Assembly (NCBI RefSeq): GCF_003054225.1
Contig: NZ_QBKQ01000001.1
Coordinates: 930,001-994,000, forward strand
Source: Christiangramia gaetbulicola
Lineage (GTDB): Bacteria > Bacteroidota > Bacteroidia > Flavobacteriales > Flavobacteriaceae
Length of the DNA stretch: 64,000 nucleotides
Direction of reading: 5' to 3'
Within the stretch, counting starts at the first letter, position 1; each line of letters begins with the position of its first letter. The position numbers and the translations under genes are program-made. Below are positions 1-64,000 of this stretch, piece after piece. The notes under the pieces are model-generated. The model ran no database searches, had not been told where the DNA came from, and saw only the letters and a program-made list of their open reading frames with translations.

Positions 1-1002
1 TACATTCTATACATCTTTTTTAGTTGCCTTTTCTTTTCATGTGGAGAACAGGAAAAAAAGGATGTTGAGAAACCTGTTGCTGCAGAGGAGAAAAAGTCAG
101 CTCAACTACAAAGCTGGGCAAGTAAACCTCAAAAAGAGATCCTGGATTGGTTGAATAAGGTGACCGATTCCACCTCTTCAGATTTTATCCCGGTTAAGGA
201 CAGGATCGCGGTATTTGATAATGATGGCACTTTATGGCCGGAGCAGCCCTGGCCAAACCAGTTACAATTTGCCTTCGATTATATCCGGGCAAAGAAGGAC
301 GATCATCCAGAATGGCAAAAAGATCAATTCTTAAAAGAAATTTCTGAAGGAAATTATAGTGGTTTAAGTAAGGCAGGAGTTCCAGGAGTTTTTAAAGCCG
401 TGAATGCTTCCCATACAGCTATGAGCGAAAAAGAGTTTTCGGAAGCTGTTCGGAAATGGCTTGACACGGCCACCAACCAGAAATTCAATAAAAAATATGA
501 TGCCCTGGTATATCAACCCATGCTGGAACTTTTGGAGTTGCTTCGAGAGCATGATTTCAAAACCTTTATCGTAAGTGGTGGGGGTGCAGATTTTATGAGG
601 GTATTTACCGAAGAAGTTTATGGCATTCCGCCTTACCAGGTAATAGGAAGTTATGGAGAAGTAGATTTTGAAATTAAGGATGGCGAGCCGGTAATAAACA
701 AGATCGAGGGTGATGTGTACTTCGATGATAAGGAGGCCAAGCCAAAAGCTATCCACAGGTTTATTGGCAAAAGACCAGTATTCGTAGGTGGAAACAGCGA
801 TGGTGACCAGGCCATGATGGAATATGCCAGCGCTTCAAATTATAACACCATGTGTGTTCTGTTATATCATACAGATGATGATCGGGAATATGCCTATGAT
901 ACCAAAACGTTGAGCGGGCATTTGGAAACTGCGCTGGAAAAAGCCAAAGAAAAGAATTGGTTAGTTATAAATATGAAAGAAGATTTTCTAAAGATCTTCT
1001 AG
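1..1002 (+). CDS. HAD-superfamily phosphatase-like lipoprotein (5' end cut by window)
   Basis: The reading frame is open from base 1, so the start lies before the window; the first in-window alternative start (TTG at 151) is not the real one. The visible N-terminus ends in a hydrophobic stretch with FFSC-G at about codon 14, a lipobox, so the protein should be an anchored periplasmic or surface lipoprotein. HAD motif I is FDNDGTLW (DxDGT type), motif II IVSGGG, and motifs III/IV GGNSDGDQAM, matching the PF12710-like phosphatase group. Substrate cannot be told from sequence. A strong terminator follows. Confidence 0.85.
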   Translation, partial: YILYIFFSCLFFSCGEQEKKDVEKPVAAEEKKSAQLQSWASKPQKEILDWLNKVTDSTSSDFIPVKDRIAVFDNDGTLWPEQPWPNQLQFAFDYIRAKKDDHPEWQKDQFLKEISEGNYSGLSKAGVPGVFKAVNASHTAMSEKEFSEAVRKWLDTATNQKFNKKYDALVYQPMLELLELLREHDFKTFIVSGGGADFMRVFTEEVYGIPPYQVIGSYGEVDFEIKDGEPVINKIEGDVYFDDKEAKPKAIHRFIGKRPVFVGGNSDGDQAMMEYASASNYNTMCVLLYHTDDDREYAYDTKTLSGHLETALEKAKEKNWLVINMKEDFLKIF

Positions 1003-1025
1003 ATCGTCCTTAAAAAATTAATTCC

Positions 1026-1063
1026 AAAAATACCGGTAAGTATCATGCTTACCGGTATTTTTT
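1026..1063 (+). terminator. Rho-independent terminator after the HAD lipoprotein
   Basis: A 15-bp perfect inverted repeat (AAAAATACCGGTAAG / CTTACCGGTATTTTT) with a 7-nt loop ends in a T run, 24 bases after the stop codon. Confidence 0.85.
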
Positions 1064-1428
1064 GTTTGAAAAATGCAAAATTGACCTTCATGGTGATTCT
1101 TTCCAGGTTTAACCTCTTTGTAAAGCAGATTAAACATTAGTTAAAAATATTCGCTCACTGCTTACAATCACTACAAATATCTGAATTATAGTTAGTTAGG
1201 GTGTTTTGTAAGTTTTTTTTGCTAAATTAATGCTTGCATTTTGGCATAACTAATCTGAATCTCATAACCATTACAGGACTTTAATGATAGGTGGCTCTTT
1301 CCCCACGCGCCATCATAGCAACTTAACCCAATTTTTTAACTGAAATCCTGTGTTTACATATCAGGCAAAAATACCTGGTACTATTATTTGAGAGAGACCA
1401 ATTTTTAATAACCGCTAAAATCATACTT
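1064..1428. other. Intergenic region upstream of the sulfatase
   Basis: AT-rich non-coding stretch. I found no exact TAnnTTTG promoter element. A short imperfect hairpin is possible around 1282-1317 (ATGAT...ATCAT arms around a C-rich loop). Nothing else is recognisable. Confidence 0.4.
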
Positions 1429-3003
1429 ATGAAAAAAAATTTCGCCATTTTAATTTTGTGTTTTGGGCTAATTACTAATTCAGTTATGGCACAGGAAAAA
1501 CCCAATATCCTCGTGATATGGGGAGATGATATTGGCTGGACCAACCTGAGTGCTTATGAGCACGGGGTAATGGCTTATACCACTCCCAATATTGACCGGA
1601 TAGGTGAAGAAGGGATCATTTTTACAGACCATTACGCACAGCCTTCCTGTACAGCAGGACGTGCCGCATTTATAACCGGGCAGTACCCTATACGTTCGGG
1701 GATGACCACCGTTGGTCAGCCGGGAGACGCATTAGGTTTGAAAAAGGAATCGCCAAGTCTGGCAGAGGTATTGAAAAAGCAGGGGTACCGTACAGGTCAT
1801 TTCGGAAAAAACCACCTTGGGGACCGAAACGAGCATTTACCAACCGTTCATGGTTTTGATGAGTTCTTCGGCAACCTTTACCACCTGAACACCCAGGAGG
1901 AAGCCGAACAAAGGGATTACCAGAACTTTGGAAAAGCCTATTCCGGTTCCCTGGAAGAATACGAAAAGAAATTCGGTACTCGTGGAGTGATACATTCATT
2001 TGCTACCAATGAAAACAATAGTTCTTCAGATCCGCGTTTTGGTCCGGTAGGCAAACAACGTATCGAGGATACAGGCCCGCTTACCCAGGAACGAATGAAG
2101 AATTTTGATCGTGAGGAAGTAATTCCAAAAGCACTTGACTTCATAGAAGAGTCTAAAGATTCCAACGAGCCATTCTTTGTATGGTTAAATACCAGTAGGA
2201 TGCACCTGTATACCAGGGTCGAAGAGGAATGGCTGAATAAGGTCGAAAAATATACCTCGGAAGCAGATTATTATGGAGCGGGGATGCTGCAACATGATTC
2301 AGACATAGGTTATGTACTGGCCCAACTGGAAGAAATGGGAATGCTTGACAACACCATCATACTTTATTCCACAGATAATGGCCCTGAACATGCTTCCTGG
2401 CCTCATGGAGGTACTACTCCTTTCCGAGGAGAAAAAATGACCACTTACGAAGGTGGAGTTCGGGTTCCCTGTTTGGTGAGATGGCCAGGCAAGATCCCTG
2501 CCGGTCAGCAATTAAACGGTATACAAAGCCATATGGACCTGTTCACCACGCTTGCCGCGGCCGCGGGAGTAGATAATGTGGCAGATAAGATGATGAACGA
2601 GAAAAAGCAGTATATCGATGGGCTGAACAACCTGGATTACTGGATGGGAAAATCTGATAAATCTGAGCGAACCCATATTTTCTATTATTACGAAAGCAAA
2701 CTTACCGCCGTGAGAATGGGACCCTGGAAGTTCCATTTCTCTACCAAGGAAGATTATTATGCCAACGTAGTTCCACGTACTGTGCCGCTGGTTTTCAATA
2801 TCCGCATGGACCCGTATGAAAGTTATGACAGTACCGATTCTTATGGGCATTTAATGCAGAAAGTTTCCTGGCTTATTCAGCCAATGGGTGAATTAATGGG
2901 TCAGCATTTGCAAACTCTGGCAGAGTACCCACCGGTACAGGGAGGTAAATCCTTTGATATGTCTAACGTGGTGGATGAGTTCATCAATAAGGCAAGGCAA
3001 TAA
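1429..3003 (+). CDS. Secreted arylsulfatase, S1 family
   Basis: A 524-aa sulfatase with a Sec signal peptide ending in VMA-QEK. The metal-binding start IWGDD follows at 30-34. The maturation motif C-T-A-G-R is at 74-78, fitting C/S-x-P/A-x-R of formylglycine-dependent S1 sulfatases, so Cys74 should be converted by an anaerobic or FGE-type maturase; none is in this window. STDNGPEH near residue 315 matches the second metal-site segment. It removes sulfate esters outside the cytoplasm, probably from marine polysaccharide, but the substrate is unknown. It heads a same-strand block of outer-membrane proteins rather than a SusCD-containing polysaccharide locus. Confidence 0.93.
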
Positions 3004-3046
3004 TATTAGATCCTTTCAGGAGCTGTGAAAATAAATTAGTTGAGAA

Positions 3047-3084
3047 GCCGAAGATGGTCTGGGTCAGTTCAGGTTGTCTTCGGC
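3047..3084 (+). terminator. Weak terminator-like hairpin after sulfatase
   Basis: GCCGAAGA (3047-3054) pairs with TCTTCGGC (3077-3084) around a 22-nt loop, followed by TATTTATG rather than a real T run. It may attenuate rather than end transcription into the downstream barrel genes. Confidence 0.35.
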
Positions 3085-3160
3085 TATTTATGCCTCTACC
3101 ATAGTTTTCAAAAAGTCTGGAGGATCAATTATATAGAAGTTCTAAAAAATCGTTTTTAAT

Positions 3161-3727
3161 ATGAAAAATTTAGCAAGATGTAGCCTGCTTGTTTTCCTCT
3201 GCCTGTTCGGTTTAAATCTATCTGCTCAGGAAGAAACAGAACTTGAAGCCGAACATGAGCGGCATGAGGAACACCGGCATAAGAATGTGATATCCCTGGG
3301 GATAGGTCACGCTCATATTAACTCAGGAGTTGAAAATGGTGAAAAACAATGGCTGGTCTTACCCTCCTGGATGCTGGATTATAATTTCTGGTTCACCGAA
3401 AAATGGGCCATAGGTTTACATAGCGACATGATCATAGAAACCTTTGAGGTGGAAGATGAGCACAGTTCAGAATCTGTCATAGAAAGGGAAAATCCCATTG
3501 CCCTGGTAGGAGCCTTATCCTTTCAGCCAATAGAATGGTTAAGCCTGGTTGCCGGTGGAGGTGTGGAATATGAAGCGAACGAAAGTTTCGGCCTGTTTAG
3601 GCTTGGAGTAGAACCGCACTGGGAAATACACGAAAAATGGGAAATATTCGTCAATATTGGCCACGACATCAAATTCGACGCCTATAACACCTGGAATCTA
3701 TCCCTGGGCATAGGCCGCGGATTTTAG
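3161..3727 (+). CDS. Small outer-membrane beta-barrel-like protein
   Basis: 188 aa with a signal peptide (LNLSAQ-EE). A His/Glu-rich linker at about 24-41 is followed by alternating amphipathic strands and a terminal aromatic residue (GIGRGF), typical of small Bacteroidota barrels. No family-defining motif was recognised. The His/Glu-rich segment could bind metal, which is inference. It is the first of six consecutive envelope genes, 30 bases before the next. Confidence 0.7.
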   Translation: MKNLARCSLLVFLCLFGLNLSAQEETELEAEHERHEEHRHKNVISLGIGHAHINSGVENGEKQWLVLPSWMLDYNFWFTEKWAIGLHSDMIIETFEVEDEHSSESVIERENPIALVGALSFQPIEWLSLVAGGGVEYEANESFGLFRLGVEPHWEIHEKWEIFVNIGHDIKFDAYNTWNLSLGIGRGF

Positions 3728-3757
3728 AGCTTTCCATACCAACTAATCCTCCTTAAA

Positions 3758-4837
3758 ATGAAACAGTTTTATCTTTTTCTTATTCTTTTCAGCTTTAGTG
3801 CTCCGCTATTCAGCCAGGCAGAAGAAGAGTCTGAAGAAAAACAGAAGAAGATAAAAATAGCCGGGGTTCCCTATGTGAATTATAGCAGAACCGTAGGTTT
3901 TTCTTATGGTCTCCTTGGAGCTGCCTTCTACAAACTGAATGCTAATGATACGATCTCTCCCTCTTCCTCTACCACGGTAGCGGGGATCTATTCAACTTCT
4001 GAGAGCTATATAGGTATAGGCATACAGCAGTTCTATTTTGCCGAGGATCGCTGGAGAGCCAAGCTGTCTGGAGGAGTAGGAAACGGAAATCTACAGGTCT
4101 ACCAGAATTTCTATGCCGGGGGCACTTTTATAGATTACAGTACCAAGATTAGGTTCTTATTAGGCGAGGTAGCCAGGCGGGTAGCACCAGATCTATATGT
4201 GGGACTATCGGGAGGGATCGCCAATGCCCGTACCGAGTTCGATCTCGATCTTCCTTTTACCGAGCGCCGGCCAACCATAGATATTCCCATTAACTATGTG
4301 GGAACTTTTATACAAAGTGATTCCCGTAACAATGTGAATTACCCGAATATTGGCCATAATATCACGGCCAGTTTTAAGACGGCCGGAGAATGGCTGGGGA
4401 ACGAATCGGGTTTCAACCAGTTGGAACTCACTTATGATCTTTATAAACCACTGAAATCTGGCCGGGATATCTTTCTGGCCCGTTATTATTCCATAAGTTC
4501 CTTCGGCGACGTTCCTTTCGTGGGACAGAATACCGTAGGTGGAGATAATATTAGAGGCTACTCTGAAGGTAAGTACCGGGATGACCAGCTTTACTCCATG
4601 CAGGCCGAATACAGGCATAATTTCATGCCGAAGTTCGGGATGGTCTTCTTCGGTGGATTTGCCACCGTAGTGCCCGAGATCTCCGAAATATTCGAACATG
4701 ACTTTTTACCTGGCATAGGTACCGGCGTCCGCTATCTTTTGCTTCCCAAGGAAAAGATAAATATTGGCGTTGATGTGGCGGTTGGCAGGGACGACTGGAG
4801 CCTGAGTTTCAGAATTTCAGATGCCTTTTCCAGATAA
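3758..4837 (+). CDS. BamA/TamA-type outer-membrane barrel protein
   Basis: 359 aa with a signal peptide (APLFSQ-AE). The C-terminal two thirds resemble the Omp85 surface-antigen barrel, including the GGDNIRGYSEGKYRD segment (about residues 266-280) that corresponds to the VRGF/RGY-type barrel signature. It is too short to carry POTRA domains and none are visible, so it is a stripped barrel rather than BamA itself. The role is unknown; such barrels may move lipids or proteins. A second relative lies two genes downstream. Confidence 0.75.
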   Translation: MKQFYLFLILFSFSAPLFSQAEEESEEKQKKIKIAGVPYVNYSRTVGFSYGLLGAAFYKLNANDTISPSSSTTVAGIYSTSESYIGIGIQQFYFAEDRWRAKLSGGVGNGNLQVYQNFYAGGTFIDYSTKIRFLLGEVARRVAPDLYVGLSGGIANARTEFDLDLPFTERRPTIDIPINYVGTFIQSDSRNNVNYPNIGHNITASFKTAGEWLGNESGFNQLELTYDLYKPLKSGRDIFLARYYSISSFGDVPFVGQNTVGGDNIRGYSEGKYRDDQLYSMQAEYRHNFMPKFGMVFFGGFATVVPEISEIFEHDFLPGIGTGVRYLLLPKEKINIGVDVAVGRDDWSLSFRISDAFSR

Positions 4838-4852
4838 TTTAACCCCCGTGAT

Positions 4853-5905
4853 ATGAACCCTAAAAAGCTAATTTTTGAAAATAAAAGAAATCCTTTTTCA
4901 GTAATCCTGCTCTTGATACTGGCATTTTTCCTGGCACTTCCCGGGAATGCCCAGGTCACAAAATTAAAAAAGAGCGAAAGGGATAGCCTGGCTGCCATTC
5001 CCTACCCGTATGTGCTACCCATCTTTGGTGGAAAGATCAGGGAAAGAGGGATAGATTTCCCACTTCCTTTTGGAATAATGACCAATTACATCTACCAGGA
5101 ATCGAAATACGATCTGGAAAATCCGCAAATTGGTTTTGGAGATTCAGACCTGGTAAGCATAGATTTCGTTGACTTTAAGACCGTAAAAAACCGGACCAAT
5201 ATCCTCAACTTCAGGGCAGATGCCTGGTTGTTTCCTTTCTTGAACGTTTATGGAATTTACGCGAGGTCTGAGTCACGGAGTAATATTGAAATCGGTTTCC
5301 CGCTGAACATCGAAGTGGAAGCAAATCCTACCGGGGAAACATTTGGATTTGGAGGTGTGGTCGCTTACGGAATCGGAAATTATTTTGCCGTAGGTAATTT
5401 GAATTATTCGTGGACAGATATTAGTTCGCTAGACGATCCCGTGCAGGGTATGGTCTCATCGATAAGATTTGGGCGCAATTTCGAACTGGGAAAACGCAAC
5501 CGCAGTTTTATTCCCACTATTGGGATACAACACCAGCGAATCACCCAGGATTCCGGAGGAGAATTACCTATTTCCACCATCTTTTCCAAATTCGATCAGG
5601 ATAACCTTAACGACCTGAAAGCCCAGATCGCAGATGAAGCTATGAACTGGTACGATGAGCTAAGCCTTCCGCAGAAACTGGTAGTAGACCGCCTGGTGAA
5701 TGTTCTGGATAACTGGCTGGCTGGGAGAGATGTTGGCAGCACACCTTTGCGTTATACCTTCGATAAAGTTCCCGTTGGAGAGTGGTCTTTCCAAGTAGGA
5801 TTTCAATATAATCATAACAAGCACTGGTGGTACAGGCTGGAAACAGGATTTGGTCCCGGGCGTTTTCAAATGATGACCTCTATAAATTACCGCTTTGGAA
5901 TATGA
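4853..5905 (+). CDS. Predicted outer-membrane protein, function unknown
   Basis: 350 aa. A hydrophobic segment and ALPGNAQ-V cleavage site follow a longer-than-usual N-region. The body alternates polar and aromatic residues as in a beta-barrel and ends in INYRFGI. A helical insert around residues 250-290 interrupts the strand pattern. I do not recognise a named family. It starts 15 bases after the upstream barrel gene and its stop overlaps the next start (ATGA), which suggests translational coupling with the second BamA/TamA-like barrel. Confidence 0.65.
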   Translation: MNPKKLIFENKRNPFSVILLLILAFFLALPGNAQVTKLKKSERDSLAAIPYPYVLPIFGGKIRERGIDFPLPFGIMTNYIYQESKYDLENPQIGFGDSDLVSIDFVDFKTVKNRTNILNFRADAWLFPFLNVYGIYARSESRSNIEIGFPLNIEVEANPTGETFGFGGVVAYGIGNYFAVGNLNYSWTDISSLDDPVQGMVSSIRFGRNFELGKRNRSFIPTIGIQHQRITQDSGGELPISTIFSKFDQDNLNDLKAQIADEAMNWYDELSLPQKLVVDRLVNVLDNWLAGRDVGSTPLRYTFDKVPVGEWSFQVGFQYNHNKHWWYRLETGFGPGRFQMMTSINYRFGI

Positions 5906-7062
5906 AATCAAGCCCGATAAAATTTTGCTGCATCCTGCTGCTGTTCATATTCAGTATAGAAGGCTATGCCCAGGAAAAAGGCATCAAGGGCTACATGAAA
6001 AGAAGGGCGGCTAAGAAAGAGGCGGCCATTGAGGAAGGCAGACCATTCCTGAGCGTGCTGGCCGGTCCGGGATATACGCCTGAAAATGGCTTACTTCTGG
6101 GAGGTGGGATCTTATATACCTTTAAAACCAATGCCGAAGATTCTCTTATCCAGAGATCATCCATTCCCATAAATACTTTTTTCAGCACCAAGGGAAATTA
6201 TGGCTTCAATGCTAAGATGGCCACCTTCTGGTTCCAGGATAAGCTACGCATTAATTTCGTAGGTAAATTTTCCAACGCCAACGATAATTATTTCGGGGTT
6301 GGTTTTTCAGAGATCAACCGGCTTTCCCTTGGCGATAGCACCACAGCCTACAAAAGAGAATCCTATAAGATATCCCCTACCGTAATGTTCAGGCTAATGA
6401 AAAACATCTATGCCGGTATGGGGGTAGACCTCAACCGGTCTAAGGTTACCGAACTGAATCCATATATGGAGCAGAACTCTTATTATAATGAATTTGGCCC
6501 GGAAAACTATAACGCCGGCTTGAAATTCACGGGCAGTTACGACAGCCGTGATATCACCGTGAACGCCTGGAAAGGCTGGTTCGTTAATTTTAACGCGACC
6601 TTCTACGGCGATTACCTGGGCAGTGATAACGATTATAATATCTATGAACTGGACATAAGGACCTATCATCAGCTCAACCGCGAAGGCAATACCCTCGCCT
6701 TAAAATTATATGGTCGTGTGGGGACAGGTGATATTCCTTATGAAGAACTGTCAAGGATAGGTGGCACCAATGCGCTAAGGGGTTACATAGATGGGCAGTA
6801 CAGGGACAGGACCGGCGTATACCTCATCTCTGAATGGAGGCATATGTTCCTGAAATCCAACGAAGAACTGAGCAAACATGGAATCGCGGTCTGGCTGGGT
6901 TCAGGTAGTATCGCCAACGACCTCGATGCCATTAACGAATGGATCCCTAACCTGGGAGTGGGATATCGCTTTGAAGTACAGCCAAGAATGAATTTGAGAA
7001 TAGACTTCGGAATTGGACGCGAAACCTCGGGTCTGTATTTTAATTTCACCGAAGCATTCTAA
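5902..7062 (+). CDS. BamA/TamA-type outer-membrane barrel protein
   Basis: 386 aa. The start at 5902 was chosen over an upstream in-frame alternative (5827) because it gives a proper signal peptide (IEGYAQ-EK) and a 4-base ATGA overlap with the preceding gene. A basic segment (MKRRAAKKEAA) follows the signal. The barrel part carries IGGTNALRGYIDGQYRD, the Omp85-type RGY signature, and ends in NFTEAF. No POTRA domains are visible. Together with the relative two genes upstream it forms a pair flanking an unknown envelope protein. Confidence 0.78.
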   Translation: MKSSPIKFCCILLLFIFSIEGYAQEKGIKGYMKRRAAKKEAAIEEGRPFLSVLAGPGYTPENGLLLGGGILYTFKTNAEDSLIQRSSIPINTFFSTKGNYGFNAKMATFWFQDKLRINFVGKFSNANDNYFGVGFSEINRLSLGDSTTAYKRESYKISPTVMFRLMKNIYAGMGVDLNRSKVTELNPYMEQNSYYNEFGPENYNAGLKFTGSYDSRDITVNAWKGWFVNFNATFYGDYLGSDNDYNIYELDIRTYHQLNREGNTLALKLYGRVGTGDIPYEELSRIGGTNALRGYIDGQYRDRTGVYLISEWRHMFLKSNEELSKHGIAVWLGSGSIANDLDAINEWIPNLGVGYRFEVQPRMNLRIDFGIGRETSGLYFNFTEAF

Positions 7063-7158
7063 AGCTTAACAATTGAATTACAGCACTATATAAATATTAA
7101 TTAGTAGATTTAAGCTACCTACAGGCTATGAACTAATCAAAAATTAAAAATTCTAATT

Positions 7159-7986
7159 ATGAGAAATTTTTTACATGACCAGCCAAGGGTATTCCTGATC
7201 GTTCTTTTACTCCTGTTTTCTCCACTTATTTCTCTCGCCCAGGAAGAAGAACAAGAAGGAGCTCCCAGCGCTGAAGAGCTGGCAAAAAAATTACAGAACC
7301 CGGTAGCAAGCCTTATTAGTGTGCCCTTCCAGGGAAATTTCGATTTTGGAGTTGGTCCAGATGACGGAAGGAGATTTACCCTCAACGTGCAACCGGTTAT
7401 ACCATTAAGCATTAGCCAGGACTGGAACCTAATTGCCAGGGTGATCCTGCCTATTACCACCCAAAATGATGTCTTCGGAAATAGCGGAAGACAAACGGGC
7501 CTTGGCGATATGGTGGCCAGTGCTTTCTTTTCTCCTAAAGAGCCAACTTCTGGAGGATTAATCTGGGGTGCCGGGCCAGTATTCCTGGTTCCCACAGCAA
7601 CCGATGATCTGGGAACCAAAAAATTCGGGATAGGTCCCACCGGGGTGGTTCTTAAACAAATTGGAGATATTACTGTTGGTGCCCTGGCCAACCATATCTG
7701 GTCTGTAGCCGGTGACGATGATATGCCAGATGTGAATTCCACGTTTTTGCAACCTTTTGTCGCCAAAAACTTCGCGGGTGGATATGCCATCACGCTGAAT
7801 ACTGAACTTACCCAAAGCTGGGATTATGATGCTACTTCTGGAACCATTAATTTAACCGGGTCTAAAGTGATTAGTTTAGGTAGCCAGCTGGCCCAGGTAG
7901 CTCTAGGTCCAAGAATACCTTATGGCAATGCCAATACTTCGGAATGGGGCTTCAGAGCTGTTTTTGTACTTCTTTTCCCGAAATAA
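7159..7986 (+). CDS. Transporter-like outer-membrane protein (MetA-pathway-of-phenol-degradation-like barrel)
   Basis: 275 aa with a signal peptide (ISLAQ-EE). After an acidic, Ala-rich linker the sequence shows repeated short strands (QPVIPL, ARVILPITTQ, GLGDMVASAFFSP, GAGPVFLVPTATDD) of the kind found in the PF13557-like transporter barrels widespread beside uptake genes. Substrate unknown. It lies 97 bases after the second BamA/TamA-like barrel and 6 bases before the DUF481-like gene. Confidence 0.65.
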   Translation: MRNFLHDQPRVFLIVLLLLFSPLISLAQEEEQEGAPSAEELAKKLQNPVASLISVPFQGNFDFGVGPDDGRRFTLNVQPVIPLSISQDWNLIARVILPITTQNDVFGNSGRQTGLGDMVASAFFSPKEPTSGGLIWGAGPVFLVPTATDDLGTKKFGIGPTGVVLKQIGDITVGALANHIWSVAGDDDMPDVNSTFLQPFVAKNFAGGYAITLNTELTQSWDYDATSGTINLTGSKVISLGSQLAQVALGPRIPYGNANTSEWGFRAVFVLLFPK

Positions 7987-7992
7987 TGGCTT

Positions 7993-9006
7993 ATGAAGAG
8001 AATAATCGTTCTTTTTTACTTTATCCTGTTCAATTTTACGGCAAAGGCCCAAAAAGACTCCCTCGTCTTTACCAATAATAATATCATGGTTGGGGAGGTA
8101 AAATCTTTAGACAAAGGCGTTATTACTATTGAAACAGATTATAGTGACAGCGATTTTAAGATAGAATGGGATAAAGTAAGTGAACTTTATTCTGAAAGTA
8201 CCTATTTGATCAATCTCACTGATGGCCGCAGGCTTAACGGAACCATTAGCAGCGTGGCTCAGCCAAATTGGGAGATCTACAGGATAAGCGGGGATACCGT
8301 GCGGGTTAAAAGAGATGAGATCGTCTATTTTAAATCCTACGAAAAAGATTTCTTGAGCAGGATCAACGCCTCTATAGATGCCGATTATAGTTTTACCAAG
8401 GCAAATAATTTCTACCAGATCGGCGGAAGGGCAAATATAGGCTATACCGCACCAAAATGGTGGTTAAAGGCCAGCTATAGCATATTAAGGTCTAACCAGG
8501 ATGAAGTAGCAACGGTACGACGCCAGGATGGTGATCTCTCTTATCGTGCCTTTCTGAAAAAGGACTGGTACTATAGTACCGTGATCTCTTTTCTTTCTAA
8601 TACTGAACAGCTGCTGAATTTAAGAACGAACCTAAAGGCTGGATTGGGAAAATATATAATCCGCACCAATGTGTCCTACCTGGCCGCTGAGGGTGGGATC
8701 TCGGGAGTTAACGAAAATTTTGAGAACCAGATATCCAGTCAGAATTCCCTCGAGGCTTATGTAGGTTCTGAGCTTAATCTTTATGATATTGGAGACTGGA
8801 GTTTATTAACCAGGCTTATTGTGTATCCAAGTTTAACTGAAAGCGACAGATGGAGGATAGATTACGTGCTGGATACCAAATATGATCTCCCCCTTGATTT
8901 TTATATAAAAGCCGGACTTACCCTCAACTACGATAACCAAGCCGTAGAAGGAGCGACAGACCTGGATTATGTGGTACAAACCGGACTTGGCTGGGAGTTT
9001 AATTGA
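7993..9006 (+). CDS. DUF481-like outer-membrane protein
   Basis: 337 aa with a signal peptide (TAKAQ-KD). Residues 20-115 form small repeated beta units (MVGEVKSL, GVITIETD, LNGTISSV), followed by a barrel with paired Tyr/Trp-rich strands that fits the DUF481 (YdiY-like) family. It is the last gene of the rightward envelope block and ends directly against the convergent YqhA-like gene with no spacer. Confidence 0.7.
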   Translation: MKRIIVLFYFILFNFTAKAQKDSLVFTNNNIMVGEVKSLDKGVITIETDYSDSDFKIEWDKVSELYSESTYLINLTDGRRLNGTISSVAQPNWEIYRISGDTVRVKRDEIVYFKSYEKDFLSRINASIDADYSFTKANNFYQIGGRANIGYTAPKWWLKASYSILRSNQDEVATVRRQDGDLSYRAFLKKDWYYSTVISFLSNTEQLLNLRTNLKAGLGKYIIRTNVSYLAAEGGISGVNENFENQISSQNSLEAYVGSELNLYDIGDWSLLTRLIVYPSLTESDRWRIDYVLDTKYDLPLDFYIKAGLTLNYDNQAVEGATDLDYVVQTGLGWEFN

Positions 9007-9486
9007 TCAGGAATGCCTTTCATATTTCTGGATCACCGCCATACTTACAGAAAGAACTAAAATTGCGACCGGCACTATTAAAAGATTCCATTCCATAGTC
9101 CCTTCATGTTCAAATAATTGATCTACAAAAAGCACGACCAGGGAAACCAGGATCGTTTGCCATAATAGAATTTTAAGTTCAAAGAAGTTTTTGATCCTAA
9201 GCCACTTCGGTAAATTACTTTCATCATCTTCATCCCCTATCCTACCCAGGAATAATTTAGTTAGTCCCAGAGAAAAAATAAGGAATACCAGCCCGATTAG
9301 GAACAGGTCTATGGATTCCAGTATCTCTACCCCCGGCGGTTTGTCGCTTTCTAAATTAAAAAATACGATCCCATAGGCGTGTACCGATCTTTTTACCGCC
9401 AGGAAGATGAGGATGAGCGAATTTAAAAATGTAAATAGAACAATGATAACTACCAGGAACCTCAGCCTAAGGAGAAAATTCAGCAT
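9007..9486 (-). CDS. YqhA-family (UPF0114-like) inner-membrane protein
   Basis: 159 aa with about four hydrophobic helices (about 5-30, 62-85, 105-125 and 135-152). The GVEILESIDLFLIGLVFLIFS-type central segment and the short polar loop resemble the YqhA/UPF0114 family of small integral membrane proteins, whose function is not established. The stop codon abuts that of the convergent DUF481-like gene. Confidence 0.7.
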   Translation of the reverse strand: MLNFLLRLRFLVVIIVLFTFLNSLILIFLAVKRSVHAYGIVFFNLESDKPPGVEILESIDLFLIGLVFLIFSLGLTKLFLGRIGDEDDESNLPKWLRIKNFFELKILLWQTILVSLVVLFVDQLFEHEGTMEWNLLIVPVAILVLSVSMAVIQKYERHS

Positions 9487-9818
9487 AATTAAAAGATTGG
9501 TGAGTAATAGTATGATCGGTATTTAAACCAGAATCGTTATGAAGTTAGTTCAATTTGACAAAAAAACAAACACAAAATTCTAAATAACAGAGTCTTACAC
9601 CTCATCCGACCTTTCGAAGAAGTGAAATTTTAGATTAAAGATATCATCCTCATTCAGGGGAATATTCAGGATTATTTTGTAGAAATAAATGCGCTTGAGG
9701 TGGGATTTGTAAGGATATTCAGAACAAAGATCTTATTAGATCTCATTTTTTCAGACACAAAACGTCCGGGAGTTCCTGGGAAGAACTTCCGAACGTTCCT
9801 TTCAACACAACTCCTCCG
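9487..9818. other. Intergenic region with a leftward terminator
   Basis: Non-coding, AT-rich. It contains the upstream region of the YqhA-like gene and, at 9761-9797, a hairpin placed as terminator for the small leftward gene. No further signal seen. Confidence 0.4.
9761..9797 (-). terminator. Terminator for the small membrane-protein gene
   Basis: AACGTCCGGGAGTTC and GAACTTCCGAACGTT pair with two non-Watson-Crick positions around a short loop. On the minus strand the hairpin is followed by TTTTGTGTCTG. It lies 22 bases beyond the stop of the leftward 69-aa gene. Confidence 0.55.
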
Positions 9819-10028
9819 CTAAAATGGAGCTGGTGGATTCGCTGTAAGCATTTCTGGCACTGGCTTTTTCCCGTCCTTGAATGGGCTCGGGGCGTAGGTC
9901 TTTGCCGTTAATACAAATACCAGTAATGCGATAGCTGTAATTAGAAAGAATTTGAACAGGATACTAATAATGTTAATATCAGTAACCGATTGGTCAATTA
10001 ATTTGATTTGGCGCAAAAAAAGTCTCAT
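9819..10028 (-). CDS. Small membrane protein, unknown function
   Basis: 69 aa with one clear transmembrane segment (about 22-42) after a basic N-terminus, and a Pro-rich tail (SPFKDGKKPVPE, ANPPAPF). No homologous family is recognised. Support for it being real is a hairpin terminator just past its stop and its own intergenic setting; there is no Shine-Dalgarno sequence. It could be spurious. Confidence 0.45.
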   Translation of the reverse strand: MRLFLRQIKLIDQSVTDINIISILFKFFLITAIALLVFVLTAKTYAPSPFKDGKKPVPEMLTANPPAPF

Positions 10029-10344
10029 AAAGTGTGATTTATCAGTAATCAGATTACTGTAGGTTCTAAATCCAGCTTTTATAAGTAGGGTGGGCTTGGG
10101 GTATGTGCAATTTAATGAGACTTAAGATTTATATTCAGACTACATCTAAATAGTTTTTAACCAGGATATTAACAATTAACAAATTATTTAGAAAACTGAG
10201 TTTAAAAAATTCAAATCCCAGCTTTGTCTTGTTTATTGTTAATAACAAACCCCTGAAGTAAAACTCCAGGGGTCTGCCTCACCTGATAATAAACTATTAT
10301 CAGACCTCAACACTTTCTATCAAAATATCTATCCATCTTTCATT
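10029..10344. other. Intergenic region holding ppdK terminators
   Basis: Non-coding AT-rich stretch between the small membrane protein and ppdK, both leftward. It holds two hairpins at 10249-10303 just past the ppdK stop. The rest shows no recognisable element. Confidence 0.4.
10249..10303 (-). terminator. Tandem terminator hairpins after ppdK
   Basis: First hairpin met by leftward transcription: CTGATAATA / TATTATCAG (10283-10303), a perfect 9-bp stem with a 3-nt loop. Second: ACCCCTG / CAGGGGT (10249-10273), followed on the minus strand by TTTGTTATT. The GC-rich second hairpin is the likelier terminator. Confidence 0.7.
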
Positions 10345-13077
10345 TTATTCCCGGTTATTTTTAATTGCCGCCTGTGCTGAAGCTATACGTGCTATAGGCA
10401 CCCTGAAAGGTGAACAGCTAACATAGTTCATCCCCTGTTTATAACAGAATTCTATGGAGGATGGTTCACCGCCATGTTCACCACAGATCCCGATCTTAAG
10501 ATCTGGCTTGGTACTTCTTCCTTTCTCTATTCCTATCCTGATCAACTGTCCCACACCTTCCTGGTCTATAGCTTCAAATGGATCTCCTCCCAGGATTCCT
10601 TTTTCGTAATATACCGGCAGGAATTTACCAACGTCGTCACGGGAATACCCAAATACCATCTGGGTAAGATCATTGGTTCCAAAAGAAAAGAACTCAGCAT
10701 GTTTTGCAATTTCATCTGCGGTAAGTGCCGCTCGGGGAATTTCGATCATGGTACCCACGAGATACTCTACCCTGCTTTCTCTTTCAGTGAAAACAGTTTC
10801 AGCGACTTCCCTGATAATCTGCTCCTGAAGGATAAATTCCTTTACAGTACCTACCAGCGGAACCATAATTTCAGGTTTAACTATAATGCCTTTTTCCTTG
10901 AGGTTCAATGCCGCTTCAAAAATCGCTCTGGCCTGCATTTCGGTGATCTCAGGATAAGTATTTCCTAAACGGCAGCCGCGGTGGCCTAGCATTGGGTTGA
11001 ACTCTTTTAGCTCATCTACCTTGTTTTTCACCTGTTTTACAGAAATATGCATTTCCTTGGCGAGTTCCTTTTGCTGTGAAAGCTCATGAGGCACGAACTC
11101 ATGCAGCGGTGGATCGAGTAACCTGATCGTTACAGGTAATCCCTGCATGGCTTCAAAAATACCTTCAAAATCCTCCCTTTGCATAGGAAGCAATTCCCTG
11201 AGGGCTCTCCTTCTACCGTTGGTAGTTTCTGCCAGGATCATTTCTCGCATGGCTTTTATCCTTTCATGCCCAAAGAACATATGCTCGGTCCTGGTCAAAC
11301 CAATACCGTTTGCTCCAAAATTTTTAGCAGCAAGAGCATCTTTGGGAGTATCTGCATTGGTTCTTACCTTCATACTCGCAAACTGATCTGAAATTTCCAA
11401 AAGCTCAGCCAGGTCTCCACTTAGTTCTGGTTCAACGGTAGCAACCTTTCCTTCCAGGATATTACCGGTACTACCATTTAATGAGATCCAGTCGCCTTCA
11501 TGATAAACCTTATCACCCGCTTTCATAGAGCGACTCTTATAATCTATGCTTAGCGAACCTGCGCCAGAAACACAACATTTACCCATACCTCTAGCTACCA
11601 CAGCAGCATGGGAGGTCATTCCGCCACGAGCAGTAAGGATTCCTTTTGCAATGTTCATCCCTTCAAGATCTTCTGGAGAAGTCTCCGTACGCACGAGTAT
11701 AGAATTCTTGAACTTATAGGCCTCATCTGCAAAGAAAACGATCTGGCCGGTGGCTGCTCCTGGTGATGCCGGAAGTCCCTGGGCGATCACATGTGCCTTT
11801 TCCAGCGCATTCTTATCAAAAACAGGGTGCAATAACTCATCCAGTTTCATAGGCTCGATACGAAGTATGGCTTCTTTCTCATTGATCTTTCCTTCCTTAA
11901 GAAGGTCTACCGCGATCTTGATCATCGCTGTACCTGTACGTTTCCCATCCCTGGTTTGCAGTATCCATAATCTACCTTCCTGTATGGTAAATTCCATATC
12001 CTGCATATCCCGGTAATGATCCTCTATTTTTTGTTGATATTCATCCAGTTCTTTATAAAGTGAAGGCAACAGTTCTTCTAATGAAGGATATTTTTCGATT
12101 CTTTCCTTTTCATCTACCCGCGCTAGTTTAGCCCAGCGCTGCGACCCCAGTTTGGTGATCTGCTGGGGTGTCCTTACTCCCGCAACCACATCTTCCCCCT
12201 GGGCATTCATAAGATATTCGCCGTTGAACACGTTTTCCCCACTGCCGGCATCCCTGGTAAAACAAACCCCGGTAGCCGAATTATCACCCATATTTCCAAA
12301 TACCATGGCCTGCACATTCACTGCGGTTCCCCAGTCTGAAGGGTATCCATGCATATTCCTGTAATACACCGCTCTTTTACCATTCCAGCTGTTAAATACC
12401 GCCATCGTCGCGTTCCATAGTTGTTCCCATGGATCGTCAGGGATACTTTCACCAGTAGTTTTCTTTACCAAAGCCTTGAAATCACGAACCAGTGCCTTGA
12501 GATCTTCTACAATAAATTCGGTGTCGAGTTCTATATTTCGTTTCTCCTTAAGTTCCTCGATGATCTGCTCGAAACCATCATTATCTTCCTTATTATCGGG
12601 CTTCATGCCTAAAACCACACTTCCATACATCTGTATAAACCGGCGGTAAGAGTCCCATACAAAGCGTTCGTTCCCCGATCTTTTGATCAAACCTTCCACG
12701 GTCTCATCATTAAGCCCCAGGTTAAGAACGGTATCCATCATTCCGGGCATGGATTTCCTGGCACCAGATCTAACTGAAAGCAATAATGGATTGTCCTTAT
12801 CGCCATAAGTAGAGCCCATGATCTTTTCTATATGCCTCACTCCATCTTCAACTTCAGGTCTAAGAATTTCAATCAACTCTTCCCTGCCTTTTTGATGATA
12901 TTCTGTACATACTTCAGTGGTGATCGTAAAACCCGGGGGAACCGGAATACCGATCCTGCTCATTTCAGCCAGGTTGGCTCCTTTTCCACCTAAAAGGTTC
13001 TTCATGTCCCTGGTTCCGTCGGCAGTTTTATTCCCGAATCTGAATATCCTTGCCTTTGTATTTATTGCTGTTTCCAT
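10345..13077 (-). CDS. ppdK: Pyruvate, phosphate dikinase
   Basis: 910 aa, the usual length. It interconverts pyruvate + ATP + Pi and PEP + AMP + PPi in the cytosol. The N-terminal ATP-grasp domain begins with LLGGKGANLAEM (28-39). The swivelling domain carries the phosphorylated histidine His490 in GGMTSHAAVVARG. The C-terminal PEP/pyruvate barrel has GTNDLTQ and the CGEHGG loop with its catalytic Cys. All domains are intact. The gene stands alone with its own terminator. Confidence 0.98.
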   Translation of the reverse strand: METAINTKARIFRFGNKTADGTRDMKNLLGGKGANLAEMSRIGIPVPPGFTITTEVCTEYHQKGREELIEILRPEVEDGVRHIEKIMGSTYGDKDNPLLLSVRSGARKSMPGMMDTVLNLGLNDETVEGLIKRSGNERFVWDSYRRFIQMYGSVVLGMKPDNKEDNDGFEQIIEELKEKRNIELDTEFIVEDLKALVRDFKALVKKTTGESIPDDPWEQLWNATMAVFNSWNGKRAVYYRNMHGYPSDWGTAVNVQAMVFGNMGDNSATGVCFTRDAGSGENVFNGEYLMNAQGEDVVAGVRTPQQITKLGSQRWAKLARVDEKERIEKYPSLEELLPSLYKELDEYQQKIEDHYRDMQDMEFTIQEGRLWILQTRDGKRTGTAMIKIAVDLLKEGKINEKEAILRIEPMKLDELLHPVFDKNALEKAHVIAQGLPASPGAATGQIVFFADEAYKFKNSILVRTETSPEDLEGMNIAKGILTARGGMTSHAAVVARGMGKCCVSGAGSLSIDYKSRSMKAGDKVYHEGDWISLNGSTGNILEGKVATVEPELSGDLAELLEISDQFASMKVRTNADTPKDALAAKNFGANGIGLTRTEHMFFGHERIKAMREMILAETTNGRRRALRELLPMQREDFEGIFEAMQGLPVTIRLLDPPLHEFVPHELSQQKELAKEMHISVKQVKNKVDELKEFNPMLGHRGCRLGNTYPEITEMQARAIFEAALNLKEKGIIVKPEIMVPLVGTVKEFILQEQIIREVAETVFTERESRVEYLVGTMIEIPRAALTADEIAKHAEFFSFGTNDLTQMVFGYSRDDVGKFLPVYYEKGILGGDPFEAIDQEGVGQLIRIGIEKGRSTKPDLKIGICGEHGGEPSSIEFCYKQGMNYVSCSPFRVPIARIASAQAAIKNNRE

Positions 13078-13395
13078 AATGCTGATTATTTTGAATGAAA
13101 AGAGATATTAACGGACTGAAATTAGAGAAGAATAGCCTGATTTAGTATGACATTGATCATCTAAGGGATTATTTTACAGGGAATTGAAAACCGATAAGAT
13201 CGATTAGAAATCAGTTTCAAAAATTGAAAAAAAAGCCTCCAGGTGAAACCATTTAATATTGTTTTACGGCATGAGTTTCAATTCTTTAATTTTTCTTTAG
13301 GAAGCTTGAAATTTTAAAATTTTACATTTGATAGACCGAAATCTGAATAAATGAATTGCTACATTTAAACCTAATGCACCAATTAACCTGCTTTT
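13078..13395. other. Divergent intergenic region between ppdK and the PAP2 genes
   Basis: Upstream region of both ppdK (leftward) and the PAP2 pair (rightward). It contains TACATTTG at 13323-13330, a perfect match to the Bacteroidota -7 element TAnnTTTG on the plus strand. The nearest TTG (13306-13308) is only 14 bases upstream, short of the usual 17-23, so the promoter call is tentative. No matching element was found for ppdK. Confidence 0.35.
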
Positions 13396-13971
13396 ATGCC
13401 TGAATTCAACTCCCGCCGCTGGGCAGTAATATTAGTATTCTGGCTTATCTCCTGCCAGTTCATAATCGCCCAGGATACCAGTGAAACCCCACCCGAAGTT
13501 GGCACTACCCAGAAGGTAGGGGATGTGATCTTATTCGCCCTTCCGGCAGCCACTCTTGGAACCACTTTCATTATCGGCGATAAAAAGGGAACCTGGCAGT
13601 TCACCAAAGGTTTGCTCCTAACCGAGGCAGTTACCTTTGGATTAAAATTTGGCATCAATAAACGCAGGCCAGATATGAGCAACGACAATTCGTTTCCATC
13701 TGGGCACACCTCAACAGTATTTCACAGCGCGGGCTTTATCCACAGGCATTACGGCTTTAAATACAGTATTCCTGCTTATGCCCTGGCCGGATTTACCGCC
13801 GCGAGCAGGATAGATTCTAAAAAACATGATATTCTGGACGTACTCGCCGGAGCCGCAATTGGTCTCGGCAGCAATTTGCTGTTCACTACAGAATATCAGC
13901 AGGAGCATATGGAATTAACGTTTAGCAGTGGAGATGGACAGTATTTACTGGGTTATACCTACAAATTCTAG
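13396..13971 (+). CDS. PAP2-family phosphatase with barrel-like C-terminus
   Basis: 191 aa. The phosphatidic-acid phosphatase type 2 signature is complete: KFGINKRRP, then FPSGHTS, then SRIDSKKHDILDVLAG. The N-terminus is a signal-like hydrophobic segment ending FIIAQ. The C-terminus ends in a beta-strand with terminal Phe (YLLGYTYKF), as in outer-membrane proteins, which is unusual for PAP2 enzymes and suggests a periplasmic or outer-membrane location (inference). Likely substrates are lipid phosphates such as undecaprenyl-PP, PgpB-type lipids or lipid A phosphate. The next PAP2 gene starts right after its stop. Confidence 0.88.
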   Translation: MPEFNSRRWAVILVFWLISCQFIIAQDTSETPPEVGTTQKVGDVILFALPAATLGTTFIIGDKKGTWQFTKGLLLTEAVTFGLKFGINKRRPDMSNDNSFPSGHTSTVFHSAGFIHRHYGFKYSIPAYALAGFTAASRIDSKKHDILDVLAGAAIGLGSNLLFTTEYQQEHMELTFSSGDGQYLLGYTYKF

Positions 13972-14703
13972 ATGATGCGGAAAACCTTAATTGAATTCAT
14001 ATCCAGGATCAGGGACTTTCTACTGAAAAAATTTAAGGCTTACGACGATAAGCTGCCATATATCATCATTGCTATTATAGCCCTGATCATAGTGGTTAGC
14101 AGTATCAACTTGTTTATTGAACTTACCGACACTTTAAAAACGGATATGCTGGCCAGTATGGACGATAAGATCACAGAGTACGTGATCTCTTTTCGAACCC
14201 CGGCCCTGACCGACTTCTTTGTCTTTATGACCAAGGTTGGTGATTTTTATGGCTATCTGATCGTACTTACCATCTATTTTTTGATCTCCAGACTCGTCTT
14301 TAAAAGATGGAAATATGTGTTGCAATCTACCCTGGTATTGATACTGGCTTCGGCTTCCAACATGATGCTGAAGCGTTTTATAAACCGGGCCAGGCCTGGC
14401 ATTGAGCATATGGTTTCGGTGGAAACCTTAAGCTATCCCAGTGGTCATGCTATGAGCGCCATGGCCTTTTACGGTTTTCTAATTTACCTCTGCACCAGGT
14501 TCAGGATCAACAAATTTCTGAAAACAGGTCTTATAGCCATGCTTGCTTTTATCATCTTAAGCATCGGGATTAGCAGGATCTACCTTGGGGTGCATTTCCC
14601 TTCAGATATTGCGGGAGGTTATATTGCCGGCTTGATCTGGGTCTTCTTTTGTATCCTTATTTTTAACCTCATAGAAATCTTTAGAAGCGACCCGAAAACC
14701 TGA
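13972..14703 (+). CDS. PAP2-family membrane phosphatase
   Basis: 243 aa with about six transmembrane helices. The PAP2 motifs are intact: KRFINRARP, YPSGHAMS and SRIYLGVHFPSDIAGG. This is the usual inner-membrane form that dephosphorylates lipid phosphates on the periplasmic side. Its ATG follows the stop of the first PAP2 gene with no spacer, so the two are surely cotranscribed and may act on the same lipid in different membranes (inference). Confidence 0.93.
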   Translation: MMRKTLIEFISRIRDFLLKKFKAYDDKLPYIIIAIIALIIVVSSINLFIELTDTLKTDMLASMDDKITEYVISFRTPALTDFFVFMTKVGDFYGYLIVLTIYFLISRLVFKRWKYVLQSTLVLILASASNMMLKRFINRARPGIEHMVSVETLSYPSGHAMSAMAFYGFLIYLCTRFRINKFLKTGLIAMLAFIILSIGISRIYLGVHFPSDIAGGYIAGLIWVFFCILIFNLIEIFRSDPKT

Positions 14704-14720
14704 TTCAGCTAAAAACAGAA

Positions 14721-14750
14721 AAACCTGTAGATCTAAAAATCCACAGGTTT
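14721..14750 (-). terminator. Terminator of tRNA-Arg
   Basis: AAACCTGTAGAT pairs with ATCCACAGGTTT with one mismatch. On the minus strand it is followed by TTTCTGTTTTT, 6 bases past the mature tRNA 3' end. It may also fold in transcripts from the PAP2 operon. Confidence 0.65.
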
Positions 14751-14755
14751 AAAAG

Positions 14756-14827
14756 TAGCCTCACCAGGAATCGAACCTGGATCTAAAGTTTAGGAAACTT
14801 CTATTCTATCCATTGAACTATGAGGCC
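14756..14827 (-). tRNA. tRNA-Arg (anticodon CCT)
   Basis: Complete cloverleaf on the minus strand: acceptor GGCCTCA paired to TGAGGCT (one G-T), D-arm GTTC...GAAT, anticodon stem GAAGT/ACTTT around loop TTCCTAA with anticodon CCT (reads AGG), T-arm CCAGG-TTCGATT-CCTGG, discriminator A. The 3' CCA is not encoded. Two truncated copies of its 5' half lie directly upstream. Confidence 0.95.
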
Positions 14828-14853
14828 AATTATTATAATATATTTTAAAAATT

Positions 14854-14909
14854 CTAAAGTTTAGGACCCCGATGCTTCGGGGCTATTCTATCCATTGAAC
14901 TATGAGGCC
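14854..14909 (-). pseudogene. Truncated tRNA-Arg copy 1 carrying a GC hairpin
   Basis: Reading leftward, 14909-14883 is identical to the first 27 nt of tRNA-Arg. The next five bases (AAGTT in the tRNA) are replaced by a 16-nt perfect palindrome CCCCGAAGCATCGGGG (14867-14882). TCCTAAACTTTAG of the tRNA anticodon region then resumes. The T-arm and 3' acceptor strand are absent, so no functional tRNA can form. The 26-base AT spacer (14828-14853) is similar to the one after copy 2. Confidence 0.85.
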
Positions 14910-14935
14910 GGTTGCTATAATATATTTTTAAAACT

Positions 14936-14991
14936 CTAAAGTTCAGGATCCCGATGCTTCGGGACTATTCTATCCATTGAACTATGAAGCC
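14936..14991 (-). pseudogene. Truncated tRNA-Arg copy 2 carrying a GC hairpin
   Basis: Same architecture as copy 1, at an 82-base period. It differs by GGCTTC for GGCCTC at the 5' end and by one base in the anticodon part. The palindrome reads TCCCGAAGCATCGGGA (14949-14964): the outermost C-G pair of copy 1 has become T-A, so pairing is kept. The spacer 14910-14935 resembles 14828-14853. Confidence 0.85.
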
Positions 14992-15106
14992 AACTGCGAA
15001 CAAAAATAAGCGCTTTCTATTAGATATTAAAAAGCAAGATATAAAACTTCTATTTTTAATTTCCAGGAACAAAATCTAAATTGAGATCGGTTTAAAGTCG
15101 GCTATT

Positions 15107-15406
15107 ATGAAAATTAAATCTATACTCCTTACTGGCATTTTATTGGTGATTTCCATCGCTTGCGGAACAACAAAATCTAATAATGAGGATACCTATTCGG
15201 GCATTATCGAACCAGCCGGTATTACCACTTACCAGTATGGCACCCATATTCTTAAGACTGAAAATACTTTCTATGCCCTGAAGAGTGAAAATATAGACCT
15301 GGATGAGCATTCAGGAAAAAAAATAAACTTACATGCCGAAGAGATAGAAGGCTATCCAGTAGATGGCGGCCCTGTATATCTCCAGGTTACTAAGATTAGG
15401 GAATGA
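15107..15406 (+). CDS. Small lipoprotein, unknown function
   Basis: 99 aa with a lipoprotein signal peptide (ISIAC-GTTK, Cys19). The mature part is a short beta-rich domain with DGGPVYLQVTKI at the end, possibly OB-like. No family is recognised. It precedes the DUF1028 gene by about 50 bases. Confidence 0.7.
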   Translation: MKIKSILLTGILLVISIACGTTKSNNEDTYSGIIEPAGITTYQYGTHILKTENTFYALKSENIDLDEHSGKKINLHAEEIEGYPVDGGPVYLQVTKIRE

Positions 15407-15460
15407 GCCGGGATGTTAGCTATAATGCATATCTTTAGACTTTAACTTATGCCTGAAATT

Positions 15461-16444
15461 ATGAACAGACTATTACTTTTAATATTCATCCTAAGCCTTA
15501 CCAACCTTCAAGCTCAGAACATTGGAGTAGAAAAAGACGCTTTTGCACATACCTATTCTATCGTAGCCAGAGACACTATTACCGGTGAAATGGCCGTAGG
15601 AGTACAAAGCCACTGGTTTTCGGTAGGTTCCATTGTTTCTTGGGGGAAATCCGGGGTTGGAGTGGTAGCTACCCAGTCTTTTGTGAATCCCGCTTACGGT
15701 CCTGAAGGTCTGGAGTTGATGGCTAACGGAGTTTCTGCCGAGCAGGCTTTAACCCAGCTGGTGGAAGAGGATGAAGGCCGAGACTTCCGCCAGGTAGCCT
15801 TCCTTGATGCCAGTGGAAATGTTTCAGGATTCACCGGGAAAAATTGTGTGGAAGCCGCTGAAGATCTACAGGGAAAAAATTTCTCGGTACAGGCGAACAT
15901 GATGGTCAACGATAAAGTTGTTCCAGCCATGGCTGAGGCCTTTGTAAGATATTCAGATTATCCCCTCGCAGAAAGAGTTGTTGAAGCTTTAAAAGCGGCC
16001 CAGGAAGCAGGTGGAGATATCCGCGGAAAACAATCTGCAGCTCTTATCGTGGTTGGACCTGAAAAGACCGAAAATAGCTGGGAAGATAAAAAGATAGACC
16101 TTAGGGTAGACGATCACGAAAACCCGATAAAAGAATTATCCAGGTTATTAAAGGTTGCCCGCGCTTATGAGCATATGAATCGCGGAGATCTTGCCGTTGA
16201 AGCCGGCAATATGGAAAATGCCTTAAAAGAATATGGCGCTGCCGAGAAGATGTTCCCAGACAATCTGGAAATGAAATTCTGGAAAGCCGTGGCCCTGGCC
16301 AACTCTGGCAGAATAGAGGAAGCGAAACCTATATTCAATACTGTTTTTAAAGCAGATAAGAACTGGAAGGAAATGATCACCAGGTTACCTCCTTCAGGAA
16401 TTCTAACCATTTCTGAAGAAGAACTTAAAGAAATAACAGAATAA
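15461..16444 (+). CDS. DUF1028-family secreted protein with C-terminal TPR-like region
   Basis: 327 aa from the ATG at 15461, which gives a clean signal peptide (TNLQAQ-N); an ATG at 15449 would add four residues. The region up to about 215 matches the DUF1028 family (HTYSIVARD, GVQSHWFSVGS, GVVATQSFVNPAYG), which has an Ntn-hydrolase-like fold with unknown substrate. Residues after 230 form a TPR-like hairpin pair (AYEHMNRGDLAVEAGN, ALKEYGAAEKMFPDN). This fusion suggests export and protein-protein contact. Confidence 0.87.
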   Translation: MNRLLLLIFILSLTNLQAQNIGVEKDAFAHTYSIVARDTITGEMAVGVQSHWFSVGSIVSWGKSGVGVVATQSFVNPAYGPEGLELMANGVSAEQALTQLVEEDEGRDFRQVAFLDASGNVSGFTGKNCVEAAEDLQGKNFSVQANMMVNDKVVPAMAEAFVRYSDYPLAERVVEALKAAQEAGGDIRGKQSAALIVVGPEKTENSWEDKKIDLRVDDHENPIKELSRLLKVARAYEHMNRGDLAVEAGNMENALKEYGAAEKMFPDNLEMKFWKAVALANSGRIEEAKPIFNTVFKADKNWKEMITRLPPSGILTISEEELKEITE

Positions 16445-16477
16445 ATTAAATATATTTATAAGTCTAAATAATTAGTT

Positions 16478-16840
16478 ATGAAAAGCATACAGAAACTATC
16501 CTTAATATTTGCCTGCCTTCTTTCGGTTCTTATTTTCTCCTGTAAGGATGAAGAAAAAACAGCCGATAAAGAAGAAGCAGTTACCGAAACACCTTCTGCT
16601 GAAGAAATGAAGGAAAAGATGACCAAAACGGCTGAATTAAAATACAATCCTGCCCATGGAGAGGAAGGACATCGCTGCGAACTTCCGGTGGGAGCGCCAC
16701 TTGAAAGTGCAAACGCTTCTTCTACTCCGCAGTTAAAGACATCACCGGTGAGAATGCAAAGTGCAACTCCAAGGATCAATCCTCCACACGGGGAGCCTGG
16801 ACATGACTGTAGCGTAGCCGTGGGTGCAGAGCTCAAATAA
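16478..16840 (+). CDS. Lipoprotein with two HGExGHxC repeats
   Basis: 120 aa. The signal peptide ends LIFSC-KDE (Cys22), so it is a lipoprotein. After an acidic spacer come two near-identical units: NPAHGEEGHRCELPVGAPL (57-75) and NPPHGEPGHDCSVAVGAEL (101-119). Each keeps two His and one Cys, consistent with metal or heme-type ligand sites (inference). I have seen similar motifs in hypothetical flavobacterial lipoproteins but know no function. Confidence 0.8.
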   Translation: MKSIQKLSLIFACLLSVLIFSCKDEEKTADKEEAVTETPSAEEMKEKMTKTAELKYNPAHGEEGHRCELPVGAPLESANASSTPQLKTSPVRMQSATPRINPPHGEPGHDCSVAVGAELK

Positions 16841-16906
16841 AAAGAACATAAATCCTACCTCGAAATCAAATAGAAATTATTTTGCTTTTGTTGCGACCTA
16901 AAATGT

Positions 16907-18061
16907 ATGAAAGCTACCAATACTAATTTCTATTCAGATCTTGAAGTTCATGATACCTCCATTAGTACCCTCATCGGGAATAAGGAGCATTTTTCAAGAA
17001 TTCCCGGGGACTGGCATGTGCTGGTAGCCGATATTCGAAATTCTACCCAGGCAGTACAGAGCGGAAATCATAACCAGGTGAACCTGGTCGCGACCGGTTG
17101 CGTTATTGCCGTTTTAAACCTTGCCGAAGCTCACAAGATCGCGGTACCCTTCTTTTTTGGTGGCGATGGAGCTACTTTCCTAATTCCCGGAGAGATCAGG
17201 GAAAAAGCACTCTCGGTCCTGGAAAAACATAATAAGAATACCGAAAAGAACTTTGGTTTTACCCTCGCTATTGGCAGTTTTAGTGTTGCCGACATCTATA
17301 GCGAAAATATCGACCTCAGGATCGCCAGGGTCAAGGCCAACCAGGTTTTGAATATCCCCGTGGTGCTGGGAAACGGATTGCAATATGCCGAAGACAGGAT
17401 CAAAAATGAACAATTCCCCCTGGAAACCTATTCAGAAGACGCTCCTCTAAACCTTACCGGAATGGAATGCAAATGGGATAAGATAAAACCTCCCAATGCA
17501 GACCAGGAGGTGGTGAGTTTGATCATTTCGGGTTGCGAGGAATCAGATTTTTCAAGAATATATTCCAAGATCATGGCCAGTATCGATGATATTTATGGCT
17601 CGGTTGGCAGCAGGAAACCTATTTCGGTAAAAAGACTGAAAATAAAGGCTGGGCTACAACGCATCAAGGATGAAATGAAAACCAAACTGGGAAGATGGAG
17701 CCTGCCTGCATTTCTAAAGAGCTTCATGATCGCCAATTTTGGGGAATTATACCTGCGGAATACCGATGCCGGTATAAGCTATCTTCAGAAACTGGTCGAG
17801 CTTTCAGACAATCTCACCCTGGACGGCCGCATAAATACCGTAATTACCGGTAACCGCTCACAGCGTAAAAAGCTGATGGCCTACCTGGATAAGCTTGAAA
17901 AGTTGAAACTAATTAAATATGGGGTACACGTGAGCGAAGAAAGCATCATGTCCTGTTACGTGAAAGACATTAGCACAGACCAGCATATTCATTTTATTGA
18001 TGGGGGAAATGGTGGATATACAAAAGCGGCCAACCAGCTGAAATTAAAATTTCAGGATTGA
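16907..18061 (+). CDS. DUF3095 protein, class III cyclase-like
   Basis: 384 aa, cytosolic, no signal peptide. The N-terminal half matches the DUF3095 family and resembles a class III nucleotide cyclase: VADIRNST (about 40-47) occupies the place of the metal-binding Asp-Ile segment and FFFGGDGATFLIP (about 83-95) that of the GD loop. A helical and winged-helix-like C-terminal region (about 300-384) follows. Whether it makes a cyclic nucleotide is untested inference. It is convergent with the M28 peptidase gene. Confidence 0.82.
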   Translation: MKATNTNFYSDLEVHDTSISTLIGNKEHFSRIPGDWHVLVADIRNSTQAVQSGNHNQVNLVATGCVIAVLNLAEAHKIAVPFFFGGDGATFLIPGEIREKALSVLEKHNKNTEKNFGFTLAIGSFSVADIYSENIDLRIARVKANQVLNIPVVLGNGLQYAEDRIKNEQFPLETYSEDAPLNLTGMECKWDKIKPPNADQEVVSLIISGCEESDFSRIYSKIMASIDDIYGSVGSRKPISVKRLKIKAGLQRIKDEMKTKLGRWSLPAFLKSFMIANFGELYLRNTDAGISYLQKLVELSDNLTLDGRINTVITGNRSQRKKLMAYLDKLEKLKLIKYGVHVSEESIMSCYVKDISTDQHIHFIDGGNGGYTKAANQLKLKFQD

Positions 18062-18086
18062 CCGCTCTTATAGTGTCTAAAATTAT

Positions 18087-19643
18087 CTAATCTTCCAGCA
18101 TTCCTGCTCTCTCAGCATCCCTTGGCTCTGGCCAGGTCATTTGCTCACCGGTTCTTCTGCTAACCGGAAGAACGATCTTATCCCTGGAAGTAGTTTCTTC
18201 ATCCTCACTGGCCATATAAGCAAGCACAGCCGTTAGAATCACATTATTCTTTACGTCATCAAAAACGATCTTATCATAAGTATCCCTGTTGGTGTGCCAG
18301 GTGTAGTTCCAGTAATCCCAGCTTAAAGAGCTTAAATTGAAAGCAGGAGCTCCCGCCGCTACGAAAGAAGCATAATCTGATCCTCCCCTTCCCGGAGTTC
18401 CCGGAAAATTAGTTTCTATATGCTGGCTAACATTCTCTGGTACCTCATATAACCAGCTTCCCAGGTAATCGTAAGAATTAAGAAATCCGTTTCCAGAGAT
18501 ATTAACTACTCTACCCGTTCCATTATCCTGGTTAAATACCGCCTGAACATTATTTACGATTTCAGGATTATCCTTTACAAAAGCTCTTGAACCATTTAAA
18601 CCCTGCTCTTCACTTCCCCAGTGCCCAACCAAAATGGTCCTTTTTGGATTTGGATATAATTTCTTAAGAATACGCATGGTCTCCATCATAACCAGGGTAC
18701 CCGTCCCGTTATCTGTTGCCCCGGTAGCGCCATCCCAGCTATCGAAATGTGCTGAAAGGATCACATACTCTTCAGGCTTTTCAGTTCCTTTGATCTCGGC
18801 GATGGTATTAAAAGTAGGTACTTCACCAAGTTCAGAAGATTCTGCTACCACCTTGATCTCTGGCTTATCGCCATATTCCGCAAGTCGGTATAACATCCCG
18901 TAGTCTTCCAGGGAAACATCTATCGTTGGAACTTCTTCAGTATATGCTGAAAATACTTTATTAACCCCAAAGCCTTTAGACCAGTAAGAGCTAATGATTC
19001 CTTCAGCACCGGCTTCTTCCAGTGCTTTTGGCAGTTCTCTTCTAGAAAGCCCGGTTTTTCTTAACCTTTCATCCCATAATTTTTCAAGGGAATCACGCTG
19101 AGTCTTCATTTTTTCAAATGACTCTTTAGTAGCCCATTCTTCCCAGTTATCATCTGGTCTTCCCGTAGGTTGCGGCATCGAGATCATTACGAATTTTCCT
19201 TTCACCGATTTCAGTTTTTCAACAAAATCGAGGGAATCTTTAGCTTCAGGAAGAATTACCACTTCAGCGGTAACACCTTTTTTCCCTGTTGAAGGGCTCC
19301 AGGCAAGCTGTCTTCCCGCAAGGCTTTGAATTCTAGGGGAGATCATATCGATGTGAGTAATACCTCTTTCCCAGCCTTTCCATTTTCCCCATTGTTCATT
19401 TCTGGCCGGTATTTCCCAGCTATTATATTTTTTCACGGCCCAGTCATGAGCATTCTTCATTTGTGGAGTTCCCACCAAACGTGGACCTACAACATCCAGC
19501 AATTCATGGGCAAGATGTTCTAATTGTGAATTATTTTCTGCTTCCTTTACGATCTTATCGATCATTTCTTCCCTGCTCTGGGCAGAAATTACTGCTGTAG
19601 ATAAAAAGAAGAGAATAAAAACCGAGAGTACTCTGTTTGTCAT
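18087..19643 (-). CDS. Secreted M28-family metallopeptidase
   Basis: 518 aa with a signal peptide (AVISAQ-SR). The two-zinc M28 catalytic domain is complete: AHFDSWDGATGATDNGTGT supplies His and bridging Asp, SEEQGLNGS the catalytic Glu pair, NQDNGTG an Asp, and WHTNRDTYDKI the C-terminal His. A PA-type insert lies before it (about 200-260). It is an aminopeptidase or carboxypeptidase acting in the periplasm or outside. It is divergent from the S9 peptidase gene, which suggests shared peptide use. Confidence 0.94.
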   Translation of the reverse strand: MTNRVLSVFILFFLSTAVISAQSREEMIDKIVKEAENNSQLEHLAHELLDVVGPRLVGTPQMKNAHDWAVKKYNSWEIPARNEQWGKWKGWERGITHIDMISPRIQSLAGRQLAWSPSTGKKGVTAEVVILPEAKDSLDFVEKLKSVKGKFVMISMPQPTGRPDDNWEEWATKESFEKMKTQRDSLEKLWDERLRKTGLSRRELPKALEEAGAEGIISSYWSKGFGVNKVFSAYTEEVPTIDVSLEDYGMLYRLAEYGDKPEIKVVAESSELGEVPTFNTIAEIKGTEKPEEYVILSAHFDSWDGATGATDNGTGTLVMMETMRILKKLYPNPKRTILVGHWGSEEQGLNGSRAFVKDNPEIVNNVQAVFNQDNGTGRVVNISGNGFLNSYDYLGSWLYEVPENVSQHIETNFPGTPGRGGSDYASFVAAGAPAFNLSSLSWDYWNYTWHTNRDTYDKIVFDDVKNNVILTAVLAYMASEDEETTSRDKIVLPVSRRTGEQMTWPEPRDAERAGMLED

Positions 19644-19798
19644 AAGTAAAAAGTTTTTGGGTTGATTTCAAGAGGTTACAATATCGTGCAATTTTGCCAA
19701 TACATGAAATAAGACCGCGGCAAGCTGATATAGTTTAAAATACGAGCGAAAATTAATTATCTTGGCAATCCTTAAATCTGAAAATTTAAAATAAGAAC

Positions 19799-22168
19799 AT
19801 GCCTAAAATTTTACATACCCTAACCTTCTTCCTGATCGCTAGCGCCATTAGTTATGGCCAGACCTCAGACCTGAGTGTTGAAAAAGTAATGCAGGATACA
19901 GACTGGATGGGAACTTTCCCAAGCTCTGTTAAGTGGGGTATCCACAGCGAGAACATTTATTTTGATTACAATCCAGACCGGAATCCTTCAGATTCTTTAT
20001 ACCGCATTAATATTAAGAATCCGGCGAAGATCCTGAGCGTTTCTGCAGAAGAAAAAAGGGAGATCATCCCTATATCTGGAGATTTCAATAAGTCCCGTTC
20101 TAAAACCATCTTCACAGAAAATGGTGATCTTTTTATTTATGACCTAAAGGCTAAAGAAAAAAGAGAATTACTGGATCTTTCTTTCTCCATCCAGGATGCG
20201 GAATTCATGGCAGATGACAGAAAGATCTCTTTCCAGGCAGAAGGCAACGCCTTTATTTACGACCTGGAAAATGGGAGTATAAAGCAGATCACTCATTTTA
20301 AAAAGGGATCTGAAAAGCAAAAGAAAGACAAGGATACCTCAGCTAAAGAAGATTGGCTGGAGAGCGAGAACCTGGAGCTACTCGAGGTTGTAAACCAACG
20401 CAAGGAAGAAAAAGAAAGTTCTGAAGCCTATCTAAAGTCCACAAAAGAAGATGAGGATTTTGTTTTCTACCTGCAGGGCAAGGAACTCAGGAATCTTGAA
20501 ATTTCGCCGAATGGGAATTTTGCCGGTTTCAGCCTTATTGAACGTAAACGCGGTAAAGAAACCGTGGTTCCGAACTATGTAGACGAAAGCGGTTATACCG
20601 TAGACCTTCCCGCTAGAAGTAAGGTCGGAGATATGGAATACACGGCAGAGCTTGCCTTATATGATCTTAGAAAAGATACGGTGTATATGATCGACTTTTC
20701 AGATTTGCCAGGAATCAAAGACCTGCCAGATTATACAGCCGACTATCCAGACAAAGACTGGGAAAAAGAAGAAAGAGAGATCATTCCTTCGAAGATCTAC
20801 TTTTCAGATAACGGCGAAAAAGCTGTGGTGAATTTAAGGTCTACCGATAACAAGGACCGCTGGATTGCGGCCATAGACCTGGAAAAAGGAACCCTGAGAT
20901 CTATCGAAAGACAAAGAGACGAAGCATGGCTGGCTGGACCCGGGATAGGATATACTTATTATGGAAATGCTACCATGGGCTGGTTGCCAGACAATAAGCA
21001 TATCTATTTCCAAAGTGAAGAATCTGGTTACTCTCATCTTTATGTACTAAATGTTGCCAGCGGAGAAAAAAAAGATCTTACCCCGGGAGATTTCGAGGTT
21101 TTTGACCCAATGATCTCCAACGATAAAAAGCACTGGTACTTTACTTCTTCTGAAGTGCACCCGGGAGAGAGACATTTCTACCGCATGCCGCTTATGGGAG
21201 GTAAGACTGAAAAACTTACCAGTATGACCGGTAAAAATGAAGTTAGCCTGTCGCCAGATGAAAAATATATGGCCATCACCTATTCTTATATGAATAGCCC
21301 GGAAGAATTATATTTGAAAAAGACCAGTTCAAATGCAGAACCTCAGCAATTAACCAGTGGACAATCTGAGGCTTTTTCAGCCTACGACTGGAGAGAACCA
21401 GAACTCATAAAATTTGAAGCTCGAGACGGTGCTATGGTGCCGGCAAGACTTTATGTTCCCGAAGAAAGCGTTAAGAACGACGCGGCAGTAGTATTTGTTC
21501 ACGGTGCGGGATATTTACAAAACGCCCATAAATGGTGGTCCAGCTACTTCAGAGAATATATGTTCCACAACCTGCTTACCGACCTTGGGTACACCGTGAT
21601 CGATATAGATTATCGCGGAAGCGCGGGTTATGGAAGAGACTGGCGAACCGGAATCTATCGCCATATGGGAGGTAAGGACCTTACCGACCAGGTAGACGGA
21701 GTAAAATATCTTATTGAAAACCATGATATCGATCCCGAAAAAGTGGGAATCTATGGTGGAAGTTATGGCGGTTTCATTACCCTTATGGCGATGTTCACTG
21801 AAGCAGATACCTTCAAGGCCGGGGCTGCCCTGAGGTCGGTGACAGACTGGGCGCATTACAACCATGGTTATACTTCAAATATCCTGAATGAACCTTCTAA
21901 AGATCCCATCGCCTATCGCAGGTCTTCCCCTATCTATTTTGCTGAAGGTCTTCAGGGAGATCTTTTGATCGCCCACGGAATGGTAGACACCAATGTACAT
22001 TTTCAGGATGTGGTGAGACTGGCCCAAAGGCTTATAGAATTGGGGAAAGAAGACTGGGAAATGGCCGTTTTCCCGGTAGAAGGACATGGTTTTGTAGAAC
22101 CTAGCAGCTGGACCGATGAATACCGCAGGATCCTGGAATTGTTTAACGAAAATTTACTGGAAGAATGA
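19799..22168 (+). CDS. S9-family (prolyl oligopeptidase/DPP-type) serine peptidase
   Basis: 789 aa with a signal peptide (AISYGQ-TS). The N-terminal part is beta-propeller-like with an EK-rich insert around 175-220. The C-terminal alpha/beta hydrolase domain has nucleophile Ser655 (GGSYGG), Asp730 (GMVDTN) and His763 (EGHGF). It cleaves short peptides in the periplasm, exact specificity unknown. Its stop overlaps the start of the aminotransferase gene by 4 bases, so the pair is one transcript. Confidence 0.94.
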   Translation: MPKILHTLTFFLIASAISYGQTSDLSVEKVMQDTDWMGTFPSSVKWGIHSENIYFDYNPDRNPSDSLYRINIKNPAKILSVSAEEKREIIPISGDFNKSRSKTIFTENGDLFIYDLKAKEKRELLDLSFSIQDAEFMADDRKISFQAEGNAFIYDLENGSIKQITHFKKGSEKQKKDKDTSAKEDWLESENLELLEVVNQRKEEKESSEAYLKSTKEDEDFVFYLQGKELRNLEISPNGNFAGFSLIERKRGKETVVPNYVDESGYTVDLPARSKVGDMEYTAELALYDLRKDTVYMIDFSDLPGIKDLPDYTADYPDKDWEKEEREIIPSKIYFSDNGEKAVVNLRSTDNKDRWIAAIDLEKGTLRSIERQRDEAWLAGPGIGYTYYGNATMGWLPDNKHIYFQSEESGYSHLYVLNVASGEKKDLTPGDFEVFDPMISNDKKHWYFTSSEVHPGERHFYRMPLMGGKTEKLTSMTGKNEVSLSPDEKYMAITYSYMNSPEELYLKKTSSNAEPQQLTSGQSEAFSAYDWREPELIKFEARDGAMVPARLYVPEESVKNDAAVVFVHGAGYLQNAHKWWSSYFREYMFHNLLTDLGYTVIDIDYRGSAGYGRDWRTGIYRHMGGKDLTDQVDGVKYLIENHDIDPEKVGIYGGSYGGFITLMAMFTEADTFKAGAALRSVTDWAHYNHGYTSNILNEPSKDPIAYRRSSPIYFAEGLQGDLLIAHGMVDTNVHFQDVVRLAQRLIELGKEDWEMAVFPVEGHGFVEPSSWTDEYRRILELFNENLLEE

Positions 22169-23391
22169 TGGATATCGAATATGTACGGGAACAGTTCCCG
22201 GCGCTTAGCAGAGATTTTATCTTTATGGATAATGCCGGTGGCTCCCAGGTTCTGAAAAAGGTCATTGAGCGCATTAGCGGTTACCTGGTACATCATAATG
22301 TACAATTAGGAGCTTCTTATAAAGTTTCAGCAGAAGCAGGTGGGAAATTAAAGTACGCCACTTCCAGAATTGCCGAGCTGGTGAATGCATCAAGAGACGA
22401 AGAGGTAGTGATAGGTTCCTCGACCACCATGTTGCAAAGGATCCTGAGCCTTACCATTAGTAGCCAATGGAAAAAAGGAGACGAGGTGATCGTGACCGAT
22501 ACAGACCATGAAGCAAATGTATCCCCATGGATGGACCTTCAGGAAAAAGGAATCAAAGTAAAGACCTGGCAGGTAAACAAAGAAACCCTGGAACTAGAAA
22601 TCTCAGACCTTCAGAAGTTAATGACCGAAAGAACGAAACTGGTCGCAGTTACCCATGCGTCTAACGTCCTGGGAACGATAAATCCTATCAAAAAGATCAC
22701 GCAAGCGGTTCACGAGGCCGGCGCCCTTATCTGCGTTGATGGTGTGGCTTACGCCCCACATAGAAAGGTAGATGTTAAGGACCTGGATGCAGATTTCTAT
22801 ACTTTCAGCTGGTATAAGACCTTTGGTCCCCACCTGGCCGTGATGTATGGGAAGTATGAAGAACTGGCGAAACTGGATAGCATTAACCATTATTTCATAG
22901 GTAAAGAGAGCGTACCCTATAAGCTGCAACCAGGAAATTTCAATTTTGAGCTTACCTATAGCACGCTTGGTATTATCGAATATTATGATGAAATATTCCG
23001 GCATCATTTTGGAGCTGAAAAGGCCAGTTACCAGGAAAGACTTACCAGGACATTCGAGCTTATTGCTTCCCATGAGGAAAAACTTGCTACGCTGCTTTTA
23101 GATTATCTCAATAGCGTTCCAGAGGTCAGGATCATTGGAATTTCAGAAGCTGATAGATCTAAAAGGGTACCAACCATTTCATTTGTTCATGAGAAGTTTA
23201 AAAGTGAAGAGATCGTGGAAAAAGTGGATGGTCACAGGATCGGGATTAGATTTGGAGATTTCTACGCCAAAAAATTAATTCAGGCTTTAGATCTTGAAGA
23301 AAAGAATGGCGTGGTAAGGGTAAGCCTGGTGCATTATAATACTACTGAAGAGGTTAGAAAATTGATCGGTGTATTTAAAGGAATATTTTAG
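22165..23391 (+). CDS. Class V aminotransferase / cysteine desulfurase-like enzyme
   Basis: 408 aa, cytosolic PLP enzyme. SWYKTFGPH places the PLP lysine at Lys218, and VDGVAYAPHRKVDV carries the cofactor-binding Asp. It resembles the cysteine-desulfurase-like subfamily but is not in a suf or isc cluster. Coupling to a secreted peptidase suggests a role in amino-acid breakdown such as Cys or selenocysteine (inference). It starts within the stop region of the S9 gene and ends one base from the convergent barrel gene. Confidence 0.85.
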   Translation: MMDIEYVREQFPALSRDFIFMDNAGGSQVLKKVIERISGYLVHHNVQLGASYKVSAEAGGKLKYATSRIAELVNASRDEEVVIGSSTTMLQRILSLTISSQWKKGDEVIVTDTDHEANVSPWMDLQEKGIKVKTWQVNKETLELEISDLQKLMTERTKLVAVTHASNVLGTINPIKKITQAVHEAGALICVDGVAYAPHRKVDVKDLDADFYTFSWYKTFGPHLAVMYGKYEELAKLDSINHYFIGKESVPYKLQPGNFNFELTYSTLGIIEYYDEIFRHHFGAEKASYQERLTRTFELIASHEEKLATLLLDYLNSVPEVRIIGISEADRSKRVPTISFVHEKFKSEEIVEKVDGHRIGIRFGDFYAKKLIQALDLEEKNGVVRVSLVHYNTTEEVRKLIGVFKGIF

Positions 23392-23392
23392 A

Positions 23393-24001
23393 CTAACGGT
23401 AACGCCAAAAAACACGGTTAAAAGGAACTTTGACCCCGAAATAAACCGCAGTTCTGCGCACCTGATCTTTCACCACCTCGAATAATTCGGCCTGAGCTCC
23501 CAGTTCAAAAGTGATTTTGTTCCTTATCCTGTAAGAGGTTGTTAACTTTACCGGCATGGTGATAACCCGAACGTCTTCTTCTTTTACGCTGGAGCCATAA
23601 TCTGGTGATTCCTGTATGAACGAAGCTCCAATTCCACCTCCAAAATACCAGTTTTCGATCTGCCTGAAAGGATCAAAATTCACATAAGGCATGAAGGTTA
23701 GAGAGTTGTAGTAATTATCGGTCTGTAATTCTGAAGAAGTGGTCTTCTGGTAAAAAAGCTCTGCTCCCAGCCCCGTTTTTGGCCACAAATAATAGATGAA
23801 ATATACTCCCGCACCAAAATTCGGTTCAAAACCAGACATTGAGAATCCTTTACCATCACCGTTACCAAATACATCATCTGCCACATATAAGGAGGTATGC
23901 TCATAATTGAGCATGGGGCCTATCTCATAATCTCTGTAACGCTGACTGTAACTGTGAATGGAAAAAAGGATGATCAGGAGGAAAAATAATTTCTTAATCA
24001 T
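23393..24001 (-). CDS. Small outer-membrane beta-barrel protein
   Basis: 202 aa with a signal peptide (SIHSYSQ-RY). Alternating strands with GAGVYFIYYLWP, WYFGGGIGASF and a final KVPFNRVFWRYR fit an OmpW/OprF-type small barrel. No exact family is recognised. Its stop lies one base from the convergent aminotransferase stop. Confidence 0.7.
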   Translation of the reverse strand: MIKKLFFLLIILFSIHSYSQRYRDYEIGPMLNYEHTSLYVADDVFGNGDGKGFSMSGFEPNFGAGVYFIYYLWPKTGLGAELFYQKTTSSELQTDNYYNSLTFMPYVNFDPFRQIENWYFGGGIGASFIQESPDYGSSVKEEDVRVITMPVKLTTSYRIRNKITFELGAQAELFEVVKDQVRRTAVYFGVKVPFNRVFWRYR

Positions 24002-24057
24002 AGACCAGTTTCCTTTCAGTTTGAAAAAGCTTGAGCTTATTTGTCTCGAAATTAAAT

Positions 24058-24104
24058 AATAAGCCTGAATCTGTCAAGTTTATATTGGCAGATTCAGGCT
24101 TATT
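24058..24104 (-). terminator. Terminator after the GH97 gene
   Basis: A perfect 16-bp stem (AATAAGCCTGAATCTG / CAGATTCAGGCTTATT) with a 15-nt loop begins 6 bases past the GH97 stop. On the minus strand it is followed by T-rich sequence. Confidence 0.8.
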
Positions 24105-24109
24105 AATTT

Positions 24110-26281
<2,172 letters not shown>

Positions 26282-26319
26282 TTAGCCCGACCGGGTTATT
26301 CTTATAAAATTAAATTGTT

Positions 26320-27462
26320 TTAGCCTATCGCCTGTTTAAGATCTGCGATCAGGTCTTCTTCATCTTCCACTCCTACACTGAGTCTAATTAATGAATCTAC
26401 GACCCCGATCTTTTCTCTTTCATCTTTAGGAATAGATGCATGGGTCATGCTTGCAGGGTGGCCAGCAAGAGATTCCACTCCACCTAGTGATTCAGCCAGG
26501 GTGAAAACTTTAAGTTTTTCAACAATGCTGGTAGCACTCTGCAGGGTATTTTCTTTAGTGGTAAAAGAGATCATTCCGCCAAAACCTGACATCTGCTTTT
26601 TGACAATATCGTGGTTTGGATGATCTTCGAATCCCGGCCAGTAAACCTTATCGATCTTTGGATTTGCTCTAAGAAACATGGCCACAGCCTCACCATTTTC
26701 GCAATGACGCTGCATTCTAAGGTGAAGGGTTTTTATACCTCGCAATACTAGGAAACTGTCCATAGGACCACAAATAGCTCCGCTTGCATTCTGGATAAAA
26801 TAGAGCTTATCTGCCAGCTCCTTATCCTTTACCACAAGACCTCCCATAACTATATCACTGTGCCCACCCAGGTATTTGGTAGCGCTATGCATAATAATAT
26901 CTGCACCGAGCTCCAGGGGCTGTTGCAGGTATGGCGTTGCAAAAGTATTATCTACCGCCAGTAAAAGCTCATGTTTTTTAGCAACCCTGGAAACCGCTTC
27001 AATATCGATAATATTCATCATCGGGTTTGTGGGTGTCTCTACCCAGATTAGCTTCGTGTTCTTATTAATATACTCCTCGATACGATCTGCATTCTGCATC
27101 CCTACAAAATGGAATTTTATACCCAGACCTTCAAAGATCTTAGTGAATAGCCTGTAGGTTCCACCGTAAAGATCATTGGTGGAAATTATCTCATCACCAG
27201 GTTTAAATAGTTTTAAGACCGCGTCTATAGCTGCAAGTCCCGAACCAAAAGCAAGTCCGAAATTTCCATTTTCCAGGCTGGCCAGAGATTTCTCCAAAGC
27301 AGACCTTGTTGGATTAGCACTTCTAGAATATTCAAACCCCTTATGTCCTCCCGGCGTACTTTGAGAATAGGTACTCGTTTGATAGATGGGAGGCATCACC
27401 GATCCGTATGCCGGATCTGTATTTTCCTGGCCACCATGTATGGTCTTCGTATTGAATTTCAT
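26320..27462 (-). CDS. metB: Cystathionine gamma-synthase-like PLP enzyme
   Basis: 380 aa, a full-length Cys/Met-metabolism PLP enzyme. Motifs are YSRSANPTR, YGGTYRLF, ETPTNP and the PLP lysine Lys196 in HSATKYLGGHSD. It could be cystathionine gamma-synthase or gamma-lyase; the sequence does not separate them with certainty. It has a good promoter and a nested-hairpin 5' leader, consistent with regulation of methionine metabolism. Confidence 0.88.
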   Translation of the reverse strand: MKFNTKTIHGGQENTDPAYGSVMPPIYQTSTYSQSTPGGHKGFEYSRSANPTRSALEKSLASLENGNFGLAFGSGLAAIDAVLKLFKPGDEIISTNDLYGGTYRLFTKIFEGLGIKFHFVGMQNADRIEEYINKNTKLIWVETPTNPMMNIIDIEAVSRVAKKHELLLAVDNTFATPYLQQPLELGADIIMHSATKYLGGHSDIVMGGLVVKDKELADKLYFIQNASGAICGPMDSFLVLRGIKTLHLRMQRHCENGEAVAMFLRANPKIDKVYWPGFEDHPNHDIVKKQMSGFGGMISFTTKENTLQSATSIVEKLKVFTLAESLGGVESLAGHPASMTHASIPKDEREKIGVVDSLIRLSVGVEDEEDLIADLKQAIG

Positions 27463-27482
27463 TATTTGATAATTAAAAGGTT

Positions 27483-27552
27483 TCGATCTTTCGTATAAAG
27501 ACTGAGAAGAATAAAGGCATCTGTGACAGATTTATCAGTCTGAAAAAATCGA
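27483..27552 (-). promoter_or_regulatory. Structured 5' leader of metB
   Basis: Three nested stems in the untranslated leader: TCGAT/ATCGA (27483-27487 with 27548-27552), AGACTGA/TCAGTCT (27499-27505 with 27535-27541) and ATCTG/CAGAT with a 3-nt loop (27519-27531). It sits between the putative promoter and the metB start. It may be a cis-acting regulator; no known riboswitch class is recognised. Confidence 0.45.
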
Positions 27553-27556
27553 AAAA

Positions 27557-27587
27557 CAAATGTAGTGAGCCTGTTGGGCAATCACAA
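27557..27587 (-). promoter_or_regulatory. Putative metB promoter
   Basis: On the minus strand TTG (27587-27585), a 20-base spacer and TACATTTG (27564-27557), matching the Bacteroidota sigma-A consensus TTG-N17-23-TAnnTTTG. Transcription would start near 27550, giving a leader of about 90 nt. Confidence 0.55.
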
Positions 27588-27629
27588 AATTGCCTTTACC
27601 TTTATCGCTTTATTTAACACCTATTTATC

Positions 27630-28406
27630 GTGAAAAGATTTTTTGCCGCCTGTTTACTGGTATTCCTTAGTATTTCCTGTGCCGATGATAAAAAAGAAGA
27701 AGAAAAAGACACGATAAAAGCCCTCTCTTTTTCCTCGAAAACCATCGAAAAAAGCCTTAATGATTGTCTTCCAGAAAATGGAGAATGCACCTTCATTTCC
27801 CTGAACTTCCCTGTTGCAGAAAATGGAAAGGGCGAAGCCGAAAAGATCAATAAGCAGATCGAGAATTTTATCGTAAAAACAGTTGATTTCCAGGATGAAG
27901 GTAGTGTTGAAAAACCAGAAGAACTGGTAGAAAATTTTATCAAGGACTATAAAGAGACCGCCAGTGATTTTCCTGAATATGAACTGCCTTGGGAGGCTAC
28001 GGTTGTTGGAAAAGTGAATTACAGGTCTCCTTCTGTGATATCCGTAAAATTCAATACCGATATGTTCACAGGAGGAGCACATGGTTATCGCAGCACCAAT
28101 TACTTGAATTTCGATCCGGAAACCGGGAAAATATTAAATGCTGAAGACCTCTTTAATTCAGAATTCATGGCTTTCGCTGAAGAAGACTTCAGGAAGAAAA
28201 ATGATATTCCGCTTGAAGAGAATATTAACAGCACCGGGATGTTCTTTGAAAATGATGAATTTCATTTACCTAAAAACATTGGTGTTACCAGAAACAGTAT
28301 TATCCTGCACTATAACGCTTATGATATCGCGCCATATTCCGCAGGAGATTTTGTATTGAAATATCCACGAACTGATATACAGCAGTTTTTAAAGTTGAAG
28401 AAATAA
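27630..28406 (+). CDS. DUF3298/RsiV-like lipoprotein
   Basis: 258 aa starting at GTG. The lipobox is LSISC-AD (Cys17). The body shows VNYRSPSVISVKFNTDMFTGGAHG and DLFNSE, features of the DUF4163/DUF3298 pair found in RsiV-type proteins. In Bacillus RsiV these domains bind lysozyme; here there is no transmembrane anti-sigma part and no sigma-factor gene nearby, so function is open. Confidence 0.82.
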   Translation: MKRFFAACLLVFLSISCADDKKEEEKDTIKALSFSSKTIEKSLNDCLPENGECTFISLNFPVAENGKGEAEKINKQIENFIVKTVDFQDEGSVEKPEELVENFIKDYKETASDFPEYELPWEATVVGKVNYRSPSVISVKFNTDMFTGGAHGYRSTNYLNFDPETGKILNAEDLFNSEFMAFAEEDFRKKNDIPLEENINSTGMFFENDEFHLPKNIGVTRNSIILHYNAYDIAPYSAGDFVLKYPRTDIQQFLKLKK

Positions 28407-28439
28407 GCATTAAATTTTCAAAATTTAAGACCAAAGAGT

Positions 28440-28793
28440 ATGAAAAAAATATATCACCTTTCAACCTGCGATACTTGTAAAAGGATCATCAAGGAACTTG
28501 ATCTGCCAGATTCATTCATATTTCAGGATATTAAAACCGAGGAGATCACCGAAGCTCAGCTTGAAGAAATGAAAGAGCTTTCTGGAAGTTATGAATCTCT
28601 TTTCAGCAAAAGAGCGAGGTTATATAAGGAAAGAGATCTAAAAAATAAGGATCTGATAGAAGAGGATTTCAAGAAACTCATTCTTGAGCATTATACTTTT
28701 TTGAAAAGGCCCGTCATCATTAACGAAGAGCAGATCTTTGTTGGAAATTCCAAGAAGAATGTTGCTGCCGCGAAAGAATCTGTTCATGGATAA
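28440..28793 (+). CDS. ArsC/Spx-family thioredoxin-fold protein
   Basis: 117 aa. The N-terminal STCDTCKR gives a CxxC site, and KRPVIINEEQIFVG is the conserved ArsC/Spx segment with the family Arg. The family contains arsenate reductases and redox regulators; without ars genes nearby arsenate reduction is unproven. It overlaps the DMT transporter start by 8 bases. Confidence 0.85.
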   Translation: MKKIYHLSTCDTCKRIIKELDLPDSFIFQDIKTEEITEAQLEEMKELSGSYESLFSKRARLYKERDLKNKDLIEEDFKKLILEHYTFLKRPVIINEEQIFVGNSKKNVAAAKESVHG

Positions 28794-29685
28794 AAGCCGG
28801 CTTTTGGCTATCCTGGCCGCCTTTCTTGCCAGTGCTATCTACGGGGTTAACCATACGATAGCAAAAGGACTGATGCCCCTTTATATAGAGCCTTTCGGTT
28901 TTATACTTTTAAGGGTTACCGGCGCGGCTATACTTTTCTGGATCATTAGCCTGTTTGCGCCGAAGGAGAAGATCGCAACTTCAGACTGGCCAAGAATACT
29001 AGGGTGTGCGGTGTTCGGCATGGTATTGAACATGCTGTTCTTTTTTAAAGGTCTCAGCCTTTCCACACCTATTAACAGTTCGGTCATTATCACGCTTTCT
29101 CCGGTAATGGTCCTAATCCTTGCATCTATTCTTATCAAGGAGCGTATCACCTTACTCAAGACCCTTGGCATCATAGTAGGAATGGCGGGAGCCCTTGTCC
29201 TGGTAATCTTTAGCAAAGGCGAAAATTTCAACGCGCCCAATATTCCCCTGGGAAATGTATTGTTTATAGTCAATGCCTTTTCTTATGGCTTATACCTAAT
29301 CCTGGTAAAACCGCTTACTAAAAAATATCACGCATTCACCCTGATGAAGTGGCTCTTCTTTATTGCCATTTTTATTAATCTGCCGATGACCTATTCTGAA
29401 TTTGTAGCTGTAGACTGGGCTAACCTGCCTTTTGATGCTATCTGGAAAATGGGATTTGTCGTGCTGGGGACCACTTTCATGACCTATTTACTGAATATCT
29501 ACGCCCTGAAGCAGCTCTCCCCTTCTACGATAAGCGCCTTTATTTATTTACAACCCCTAATCGCAATTAGCTTCGCCATATCTGTAGGTGCAGATAAACT
29601 TACCTGGGTTAAAGGTATCGCCGCCGCTCTGGTGTTTATCGGGGTTTATATGGTAAGCGCAAAAAAGACTAAGGTAAAGTCATAA
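28786..29685 (+). CDS. DMT-superfamily (EamA) exporter
   Basis: 299 aa from the ATG at 28786, within the end of the ArsC-like gene; an upstream in-frame start at 28738 would add soluble residues before the first helix. About ten transmembrane helices form two EamA halves, with a conserved INSSVIITLSPVMVLILA segment at the end of the first half. It is probably a metabolite or amino-acid exporter, substrate unknown. Confidence 0.9.
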   Translation: MDKSRLLAILAAFLASAIYGVNHTIAKGLMPLYIEPFGFILLRVTGAAILFWIISLFAPKEKIATSDWPRILGCAVFGMVLNMLFFFKGLSLSTPINSSVIITLSPVMVLILASILIKERITLLKTLGIIVGMAGALVLVIFSKGENFNAPNIPLGNVLFIVNAFSYGLYLILVKPLTKKYHAFTLMKWLFFIAIFINLPMTYSEFVAVDWANLPFDAIWKMGFVVLGTTFMTYLLNIYALKQLSPSTISAFIYLQPLIAISFAISVGADKLTWVKGIAAALVFIGVYMVSAKKTKVKS

Positions 29686-29697
29686 CCAAATTTATCT

Positions 29698-30147
29698 TTA
29701 ATAGGAAAAGTAACCTCCAGACCCACTACCATCCAATGCGTCATTGGCTATTATTACAAGAATCACAAATAAGCCAATAATTGACACTGCTACCGTAGCA
29801 ATTGTAGAAATAGGATAATTTTTCGCCTGAATTTTCTGAATATCCAGTTTTTCCAGGTTAAAACTATAAAGATTACCACTTTCACGCCCTATCACCCCCG
29901 CTTTTACAAGTTTTTTAAAGGTTGAGTTATTTTTTCGCACCAGTCCGTAATACTCGCCATTAGAACCTTTGATGCCTTTAAAGATATATTTCTCATTGGT
30001 AGTGGTAACTTTTACCTTTTTGCCCTTATCCCTTGCTTCAGAAAGGCTTATAGGAGCTGTATTATATATACTGCATGCGTAAAATAAAAAAGAGAAAACC
30101 ACCAGGTAAACCAGGAACCTTAAATTTTTATTTCTGAAAATTTCCAT
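29698..30147 (-). CDS. Lipoprotein with C-terminal membrane helix, paralog 1 of 3
   Basis: 149 aa. The signal peptide ends LFYAC-SIYN (Cys25). A small beta-rich middle domain (KKVKVTTTNEKYIFKGIKG, YYGLVRKN) is followed by ISTIATVAVSIIGLFVILVI, a transmembrane helix close to the C-terminus. It aligns along its length with the two genes to its right. Lipid anchor plus C-terminal helix is an odd topology. Function unknown. Confidence 0.75.
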   Translation of the reverse strand: MEIFRNKNLRFLVYLVVFSFLFYACSIYNTAPISLSEARDKGKKVKVTTTNEKYIFKGIKGSNGEYYGLVRKNNSTFKKLVKAGVIGRESGNLYSFNLEKLDIQKIQAKNYPISTIATVAVSIIGLFVILVIIANDALDGSGSGGYFSY

Positions 30148-30178
30148 GAGCTAAATGGTTTTAATTATTGAACATATT

Positions 30179-30607
30179 TTAATCTAAAAACAAAAGGTCA
30201 TCAAAGTAATTATCAACTGCCACCCATAAGATCACAGTGGAAGCAATTAAACCTATTATCGCCGTAGCTATCGCTGAGCCCGCGGTATTCTTGATCTTAA
30301 ATTTTTCATATTTCTGGGGGTCGATCTGGTAGGCCAGGAATCCCTCATAGCCTAGGTCTACGGATTCTCTGTTTCTGAATCCGTTCTTATAAAAAATTGA
30401 CTTTTTTGCTAAGGCGTAGAAATTACTGTCCTTCTGTATCAATTTGTAAAAAGGATATGCTTTGCCCTCTTTGTCTATCATCTTGAATTTCTTTTGTGAT
30501 CTTACCACCTCTTCAGGAGTGAAACTCTGTTTATAATAGACCGTGCAGCTTTGAAAGATCATTGCGGCAACCAGGAAGGCAACAATAATTTGAAGAGTAC
30601 TTTTCAT
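30179..30607 (-). CDS. Lipoprotein with C-terminal membrane helix, paralog 2 of 3
   Basis: 142 aa. Lipobox FQSC-TVYY (Cys21). Same plan as its neighbours: a middle domain with KKFKMIDKEGKAYPFYKLIQK, then a Gly/Ala-rich C-terminal helix (GSAIATAIIGLIASTVILWV). The start codon is directly preceded by a 7-bp perfect hairpin that buries AGG. Confidence 0.75.
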   Translation of the reverse strand: MKSTLQIIVAFLVAAMIFQSCTVYYKQSFTPEEVVRSQKKFKMIDKEGKAYPFYKLIQKDSNFYALAKKSIFYKNGFRNRESVDLGYEGFLAYQIDPQKYEKFKIKNTAGSAIATAIIGLIASTVILWVAVDNYFDDLLFLD

Positions 30608-30608
30608 T

Positions 30609-30633
30609 CCTGATCATTTAATAAAAGATCAGG
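30609..30633 (-). promoter_or_regulatory. Hairpin abutting the start codon of paralog 2
   Basis: CCTGATC and GATCAGG form a perfect 7-bp stem with an 11-nt loop, one base before the ATG on the minus strand. It includes the only AGG that could act as ribosome-binding site, so it could limit translation. Confidence 0.4.
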
Positions 30634-30762
30634 GGCAGAATTATATAAAATTAATTATTAATTACTGATTAACAGTATTTTGCGATTAATTTTTGCTCAT
30701 GAAATACGTTAATTACCTAATTCTGAAGTTCGATTTCAATTTATAAAAACAGCTCAAAAGAT

Positions 30763-31206
30763 CTACCCTCCCCAACTTGAAAAAATGATAATTCCCGCTG
30801 AGATCACCAGTACCGTAAAGGTAACCAGGACTGTTACTGCAACTGTCACTATCGTCGAGACCGGTTTATTTTTGGGATAGATCTCACTTACCTCCAAAGA
30901 ATCCAGAAGGTAATGACGCATTCTGCCATGGTCTGAATATTTAATGCCCTGCTCATCGAGGTATTTTAAAGTCTTCCTTTTCTTCGCAACCCCTATCAGG
31001 TCATTTTCATCTTTCAAAAGTTTTTTGAATTTCAACTTTGTACCATCATTAGTAACCAGCACTACCTTTGTATCTTGTTCTATCGCCTTATCTGCGCTAA
31101 CACTGGTTCCCCTGTACACGGTACAATTTTGAAACAGAAGAAAAATAAAAATCCCTAAAAATCTCAAAGAGACTTTTAGGGATGTATAATGTAAAAAGGA
31201 TTTCAT
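30763..31206 (-). CDS. Lipoprotein with C-terminal membrane helix, paralog 3 of 3
   Basis: 147 aa. Lipobox FQNC-TVYRG (Cys28), close to FQSC-TVYY of paralog 2. The middle domain TKVVLVTNDGTKLKFKKLLKDENDLIGVAKK aligns with paralog 1, and the C-terminal helix PVSTIVTVAVTVLVTFTVLVI closely matches paralog 1's ISTIATVAV. A strong hairpin lies inside its signal-peptide coding region (31151-31183). Function unknown. Confidence 0.75.
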   Translation of the reverse strand: MKSFLHYTSLKVSLRFLGIFIFLLFQNCTVYRGTSVSADKAIEQDTKVVLVTNDGTKLKFKKLLKDENDLIGVAKKRKTLKYLDEQGIKYSDHGRMRHYLLDSLEVSEIYPKNKPVSTIVTVAVTVLVTFTVLVISAGIIIFSSWGG

Positions 31207-31243
31207 GGATCTAAGATTAGTTAGACTCTAAGATATCTAAAAA

Positions 31244-31888
31244 TCAGTTTAATCCATTTAATATATCTGAAAGTTGTGTTTCCATCTCAAAGTTCTCGAT
31301 TCCGGTTTTGGTCCGGAAATATTCAAATATTTCAGGATTGCTTAGATCGTGTACTTCTTTTATTCCCTTTATGATGGTTGAAATATAGGCTTCACTTGGC
31401 TGGTTTATCTCATCCTCCAGGTAAACTTCACTGATAAAAGTTACCACCGGTTTTCCCTCTATATCTCCCAGGTAGATCAAATGCCCGTACCTGCCACTGG
31501 TCATACAATCGTAATGACCTTTATTTTTCAATTCTTCAAAGTCGATTTCGATCTCACCTTCAAACTTAAGCTCCTGTCTCACCAGGTCTTTGAACTGGCT
31601 GGAATTTATGAGATAAGTACGCCCTAAAGTTTCAATGGTCTCATCCCGGTTAGCTTTCAAAAAGCAGATGCCACCACCATTCCAGGTTTCTGCCTCCTTG
31701 GCAAAATACATCTCTCTGTTTATGATAAATGGCTTGCTGTCCTTAGGTTTGGTTTTGTCTGAACATCCCTGGAAATTTTTCACAGCTCCAGCAGGAGTTC
31801 CTCCCTGGATATAACACATAAAACGCTCTTCCCTTATATTGGACCCATAGCACGCATACCATATCTCGTTGATGCCTGTTTCCATCAT
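31244..31888 (-). CDS. Gamma-glutamylcyclotransferase-like protein
   Basis: 214 aa, cytosolic. The N-terminal IWYACYGSN matches the YGSN substrate loop of GGCT-fold proteins, and the fold continues to GGGICFLKAN. It is longer than single-domain GGCTs, with an extra C-terminal region (about 110-214). The catalytic Glu cannot be assigned safely. The start lies 2 bases after the thioesterase stop, so the two are cotranscribed. Confidence 0.65.
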   Translation of the reverse strand: MMETGINEIWYACYGSNIREERFMCYIQGGTPAGAVKNFQGCSDKTKPKDSKPFIINREMYFAKEAETWNGGGICFLKANRDETIETLGRTYLINSSQFKDLVRQELKFEGEIEIDFEELKNKGHYDCMTSGRYGHLIYLGDIEGKPVVTFISEVYLEDEINQPSEAYISTIIKGIKEVHDLSNPEIFEYFRTKTGIENFEMETQLSDILNGLN

Positions 31889-31890
31889 AT

Positions 31891-32388
31891 CTAAAGCGCT
31901 TCCATTTCTTCAGGAGACAAATTATTCGGGCGCTTTCCAAATTTACGAGTGTCCTCTTTTGTGAGAATTCTGAAATCTTCAGATTTCGGTGTATGATCTA
32001 ACCTATCAAAAAGTTCTTCGGGTAATTGAGTTAATTTCCTGGTTTCAAGATTTATCCAGGAACCCATCATTTCACAGGTAGCACAGTTTTTCCCGGTATG
32101 ATCATAGATCCTGTGCGTAAATTCAAAGAACATTCCATCTTCAGAAAGTCCGCTTAATTCCAAGGTTACCTTTACCGGTTCTCCTGCAAATATCTCCTTG
32201 AAATAATAGATATGCTCATAAAAAACTATAGGACCCAGGTTAAAATGAGACAGTTGTTTATGGCCAAAACCGTTTTCCATAAGAAAACTCATACGCGTAT
32301 GGCTCATAAAATTCACGAATGCCGAATTCGCCAAATGCCTGTTGGCGTCCAGATCACTCCATCTTATTTCGAATTTCTTGCTGTACAT
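31891..32388 (-). CDS. Hotdog-fold acyl-CoA thioesterase
   Basis: 165 aa from ATG at 32388; a TTG start nine codons upstream (32415) is less likely. The 4HBT signature is FEIRWSDLDANRHLANSAFVNFM with Asp and Asn/His as in YbgC/FatA-like thioesterases. It would hydrolyse acyl-CoA or acyl-ACP thioesters in the cytosol; substrate unknown. Confidence 0.87.
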   Translation of the reverse strand: MYSKKFEIRWSDLDANRHLANSAFVNFMSHTRMSFLMENGFGHKQLSHFNLGPIVFYEHIYYFKEIFAGEPVKVTLELSGLSEDGMFFEFTHRIYDHTGKNCATCEMMGSWINLETRKLTQLPEELFDRLDHTPKSEDFRILTKEDTRKFGKRPNNLSPEEMEAL

Positions 32389-32472
32389 AAACTTCAATTT
32401 ATTCAAAACTACCAATAAATATTATGCGTGCATACCTTATTTTACCTAAGTTTATATTAAAATTAGGAAAGG

Positions 32473-33438
32473 ATGCCGGTGATCCCAGGAAAATACATTC
32501 CGCCAGGAATTTTTAAAAATGCTGATGCTTCTACCATCTATGCGGCCACTTTAAGAAAGGTTGAGATACCGGTTTTCGAGAGGGAAAGGATCGAACTAAG
32601 TGATGGTGATTTCCTGGATATAGACTGGAGCTACACCAAGGACAGGGACTCAGAGAACCTGGTCATTTTATTGCATGGCCTGGCAGGCAAATCAGACCGG
32701 CCATATATGAAAGGAATGGCCAGAGCTTTCAATCTTAAGAACTGGACGGCGGTGGCTATGAATTTCCGGGGTTGTAGTGATGAGTTAAACCGACTTTATA
32801 AAAGTTACCATGCCGGGGCCAGTGATGACCTCGCCGAATTAATGACCCATGTGCTTTCCCTAAATCAATATAAAAAAATAGCCCTGGTGGGATTTAGTCT
32901 TGGCGGCAACATGCTCATGAAATATCTAGGCGAAAACCGCACTCTGCCTGCTCAGGTCGTTGGCGCTGTAGGAGTTTCTGTACCCTGTGATCTTTCAGGT
33001 TCGCTGGGCGCCATAAATAGGATGAGGAACTTTGTGTATTCAAAAAGGTTTGAACTGAACCTGAAACAACATCTATATGACCGGGCTAAAAAATTCCCGG
33101 ACCGCTTAGACAAAAATGATATTTCTGCCTGTAGCTCACTTAGGGACATAGATGATCTATATACCTCTAAAGCGCATGGCTATAAAAATGCGGCAGATTA
33201 CTATAAAAAAGCCAGTGCCCTGAATTTTCTGGAAGGTATAAGCAAGCCGACTTTAATGATAAATGCAGAGAACGACAGTTTCCTCTCAGAAAAATGCTAT
33301 CCTGAACAGATCGCTTCCAACTCGGAGTTTCTTCATCTTGAAGTTCCTAAATATGGCGGACATGTTGGTTTTGTGACCCGAAGCCAGATTTATTATCACG
33401 AAAAAAGAGCTGTAGAGTTCATAGAGTCCCTGTTATAA
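32473..33438 (+). CDS. YheT-family alpha/beta hydrolase
   Basis: 321 aa, cytosolic, with AGGAAAGG just before the ATG as a plausible ribosome-binding site. It has the oxyanion HGLAGKSDRPY, nucleophile elbow GFSLGGN (Ser in the middle), MINAENDSFL for the acid, and GGHVGF for the His. The family (COG0429) contains esterases of uncertain substrate. Confidence 0.92.
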   Translation: MPVIPGKYIPPGIFKNADASTIYAATLRKVEIPVFERERIELSDGDFLDIDWSYTKDRDSENLVILLHGLAGKSDRPYMKGMARAFNLKNWTAVAMNFRGCSDELNRLYKSYHAGASDDLAELMTHVLSLNQYKKIALVGFSLGGNMLMKYLGENRTLPAQVVGAVGVSVPCDLSGSLGAINRMRNFVYSKRFELNLKQHLYDRAKKFPDRLDKNDISACSSLRDIDDLYTSKAHGYKNAADYYKKASALNFLEGISKPTLMINAENDSFLSEKCYPEQIASNSEFLHLEVPKYGGHVGFVTRSQIYYHEKRAVEFIESLL

Positions 33439-33475
33439 TTTCAGTTTTCTGAAGACCGATCCATTAGGCATTAGA

Positions 33476-33505
33476 TTGGAGATGCTATAGAATTGATTAT
33501 CTTTG
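33476..33505 (+). promoter_or_regulatory. Promoter of yicC-gmk-nadD
   Basis: TTG (33476-33478), a 19-base spacer and TATCTTTG (33498-33505), a full match to the Bacteroidota consensus, 22 bases before the yicC start. Confidence 0.7.
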
Positions 33506-33527
33506 CGCAAGCTTTTAAAATTCAGGC

Positions 33528-34385
33528 ATGATTCAATCTATGACAGGCTTCGGGAAAAGCGTTACTCAAATTCCCAACAAAAAAATCACTGTAGAGCTAA
33601 AATCTCTCAACAGCAAGAATTTTGACCTGAATGCTCGCATTCCGTCTCAATACAGGGAAAAGGAACTGGACCTTCGGAATATCATTTCAAATTCTTTAGG
33701 ACGAGGAAAGGTAGATCTTTCTATCTACGTGGAATATACCGGCGAACAAACTTCGACGAATGTAAATACCGAAGTGGTAAAAAACTATATGGATCAATTG
33801 AGAAATATAGTAGACACCAGTGAAGTAGAATTACTTAAAATGGCCGTAAAGATGCCAGATGCTCTTAAAACCGAAAGAGACGAGATAGACGATGAAGAAT
33901 TCATAGCTATTGAAGGTGCGGTTAAAGACGCTCTGAAAGAGATCAACGGTTTTAGATCTGATGAAGGTAACGCCCTGGAAAAAGACCTAAGCATGAGGAT
34001 CGCCAACATCAAGAGCCTTCTTGACGATGTGATAAAAATAGATCCAGATAGGGTTGACGCGGTAAGAGAACGACTTAGAAAAGGTATCGAGGAGATCAAG
34101 GAACAGGTAGACGAGAATAGATTTGAGCAGGAGCTTGTTTATTATATAGAGAAATTTGATATCACCGAGGAAAAAGTAAGACTGGATAATCACCTTGATT
34201 ATTTTCAGAAAACCCTGGATTCAAAAGATTCTAACGGAAGAAAACTGGCCTTTATCTCTCAGGAAATAGGCCGGGAGATCAACACCATTGGTAGTAAATC
34301 TAATTATGCTCCCATGCAGCAAATGGTGGTGCAAATGAAGGATGAGCTGGAGAAAATTAAAGAACAAATTCTAAACGTACTCTAA
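33528..34385 (+). CDS. YicC-family endoribonuclease
   Basis: 285 aa, usual length. It begins MIQSMTGFGK and ends with the conserved SKSNYAPMQQMVVQMKDELEKIKEQ segment. Family members are cytosolic endoribonucleases implicated in sRNA turnover. It is followed immediately by gmk, the common YicC-gmk arrangement, behind a clear promoter. Confidence 0.95.
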   Translation: MIQSMTGFGKSVTQIPNKKITVELKSLNSKNFDLNARIPSQYREKELDLRNIISNSLGRGKVDLSIYVEYTGEQTSTNVNTEVVKNYMDQLRNIVDTSEVELLKMAVKMPDALKTERDEIDDEEFIAIEGAVKDALKEINGFRSDEGNALEKDLSMRIANIKSLLDDVIKIDPDRVDAVRERLRKGIEEIKEQVDENRFEQELVYYIEKFDITEEKVRLDNHLDYFQKTLDSKDSNGRKLAFISQEIGREINTIGSKSNYAPMQQMVVQMKDELEKIKEQILNVL

Positions 34386-34973
34386 ATGAGCGAAGGGAAA
34401 CTTATCGTATTTTCTGCTCCTTCCGGATCTGGAAAAACCACGATAGTACGTCACTTATTAAGGCATGAGGAATTGAAACTGGATTTTTCCATTTCGGCTA
34501 CCTCTCGCGAACCAAGGGGAAATGAGGTAGATGGGAAAGATTATTACTTTCTGTCTTTGAACGATTTCAAACAGAAGATAAAAAATGACGAATTCCTGGA
34601 ATGGGAAGAAGTCTATCGCGATAATTTCTACGGAACCCTAAAAAGTGAAGTAGAGCGCATCTGGAAAAAAGGCAAGCATGTTATCTTCGACATCGACGTA
34701 GTGGGTGGCCTGGATATTAAAAAAATATATCCCGAAAGAACCCTGGCCGTTTTCGTAAAACCGCCGAGTATCGAGGAATTGAAGATACGCCTGAAGAAAA
34801 GGAAGACCGAGAGTGATGATAAGATCAATATGCGCGTTGCGAAAGCTTCTATTGAGCTGGCCACCGCGCCTCAATTCGACTTCATTATAGAAAACAATCA
34901 TTTAGGTACTGCTTTAAAGGAAGCATACAGCCTGGTGTCCAGTTATGTTGGAGCTGAAAAACCAAAGGAATGA
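34386..34973 (+). CDS. gmk: Guanylate kinase
   Basis: 195 aa, complete. The P-loop SAPSGSGKTT (10-19) and GMP-binding ISATSREPRGNEVDGKDYYF are intact. It phosphorylates GMP to GDP. It starts directly after the yicC stop and overlaps nadD by 4 bases. Confidence 0.97.
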   Translation: MSEGKLIVFSAPSGSGKTTIVRHLLRHEELKLDFSISATSREPRGNEVDGKDYYFLSLNDFKQKIKNDEFLEWEEVYRDNFYGTLKSEVERIWKKGKHVIFDIDVVGGLDIKKIYPERTLAVFVKPPSIEELKIRLKKRKTESDDKINMRVAKASIELATAPQFDFIIENNHLGTALKEAYSLVSSYVGAEKPKE

Positions 34974-35554
34974 ACAGAAAGGTAGGCTTGTTTTTTGGAA
35001 CTTTTAACCCTATACATACCGGCCACCTGATCATTGCTAATCACATGGCTGAATATTCAGACCTTGAAGAGATCTGGTTAGTGGTTACTCCGCATAATCC
35101 ACATAAGAAAAAAAGCACTTTACTGGATAATCACCATAGACTGGAAATGGTTTACCGTGCTTGCGATACCTACGATAAACTGAAGCCGAGCAATATAGAA
35201 TTTGGTTTACCACAACCTAATTATACGGTAAATACCCTGGCGCATCTTCAGGAAAAATACCCAACGAACGATTTTTGTTTGATCATGGGTGAAGACAACC
35301 TGAGAAGCTTTCATAAATGGAAAAATTCTGATGTGATCCTGGAAAATCACGAGATCTATGTGTATCCAAGGATCTCTAATGGAGATATAGCCGAAAGGTA
35401 TAAGGACCATCCTAAAATAAACAGGATAGAAGCTCCTATTGTGGAGATCTCATCAACATTTATTAGAAAATCTATAAAGGATTCAAAAAATGTAAGACCA
35501 CTATTGGCTGAGAAGGTCTGGGAGTATATAGACCAGATGAATTTTTACAAATAA
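34970..35554 (+). CDS. nadD: Nicotinate-nucleotide adenylyltransferase
   Basis: 194 aa, full length. The nucleotidyltransferase motif GTFNPIHTGH (10-19) and the C-terminal EISSTFIRKSI (ISSTxIR) are present. It makes deamido-NAD in the NAD pathway. Last gene of the yicC-gmk-nadD operon. Confidence 0.96.
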   Translation: MNRKVGLFFGTFNPIHTGHLIIANHMAEYSDLEEIWLVVTPHNPHKKKSTLLDNHHRLEMVYRACDTYDKLKPSNIEFGLPQPNYTVNTLAHLQEKYPTNDFCLIMGEDNLRSFHKWKNSDVILENHEIYVYPRISNGDIAERYKDHPKINRIEAPIVEISSTFIRKSIKDSKNVRPLLAEKVWEYIDQMNFYK

Positions 35555-35556
35555 GT

Positions 35557-35690
35557 AAAAGACTGTTTAAAAATCTATTTTGAATCTTCTTTTTAGCTGA
35601 TTGAACCTACTTTTTTCATTGTGGAACTACAAGCTCTAGAACGTCGACTGCTCTCAGTGTAACATTCTCAAAATTCCTAAACAGTCTTTT
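35557..35690. repeat. MITE-like unit with 13-bp terminal inverted repeats
   Basis: AAAAGACTGTTTA (35557-35569) and TAAACAGTCTTTT (35678-35690) are a perfect inverted pair enclosing 108 bases, with weaker pairing continuing inward (ATTTTGAAT / ATTCTCAAAAT). It fills the gap between the convergent nadD and LysM genes almost exactly. No target duplication is visible. It may instead act as a bidirectional terminator. Confidence 0.45.
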
Positions 35691-35696
35691 GTTATT

Positions 35697-36185
35697 TTAT
35701 CTCTTATCGCCTAAAGGCGGAATTCTTAATACCTGGCCAGGATAGATCTTATCCGGATCCTGTAACATTGGTTTATTAGCTTCAAAGATCAACGGATACT
35801 GATTTGCATCTCCGTAATGCTCTTTGGATATTTTACTTAGAGTATCACCTCTTTCTACTGTATGAAAAACAGCTTCTGGCTCCGCATTTTGAACATCCAT
35901 TCTATCATCTACCTGAGCGATCCCTTCAGAGTTTCCAACTACCAGGATGATCTTCTCTCTCGTGGCCTGGTCCAGAGCTCTTCCAGATACCACTGCCATA
36001 TCATTTTCTATATGTATTTTTAAATTTTCAGCTTTAAGGTTCAGGTCTTTTATGGTTTGTTCCAGTTTCCTCGCTGCGTTCTCATTTTTCTTAAGATCAT
36101 CCTTAACTCCTACTTCTTTTGAATCGGAATTATCGATCCCAAAAACTTTTTTTCCAGCTTCCTTAATAAATGAAAATATACCCAT
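35697..36185 (-). CDS. BON-LysM protein (Kbp/YgaU-like)
   Basis: 162 aa with no signal peptide. It has a BON domain (about 35-97) followed by a C-terminal LysM (HTVERGDTLSKISKEHYGDANQYPLIFEANKPM, about 108-158). This is the architecture of the cytosolic K+-binding protein Kbp (YgaU) of E. coli; potassium binding here is inference from architecture. Confidence 0.9.
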   Translation of the reverse strand: MGIFSFIKEAGKKVFGIDNSDSKEVGVKDDLKKNENAARKLEQTIKDLNLKAENLKIHIENDMAVVSGRALDQATREKIILVVGNSEGIAQVDDRMDVQNAEPEAVFHTVERGDTLSKISKEHYGDANQYPLIFEANKPMLQDPDKIYPGQVLRIPPLGDKR

Positions 36186-36541
36186 ATTGTTGATTTGTAG
36201 TTAGTTATTAAATGTACAAAAGTGAAACAAGTTTAGGGTGATGCCCAGTCCTAAAGTTTTCCAAAAAAAATCTTTTTGAAATCAAAAAAACCGCCTCTTG
36301 CGAAACGGTTTTTTTCAACTAAATAACCAACCAAAAAAACTAAGTAAATCCTCCGGTAAAAACCTGAAGAGGACAGTTTGATAACGGAGGTATTGTTATT
36401 AGATTGTATTAATCCTCAACCCATAATGTTAAAGTTCTTATCATAGAATATTGAGAAATTCTCAACAAAAGCTCCTAAATAAAGAGAAAACCTTTATATC
36501 CCTGTAAATTTGATTATTTTTGAAGTAGAGAATGTAATTAT
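36186..36541. other. Divergent intergenic region with hairpins and a gpsA promoter candidate
   Basis: Holds TTTAGG/CCTAAA (about 36230-36254), an AAAAAAACCG/CGGTTTTTTT stem (36284-36315) that looks like a terminator in either direction, and CCTCCG/CGGAGG (about 36350-36400) enclosing a 28-nt loop. Just before gpsA, TAAATTTG (36505-36512) and TATTTTTG (36515-36522) both match TAnnTTTG; the second ends 19 bases before the ATG. No clear TTG -33 element was found. Confidence 0.4.
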
Positions 36542-37537
36542 ATGGATAAAGCTCCGAGTTTTGGCGTAATAGGCGGTGGTAGTTGGGCTACTGCGATTGT
36601 AAAAATGTTGTGTGAAAACCTTGAAGAGGTCAATTGGTATATGCGTAGTGTTTATGCACTGGAACATATCAAAAAACAGGATCATAATCCAAATTACCTG
36701 AGCTCGGTAGAATTTGATAATAACCAGCTTAATCTTAGCAACGACATTAACGAAGTTGTAAAAGCTTCTGAGTTTATAATTTTTGCAATTCCTTCTGCCT
36801 TTCTGAAACGTGAACTGGATAATTTAACGGTTCCTTTAAATGACAAGGTTATATTTTCAGCCATAAAAGGTATCGTACCAGAGACCAGTTTGATCGTTGG
36901 AGAGCATTTCAACCAGTATTTTGATGTACCGATGGAAAATATAGGTGTTCTAACCGGACCCTGCCATGCAGAAGAAGTTGCCCTGGAAAGACTTTCCTAT
37001 CTCACGGTTGCCTGCCAGGATGAAAAAAAGGCCGAGATCGTCGCCGGTTATCTAGGCAGCGATTATATTACCTGTAAAACCAGTGATGATGTTATTGGGA
37101 CAGAATACGCAGCAGTTCTTAAGAATATTTACGCCATTGCCGCGGGTATAGCCCACGGACTGGGTTACGGTGATAATTTCCAGAGCGTTTTAATGAGTAA
37201 CGCCATCAGGGAAATGAAGAAATTCATCAAGAAAGTACACAAGATGAAAAGGAATATCAACGACTCTGCTTACCTGGGAGATCTGTTGGTAACAGGATAT
37301 TCTGTATTTAGTCGCAACCGTATGTTCGGCAACATGATCGGTAAAGGTTATACGGTAAAAAGTGCTCAAATGGAGATGAGTATGATCGCTGAGGGCTACT
37401 ATGCTACGGAAAGCGCTTATAAAATAAATAAAGAAAAAGGTGCCAAAACTCCTATAATCAACGCGGTCTACGCGATTCTTTACGAAGGGAAGAATCCTAA
37501 GAAAGTTTTCAATAAACTGGTAGATAAGCTGGATTAA
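36542..37537 (+). CDS. gpsA: NAD(P)H-dependent glycerol-3-phosphate dehydrogenase
   Basis: 331 aa, full length. Dinucleotide motif GVIGGGSWATA (8-18), the FAIPSAF and SAIKGI segments, and EYAAVLKNIYAIAAG carrying the catalytic Lys are all present. It makes sn-glycerol-3-phosphate for phospholipid synthesis. It stands alone downstream of a TAnnTTTG element. Confidence 0.96.
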   Translation: MDKAPSFGVIGGGSWATAIVKMLCENLEEVNWYMRSVYALEHIKKQDHNPNYLSSVEFDNNQLNLSNDINEVVKASEFIIFAIPSAFLKRELDNLTVPLNDKVIFSAIKGIVPETSLIVGEHFNQYFDVPMENIGVLTGPCHAEEVALERLSYLTVACQDEKKAEIVAGYLGSDYITCKTSDDVIGTEYAAVLKNIYAIAAGIAHGLGYGDNFQSVLMSNAIREMKKFIKKVHKMKRNINDSAYLGDLLVTGYSVFSRNRMFGNMIGKGYTVKSAQMEMSMIAEGYYATESAYKINKEKGAKTPIINAVYAILYEGKNPKKVFNKLVDKLD

Positions 37538-37599
37538 GCATAAGTTTTTTCCTACATTTTAGGCTATAAATTACTGATATTAAACTTTTCAGCGATTTT

Positions 37600-37643
37600 T
37601 TTGTTAAAGTTATGGAATTTAATATTACATTTACTTTAACAAA
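37600..37643 (+). promoter_or_regulatory. Operator-like inverted repeat upstream of the beta-repeat lipoprotein
   Basis: TTTGTTAAAGT (37600-37610) and ACTTTAACAAA (37633-37643) form an 11-bp perfect inverted repeat with a 22-bp spacer; half-site centres are 33 bp (about three helix turns) apart. TTG 37601-37603 and TACATTTA (37626-37633, one base off TAnnTTTG) make a possible promoter between and over the arms, starting 18-61 bases before the gene. Confidence 0.45.
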
Positions 37644-37660
37644 TCTAATGAACCAATCTT

Positions 37661-38293
37661 ATGAAAACTAAATTATTAGGCCTTGCCCTTGTGGCTGCTA
37701 TGGGTTTTATTTCCTGTCAATCTGATGTTTCTTCTGAAAATCCCGAAGAAGTACTGGAACTTCAGGAATCTGAAAAGGTAAAGATCCATGATGCAAACAA
37801 ACTGCACATTCCACTAATTGTTGGAGGAGAGTCTGAGGTTGACGGTTACCGTCTACACGAAGCCGGAACTTTTACCGGATCGCTGGCAGACTGTGATACT
37901 TACGTACATTACCATGGCTCTGATGAACTAACAGTTTTTGAAGGTAAACCGCAATCTTATCATGGAGAAGTTGAACTTAGCAGTCTAGCTTTGAATGATC
38001 AGCTGAATATTTGTGGAACGTTTAAAGTACAGAATGATGTAGCTATCAATTACGCCGGAGTTCTTAACCTTGGTGGTGACGCCTGGGTAGGTGGTGATGT
38101 AACCGTGATCTACGGTGGTCATTTAACCGTTCAGGGAAAAGTAACCATTGAAGGAGACCTGGTATTAAAGAAAGGAGCAACTTTAGAGTTCCTTGGACCA
38201 GACGATGCTATCGAAGTACTTGGAAAAGTTAAGATCGCTAAGAAGGCTATCGTTAACGGTGATTTCACAGATATTTCCAACAAGATAAAATAA
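37661..38293 (+). CDS. Lipoprotein with C-terminal beta-repeat domain
   Basis: 210 aa. Lipobox GFISC-QS (Cys19). Residues 108-210 form short repeated strands (LNICGTFKVQ, LNLGGDAWVGGDVTV, LTVQGKVTIEGDLVLKKGATLEFLG), suggesting a right-handed beta-solenoid somewhat like bactofilins. This domain aligns closely with the C-terminal 107 residues of the next gene, down to NGDFTDISNKIK versus GEFEDLNNKFD. Function unknown; surface structural role is inference. Confidence 0.75.
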   Translation: MKTKLLGLALVAAMGFISCQSDVSSENPEEVLELQESEKVKIHDANKLHIPLIVGGESEVDGYRLHEAGTFTGSLADCDTYVHYHGSDELTVFEGKPQSYHGEVELSSLALNDQLNICGTFKVQNDVAINYAGVLNLGGDAWVGGDVTVIYGGHLTVQGKVTIEGDLVLKKGATLEFLGPDDAIEVLGKVKIAKKAIVNGDFTDISNKIK

Positions 38294-38319
38294 GTTTCAC
38301 CCCCCATTTCTATATTAGA

Positions 38320-38344
38320 AGGCCGGTATTTTACCGGCCTTTTT
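38320..38344 (+). terminator. Terminator after the beta-repeat lipoprotein
   Basis: AGGCCGGTA / TACCGGCCT, a perfect 9-bp GC-rich stem with a 3-nt loop, followed by TTTTC. It separates the two domain-sharing lipoprotein genes into distinct transcripts. Confidence 0.9.
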
Positions 38345-38475
38345 CATTTGACAGAATTATCCTATACGTCTTTTCTTACACTTTATCGAATAGTCCTGCC
38401 GTTTAAAGAGTTTATAGTTATAATCTCAGCCTAATTACTATTTTTAGCCGTCCAAATACCAAATCTAAAATACTT

Positions 38476-40131
38476 ATGTTTAAAAGATTACTAGCATTAA
38501 GCCTGTTTTCGGCATTAATTTTCACTTCCTGTGAGAAAGACAATCCTTCGCCAGACAACCCGGCACAGAATTTCAATATCTCCAGAGACGCTTCTGAACT
38601 AAATGGAGCTATCAATTTTGATGAGACCGGAGTCATTGGGGTAGCAAATTTTAATACCAACAGAGGTGCGGAAGCAGCCTCGGTCTTCGGGATAGAGCAG
38701 ATCGCTTTCGTGGAGCCACCAGTTGTTGATGGAACTACATTACGTGCAACGCACGTAGATGTAAGAGATAATTATGCCTATGTTTCTTACAATAAAGAAG
38801 GTGCTGTATATCTTGGAGCGATCGATATTATAGACGTAAGCGATAAATACAATCCAGTATTAGTAAGCAGAATGACCACAGATATCGCCGATATCAACTC
38901 TCTTTATATGGATGATAATGGCTATCTCGTTTTCACCGGAGCCTCAGCTAAAGGAGCAAACGGTGGAGCTGGTAACCGCACTCTGCAAGGTTATGTAGCT
39001 GTGGAAAACGGTCAGTTCTCAAGAGATTTTGAACTGGACTACAACAATCCTGGTAACGCAGGGGTTCATATCCTCGTGATTGATGGCGAAGCAATCGTTG
39101 TTAGCGGTGACGCTGGTGGTGTAGGTAGTTTTATGTATCCGGGAGTTCTTACTCCATTCGACAATCAATCTTTCCTTGACTATGGGGATCTAAGGTCTGC
39201 AGCTTATAAAAACAATACTCTTGCTGTTCTAAGCGGTGAAGACGGACTTTTAAACCTGAGTATCAATGATGAGTTAATCGAGAATTCCAGAATAGCAACA
39301 GCTGCACTTACCCCAGAATCTAAAAGAACTATGGCCTGGTATGGTGATAATATTTTGGTTTCTGAAGGTGCTGAGGGTGCAGGAATCTATAATTTCGAAG
39401 CTGGAGCAAGGATTTCCAGCCTTCCTTTAAGATTACATCCTGATGCTTCAGAAATTAATCCGGAAGATAAAGTAACCAACGCAGTTTCTACAGATGACCA
39501 CTTTATTTATATGGCCAATGGTGGAGCTGGTCTGGATATCATTAAATTAAATGAAAGCTTAAATCCAGTTGCCGAAGGTATCGCTGAGATTCAGGGAAGC
39601 GCGAATTTCGTTCAGGCGAAAGGAGAATATATTTACGTGGCCTCAGGAACCGGTTTAAAGATCCTGAAGATCATTACTCCATTACTGGATGAAGAGACTG
39701 GTAGTTTCCTTAATTGTTCAGAATTTGATCCTTATACAGGTGATAAGAACCTAACGATCCCATCAGACATAGAAGCTTCTTACAGCGGATTAATTAACCT
39801 GAAACATCTTAATGTTAATGGAATCCTGAACGTTTGTGGTGATCTACTTATCGAGAAAAGTGCCAATCTAAGCAGCGATTCTGCTCTTAATATGTCTGGA
39901 AACTTTAAGCTTGGAAACAAGAAGACTTCAGAGAACCTGGTAATTAATTCCAAAAGTGCCTTCCACATAGAAGGTGTAATGGAGATACACGGTGACCTTA
40001 TCATCGCCAGTGAAGGTGTATTGGAGTTCGTAGGCGAAGATTCAAAGATATATGTGGCTGGTGATGTAAAGATCAACAGCGGCGGAAAAGTGATAGGAGA
40101 ATTCGAAGATCTAAATAATAAATTTGATTAG
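38476..40131 (+). CDS. LVIVD-repeat lipoprotein with C-terminal beta-repeat domain
   Basis: 551 aa. Lipobox IFTSC-EK (Cys19). Residues about 85-400 contain LVIVD-like propeller repeats (THVDVRDNYAYVSYN...GAIDIIDVSDKYNPVLVSRM; YMANGGAGLDIIKLNESL; IYVASGTGLKILKI). Residues 445-551 are the same beta-repeat domain as in the preceding lipoprotein (LNVNGILNVCGDLLIEKSANL). The protein is likely surface exposed; a beta-propeller joined to a solenoid suggests adhesion or ligand binding, which is inference. Confidence 0.82.
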   Translation: MFKRLLALSLFSALIFTSCEKDNPSPDNPAQNFNISRDASELNGAINFDETGVIGVANFNTNRGAEAASVFGIEQIAFVEPPVVDGTTLRATHVDVRDNYAYVSYNKEGAVYLGAIDIIDVSDKYNPVLVSRMTTDIADINSLYMDDNGYLVFTGASAKGANGGAGNRTLQGYVAVENGQFSRDFELDYNNPGNAGVHILVIDGEAIVVSGDAGGVGSFMYPGVLTPFDNQSFLDYGDLRSAAYKNNTLAVLSGEDGLLNLSINDELIENSRIATAALTPESKRTMAWYGDNILVSEGAEGAGIYNFEAGARISSLPLRLHPDASEINPEDKVTNAVSTDDHFIYMANGGAGLDIIKLNESLNPVAEGIAEIQGSANFVQAKGEYIYVASGTGLKILKIITPLLDEETGSFLNCSEFDPYTGDKNLTIPSDIEASYSGLINLKHLNVNGILNVCGDLLIEKSANLSSDSALNMSGNFKLGNKKTSENLVINSKSAFHIEGVMEIHGDLIIASEGVLEFVGEDSKIYVAGDVKINSGGKVIGEFEDLNNKFD

Positions 40132-40152
40132 ATTCGGTTAATCTATTTCAAT

Positions 40153-40186
40153 AAAAAAGCCCCGGAAAGTATCCCGGGGCTTTTTT
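40153..40186. terminator. Bidirectional terminator
   Basis: AAAAAAGCCCCGG / CCGGGGCTTTTTT, a perfect 13-bp stem with an 8-nt loop and T runs on both strands, between the convergent LVIVD lipoprotein gene and the gene downstream of pheS. Confidence 0.92.
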
Positions 40187-40202
40187 TATTTCTATATATA
40201 GC

Positions 40203-40598
40203 TTACTTCGCTAATATTCCCTTTTCCGGAATAATAGGAATCTTCTTTGAAGTACTTTCTTTTATAGTATTCGGTTTAAATAGAAAGGTCTTTTCCATCA
40301 TTTTCGAACCTTGAAAATAAGTCACTTTAAATTCATTGTTCAACTGAAGCACCTCATCCTGCAAATATTCGATCTTCGCAAAGCTTTTGGAAGGCAGCAC
40401 CTCGATCTTATGGCGCATAAGCGAAGTTTCCCGCTTCTTATCGAATCCTTTAGAGACGATAAGTACCATTTCCAGTGGAACACCAGTGTCATTAATTAAA
40501 TACACATTCCATTCGTAGGTTTCAAATTCTTCATTAAAAACCTTAACCGCTGCAACGTGTACATCCTTTACTTCTGGTATCTCAATATCTTTTTTCAA
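40203..40598 (-). CDS. Conserved-looking cytosolic protein downstream of pheS
   Basis: 131 aa, starting at TTG 12 bases past the pheS stop and in the same frame; no ATG is available near the N-terminus. It is a compact beta-rich domain (TYEWNVYLINDTGVPLEMVLIVSKGF) without signal or membrane segments. No family recognised. It is probably cotranscribed with pheS. Confidence 0.65.
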   Translation of the reverse strand: MKKDIEIPEVKDVHVAAVKVFNEEFETYEWNVYLINDTGVPLEMVLIVSKGFDKKRETSLMRHKIEVLPSKSFAKIEYLQDEVLQLNNEFKVTYFQGSKMMEKTFLFKPNTIKESTSKKIPIIPEKGILAK

Positions 40599-40610
40599 AC
40601 GGAAATACTT

Positions 40611-41630
40611 TTAAAGTGCCGACTTGAATTGCTCCAGAAAACGAATATCGTTCTCATAAAACATACGGATATCCTCAATCTGGTATAACAACATCGCGAT
40701 CCTTTCTATCCCCATTCCAAAAGCGAAACCAGAATATTCCTGAGGATCTATATTACAATTTCTCAATACGTTTGGATCTACCATTCCGCAGCCCATGATC
40801 TCCAGCCAGCCGGTTCCCTTGGTGATCCTGTAATCTGTTTCGGTTTCAAGACCCCAGTAAACGTCTACCTCAGCACTCGGCTCGGTAAATGGGAAATAAG
40901 AAGGTCTAAGCCTGATCTTTGATTTCCCGAATAATTGCTTGGTGAAATAAAGGATGGTCTGCTTCATATCTGCAAAAGAAACATCCTTGTCTATGTATAA
41001 ACCTTCCACCTGGTGAAAGATACAGTGCGATCTGGCTGAAATGGCTTCATTTCTGAAAACCCTTCCCGGTGAGATCGTCCTGATAGGCGGTTTATTTTCT
41101 TCCATATACCTCACCTGAACCGATGATGTATGGGTTCTAAGTAAAATATCAGGATCTGTCTGAATAAAGAAAGTATCCTGCATATCCCTGGCCGGGTGAT
41201 ATTCTGGAAGGTTGAGGGCCGTAAAGTTATGCCAGTCATCTTCCATTTCAGGACCTTCAGAAACATTAAAACCTATATTCGAAAAGATCTCGGTGATCTG
41301 GTTCTTTACAATAGAAATTGGGTGGCGCGAACCTATTTCAACCGGTTCTCCCGGTCTGGAAAGATCACCATAAACCCCTTTTTCCTCCTGGCTATTCTCC
41401 AGCTCCTCTTTTAAAGCAGTCACTTTATCCTGGGCAGCTGTTTTCAATTCATTTATAGCCTGCCCAAAAGCCTTCTTTTCTTCATTAGGAACATTTCTGA
41501 ATTCAGCGAAATACTCATTAAGAATACCTTTTTTTCCAAGATATTTTATTCGGAAAGCTTCGATCTCGTCTTTTGTTTTAGCATTAAAGCTTTCAACATC
41601 AGCGATATGTCCTTTAATTTTATCGATCAT
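40611..41630 (-). CDS. pheS: Phenylalanyl-tRNA synthetase alpha subunit
   Basis: 339 aa, full length. N-terminal coiled coil, then class II motifs: motif 2 around [22 protein letters not shown] and motif 3 [16 protein letters not shown]. It charges tRNA-Phe with the beta subunit, which is not in this window, so pheS and pheT are separated here. Confidence 0.97.
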
Positions 41631-41708
41631 AGGTGATTTCGTTTCGGAAGCGCAAATTTAATAAAATTTAGAGCTAAACCTTCTCCTTTTAAAGGCTTAT
41701 TCCAATTT

Positions 41709-42404
41709 CTATTTATCGGAAGAAACCTCTGCTAAAGGAAGCTTATCGTTATAGATATAATTTATCAGGAAAAATACCGATAACGCCCCAAATATATGCC
41801 ATAGCCAGTGTGTTCCCATAGGGATAATATACAGAAAATTGTCAAGGATTCTGAAACTTATAGCCAGGCCAAAGCTCAAAAAAGCGAGAAGCACATAGCC
41901 CCAGTGATGCATTTTTGTGGTAAAGAAATAGGTGATTATTGGCAATAATAAACCCAGGGCCGTGGCGATATATCCTACCGAGGTTGTCACATGCGGGGAT
42001 AAGGGAATTAACCGTACGCCAAAGACCAGGAATAATATCAGCAATATAAGCAACAATCTGTTCCTTCTGCTTATTCTAAGTTTTATGGTATAATATACCG
42101 AAACCGCCAGGCACAGGATCACAATAGGCAGCCAGTCCATATACATCCATACATCATGACTTCTTGTAGCATGATATACGGTTCCTCCCACAAAACCCAT
42201 AAAAAGGACGGGCAGGCTCCAGGCCAGAAACCTGTGGTTCTTATAATCCTTATATACCTTTAATGAAAAGTAGATAATGATGAATAAAAATAGAATATTG
42301 CTATAGGTATTGAATGGCTCCACGGGCAGTCGCCCGGCTAATGTTTCCTGGTAAATAGGCCCGCTATCCCGCGGGAAAGTAATTATTAAAGGCCATAGGT
42401 TCAT
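41709..42404 (-). CDS. Ceramidase-like (CREST superfamily) membrane protein
   Basis: 231 aa with about seven transmembrane helices. NTYSNILFLF near residue 34, GGTVYHATRSHDVWMYMDWLP, and GTHWLWHIFGA near the end place Ser/His/Asp/His/His where alkaline ceramidase and PAQR-type proteins bind zinc. Bacteroidota make sphingolipids, so a ceramide or related amide hydrolase is plausible, but substrate is inference. It starts 1 base downstream of the stop of the 118-aa gene. Confidence 0.72.
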   Translation of the reverse strand: MNLWPLIITFPRDSGPIYQETLAGRLPVEPFNTYSNILFLFIIIYFSLKVYKDYKNHRFLAWSLPVLFMGFVGGTVYHATRSHDVWMYMDWLPIVILCLAVSVYYTIKLRISRRNRLLLILLILFLVFGVRLIPLSPHVTTSVGYIATALGLLLPIITYFFTTKMHHWGYVLLAFLSFGLAISFRILDNFLYIIPMGTHWLWHIFGALSVFFLINYIYNDKLPLAEVSSDK

Positions 42405-42761
42405 TTATGAAATATATTCCTTTTCCATAAAATATTGCACTATTGCCTCTTTCATTAACACAGATTGTTCGCCCGCCTTAAGCGTAGGCAACTGTTCCTT
42501 AACTTTGAAATGCGGCCAGCCATCATCATCAAAAAAATCGAATTCATAATAACCATAAGGCTCTAGTAAAGTGCATATTGCTATATGCATTAGATCCAGT
42601 TTATGGTCCTTTTTAAACCTGCGATGGGGTTGCCCCAGTTCCTGTACTCCAATAAGGTAAATTATAGCATCCAGCTCCATGATTTCCCCGTCTGCAAACT
42701 GGTCTGAAAGTTTCTTCTGAACTTTTTCCCATCTGTCTTTTAATTGTTCATCTCTTGCCAT
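42405..42761 (-). CDS. Small soluble acidic protein, unknown
   Basis: 118 aa, cytosolic, acidic, with DDDGWPHF and conserved-looking helices (DAIIYLIGVQELGQPHRRFKKDHKLDLMHIA). No family name recognised. It is head-to-head with cvpA and immediately upstream of the ceramidase-like gene. A TATCTTTG element sits 4 bases before its ATG. Confidence 0.7.
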   Translation of the reverse strand: MARDEQLKDRWEKVQKKLSDQFADGEIMELDAIIYLIGVQELGQPHRRFKKDHKLDLMHIAICTLLEPYGYYEFDFFDDDGWPHFKVKEQLPTLKAGEQSVLMKEAIVQYFMEKEYIS

Positions 42762-42765
42762 ATTG

Positions 42766-42802
42766 CAAAGATACCATCTAGATTTAATAATTATTATATT
42801 TG
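42766..42802. promoter_or_regulatory. Divergent -7 elements very close to both start codons
   Basis: Minus-strand TATCTTTG (42773-42766) ends 4 bases before the ATG at 42761. Plus-strand TATATTTG (42795-42802) ends 4 bases before the cvpA ATG at 42807. Both match TAnnTTTG. If used, the mRNAs would be nearly leaderless. Confidence 0.4.
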
Positions 42803-42806
42803 ATTT

Positions 42807-43346
42807 ATGAATACCGTGGATATTATCTTAAGTCTGGTACTTTTATATGGATTAGTACGGGGCTTTTTTAGAGGATTGCTGGCAGAACTGGCCTCTTTAG
42901 TTGGAATTGTTGCCGGAATTTACGGGGCGATCCATTTCTCCTATTATGTTGGTGAGTTCCTTTCTAATCATGTGAACTGGGAGACGAAATATATAAACCT
43001 GGCAAGTTTCGCCATCACCTTTATTGTGATCGTATTCCTGGTTTCTCTCGCCGGTAAAATGCTCACCAAGGTTGCCGGTTTTGCGGCTCTGGGTTTAGTG
43101 AACAAACTTCTGGGCGCCGTATTCGGCCTTATTAAATCTGCCTTTATCGCCAGCGTGATCATCATGTTCTTTAAAGCCACTAATGAACAGATAGAGATCG
43201 TGGAAGATAAAACTCTGGAAGAATCTATTCTTTATGATCCTGTAGAGACGATTGCCCCGGTGATCCTCCCATCAATCATTAAACAGGTGCAGGAAAGGGA
43301 CCTTCTGGACAATAATGATGAAGAAGAGCATCTCTCTTTAAAATAA
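42807..43346 (+). CDS. CvpA-family membrane protein
   Basis: 179 aa with four transmembrane helices, starting MNTVDIILSLVLLYGLVRGFFRG, the family N-terminus, and an acidic soluble tail. The family was named for colicin V production; in most bacteria the role is unclear and linked to envelope homeostasis. Confidence 0.9.
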   Translation: MNTVDIILSLVLLYGLVRGFFRGLLAELASLVGIVAGIYGAIHFSYYVGEFLSNHVNWETKYINLASFAITFIVIVFLVSLAGKMLTKVAGFAALGLVNKLLGAVFGLIKSAFIASVIIMFFKATNEQIEIVEDKTLEESILYDPVETIAPVILPSIIKQVQERDLLDNNDEEEHLSLK

Positions 43347-43349
43347 GAA

Positions 43350-43381
43350 ATCCGGGAAACAGCTTTTGCCATCACCCGGAT
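43350..43381. terminator. Possible terminator between cvpA and carbonic anhydrase
   Basis: ATCCGGG / CCCGGAT, a 7-bp stem with an 18-nt loop, between two convergent genes. T tracts are weak on both sides. Confidence 0.4.
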
Positions 43382-43403
43382 AATTTCTGAATCTAATATT
43401 GCT

Positions 43404-44027
43404 TTACAGTAGAGTAACTTTTCCCGTAGAGATAGAGTAAACTCCCCCTACGATCTTAATTTCTCCATTTTCTTCCATCTCCTTCAGGATAGGACTTTTT
43501 TCCCTTATCCTGTTCATGGTAAGCTTTACATTGTTCTCCACCACATCGGCAACAAAAGAGTTGTTCTTTGAACTTCTTTCGCCATCGGTACTGGTTGCTT
43601 CTACTGCAGGCTTAATATTGCTGAGCAGGTGAGTAATATTCCCAAGCTCTACATTGTCACAGGCAGCTTTTACAGCACCACATCCCTCATGACCAAGGAC
43701 CATTACCAGTTTACTACCGGCAACCTTACATGAATACTCCATACTCCCAAGGATATCGGTATTCTCAAAATTACCGGCCACACGGGCTACGAAAATATCC
43801 CCGATCCCTTGATCAAAAACGGTTTCCACAGCAACCCTTGAATCTATACAGCCAAGAACTACCGCCTGTGGCCATTGTCCTCCACTGGTCTTTTCGATCT
43901 GTGAAGTAAAATCCCTTTCATACATTTTATTGTCTGTAAATCTTTTGTTACCGGCCATAAGATCCATTAAAACGGCATCTGGGGTTAGCTTATCCTGTTT
44001 TTCTTTATTTATTATCTCTTTGATCAT
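43404..44027 (-). CDS. Beta-class carbonic anhydrase
   Basis: 207 aa, cytosolic. Zinc ligands Cys60, His113 and Cys116 and the Asp62-Arg64 dyad (CIDSR, GHEGCG) are all present. It interconverts CO2 and bicarbonate. The SulP transporter gene lies 64 bases upstream on the same strand, so the pair probably takes up and uses bicarbonate. Confidence 0.95.
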   Translation of the reverse strand: MIKEIINKEKQDKLTPDAVLMDLMAGNKRFTDNKMYERDFTSQIEKTSGGQWPQAVVLGCIDSRVAVETVFDQGIGDIFVARVAGNFENTDILGSMEYSCKVAGSKLVMVLGHEGCGAVKAACDNVELGNITHLLSNIKPAVEATSTDGERSSKNNSFVADVVENNVKLTMNRIREKSPILKEMEENGEIKIVGGVYSISTGKVTLL

Positions 44028-44091
44028 ATTATTCTATTTAATTAATAATTCCAGAAAGAAAAAAGCCTTTCCGGGTATTTCCGGTCTAAAT

Positions 44092-45669
44092 TTAAGCTGG
44101 TTTTTTATCTAATTCAAAAAATTCCAGGTAACTCTCCGGGTTTTCGACAGTTCCTCTTTCAGAAACGATCTTAATATCAATGTTCTTTTCTTCTGCTTTG
44201 ATCTTGAAATCATCCAGGATATCGATAATATCCCTGTCCAGATATTTGGTTTTGGTTACATCCATTATCAGGTAAGAATCGTTCTCAAGATTGTTGAGCT
44301 CTTTCAGGATCGCTCCTTTATTGATGAAAGTAACCTCTTCTGCCAACCTCATCTTTACGGTCTTACCGCCATTTTCAACATTCTCTATATGCAGGAAGTA
44401 AGAATTCTGGTAACTCTTAATAAGGATCACCACGATTCCAACTACAAGACCAAGGCTTATTCCTATTAATAGATCCCCAAATATGATACCTATAATAGTA
44501 ACCATGAATGGAACGAATTGCTTCCATCCAGCTTGATACATCTGTACAAATAATGCCGGTTTGGCAAGTTTGTATCCAACAAGGAAAAGGATCGCTGCCA
44601 GTACTGAAAGCGGAATATAATTAAGGATATTTGGAATGATAACCACAGAAATCAATAGCAGGAATCCGTGCAGGATCGCAGACATTTTCGTTTGTCCTCC
44701 AGACTGGATATTCGCAGAACTTCTTACGATCACCTGTGTAATTGGTAATCCACCAACCATACCTGACATTAAGTTACCTGTACCCTGTGCGAAAAGCTCA
44801 CGGTTGGTTGGGGTGGTTCTTTTGTGCGGATCCAGTTTATCTGTTGCCTCTACACATAAAAGAGTTTCCAGGCTGGCTACCAGAGCAATGGTAAAACCTG
44901 TGATCCAGATCTCCATAGTCCCTATCATTTCAAAAGAAGGCAGGGTAAACTGACCTACAAATGAATCGAAACTATCTGGTACCGGAACATTTACAAGATG
45001 ATCTGCAGAAATTCCAAAGGTTTCAGAATCCCTGGTCAATAGATAATATATAATACCAACAGCTACAGCTACCAAAGGCCCCTGCACCAGTTTAAAAAAT
45101 TTACCTTTTTTAGAAAGTACGGCCTCCCATAAAATAAGGATGGTCATACCTATGATCGCGATAAGAGTAGCTCCCGGGCTAATATTATTCAGCGCATTAA
45201 TTAACTCTGAAAAGGTATTCTCGCCATCAACCTGGAAAAAAGCCCAGTCCCCCTGAGGATCTCCATCGTAACCAAAAAAGTGAGGGATCTGTTTCAGGAT
45301 AATAATGATCCCGATACCTGTAAGCATTCCCTTAATTACACTATTCGGAAAATAATATCCAATGATACCTGCTTTTAGCAATCCGAAAACGATCTGGATA
45401 GCACCACCAATCACTACAGCCAGCAACAGGTTCTCATATCCTAATTTTGAAATTGCGGCAAGCACGATCGCAGCAAGTCCTGCCGCCGGGCCACTAACTC
45501 CAAGACTGGAACCACTAATGGCACCTACTACGATACCTCCAATTATACCGGCTATTAATCCTGAAAACAAGGGAGCTCCACTGGCTAATGCGATTCCTAA
45601 ACACAAAGGAATAGCAACAAAAAACACGACAATACTTGCCGGAAAATCTTTATTAAGATGTTTGAACAT
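44092..45669 (-). CDS. SulP-family anion transporter with STAS domain
   Basis: 525 aa. A SulP membrane domain of about 12-14 helices (starts DFPASIVVFFVAIPLCLGIALASGAP) is followed by a C-terminal STAS domain (about 420-525; YLIMDVTKTKYLDRDIIDIL). Family members carry sulfate, bicarbonate or other anions. Pairing with carbonic anhydrase favours bicarbonate uptake (inference). Confidence 0.93.
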   Translation of the reverse strand: MFKHLNKDFPASIVVFFVAIPLCLGIALASGAPLFSGLIAGIIGGIVVGAISGSSLGVSGPAAGLAAIVLAAISKLGYENLLLAVVIGGAIQIVFGLLKAGIIGYYFPNSVIKGMLTGIGIIIILKQIPHFFGYDGDPQGDWAFFQVDGENTFSELINALNNISPGATLIAIIGMTILILWEAVLSKKGKFFKLVQGPLVAVAVGIIYYLLTRDSETFGISADHLVNVPVPDSFDSFVGQFTLPSFEMIGTMEIWITGFTIALVASLETLLCVEATDKLDPHKRTTPTNRELFAQGTGNLMSGMVGGLPITQVIVRSSANIQSGGQTKMSAILHGFLLLISVVIIPNILNYIPLSVLAAILFLVGYKLAKPALFVQMYQAGWKQFVPFMVTIIGIIFGDLLIGISLGLVVGIVVILIKSYQNSYFLHIENVENGGKTVKMRLAEEVTFINKGAILKELNNLENDSYLIMDVTKTKYLDRDIIDILDDFKIKAEEKNIDIKIVSERGTVENPESYLEFFELDKKPA

Positions 45670-45802
45670 AATACACTAATATTTATACAGGCGACTTGAA
45701 TTTTGCACCTGTAATTAAATTTTAAAAAATAAATACGTTGAGCAATCCGCTGAAGAACAGAAAGACGCAGAGATCAGCTAAGTGATCTTGAAACGAAATG
45801 TA

Positions 45803-46093
45803 TTATGCTAATTTTGGAGGGGGAGAGGACACGGTAAGACATACGTCATAAACGTTCTCTTTATAATAATGCCCGTCTGTTTTTCTAATCTGAAGAAAAT
45901 GTATGCTTTCATAGTTAGAGACCATCTCTTCGATATTATATTCAAATGAGATCTGGTTCTTTGATGAGCTCTCTTCCTCGTTCACGTTATACGCAATAGA
46001 GATATCAACATTTCTATCTATCAAAGCGATTACGCTTGGTGTAAACAGAAAGCTGATAAACAAAAAAGCAAGTATATAAGCAAATTTCTTCAC
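45803..46093 (-). CDS. Small exported protein ending in SPPPKLA
   Basis: 96 aa from GTG at 46093 (VKKFAYILAFLF...); the longer open frame up to 46240 would run into batE and add unlikely residues. A signal-peptide-like helix (4-22) is followed by a polar domain and the tail HYYKENVYDVCLTVSSPPPKLA. Similar tails occur in small flavobacterial proteins, but no function is known to me. It lies downstream of batE and upstream of the SulP gene. Confidence 0.6.
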   Translation of the reverse strand: MKKFAYILAFLFISFLFTPSVIALIDRNVDISIAYNVNEEESSSKNQISFEYNIEEMVSNYESIHFLQIRKTDGHYYKENVYDVCLTVSSPPPKLA

Positions 46094-46170
46094 GGTATCA
46101 AAAATAGGGTTTTTCCTGAACAACAAAAAAGTTCGGGTAATCCCAATTAAGAAATAAATATAAAGATTTC

Positions 46171-46920
46171 TTATAGCTTCTTGATAACCGAGTTTTTTAC
46201 CCAGCCCTGAGCGCCGTTGGCAAGCTCTATTCTGGACCACTCCTGGTAATCTTCCAGCACCTTGGCTTTGGTACCTTCATGAAGTTCAAAACTTGCATCT
46301 CCCCTTAGGTTTGGCTCGTCTCTCACCTCTACTTCTTCTTCAAAGATAATGGCGTATTGATTATCCTGAACATAAGATTGTTGCTGAAAAGCAAACACCA
46401 CTGAAAGTATGCATAACAACACACTTAGCATGGCACCGCCGAAAAGAAGTCTTTTATAAAGCGGGGTATAAGAGAAATAATATAGCAGGAAGAATACTAC
46501 AAAAAGTACGGAGAATACAATGGCGAATATCGCCCAGCTGGAATAACTATACGCAGAGATCAATCCATTGAACCACTGTTCAAAACCGGTCTGCTCTACC
46601 GCTTCAATATCATCTATAGCCATATTTCGGGCAAATTCAATATTGTTTTGAATATCCTCATCTGTAGGAGCCAGCTGCAATGCTTTTTCGAAATAATAGA
46701 TGCTTGGCGCCACCTGGTTCAACTTATAATGGGCATTCCCCAGGTTATAATATAGTTCAGCAGAAGCCTCACCGTTATCCAGGATCTCTTCATAAACGCG
46801 AATCGCATTTTGATAATCCCCGTTCTGGTAGGCCGAATTAGCTTCGTCAAATAGCTTCTCGTTCTGGCAGAAACCAGTAAAGCTGCATATTATCGTAAAT
46901 ATCAGGATCAACTTTCTCAT
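46171..46920 (-). CDS. batE: BatE, TPR and SH3-like membrane protein
   Basis: 249 aa from ATG at 46920 (a GTG one codon earlier overlaps the batD stop). Signal peptide (FTGFCQ-NE), two or more TPR units (23-100), two transmembrane helices (about 132-180) and a C-terminal SH3-like domain (VEVRDEPNLRGDASFELHEGTKAKV, WVKNSVI). It is the last gene of the Bat operon, whose products are linked to aerotolerance and envelope stress in Bacteroides-type bacteria. Confidence 0.87.
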   Translation of the reverse strand: MRKLILIFTIICSFTGFCQNEKLFDEANSAYQNGDYQNAIRVYEEILDNGEASAELYYNLGNAHYKLNQVAPSIYYFEKALQLAPTDEDIQNNIEFARNMAIDDIEAVEQTGFEQWFNGLISAYSYSSWAIFAIVFSVLFVVFFLLYYFSYTPLYKRLLFGGAMLSVLLCILSVVFAFQQQSYVQDNQYAIIFEEEVEVRDEPNLRGDASFELHEGTKAKVLEDYQEWSRIELANGAQGWVKNSVIKKL

Positions 46921-46922
46921 CA

Positions 46923-48680
46923 CTATAATTGTTTATCAAGAGTTGAAATTACACTTACGGCCTTATCATAGTCATGTTGCATGGTATCTGAAGATGCCGG
47001 GGTATACCTGGCATATTCGCAACTTTCCAGTAAAGAAATGAATTCAGATCTCGTTTCCTGGTCTACACCTTTTTCACTAAGCAATGCCTGTATCCTTTCC
47101 TTGCTCATTTCGCTGGTCTGGATACTTAGTTTTGCTTTCAGATAATTATGCATGGAACGTTCGAGTGACAAATAGAATTCCTTTTGATCTCCAAGATTTC
47201 TTTTAGCTTCAGAAAGATATTTTCGGGCCAGTTTATCTGCTTTTCTCATCCTGTTCCCTCTTACATCATTCGCTCTCTGCTCCCTTTTCTTTCCGAATAA
47301 GATGAACAATGGAATTGCCGCCAGCGGAAGCATTAATGCGCCCCAGAATGCTGCCGATCCCAGAAAATCACTGCTATCTATAGGCTTAAGGTTTGTATTA
47401 AGTTTAATAAACCTGAATTGACTACCATCTAAAGCCACCGCCTGTTTATTCACCCCAGACAAACCTGAAGGTTCATTTCCTGCCAGTGGTCCTCGATTCA
47501 CATTGATAAGGATCTCTTCAGAGGTCTTTGTCTTATAGGTTTCTGTAGAAGGATCAAAATAGGAAAACGATAGTGCCGGCAACGGATATTTCCCTTTTTG
47601 TGTAGGCACCACGGTATAGGTTTGTGAAATACTTCCCTGCATTCCGTTGAGATTGGTATTCACATTCTCCACGCGTTCCGGGTCATACATTTCTAACGAG
47701 GACGGAGCGGTTAATTCCGGAAGATCAAATAATTTCAGATTCCCGTTTCCTCTTACTTCTACTTTCGCCTGAAGGCTCTCACCCGCATTCAGCTCATTTT
47801 TATTTGTGGTAACCTTAAAATCGAATTTACCCACAGCCCCGGTGAAATCTGCTGGTTTCCCGGCAGGCAGTGGCTTCACATTGATCTTTTTATTATTGGC
47901 GGCGACCGTTTTATTCACGGTCTTATAGATCCTGCTTCAAAAAATATCTCTTCGCTCACTTGGAACATCTACCGCGATAGAAAGAGTAAGAGGCTCTATA
48001 TTTAGTTCACCTGTTTTCTGTGGATAGAGAATGGTCTTTCTTAAAACCACATATCTATAAGGCTCCCCGTCATATTCCCCGTTTTCAACTCTTAATTGCT
48101 GGATGTCGATACTCTGGCTCCAGAAATCGTTGTACTTAGGACTATCGAGTTCACGCCAGTTGCTCACGCTAACACGCGGACTAACATATAGCTTATAAAC
48201 TACGGTAATGGCTTCGTTAAGATATGGATTAGCCTTGGAGATCTCAGCAACCAGGTGCAGGTTATCTTCTGCGATCATTTCGGTATTATCCCCATCTGTA
48301 GGTTTATCTACTGCTGAAGTGATCTCTACCTTGAGAGGCGATGTTTTATAAGTCTTATCATCTATGATTATTTCTGCCTGGCCAATGGTAAGTTTACCAA
48401 TTTTCTTGGGCTGAAGGTAAAAACTATAGGTTTTGGAATATTCCATCCTTCCATTCAGGATGCTCGTGCTTATCTTCTGGTTAGGACCTCCAACCACGGT
48501 GAATCCATCGAAAGACGGCGGATTGAAGTTGTCGCCATCCTCGTTCATTTCGAAATCTACTCTTAGCCGTTCATTAATTCCCAGCTTTTCTCTGCTCACC
48601 TTCGCTTCAAACCTCACCTGGGCCTGAATGATCCCGGAAGCACACAATAAAAAACTTAAAATTAAATACTTCAATTTCAT
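46923..48680 (-). pseudogene. batD: batD interrupted by an in-frame TGA
   Basis: An otherwise complete BatD (oxygen-tolerance family, about 585 codons). The ATG at 48680 is preceded by AGGAGG 7 bases upstream. Signal peptide (IIQAQ-V), beta-sandwich domains, one transmembrane helix and a C-terminal cytosolic helical domain are all recognisable. Codon 248 (47939-47937) is TGA: SERRDIF-stop-SRIYKTVNKTV. The frame does not change, so one substitution (GGA to TGA) explains it; glycine is what I expect there. The downstream half could restart at GTG 47918 but would lack a signal peptide. Could be a real null, sequencing error, or read-through. Confidence 0.85.
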
Positions 48681-48728
48681 CTTTTTCCTCCTATAGCTCA
48701 ATTCTTTGTCTCGTAAACATCAAAAATG

Positions 48729-49601
48729 TTACCAGTCTTTGTCAGTTTTCGTTTTGACATCTTTCGCTTTCTCTGCGTTTATTTTATCCTGAACTTTTTT
48801 CTCTTCGTTATTCATGGCCTCCAGCAAGCTCTGGATTTGTTGTGGAGATAACTGTCCCTGGGTAGGTCGCTGCTGTTGCTGCTTTTCCTTGTCTCCTTCT
48901 TTAGGATCTTTTTTCTCTCCCTCACCCTGATCTTTCTGCTTATCCTCGTTTTGATCGCCTTCTTTTTTATCTTTTTCGTTCTCTCCTTCGTCCTGAGGTT
49001 TCTGATCCTCTTTTTCATCTTCACCGCCTTCACCATCCTGGTTCTGGTCCTTGTTCTGCTGATCCTGGTTCTGGTCCTTATTATTTTCGTCCTGCTTGTT
49101 CTGATCCTGATTACCTTCCTGATTTTGCTGTTCTTTCTCCAGCATTTTTTTGGCTAAAGCAAGATTATATCTGGTCTCTTCATCTGTAGGATCGTTGCGC
49201 AAAGCATTTTTAAAGGCATCTACCGCTCCCTGGTAATTCTTTTGCTGCATGTAAGAATTTCCGAGGTTATGATAAATACGATGCTTTTCGGTTTTTGTTG
49301 CAGCAATTTCTGCGGCTGCTTTCAGCCTTTCTTCAGCGTTTAATGATTTCTCCTTGACATAATACAGGTTCCCCATATTATATTTAGCGGTAGTGTTATT
49401 AGGATCTTTTGCGATCGCCTTTCTATAGGAAGCTTCTGCACTGGCAAAATCATTTTCAGATAAAGCCTCCTGTGCTTCAGCAATAAATCTATTGGATTCT
49501 TTAGTGAGCTTTTCAGGCTTTTCCTGGGCATTCACCTCAAGGAAACCAAAAAGCAGCACGAGACCGGTTAAAATGACATTCTGACATTTATTTTGATGCA
49601 T
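48729..49601 (-). CDS. batC: BatC, TPR lipid-free exported protein with charged tail
   Basis: 290 aa from ATG at 49601, which has AGGAG at proper spacing; an upstream start at 49628 adds nine residues. Signal peptide (LEVNAQ-EK), three TPR-like units (about 28-145), then a long low-complexity Gln/Asp/Glu/Lys tail (about 155-250) and a final helix (LSPQQIQSLLEAMNNEEKKVQDK). It overlaps batB by 14 bases. Confidence 0.85.
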   Translation of the reverse strand: MHQNKCQNVILTGLVLLFGFLEVNAQEKPEKLTKESNRFIAEAQEALSENDFASAEASYRKAIAKDPNNTTAKYNMGNLYYVKEKSLNAEERLKAAAEIAATKTEKHRIYHNLGNSYMQQKNYQGAVDAFKNALRNDPTDEETRYNLALAKKMLEKEQQNQEGNQDQNKQDENNKDQNQDQQNKDQNQDGEGGEDEKEDQKPQDEGENEKDKKEGDQNEDKQKDQGEGEKKDPKEGDKEKQQQQRPTQGQLSPQQIQSLLEAMNNEEKKVQDKINAEKAKDVKTKTDKDW

Positions 49602-50652
49602 CTTTCGCTCCTTTCTTCTTTCGTTCATTAAAAAGATTCAGTTTACGCAGCCAGGCCGTACTACGCTCAAGTACAAAGATATCAAGAAATAATAATGCCA
49701 AAGCTATTCCCAGGAACAACTGAAAATGAGATTTAAAATCGGCAAACTGTTTTGCCTCAAATTCGGTCTTCTCGATATTCTGTAATTCTTCGATCACTTT
49801 ATCCACAACGTCACTAGTGACATTCCCCTGGATATAACTGCCTTCTGCAGCATCTGCGATCTCCTTGAGAGTTTGCGGATTCAGTTTGGTAATAACGGTT
49901 TCTCCCTGGTTATCTTTCTTATAATTCTGAATTACCCCGTTTCGCTTAATAGGAATAGGACCTCCTTTTTCGGTTCCCACTCCAATGGTGAATATTCGAA
50001 TGCCCATTTCTGAAGCCTGCTCCGTAATTTCCTCCACATTCCCTTCATGATCTTCACCGTCACTTAGGATGAACAATACGCGATTGGTTTGCTGCTCGTC
50101 ATCATAATAGGTAGTTGCCAGTTCGATCGCATCACCAATGGCAGTTCCCTGAGAGGAGATCATATCTGTATTTAATGCCTGAAGGAACATCCTTGCGGCC
50201 GAATAATCGGTAGTAATTGGTAATTGCGGATAGGCGCCACCGGCATAGGCAATGATCCCAACCCGGTCACTTCCAAGGTTACTAAGGATCTGGCTTACCA
50301 GTTGCTTGGACTTTTCAATTCTGCTTGGCGCGATATCTTCAGCATCCATACTTTTAGAGACATCTATCGCAAAAACAATATCTACTCCCTCCCTTTTTAC
50401 GGTCTTCAGTTTGGTTCCCATCTTAGGATTTACGAGGGCTACGACCAGACTGGCCATCGCCAGCAATACCAGGATCAGTTTAATGACCGGCTTGGAACGC
50501 GAACGGTTAGGCGCGAGGTGTTTTAAAAGATTGCTACTGGCAAATTTCTTCCGGGTCCTGTTCTGCCAGAAAACAAAAATAAGGAACAACAGGACGATCA
50601 CCGGGATCACCAGCAATAACCAAAACCATATTTTTTCTTCCAGTACAAACAT
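49588..50652 (-). CDS. batB: BatB, VWA-domain membrane protein
   Basis: 354 aa. N-terminal helices (8-30, 58-75), a VWA domain with MIDAS DVSKS (97-101) and SDGEDH, and a C-terminal helix (about 315-333). Together with BatA it forms the paired VWA proteins of the Bat cluster, acting at the periplasmic face. Confidence 0.93.
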   Translation of the reverse strand: MFVLEEKIWFWLLLVIPVIVLLFLIFVFWQNRTRKKFASSNLLKHLAPNRSRSKPVIKLILVLLAMASLVVALVNPKMGTKLKTVKREGVDIVFAIDVSKSMDAEDIAPSRIEKSKQLVSQILSNLGSDRVGIIAYAGGAYPQLPITTDYSAARMFLQALNTDMISSQGTAIGDAIELATTYYDDEQQTNRVLFILSDGEDHEGNVEEITEQASEMGIRIFTIGVGTEKGGPIPIKRNGVIQNYKKDNQGETVITKLNPQTLKEIADAAEGSYIQGNVTSDVVDKVIEELQNIEKTEFEAKQFADFKSHFQLFLGIALALLFLDIFVLERSTAWLRKLNLFNERKKKGAKDASK

Positions 50653-50653
50653 T

Positions 50654-51658
50654 CTATATAAAACTTCTGAATAAGGTGAGTCTTAATAATATCTCGAATA
50701 ATAGCAGAATTCCGGCTAACAGGATCAATGGCCTGTATTTCTCATCATAATTATAATAACGAAATTCTTCAATTTCGGTCTTTTCAAGTGAATCGATCTC
50801 GTTATAGATCTCCTCAAGCTTTTCATTATCTGTTGCCCTGAAATATTTTCCTCCGGTAGAAGCGGCGATATCTTTTAAAAGCTCTTCATCGATCTCCACC
50901 TGAACCCGACCAAACTGTATCCTTCCGCCGGGTGACATGGCAATTGGTGAAAGAGCCATCCCGTTACTACCTACTCCAATGGTATAAACCTTGATCCCGA
51001 ATTCAACCGCAAGCTCACTGGCGGTATTGGGATCTATAAATCCTGAATTATTAACTCCATCGGTAAGCAGAATGATGACCTTACTTTCGGCTTCACTGTC
51101 TTTAAGCCTGTTCACCGCGGTAGCTAGGCCCGATCCTATAGCCGTACCGTTTTCCAGTACATTGTTATATTCAATATCTTCCAGGGCATTAAGAACGATC
51201 GTTTTATCGCTGGTTATAGGAGTTTTAGTGAAACTCTCGCCGGCATAAGCCACCAGCCCGATACGATCTCCCGGCCTGTCTTTTACGAATTCTTCAGCCA
51301 CCGCCTTTAAAGCATCCAGCCGGTTTGGCTGCAGGTCTCTAGCCAGCATACTGGCTGAGACATCTATCGCCATTACGATATCTATCCCCTGTGAACTGCT
51401 GGTTTCTGTAGAAACATCCACTGTTCTCGGCCTGGCCATGGCTACAATTATAAAGGAAAGGGCCAGTAAACGAAGCAGGAAAAGTACAGGTCTTAATTTT
51501 GGTAAAAATCCCGACTTAACCTTGAATCCTTTGGTAGTGGATATTTTTAATTCGGCAGTTTGCTTATTTCGTTTCCACACATACCAGGCTATTGCCAGTG
51601 GAAGCAGCAGGAACAACCAGAAAAATTCCGGGTTTTCAAATGTGAAATTGGCAAACAT
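50654..51658 (-). CDS. batA: BatA, VWA-domain membrane protein
   Basis: 334 aa. Two N-terminal helices (about 10-28 and 57-75), a VWA domain with MIDAS DVSAS (99-103) and LTDGVNN, and a C-terminal helix. It is one base before batB and overlaps the upstream gene by one base. Confidence 0.94.
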   Translation of the reverse strand: MFANFTFENPEFFWLFLLLPLAIAWYVWKRNKQTAELKISTTKGFKVKSGFLPKLRPVLFLLRLLALSFIIVAMARPRTVDVSTETSSSQGIDIVMAIDVSASMLARDLQPNRLDALKAVAEEFVKDRPGDRIGLVAYAGESFTKTPITSDKTIVLNALEDIEYNNVLENGTAIGSGLATAVNRLKDSEAESKVIILLTDGVNNSGFIDPNTASELAVEFGIKVYTIGVGSNGMALSPIAMSPGGRIQFGRVQVEIDEELLKDIAASTGGKYFRATDNEKLEEIYNEIDSLEKTEIEEFRYYNYDEKYRPLILLAGILLLFEILLRLTLFRSFI

Positions 51659-53307
51659 TATTCGTTCAGGTTATTAATTTCTACAGAGTTAATTATACGC
51701 TGGGTGATCTCCTTAGCATACTGATCATTTTCATTGTAAATGACCATGATCTGCTCAAAACCTCCTTTTTCAGCAAAGTTCAGGATCTCGTATTCATTCG
51801 GGATCGATTCACCGGTCACAGGGTTTTCAGCTTCAAGGGTACCAAAGATCTTAGTTCCCTTGGTGCCGTTCACTGTGGTGAAATCCTCCTGTTTCATTAT
51901 TATATTCCGTGCCCCCTGGGCTTCAAGATTGGTGTAAATTCCATCGATGGCCTTTTTAGCATCGAAATTCACTTCACCCTTGAATTTGATAGTGCTCAGG
52001 GTCACATAGAAATTACTCAGCAGGCTACCATAGATAAAGGTCTCGGAACCTACCATCATTTGCTGCACATCCTGTGGCATTTCTATCTCTCCCCGCACAA
52101 GAACTTCAGGCGTGGTTACTGCTACCGATGGATTACCGTACTCACTTCTAATCCATTCTCCTTCTAGCAATTCCTTTGTTGGATGACCTAAATAAGTATC
52201 CTTCACGTAGGTATATCCTTTTGTGGCAATAAGCGCGGTCACACCTATAATAATCACTAGGACCCCGGCTAGAACACCAAGAATAATGCGACGCTTCTTT
52301 CTTTTCCTGGCCTGCTCTTCACGGAAAGCTTCATCCTGAAGCAATTCTTCCTCGGTAGGCTCTGGTACGGATGCCCTAAGGTCATCGATAATATGTTGTG
52401 TTTTTGAACGATCCTCCTTGGCCGTGATCACATCTGGTTTGGATCTCGCAAATTTGGCCAGATCGGCACGTCTTAAGATCTTTTCAAAATCCCTGATGGT
52501 CTCATCGGTAAGATTCAGTTTCCCCTGGCGTTTCTGATCTTCCAGGTAAAGGATCAATTCGTTCGTGGTTCTTTCCAGACCGTGATCATAGATCTTCCTG
52601 TCCAGGTATTTACGCACAGCAAAACTCAGCTGAGAATAATATTCTTTAATTTCCCGCTTTTCTAAATATTGTGCCTGGTCCAGTTTCTGTAATTCAGCCA
52701 TAGCTTCTTCATATGGCGGTAATTCAAATTCCTCTGCATCTTTTTTCTTTTTCCTGATGATCAAAAATGCCACCAGGCCGGCAATAAGAAAAATTCCCAG
52801 TAACCACAATAGCCAATCGGGAATCCGGAAACCCGGGGGAACCTCAACAGATGGTTTTATAGGATACAGTTTTTGCTTGGTGGTATCTACCACCACATCA
52901 TTCACCTCAACGGCGATAGAATCTGTAAAATAGGAACTGCTTGCAATTATAACTTCCTGGCTTGGGATAACATATTTCCCGGAGTCGAATTTAGTAAGGA
53001 AATATTCTTTCAATAGCCTGTAATTGCCATTTTCACGCAGCGTATCTGCATCCAGGGATTCCACTAATTCTAATGGAGAAAAGGTCTCGCCTTCAGGAAA
53101 AACCACCAGGTCTTCGGGATCTGTCTTAACCTTGATCTGGTATTTGATCTGCTCCCCGATCTTGATCGTTGTGGAGTCTATACTCGCTGAAACCTGTGAC
53201 TGGGCTTCCGCAGTATTAACCAATAATAATGAGCATATAAAAAACAGAAATCCCAGGCCACCTGAGATATTTGTAGTTGAATATGTGTTTTTAAGGTTTC
53301 TAAACAT
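51658..53307 (-). CDS. BatD-like/DUF4381-like membrane protein of the MoxR-Bat operon
   Basis: 549 aa. Signal peptide (NTAEAQ-S), an N-terminal beta-sandwich like BatD (QVSASIDSTTIKIGEQIKYQIKV), a transmembrane helix (about 168-187), a helical cytosolic region (about 200-320), a second helix (about 342-362) and a C-terminal domain. The combination is typical of the gene between DUF58 and batA. Exact family naming is uncertain. Confidence 0.75.
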   Translation of the reverse strand: MFRNLKNTYSTTNISGGLGFLFFICSLLLVNTAEAQSQVSASIDSTTIKIGEQIKYQIKVKTDPEDLVVFPEGETFSPLELVESLDADTLRENGNYRLLKEYFLTKFDSGKYVIPSQEVIIASSSYFTDSIAVEVNDVVVDTTKQKLYPIKPSVEVPPGFRIPDWLLWLLGIFLIAGLVAFLIIRKKKKDAEEFELPPYEEAMAELQKLDQAQYLEKREIKEYYSQLSFAVRKYLDRKIYDHGLERTTNELILYLEDQKRQGKLNLTDETIRDFEKILRRADLAKFARSKPDVITAKEDRSKTQHIIDDLRASVPEPTEEELLQDEAFREEQARKRKKRRIILGVLAGVLVIIIGVTALIATKGYTYVKDTYLGHPTKELLEGEWIRSEYGNPSVAVTTPEVLVRGEIEMPQDVQQMMVGSETFIYGSLLSNFYVTLSTIKFKGEVNFDAKKAIDGIYTNLEAQGARNIIMKQEDFTTVNGTKGTKIFGTLEAENPVTGESIPNEYEILNFAEKGGFEQIMVIYNENDQYAKEITQRIINSVEINNLNE

Positions 53308-53314
53308 TTTTCTT

Positions 53315-54181
53315 TTAAGCTCTTCTTTTAAAATAGCCCAGTAATTTTTTCACATAGCTTTCATCGGTCCGGTTGCTAATAGTCCCAGCACCGCTTACCG
53401 AAAAACTCTGGTGAAAGTAGTTCACGCGGTCATGGAAATATTTTGAATAAGACCTGCGTACCGCCTTGGAACCAGTATCTACAGTAATATATTCCCCGGT
53501 TTCCTCATCCTGCATTTGCACCATGCCCAGGTTAGGTATGGTTTGTTCCATCTTATCAAAAACCCTGATGCCGGTAAGGTCATGTTTTCCTGCCACGATC
53601 TTCAAGGTATGCTGGTAATCATCTGCCATAAAATCTGAAAGCAGAAAAACAATCGCTTTCTTTTTCATGACGTTAGAAAGGTATTTCAAAGCTCCGGCAA
53701 TATCGGTGTTCTTACCTTCAGGTTTAAATTCCAGTAATTCCCTGATGATACGCAGCACATGCGACCTTCCTTTTTTAGGCGGAATATATAATTCTATACG
53801 GTCTGAGAACATCATCAAACCTATCTTATCGTTATTCTTGGTTGCTGAAAAAGCTAGAGTCGCAGCGATCTCTGTAATAACCTCTTTTTTGAACTGTTCC
53901 TGGGTCCCGAACATTTCTGAACCCGAAACATCTACCATCAACATCATGGTTAGCTCGCGCTCTTCTTCAAATACCTTTACAAATGGTTCATTATAACGGG
54001 CGGTCACGTTCCAGTCTATACTTCTAACGTCATCCCCAAACTGGTACTGTCTAACCTCACTAAAGGTCATACCCCTTCCTTTAAAAGTAGAATGATACTC
54101 GCCCCCAAAGACATGATCGCTCAGTCTGCGGGTCTTGATCTCTATCTTTCTTACTTTTTTAAGGAGTTCCTTTGTATCCAT
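53315..54181 (-). CDS. DUF58 protein
   Basis: 288 aa from ATG at 54181 (MDTKELLKKVRKIEIKTRR); an alternative start ten codons upstream is less likely. The signature FSEVRQYQFGDDVRSIDWNVTARYNEPFVK is complete, with a VWA-like fold (VDVSGSEMF). It is the standard partner of MoxR ATPases. Confidence 0.94.
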   Translation of the reverse strand: MDTKELLKKVRKIEIKTRRLSDHVFGGEYHSTFKGRGMTFSEVRQYQFGDDVRSIDWNVTARYNEPFVKVFEEERELTMMLMVDVSGSEMFGTQEQFKKEVITEIAATLAFSATKNNDKIGLMMFSDRIELYIPPKKGRSHVLRIIRELLEFKPEGKNTDIAGALKYLSNVMKKKAIVFLLSDFMADDYQHTLKIVAGKHDLTGIRVFDKMEQTIPNLGMVQMQDEETGEYITVDTGSKAVRRSYSKYFHDRVNYFHQSFSVSGAGTISNRTDESYVKKLLGYFKRRA

Positions 54182-54257
54182 TTTGTTCAATAAACAATAA
54201 ACAAGGATCAAAAAACACTAGCTTATTTGATCATTGGGAATTGATAATTGCTAATTG

Positions 54258-55262
54258 TTACGGTACTTCGATCTCGTTCACGATCTTATTGATAAGATCT
54301 TCTGAAGTAATGTTTTCGGCTTCGGCTTCATAGGTAATACCAATTCTGTGACGCAGCACATCATGCACTACTGCACGAACATCCTCTGGCACCACATAAC
54401 CTCTTCGTTTAATAAAGGCGTAGCATTTTGAAGCCACGGCAAGGTTGATACTACCACGAGGAGAAGCTCCAAAGCTGATCAAAGGCTTTATGTCTTCAAG
54501 ATTATATTTTTCAGGAGTACGGGTTGCAAAAACGATATCCAGGATATATTTCTCGATCTTTTCATCCATATACACATCCCTTACCGCACTTTGTGCTCTC
54601 AGGATCTGTTCAAGATCTACCACCTGATTCACTTTTTCGAATCCACCTTTAAGGTTGGCGCGAATAATCAGCTGTTCTTCGGCCATCATAGGATAATCTA
54701 TTACTGTTTTGAGCATAAATCTATCCACCTGTGCTTCAGGTAAAGGATAAGTTCCTTCCTGTTCCACCGGGTTTTGCGTGGCCATTACCAGAAATGGCTT
54801 ATCAAGGATAAAAGTTTCGTCTCCAATGGTCACTTGCTTTTCCTGCATAGCTTCCAGCAAAGCCGATTGCACCTTAGCCGGCGCACGGTTGATCTCATCT
54901 GCCAACACGAAATTTGCGAAGATCGGCCCTTTCTTTATACTGAAATCGTTAACCTTCATATTGTAGATCATGGTACCAACAACATCTGCCGGTAAAAGAT
55001 CTGGGGTGAACTGAATACGGCTGAAGCTTCCATGCACAGCCTGGGCGAGGGTATTGATCGCCAGTGTTTTCGCCAGCCCAGGAACACCTTCTAAAAGTAT
55101 ATGTCCCTGACCTAAAAGGCCTATCAGCAGGCGCTCTACCATGTGCTTCTGGCCTACGATCACCTTATTCATTTCGCGGGTGAGCAAGTCTACAAAAGCA
55201 CTTTCCTTTTCAATTTTCTCGTTAATACTGGCAATATCAACAGATGAATTGTCTTCCATCAT
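54258..55262 (-). CDS. MoxR-family AAA+ ATPase
   Basis: 334 aa. Walker A GVPGLAKT (59-66), Walker B FVLADEINRA, sensor and lid regions (ISFGASPRGSINLA) are intact. First gene of the leftward operon; MoxR acts as a chaperone-like ATPase with VWA proteins encoded downstream. Confidence 0.96.
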   Translation of the reverse strand: MMEDNSSVDIASINEKIEKESAFVDLLTREMNKVIVGQKHMVERLLIGLLGQGHILLEGVPGLAKTLAINTLAQAVHGSFSRIQFTPDLLPADVVGTMIYNMKVNDFSIKKGPIFANFVLADEINRAPAKVQSALLEAMQEKQVTIGDETFILDKPFLVMATQNPVEQEGTYPLPEAQVDRFMLKTVIDYPMMAEEQLIIRANLKGGFEKVNQVVDLEQILRAQSAVRDVYMDEKIEKYILDIVFATRTPEKYNLEDIKPLISFGASPRGSINLAVASKCYAFIKRRGYVVPEDVRAVVHDVLRHRIGITYEAEAENITSEDLINKIVNEIEVP

Positions 55263-55361
55263 GATTTTCAGATTTTGATGTCGTGAATATACGTACTTGT
55301 TGTAAGCGTCGCAAATTGAAAATTTATTGGAATGAGAATGGTTAAAAAAAGGTTAAAATTA

Positions 55362-55391
55362 AAAAGGCAACACTTTGCAGTGTTGCCTTTT
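55362..55391 (-). terminator. Terminator of the DUF4382 lipoprotein gene
   Basis: AAAAGGCAACACT / AGTGTTGCCTTTT, a perfect 13-bp stem with loop TTGC, 25 bases past the stop of the leftward lipoprotein gene and upstream of moxR. Confidence 0.88.
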
Positions 55392-55415
55392 ACAAAAAAT
55401 TATTTTCTGAAAATA

Positions 55416-56264
55416 TTATAGAGTCAGCTCTCCAAGGTCTGTAGTTTCATTTGGTTTTACCTCTACAGTTCCTATAGCATAAACATCCAGGTTGCTATCT
55501 GCCTCTGGAATCACCTCTATACTATATACTCCGGCTGGTACTCCATTTAGAGAGAAGTTACCGTCAGCATCGGTATAAGCAGAAATAGTTACAGACTCTC
55601 CGGTTAATACTACCAGGCTCTGGATAGAAGTTTCAATATCTACTGGAAGAACCACGGCACCAACTACAACTCCTGCATCAGCTTCAGCAGAAAGTCTTAT
55701 CACCGGTTTAAGGTTATAACTTCCATTACCAGTAGCAACAATAGATTTATCTACGTCGAAATCAAGAAGGAAAGCATAGTTCTCACCAGCTTCTAAAGTC
55801 TGGTTCAATTGCAGTTTAAGACCAGATTGTTGTGCACTTGGCGTATTCAATGGTTTTTCTTCACCATCTACAATTACCGAGTTTTCAGATCCTAAGATCA
55901 AACGCATCTGGCTCACGTACCCTGCAGGCACTTCTGTATCAGCTAAAAGTTGAGAAACACCTCCGGTAAGCTCTAACAGGTCATAAACACCAGTTTTTAC
56001 TTCACCTACGCTTACCCATCCATCACCGTCAACATCAGCTTCGGCTTCTAATTCACTATCAGCCTCAACCTGAATTTCGATATCCTGTACATCCACAAAA
56101 ACAGCATCGTAGTCACCAGGAGCATCGGTCATTCTTACGGTTAGATTTGCTTTCCCTTCACCAGAAGTAGTAGAACCATCGTCATCGCTACAACTTGTTA
56201 ATCCAAGGGAAATGAAAGTTGCGATCATTAAACTTTTAAAAGTTACATTTTTTAAATATCTCAT
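55416..56264 (-). CDS. DUF4382 lipoprotein with carboxypeptidase-like regulatory domain
   Basis: 282 aa. Lipobox LGLTSC-SDD (Cys25). DUF4382 (about 38-190) begins NLTVRMTDAPGDYDAVFVDV. The C-terminal 80 residues (ETSIQSLVVLTGESVTIS...GNFSLNGVPAGVYSIEV) form a small Ig-like regulatory domain. Acidic, probably surface or periplasmic, function unknown. It has its own terminator. Confidence 0.88.
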   Translation of the reverse strand: MRYLKNVTFKSLMIATFISLGLTSCSDDDGSTTSGEGKANLTVRMTDAPGDYDAVFVDVQDIEIQVEADSELEAEADVDGDGWVSVGEVKTGVYDLLELTGGVSQLLADTEVPAGYVSQMRLILGSENSVIVDGEEKPLNTPSAQQSGLKLQLNQTLEAGENYAFLLDFDVDKSIVATGNGSYNLKPVIRLSAEADAGVVVGAVVLPVDIETSIQSLVVLTGESVTISAYTDADGNFSLNGVPAGVYSIEVIPEADSNLDVYAIGTVEVKPNETTDLGELTL

Positions 56265-56427
56265 AAGTAGATTTTATAGGTTACGGAAGGACTAACGGCA
56301 ACCTTTGTGCAAGATTTCCCACAGGTCTTTTTATTTAACAAAATTTAACGGAACTTAACCCTGCGTTAATAGACTTTGATACGCTAAGACTTAATTGTTT
56401 CTTACATTAGAAATTAAAATTGAAACT

Positions 56428-57177
56428 ATGAAAACGGCCTTAATAACCGGCGCCACTAGCGGCATTGGGAGATCCACAGCGATTAAGTTCGCATCTGAAG
56501 GAATTAATCTTATTATCTGCGGAAGAAGAACCGACAGGCTTGAAAAACTGAAAAAGGAGCTATCTGTGGAAACTTCGGTACATATCCTCAGTTTTGATGT
56601 GAGGAATCGCGAAGAAGTTCTACAAAAAATTGGTTCCCTTCCCGAAGGATTCGGGAAAATAGACATCCTGGTGAACAATGCCGGAAATGCTCATGGTCTG
56701 GATCCTATCCAATCTGGTAGTATGGATGACTGGGATGCGATGCTGGACATTAATGTAAAAGGACTTTTATATGTAAGTAAGGCAGTAATTCCAGGAATGA
56801 TCGAGCGACAGTCTGGGCATATCATTAATATTGGTTCTACGGCTGGAAAAGAAGTATACCCGAATGGAAATGTCTACTGCGCCAGTAAACACGCCGTAGA
56901 TGCCATTAACCAGGGAATGAGAATAGATCTTAATGGTAACGGAATTCGCGTAGGCGCTGTAAATCCCGGTCTTACCCAGACAGAATTTAGTGATGTAAGA
57001 TTTAAAGGAGATGCAGATAAAGCAGAAAAAGTATACCAGGGATTTAAAGCATTGCAACCCGAAGACATTGCAGATATCATCCATTTTGTGGTCTCCAGAC
57101 CTTACCATGTAAATATCGCAGATCTTACGGTTATGCCAACGGCACAGGCTACAAGCACCATCCTTAATAAGGATTGA
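56428..57177 (+). CDS. SDR-family oxidoreductase
   Basis: 249 aa from ATG at 56428 (MKTALITGATSGIG); an upstream start at 56395 is unlikely because the Rossmann strand begins here. TGATSGIG (8-15), NNAGNAHG, and the catalytic Tyr-Lys in YCASKHA are intact. It resembles YdfG-type 3-hydroxy acid dehydrogenases; substrate unknown. Confidence 0.93.
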   Translation: MKTALITGATSGIGRSTAIKFASEGINLIICGRRTDRLEKLKKELSVETSVHILSFDVRNREEVLQKIGSLPEGFGKIDILVNNAGNAHGLDPIQSGSMDDWDAMLDINVKGLLYVSKAVIPGMIERQSGHIINIGSTAGKEVYPNGNVYCASKHAVDAINQGMRIDLNGNGIRVGAVNPGLTQTEFSDVRFKGDADKAEKVYQGFKALQPEDIADIIHFVVSRPYHVNIADLTVMPTAQATSTILNKD

Positions 57178-57207
57178 TTATTTTTTATTGATATTAATTA
57201 TTTAGTC

Positions 57208-57552
57208 ATGGCTCATTATCAAAATTTCGAGGAATTGGAGATCTATCGCTTAGCTAGATCACAATGTATGCAGATATGGAGTCTGATAAATGAGACCAGT
57301 CTTTCTAAGGACTACAAATTAAAAGAACAGATAAACGGGTCATCCGGTTCTGTCATGGATAATATTGCCGAAGGTTTTGGTAGAGGTGGAAATAAAGAAT
57401 TTATTCAGTTTTTAAGCTTTGCCAGAGGTTCAAATCATGAAACTAAAGCTCAACTTCAAAGAGCGTTTGATAGAAATCATATATCATTAAATGACTACGA
57501 AGACATGATAAGCAAGTTGAAGTTATTAATGAACAAATCTCGAAATTCATGA
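57208..57552 (+). CDS. Four-helix-bundle protein (S23-like)
   Basis: 114 aa of the family first seen in 23S rRNA intervening sequences: FEELEIYRLARSQCMQIW, LKEQINGSSGSVMDNIAEGFGRGGNKEFIQFLSFARGS. Here it is a free-standing chromosomal gene. Function unknown. It lies 30 bases after the SDR gene. Confidence 0.9.
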   Translation: MAHYQNFEELEIYRLARSQCMQIWSLINETSLSKDYKLKEQINGSSGSVMDNIAEGFGRGGNKEFIQFLSFARGSNHETKAQLQRAFDRNHISLNDYEDMISKLKLLMNKSRNS

Positions 57553-57629
57553 ACTATTTAAAGTCATCTGATAGAAAAGGTTTCAAATACGATTAATAAA
57601 AAATAAAAATCACTAATAGATAATATCCC

Positions 57630-58766
57630 GTGATCAACAAACGCCTCCTCATAAAAAACCTGCTAGCTCACAATGATGAGAACAGCTTTTATGACAAAAA
57701 GCGACAGTTGAATATTGGCGAAAAAGAAGGTAAGGCGAAATTCCTGAAACATATCTGTGCCTTATCTAACTCCAACCCTGAGAACAATTCCTATATAGTA
57801 ATTGGGGTGGAAGATGAAGACAGCAGAATTGTAGGGATAGATTTCTTTGATGACAGTAAGATTCAGAATCTTGTAAATGCCTACCTCAGCAATCCACCAA
57901 TAATATCTTACGAAAATATTCCTTTTCCCCACCTGCCAGACCACCTAGTGGTGGGTTTGGTAACCATTCGGCCCAATCATGGCAAGATATGTTCTTTTAG
58001 AAAGAACATCTGGAAATATTACGGCGGATCTGTATTTCTTAGAGATGGCAGCATAAGCATGCCCAAGGTTTTTGATATCGAGATCAAAGATGTAAATTCG
58101 GCCATCGTCGCTTCTATCGAAAACCATTCTCATAATAACCTGGAGTATACCTTAGATGGTGTTTTCGATTTCATGAAAAAAAGAAAGGACTATAATCCTT
58201 CTTACCGGGTTTTTAATGAGTATTTCGTGGTTTGCTGGGCCGGGAAAGAAAAAAAGATCAAGAATGAAACATATTTTTCCAGGGTAGATATCGAACTTAT
58301 TAACGAACAGGTAAAATTATTCTATTCAGACCTGGATGAAGTTAGTATCGTGGAAGATAAAGATCAGTTCAAGATCACCGAATATGTTCATCTTGGTTTA
58401 CATGACCAGTTTCAGTATTATCCTCTGGAGGAGGTGGTGATCAGGTTCAGAGACAATGGCACCTATGATATAGATAGTAAGCTTTTGTTCGTTCCGCCGA
58501 GATTCAATAAAAAAACACTTTATCATATCTACAATACCAACAGGGCGCTGATAGAAAAACTCAAAAAAGGATTTGAACTGAACGCAGTGGAAAAGAAGGA
58601 TATCAGGAACCTCCCCTCCACTTATTTATTATGTTATTTAAATAATTTTACCGAAGCTTTAACCAAGCTTGAGGAAGCCAAACCTTATCTTAAGGCCTAT
58701 AGCAAGGAAGTATACCATTCCTACAAAGAAAGTATGCGAATTTTAAGAAAGGTGAAATACAATTAA
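57630..58766 (+). CDS. AlbA_2 (Schlafen-like) domain protein
   Basis: 378 aa from GTG at 57630. The N-terminal 150 residues match the AlbA_2 domain (FLKHICALSNSNPENNSYIVIGVEDEDSRIVGIDFFDDSKIQNLVNAYL), a nucleic-acid or nucleotide-binding module seen in regulators and defence proteins. The C-terminal 220 residues are of unknown fold. The phosphatase gene starts 1 base after its stop, so the two are coupled. Confidence 0.78.
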   Translation: MINKRLLIKNLLAHNDENSFYDKKRQLNIGEKEGKAKFLKHICALSNSNPENNSYIVIGVEDEDSRIVGIDFFDDSKIQNLVNAYLSNPPIISYENIPFPHLPDHLVVGLVTIRPNHGKICSFRKNIWKYYGGSVFLRDGSISMPKVFDIEIKDVNSAIVASIENHSHNNLEYTLDGVFDFMKKRKDYNPSYRVFNEYFVVCWAGKEKKIKNETYFSRVDIELINEQVKLFYSDLDEVSIVEDKDQFKITEYVHLGLHDQFQYYPLEEVVIRFRDNGTYDIDSKLLFVPPRFNKKTLYHIYNTNRALIEKLKKGFELNAVEKKDIRNLPSTYLLCYLNNFTEALTKLEEAKPYLKAYSKEVYHSYKESMRILRKVKYN

Positions 58767-58767
58767 T

Positions 58768-59496
58768 ATGTCAAGAAAACTGGTTTTTGGAGACCTGCAT
58801 GGAGGATTAAAAGCTCTTATTCAATTACTAAAAAAGATAGACCTTAACCCAAAAGACGAATTAATTTTCCTGGGAGATTATGTAGATGGCTGGAGTGATT
58901 CTGCCAATACTGTTAGTTACCTCATCGATCTCGCCAAACAAAATTCCTGCATATTCGTGAGAGGAAATCATGATGATCTCGCTCATAAATGGCTTGAAAC
59001 GGGCGAAATGAATCAAAAATGGCTTGAGCATGGAGGGCAGTCCAGCCTAAATGCCTACCGTAATTTTACTGAAGAGGATAAGAGCAAACACAAAAAGTTC
59101 TTCCGGGAAATGGTTAATTATTATCATGATAAAGAAGACCGTCTTTTTGTGCATGCCGGCTTTACCAATCTGCATGGTCCGGAATTAGAATATCACGAAA
59201 CCGCATTCTACTGGGACCGCACCTTATGGGAAATGGCACTTTCTATGGACGATGCCCTGGAACCTGATGATCATCGTTACCCGAGAAGATTAAGCCATTT
59301 TAAAGAGATATTTATAGGTCATACGCCGGTGACCCGCATTGGAGAAACTACCCCTGTGAACAAGGCGAACATCTGGAATGTGGATACGGGCGCGGCTTTT
59401 ATGGGACCAATTTCCGCAATAGACGTAGACTCAAAGGAGGTTTATCAAAGTGATCCCGTGCACACTTTTTACCCTGATGAGCAGGGTAGAAATTAG
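58768..59496 (+). CDS. PP2A/PrpA-like metallophosphoesterase
   Basis: 242 aa, cytosolic. Metal ligands are in GDLHGG (Asp9, His11), GDYVDG (Asp37), GNHDD (Asn67, His68), HAGF and GHTP. It should be a Ser/Thr or dinucleoside-type phosphatase. Tight coupling to the AlbA_2 gene suggests a shared role. Confidence 0.9.
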   Translation: MSRKLVFGDLHGGLKALIQLLKKIDLNPKDELIFLGDYVDGWSDSANTVSYLIDLAKQNSCIFVRGNHDDLAHKWLETGEMNQKWLEHGGQSSLNAYRNFTEEDKSKHKKFFREMVNYYHDKEDRLFVHAGFTNLHGPELEYHETAFYWDRTLWEMALSMDDALEPDDHRYPRRLSHFKEIFIGHTPVTRIGETTPVNKANIWNVDTGAAFMGPISAIDVDSKEVYQSDPVHTFYPDEQGRN

Positions 59497-59507
59497 GCTT
59501 TTATTTA

Positions 59508-59539
59508 TTGCGCCCTCTAAAAGACTATTCATATATTTG
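59508..59539 (+). promoter_or_regulatory. Putative promoter of the acyl-ACP desaturase
   Basis: TTG (59508-59510), a 21-base spacer and TATATTTG (59532-59539), a full match to the Bacteroidota consensus. The implied leader is about 105 nt. Confidence 0.5.
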
Positions 59540-59651
59540 AAGTTCAATCCGTTCCAAGATCTAAATATATGATTTTGGATCATTTTGAACGCTGCACGTT
59601 TATTGCAGTATATTGAATTGTAACAGAATATTAGACCCTAAGAAATAAGAA

Positions 59652-60656
59652 ATGAGTTTAAAGAATATACGTTTAGAAGTAATGCAAACGGTGGAGAAAT
59701 CTGTTCAGGGTTTCATCGATCAGTATTTAATCCCCGTAGATGAGATCTGGCAGCCTACAGACCTGCTTCCAAACCTTCAGGATGAATCCGGGTTTGAAGA
59801 AGTTCACCAGATAAGAGAAGAAGCCAAGGAGCTTGGATATGACTTTTGGGTGGTACTTGTAGCAGATATGGTTACCGAGGAGGCTTTGCCTACTTACGAA
59901 TCATGGCTAATGGACATGGAAGGTGTGGAACAGCATGGTGCCAATCGTGGAGAACAAAATGGTTGGGCCAAATGGGTTCGCCAGTGGACGGGTGAAGAAA
60001 ACCGACACGGAGATACGCTTAACAAATACCTTTACCTTTCTGGTAGAGTAGATATGAAAGAGATCGAAAAAACGACTCAGCATCTTATAAATGACGGGTT
60101 TGATATTGGAACCGGAAGGGACCCTTACAAAAACTTCGTTTATACCAGTTTCCAGGAACTAGCTACCAATATCTCTCACAAGCGTGTGGGACAGCTGGCT
60201 AAAAAGAAAGGAAACAAGATGCTTGGTAAGATGTGTAATATCATCGCTGGTGATGAGATGAGACACTATATGGCTTACAGGGAATTCGTTAAGACCATCT
60301 TCGAACACGATCCAAGTGAAATGATGCTGGCTTTCCAGGATATGATGAAGAAAAAGATCGTGATGCCTGCACAGTTCATTAGAGAATCTGGCCAGGGAAT
60401 TGCTGAAGCTTTCGAAAACTTCTCCAATGCCGCGCAGAGATTAGGTGTTTATACCACTTACGATTATATCGACATCCTTAAAAAGCTTAATACTTACTGG
60501 GAGATAGACAAAATGAGATCACTTACAGACGATGCTGAAAAAGCCCGTGATTACCTGATGGCGCTTCCAGACAGGATGACCAGGATCGCAGACAGGATCG
60601 CAATTCCTAAGGATCAGCACCAGTTCAAATGGGTTGAAGCCAACGGAATGGTTTAA
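59652..60656 (+). CDS. Acyl-ACP desaturase (soluble di-iron type)
   Basis: 334 aa. Di-iron ligands: Glu76/77, EENRHG (115-120), Glu169 (SFQELATNISH) and DEMRHY (201-206), as in stearoyl-ACP desaturases. It introduces a double bond into acyl-ACP aerobically, for membrane fluidity. Monocistronic between a promoter and a terminator. Confidence 0.94.
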   Translation: MSLKNIRLEVMQTVEKSVQGFIDQYLIPVDEIWQPTDLLPNLQDESGFEEVHQIREEAKELGYDFWVVLVADMVTEEALPTYESWLMDMEGVEQHGANRGEQNGWAKWVRQWTGEENRHGDTLNKYLYLSGRVDMKEIEKTTQHLINDGFDIGTGRDPYKNFVYTSFQELATNISHKRVGQLAKKKGNKMLGKMCNIIAGDEMRHYMAYREFVKTIFEHDPSEMMLAFQDMMKKKIVMPAQFIRESGQGIAEAFENFSNAAQRLGVYTTYDYIDILKKLNTYWEIDKMRSLTDDAEKARDYLMALPDRMTRIADRIAIPKDQHQFKWVEANGMV

Positions 60657-60684
60657 TAAAATATTCTATATTAGAACCTATAAT

Positions 60685-60713
60685 AAAACCCTGCCACTTG
60701 TTAGCAGGGTTTT
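60685..60713 (+). terminator. Terminator of the desaturase gene
   Basis: AAAACCCTGC / GCAGGGTTTT, a perfect 10-bp stem with a 9-nt loop followed by further Ts. Confidence 0.9.
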
Positions 60714-60742
60714 TTAATGAAATTCTACCCTTAAAAATTCTT

Positions 60743-61291
60743 ATGAAAAAAATATTATTAGCCCTTATCTGTGTAGCCACTTTTAACTTTGGACATGCTC
60801 AAAATGCTGAAAAATACAACGAGATAAAATTAAATATCGCCAATACCATCGCTATCGCTTCGGTAGAATTTGGCTATGAAAGATTTCTAGACGAACACCA
60901 ATCTATCGAAGGAGCTATCCTCATTAACGACAGGATGAATTATCATTCTGAAAAAGGTTCCAGAAATTTCGATACCAACAGTTTTAAAATTGGGTATAAC
61001 TATTATTTTGGAGAGGAACATGCCGCTTCCGGATTGTACGTAAATCCATTTCTGAAATATCGCAGTGGGGAATTCAGTGAAGATGCTCCAGATGCTGAAT
61101 TTAATGGTTCATTAATTACAGATATGGATTCATTCATTATCGGGCTCGGTACTGGATATAAATGGAATTTTAACGACACTTTCGTATTAGGGCCATTTAT
61201 AAACATCGGTAGAAATTTCAGCGACGAGGTAAAAGATAGGTTCTCGGCGATAGAATTCAATGCCGGTTTTAATATTGGCTACAGATTTTAA
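60743..61291 (+). CDS. Small outer-membrane beta-barrel protein
   Basis: 182 aa from ATG at 60743; the open frame extends back over the terminator, which argues against earlier starts. Signal peptide (FGHAQ-NA), eight or so alternating strands (FKIGYNYYFG, GLYVNPFLKYRSG, FIIGLGTGYKWNF) and a C-terminal FNIGYRF typical of small barrels. Exact family not recognised. Confidence 0.78.
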   Translation: MKKILLALICVATFNFGHAQNAEKYNEIKLNIANTIAIASVEFGYERFLDEHQSIEGAILINDRMNYHSEKGSRNFDTNSFKIGYNYYFGEEHAASGLYVNPFLKYRSGEFSEDAPDAEFNGSLITDMDSFIIGLGTGYKWNFNDTFVLGPFINIGRNFSDEVKDRFSAIEFNAGFNIGYRF

Positions 61292-61306
61292 AGAAAAATA
61301 AAGCAT

Positions 61307-61341
61307 AAAAAAACCCGCTCATATCCTGAGCGGGTTTTTTT
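61307..61341. terminator. Bidirectional terminator
   Basis: AAAAAAACCCGCTCA / TGAGCGGGTTTTTTT, a perfect 15-bp stem with a 5-nt loop and T runs both ways, between the convergent barrel gene and the DUF1232 gene. Confidence 0.93.
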
Positions 61342-61356
61342 TGATATTTTCTAAAG

Positions 61357-61749
61357 TTAAATTTTACTCTCCTTCCATACCTTGTAAGAAGCAAGGTCCT
61401 TTTCCATTAAATTCAAACAGAAAGCTACTACCGCAGCATCATCCAGGTAACCTAATACCGGGATAAAATCTGGAATAAGATCTATGGGAGACAGCACATA
61501 CAATAATGCGGCACCAGCTGCGGCCACTATATTAAATGGGATCTCACGATAGGAACCGCTGGCATAATCTCTAACCAGCGAAAATAAAAGGACGGCATCG
61601 TCCATATACCTTTTCAGCTTGCCTTTACTTTCAAATTTATCCAGGATCTGTTCTTCTTTATCTATTACTTTCTCTACATCATCTTGGTCAAAGTCTTTAG
61701 CTCTCTTAGAAAGTTCTTCTTGCGCCTGTTCTCTGGAAATTTCGCTCAT
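61357..61749 (-). CDS. DUF1232 (YkvA-like) membrane protein
   Basis: 130 aa. The DUF1232 core is YVLSPIDLIPDFIPVLGYLDDAAVV with flanking hydrophobic segments. N-terminal 60 residues are charged and helical. Function of the family is not settled. Confidence 0.9.
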   Translation of the reverse strand: MSEISREQAQEELSKRAKDFDQDDVEKVIDKEEQILDKFESKGKLKRYMDDAVLLFSLVRDYASGSYREIPFNIVAAAGAALLYVLSPIDLIPDFIPVLGYLDDAAVVAFCLNLMEKDLASYKVWKESKI

Positions 61750-61874
61750 GTTGTTTTAAATATTTTATCTGAGCCGAAAATAAAAATTATTAAGGCTGAA
61801 GACAAGAAAGTTGGCTTCATTTAAGTTCGATTTAACTTAGACTACAAAAAGCCGATCTCTGAAAACCAGTTAAA

Positions 61875-61900
61875 TAAAAAAGCCCCGCAATTTGCGAGGC
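61875..61900 (-). terminator. Terminator of the aldehyde dehydrogenase gene
   Basis: GCCCCGCAA / TTGCGAGGC (one G-T pair) with a single-base loop or slightly opened stem; on the minus strand it is followed by TTTTTTAT. Confidence 0.7.
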
Positions 61901-61925
61901 TATCTTTCACACTTAAAAAACTAAA

Positions 61926-63479
61926 CTATAGATCGAATTTTATCCCCTGTGCCAATGGCAATTCAGTAGTATAATTGATCGTGTTTGTTTGTCTTCTCAT
62001 ATAGATTTTCCAGGCATCAGATCCGCTTTCGCGACCTCCACCGGTTTCTTTTTCACCTCCAAAGGCTCCACCGATCTCAGCTCCAGAAGTACCAATATTA
62101 ACATTGGCAATTCCGCAATCAGACCCTTCAGCAGAAAGGAATCTTTCAGCCTCTCTCAGGTTATTGGTCATTATTGCTGAAGAAAGACCCTGTTTCACCC
62201 CGTTCTGAAGTTTCAGCGCGTCACTTACATCACCTTTATATTTCATGATATAAAGTACCGGCGCGAAAGTCTCATGCTGCACGATCTCGAAATGATTTTC
62301 AGCTTCGGCGATAGCTGGTTTTACGTAGCATCCGCTTTCGTAACCTTCACCTTCAAGCACTCCACCTTCTACCAGTATTTTTCCACCTTCTTCAACTACC
62401 TTATCTAAAGCAGCCTGGTAGTTCTTCACCGCATCTTTATCTATAAGCGGCCCAACATGGTTATTTTCATCCAGTGGGTTACCAATTCTAATTTGTTTGT
62501 ATGCGTTCACGATAGCATCCTTCACTTTATCATAAACATCTTCGTGCACAATAAGTCTTCTCGTAGAAGTACAACGTTGTCCGCAAGTTCCAACCGCTCC
62601 AAATACCGCACCTATCACGGTATTCTTAATATTAGCGTCTGGAGTAACGATAATGGCATTATTCCCTCCTAGTTCAAGTAATGATTTTCCAAGTCTGGCC
62701 GCTACTGCCTGCGCAACGATCTTACCCATTCTAATAGAACCGGTAGCCGAAATCAAAGGCACACGCTCATCTGTGGTCATCATCTCACCTACTTTATAAT
62801 CTCCGGTAATCAAACTTGAGATCCCTGCAGGCACGTTATTTTCAGCAAAAATTCTCGCCGCAATATTCTGGCAGGCTACAGAGGTCATTGGAGTTTTTTC
62901 TGAACCTTTCCAGATACAGGCATCTCCACAAACCCATGCTAAAGCAGTATTCCATGACCAAACCGCTACCGGGAAGTTAAAAGCAGAAATAATTCCCACC
63001 ACTCCTAGCGGATGGTATTGCTCATACATTCTATGTCCTGGGCGCTCACTGTGCATAGTAAGCCCGTAAAGCTGTCTGGAAAGACCTACCGCGAAATCAC
63101 AGATATCGATCATTTCCTGAACCTCTCCAAGGCCTTCCTGGTAAGATTTTCCCATTTCATAAGAAACGAGTTTTCCCAGCGGTTCTTTCAGTCTTCTTAA
63201 TTCGTCATTGAACTGGCGTACCACCTCACCTCTTTGTGGGGCTGTCCAGGTTCTCCATTCTTTAAAACCCTTTTCAGCAGTAGTGATCACCTTTTCGTAA
63301 TCTTCTTTGGTGGTCGTCTTAACTTTACCAATTAAAGCTCCGTCTACAGGTGAATATGATTCAATGATATCTCCGTTGCTAAACCAGTCGGTTCCGGTAG
63401 AAGTACCATTATTGATGTCGTTCAATCCTAAATCTTTCAGGGCTTGTTTAATCCCGAATTCTTCAGCAATTTTGCTCAT
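61926..63479 (-). CDS. ALDH7-type aldehyde dehydrogenase
   Basis: 517 aa. Catalytic Glu269 (LELGGN) and Cys303 (GTCGQRCTSTRR) are intact. The N-terminal region, GTSTGTDWF and AEIGGAFGGEKETGGGRESGSD resemble the ALDH7 / aminoadipate-semialdehyde (piperideine-6-carboxylate) dehydrogenase group, pointing to lysine catabolism. It lies next to a kynurenine-branch dioxygenase gene on the same strand, so a role on a tryptophan-derived semialdehyde is also possible. Confidence 0.9.
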   Translation of the reverse strand: MSKIAEEFGIKQALKDLGLNDINNGTSTGTDWFSNGDIIESYSPVDGALIGKVKTTTKEDYEKVITTAEKGFKEWRTWTAPQRGEVVRQFNDELRRLKEPLGKLVSYEMGKSYQEGLGEVQEMIDICDFAVGLSRQLYGLTMHSERPGHRMYEQYHPLGVVGIISAFNFPVAVWSWNTALAWVCGDACIWKGSEKTPMTSVACQNIAARIFAENNVPAGISSLITGDYKVGEMMTTDERVPLISATGSIRMGKIVAQAVAARLGKSLLELGGNNAIIVTPDANIKNTVIGAVFGAVGTCGQRCTSTRRLIVHEDVYDKVKDAIVNAYKQIRIGNPLDENNHVGPLIDKDAVKNYQAALDKVVEEGGKILVEGGVLEGEGYESGCYVKPAIAEAENHFEIVQHETFAPVLYIMKYKGDVSDALKLQNGVKQGLSSAIMTNNLREAERFLSAEGSDCGIANVNIGTSGAEIGGAFGGEKETGGGRESGSDAWKIYMRRQTNTINYTTELPLAQGIKFDL

Positions 63480-63539
63480 TAATTTGCGTTTTTATCGATT
63501 AATTTGTGTAGTTGTTGCGAAAATAGTAAAAATAAAGCT

Positions 63540-64000
63540 CTATTCCACCTCAGATGTGAATCTGGAATCCACAGGCATCACTTCCCCGCAGTTATCGCAG
63601 GTTCTTAATTCTTCGCTATTATAAAAATGCCTGAAATGCTTAAGAAAATCTGTCTCAATATCCTGAAGCGGGAAATACACTTCGTATAATTTATGGTTGC
63701 AGTTATCGCAGAACCACATCAAGCCATCCTTGCCTTCCTCGCCAATTCTTTTGCGTTCTATCACCAGCCCAATGGAGTTTTCACCTCTCTCTGGAGAGTG
63801 TGGAACTTTTGCCGGGTGCAGGTACATATCTCCAGTCCCTAGCTTCATCGTGCGCTTCTTCCCATCTTCCTGTATATGAACTTGAATGTTGCCTTCGAGC
63901 TGATAAAAAAGTTCTTCGGTTTCATTATAATGGTAGTCCTTACGAGTGTTAGGCCCTGCAACCACCATTACGATATAATCTCCAGATTCCTTGTAGAGAT
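63540..64000 (-). CDS. nbaC: 3-hydroxyanthranilate 3,4-dioxygenase (N-terminus beyond window)
   Basis: At least 153 residues; the frame is open to the window edge (LYKESGDYIVMVVAGPN), so the start is off the right end and the ATG at 63968 is internal. The cupin iron site HYNETEE plus HPAKVPHSPER, and two CDNC zinc pairs near the C-terminus, fit the bacterial enzyme. It opens the ring of 3-hydroxyanthranilate in tryptophan breakdown or quinolinate synthesis. Confidence 0.93.
   Translation of the reverse strand, partial: LYKESGDYIVMVVAGPNTRKDYHYNETEELFYQLEGNIQVHIQEDGKKRTMKLGTGDMYLHPAKVPHSPERGENSIGLVIERKRIGEEGKDGLMWFCDNCNHKLYEVYFPLQDIETDFLKHFRHFYNSEELRTCDNCGEVMPVDSRFTSEVE

What the first reader, a model, noticed from the sequence alone, without database searches (positions are those of the whole stretch)
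47937..47939. batD split by one in-frame TGA codon in an otherwise intact Bat operon
The two open frames 46923-47918 and 47937-48701 lie in the same frame and join as RRDIF-stop-SRIYKTVNKTV. Only a glycine codon (GGA) turned TGA is needed to explain this. All other genes of the moxR-batE operon are intact, and both batD halves keep family-like sequence with no drift, which argues for a recent mutation, a read-through event or a sequencing error rather than an old pseudogene.
Basis: partly seen in the sequence, partly recalled or inferred. Interest (0 to 1): 0.72.

Follow-up and report, generated by a model that had tools for sequence, protein, structure and literature searches.

The report
Recent stop codon in BatD gene
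One gene of a marine bacterium's Bat operon carries a single stop codon that none of the relatives examined has, so it is most likely a fresh, ordinary loss-of-function mutation, or possibly a base-call error, and not a new kind of gene.

Summary
A TGA at window 47937-47939 (minus strand) cuts batD of a Christiangramia/Gramella-type marine Flavobacteriaceae into two same-frame pieces; the neighbouring operon genes are uninterrupted. All 23 other genus genomes held have one uninterrupted batD. Glycine stands at the site in 31 of 31 relatives and 23 of 23 genus loci. In a 299-genome family sample only the window's genome shows a stop among the 150 matches printed. The downstream part shows no relaxed selection: dN/dS 0.039 to the nearest relative, 0 of 181 invariant positions changed, 3 polarised changes on the window branch against 3 on the sister branch. 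So the stop is very young, or an error. By inspection it is the only true mid-gene break among 139 compared ORFs. Recoding has no support: tRNA-Sec and SelB below cut-off, no TGA-reading anticodon among 41 tRNAs, RF2 present. The break falls inside an Ig-like domain, so two working half-proteins are unlikely. A recent nonsense mutation is most likely; a base-call error cannot be excluded without reads. Ordinary.

The parts
47937..47939 (-). In-frame TGA at codon 248 of batD; relatives carry a glycine codon here
47940..48680 (-). batD upstream part (247 codons from the likely ATG): signal-peptide-like start (inferred), Ig-like domain 1 and most of domain 2; PF13584 at 3.8e-27
46923..47936 (-). 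batD downstream part: last strands of domain 2, third Ig-like domain, hydrophobic helix (membrane anchor, inferred), helical C-terminal domain; PF13584 at 2.5e-15; under purifying selection
46171..46923 (-). batE (TPR and SH3-like matches; gene name assigned from operon order, recalled), no internal stop
48729..49628 (-). batC (TPR matches; name from operon order, recalled), no internal stop
49588..50652 (-). batB (VWA and BatA N-terminal domain), no internal stop
50654..51658 (-). batA (VWA and BatA N-terminal domain), no internal stop
51658..53307 (-). 549-aa BatD-like protein; PF13584 match of 21.1 bits, below the cut-off of 24.1; no internal stop
53315..54211 (-). 298-aa protein, called DUF58 from operon order (recalled; NCBIfam gave nothing and Pfam was not run on it), no internal stop
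54258..55262 (-). MoxR-type AAA+ ATPase (only weak AAA+ matches in NCBIfam; name from operon order, recalled), no internal stop

Best explanation
A single-base nonsense change arose very recently in the sequenced strain's batD. Inferred consequence: translation stops at codon 248, giving an exported fragment that lacks the end of Ig-like domain 2, domain 3, the membrane anchor and the C-terminal helices; the downstream piece, if restarted at all, would have no signal peptide. The strain would be a batD loss-of-function mutant with the rest of the operon intact. Shown here: the stop, its uniqueness among the relatives examined, the lack of decay, the predicted domain anatomy. Inferred: that the base is real in the cell and that BatD function is lost.
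For: 23 of 23 other genus genomes have full-length batD without a stop. Glycine in 31 of 31 relatives (read; one search counts 30 by fixed offset, L028 is shifted and was read by eye) and in 23 of 23 genus loci; 15 assemblies are in both sets. G248 is invariant in 15 aligned BatD. No drift: dN/dS 0.039 over 337 codons to G018, 0 of 181 positions invariant in the other 17 rows changed; 3 against 3 polarised changes, 12 ambiguous. If all 3 were neutral the stop would be younger than about 2.6% of the window branch (rough). Only true mid-gene break, by inspection, among 139 of 402 G018 ORFs that had hits, 48,188 aa aligned. One full batD match only in the genome. A parallel for losing batD alone: PMC12718326 (section 5 read) reports batD transposon mutants in B. 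theta, while other genes of that locus had low insertion density.
Against: No reads and no second strain of the species were available, so the base itself is unconfirmed. Every genus member held keeps the gene whole, so loss should be disfavoured in nature; passages of PMC3557215 recall that a bat insertion in Bacteroides lowered aerotolerance. Lack of decay fits a sequencing error equally well.
Confidence: 0.6

Rival explanations
1. Sequencing or assembly error: the cell has an intact batD and the record has a miscalled base. The site abuts a run of T, where errors cluster on some platforms (recalled).
For: No decay at all downstream; the stop sits directly after a T run; no relative listed shares it.
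Against: In the part sampled the assembly looks clean: no other true mid-gene stop or frameshift among 139 compared ORFs, by inspection; completeness 99.99%, 8 contigs. A homopolymer length error alone would shift the frame, and the frame is kept.
Confidence: 0.3
2. Functional read-through or recoding of the TGA, so that full-length BatD is still made, perhaps at a low, regulated level.
For: The downstream part keeps purifying selection. In-frame stops with downstream dN/dS below 1 are reported, and TGA is called a leaky stop (PMC7918605, parts 1 and 2 of 6 read). The 97 bases after the stop fold slightly better than shuffles (z -1.85, 9 of 200 shuffles as good).
Against: No relative listed has the stop. 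tRNA-Sec and SelB stay below cut-off; no TGA-reading anticodon among 41 tRNAs (150 of 243 first-look candidates were scored); RF2 is present with its own TGA frameshift site. The hairpin is not special to the window: of its six pairs four are identical in all 17 rows, 16 of them without a stop, and the other two form in 7 and 10 of 17; 40 of 500 shuffles reach the share of paired cells.
Confidence: 0.08
3. A stable split of BatD into two separate working proteins.
For: Both parts have PF13584 matches; a GTG lies just downstream of the stop.
Against: No relative examined has two genes. The break falls between strands 232-244 and 250-260 of Ig-like domain 2. The downstream part has no signal peptide ahead of its exported domain (inferred). 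The GTG is an ordinary codon position, also GTG in 5 of 31 relatives.
Confidence: 0.02

Closest known systems
BatD of the Bacteroides aerotolerance (Bat) operon, Pfam PF13584
   Same: Domain matches in both parts; strings of Ig-like domains and a hydrophobic helix in the model of an intact orthologue; neighbours with VWA/BatA and TPR domains
   Different: Interrupted at codon 248 in this genome, in none of the other genomes listed
Young nonsense pseudogenes and short-lived in-frame stops of bacteria (PMC7918605, parts 1 and 2 of 6 read)
   Same: One stop, family-like sequence on both sides, low dN/dS downstream; that paper finds such stops mostly short-lived
   Different: The paper's large-scale study used stops shared by two or more species, and its dN/dS values were fairly high; this stop is seen in one genome
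B. theta batD transposon mutants enriched under the B. fragilis T6SS toxin Bte3 (PMC12718326, section 5 read)
   Same: batD lost while other genes of the operon stay
   Different: Laboratory screen in a gut species; no such selection is known for this marine strain

Membership tests
BatD (PF13584) | BatD DUF11-like domain over Pfam's cut-off | tested here: met
   95.2 and 57.3 bits against a cut-off of 24.1 in the two parts
BatD (PF13584) | Position in a bat operon beside VWA/BatA-domain proteins | tested here: met
BatD (PF13584) | One continuous protein from exported start to membrane helix | tested here: not met
   Interrupted at codon 248 here; continuous in relatives
Nonsense pseudogene | In-frame stop absent from orthologues | tested here: met
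Nonsense pseudogene | Relaxed selection after the stop | tested here: not met
   expected if the stop is very young or an error
Selenocysteine recoding | tRNA-Sec and SelB in the genome | tested here: not met
   Best tRNA-Sec 41.3 bits against 47; best SelB 189.9 against 242.25
Conserved stop-codon read-through | Stop kept at the same place in relatives | tested here: not met
   23 of 23 without; 149 other rows printed, none with a stop
Conserved stop-codon read-through | Full-length product made | not testable with these tools
   Needs proteomics or a blot

The most novel reading that the evidence does not exclude
Loss of BatD alone was selected in this marine strain, for example as escape from a contact-delivered toxin or another envelope-targeting agent that needs BatD, as batD mutants are enriched under Bte3 attack in B. 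theta; a leaky TGA might keep a trace of full-length protein.
Probability: 0.05. Interest if true: 0.5.

Novelty: already known. Interest (0 to 1): 0.14.

Why it matters
If the stop is real, the strain is a natural batD loss-of-function mutant with the remaining operon intact, a handy comparator for what BatD does; PMC12718326 (section 5) says the mechanism of the operon's products is not known. If it is an error, it is only a correction to one record.

Tried and rejected
A codon-usage scan of 462,526 bases of own-genome sequence (window plus 20 stretches) for other split genes failed its positive control: it did not pick out batD. Nothing is drawn from it about other breaks.

Frameshift by slippage on the T run was tested in a script: one base fewer or one more runs into a stop within eight codons, so slippage cannot rescue the frame.

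Other break signals of the homology check: seven besides batD were looked at in detail. Six are stops or an indel in the first part of a predicted ORF, ahead of the likely real start (ref->own in L106, L107, L109; own->ref L106 2717-4090, L106 7417-8463, L108 5882-6307); of these L106 7417-8463 is the least certain. The seventh (window 16459-16836, minus) overlaps an ORF of about the same size on the plus strand and is taken as a shadow frame. The remaining signals were judged alone: the double hits at L106 53-781 and L139 15219-17198 (similar copies in a row), and a second, partial hit of L149 31727-34702 with 4 stops beside an unbroken main hit (taken as a worn duplicate). The window 45806-46240 signal lies ahead of a small gene's likely start. 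The shorter ORFs flagged (100 aa and up) were taken as shadow frames from their overlap with longer ORFs, without a test of each.

One search, which used the longer upstream query from the TTG at 48701, listed one stop each in G019 and G007; with the query from the ATG neither has one.

A downstream recoding hairpin was considered and rejected. A search of solved structures with the BatD profile gave 0 matches at E up to 0.1. The fold search gave generic strings of Ig-like domains, with query-normalised TM-scores of 0.18 or less in the 50 rows listed. Paper searches on BatD/MoxR/Flavobacter and on Bte3/BatD gave one paper each.

Full report
What is there. On the minus strand the frame of batD runs from the ATG at 48680 to 46923 and is interrupted once, by TGA at 47937-47939. 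Both parts match Pfam BatD on their own. The operon around it (moxR-like ATPase, a 298-aa protein, a BatD-like 549-aa protein, batA, batB, batC, batE; several names are from operon order and recalled) has no other internal stop. By its nearest named relatives the organism is a Christiangramia/Gramella-type marine Flavobacteriaceae: the best named hit is C. echinicola at 88% over the downstream part.

Relatives. The search of genome contigs gave 31 loci. All 31 have an open batD frame through the site and glycine at it (in one search, 30 of 31 by fixed offset, while L028 is shifted and reads glycine by eye). In the genus, 24 of 24 genomes have a match; the window's own has 1 TGA inside the full-length match and the other 23 have none. 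Their 23 loci all read glycine. In a sample of 299 family genomes (own and one other genus member included) 296 have a match; 150 rows are printed (my count by eye), and of those only G000 shows a stop. Matches not printed were not examined. The glycine is invariant in a 15-sequence BatD alignment.

Age. Against the nearest genome, G018, the downstream part has dN/dS 0.039 over 337 codons with dS 0.76. The upstream part has 0.009, and the nine other genes tested give 0.012 to 0.041. None of 181 positions invariant in the other 17 rows has changed in the window. Polarised with 16 outgroup rows, amino-acid changes are 3 on the window branch and 3 on the G018 branch, with 12 ambiguous. If the three were all neutral, the one-sided 95% bound puts the stop in the last 2.6% or so of the window branch, taking that branch as half of the pairwise dS. 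This speaks strongly against an old pseudogene. It does not separate a young mutation from an error or from read-through.

Assembly quality. ORFs of 120 aa or more from the G018 stretches were compared with the window and 20 stretches of the same genome: 139 of 402 had a hit at 60% identity or more, 48,188 aa aligned. By inspection of the flagged cases batD is the only true mid-gene break. The other 263 had no such hit and say nothing; only 7 of 21 own pieces (the window included) aligned over more than 1,500 bases with what was fetched of G018. So the genome was sampled, not surveyed.

Recoding. Forty-one tRNA matches were found (150 of 243 first-look candidates were scored), and none has an anticodon that reads TGA. 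The best tRNA-Sec score is 41.3 against a cut-off of 47. The best SelB score is 189.9 against 242.25, in a 398-aa frame of elongation-factor size. RF2 is present at 495 bits. That match is listed with one TAA inside; one search shows that this TAA lies in the later frame ahead of a CTTTGA site behind AGGAGG, where a short frame from an ATG ends. I recall this as the classical autoregulatory frameshift of RF2, which implies that TGA is read as a stop in this organism. The sequence after the batD stop folds slightly better than shuffles (z -1.85, 9 of 200 as good), but four of the hairpin's six pairs are identical in all 17 rows, 16 of them without a stop, and the other two form in 7 and 10 of 17.

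Anatomy of the break. The model of the intact C. echinicola orthologue (mean pLDDT 79.4, pTM 0.45; local structure usable, overall arrangement uncertain) places glycine 248 in a loop between strands 232-244 and 250-260 of what I read as the second Ig-like domain; a third set of strands spans about 279-394, a long hydrophobic helix starts at 443 and C-terminal helices follow. Truncation there removes the end of domain 2 and everything after it, and a downstream product would lack the signal peptide. Independent function of the pieces is therefore unlikely (inference; no signal-peptide or membrane predictor was run).

Literature. PMC7918605 (parts 1 and 2 of 6 read) reports in-frame stops with downstream dN/dS below 1 as widespread and mostly short-lived, which fits this case. 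PMC3557215 (passages) found no morphology, growth or oxidative-stress phenotype for a batABD deletion in Leptospira biflexa, and recalls in its background that a bat insertion in Bacteroides reduced aerotolerance. PMC12718326 (section 5 read) reports batD as the gene most enriched for mutations in B. theta under the toxin Bte3, with low insertion density in the other genes of that locus. A batD-only loss is therefore plausible in a living strain, though not shown to be harmless.

Verdict. I put a real recent mutation at about 0.6, an error at about 0.3 and read-through at about 0.08. As biology it is an ordinary event.

Noticed in passing
L153 (G000:C2:100366-101388, minus strand): prfB (RF2) of the window's genome keeps a CTTTGA site behind AGGAGG at the end of a short frame, the classical programmed frameshift arrangement as recalled.
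   Followed up: partly
window 45803-46240, minus strand: A small conserved gene follows batE. Its likely start lies inside the listed ORF, because the nearest relative has stops ahead of it and 89% identity over 116 residues. No NCBIfam match.
   Followed up: partly
L057 (G015:C1:2233347-2233709, minus strand): One genus member has a second, weak BatD-like match (25% identity, 551-aa frame), perhaps its copy of the BatD-like gene upstream in the operon.
   Followed up: no
window 43404-45669, minus strand: A carbonic anhydrase gene (over NCBIfam's cut-off) and a SulP-type transporter gene (matches below cut-off) lie side by side next to the bat operon, perhaps a bicarbonate uptake pair.
   Followed up: no
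window 46171-48680, minus strand, against G018: Synonymous divergence from G018 is higher in batD and batE (dS 0.76-1.14) than in the six operon genes upstream (0.43-0.66) and the SulP gene downstream (0.53), which may mark an old recombination.
   Followed up: no
L111 10418-10780, minus strand: A stretch of the own genome resembles the end of a 992-aa G018 protein at 72% identity with 4 stops, beside the unbroken main copy; perhaps a worn duplicate.
   Followed up: no
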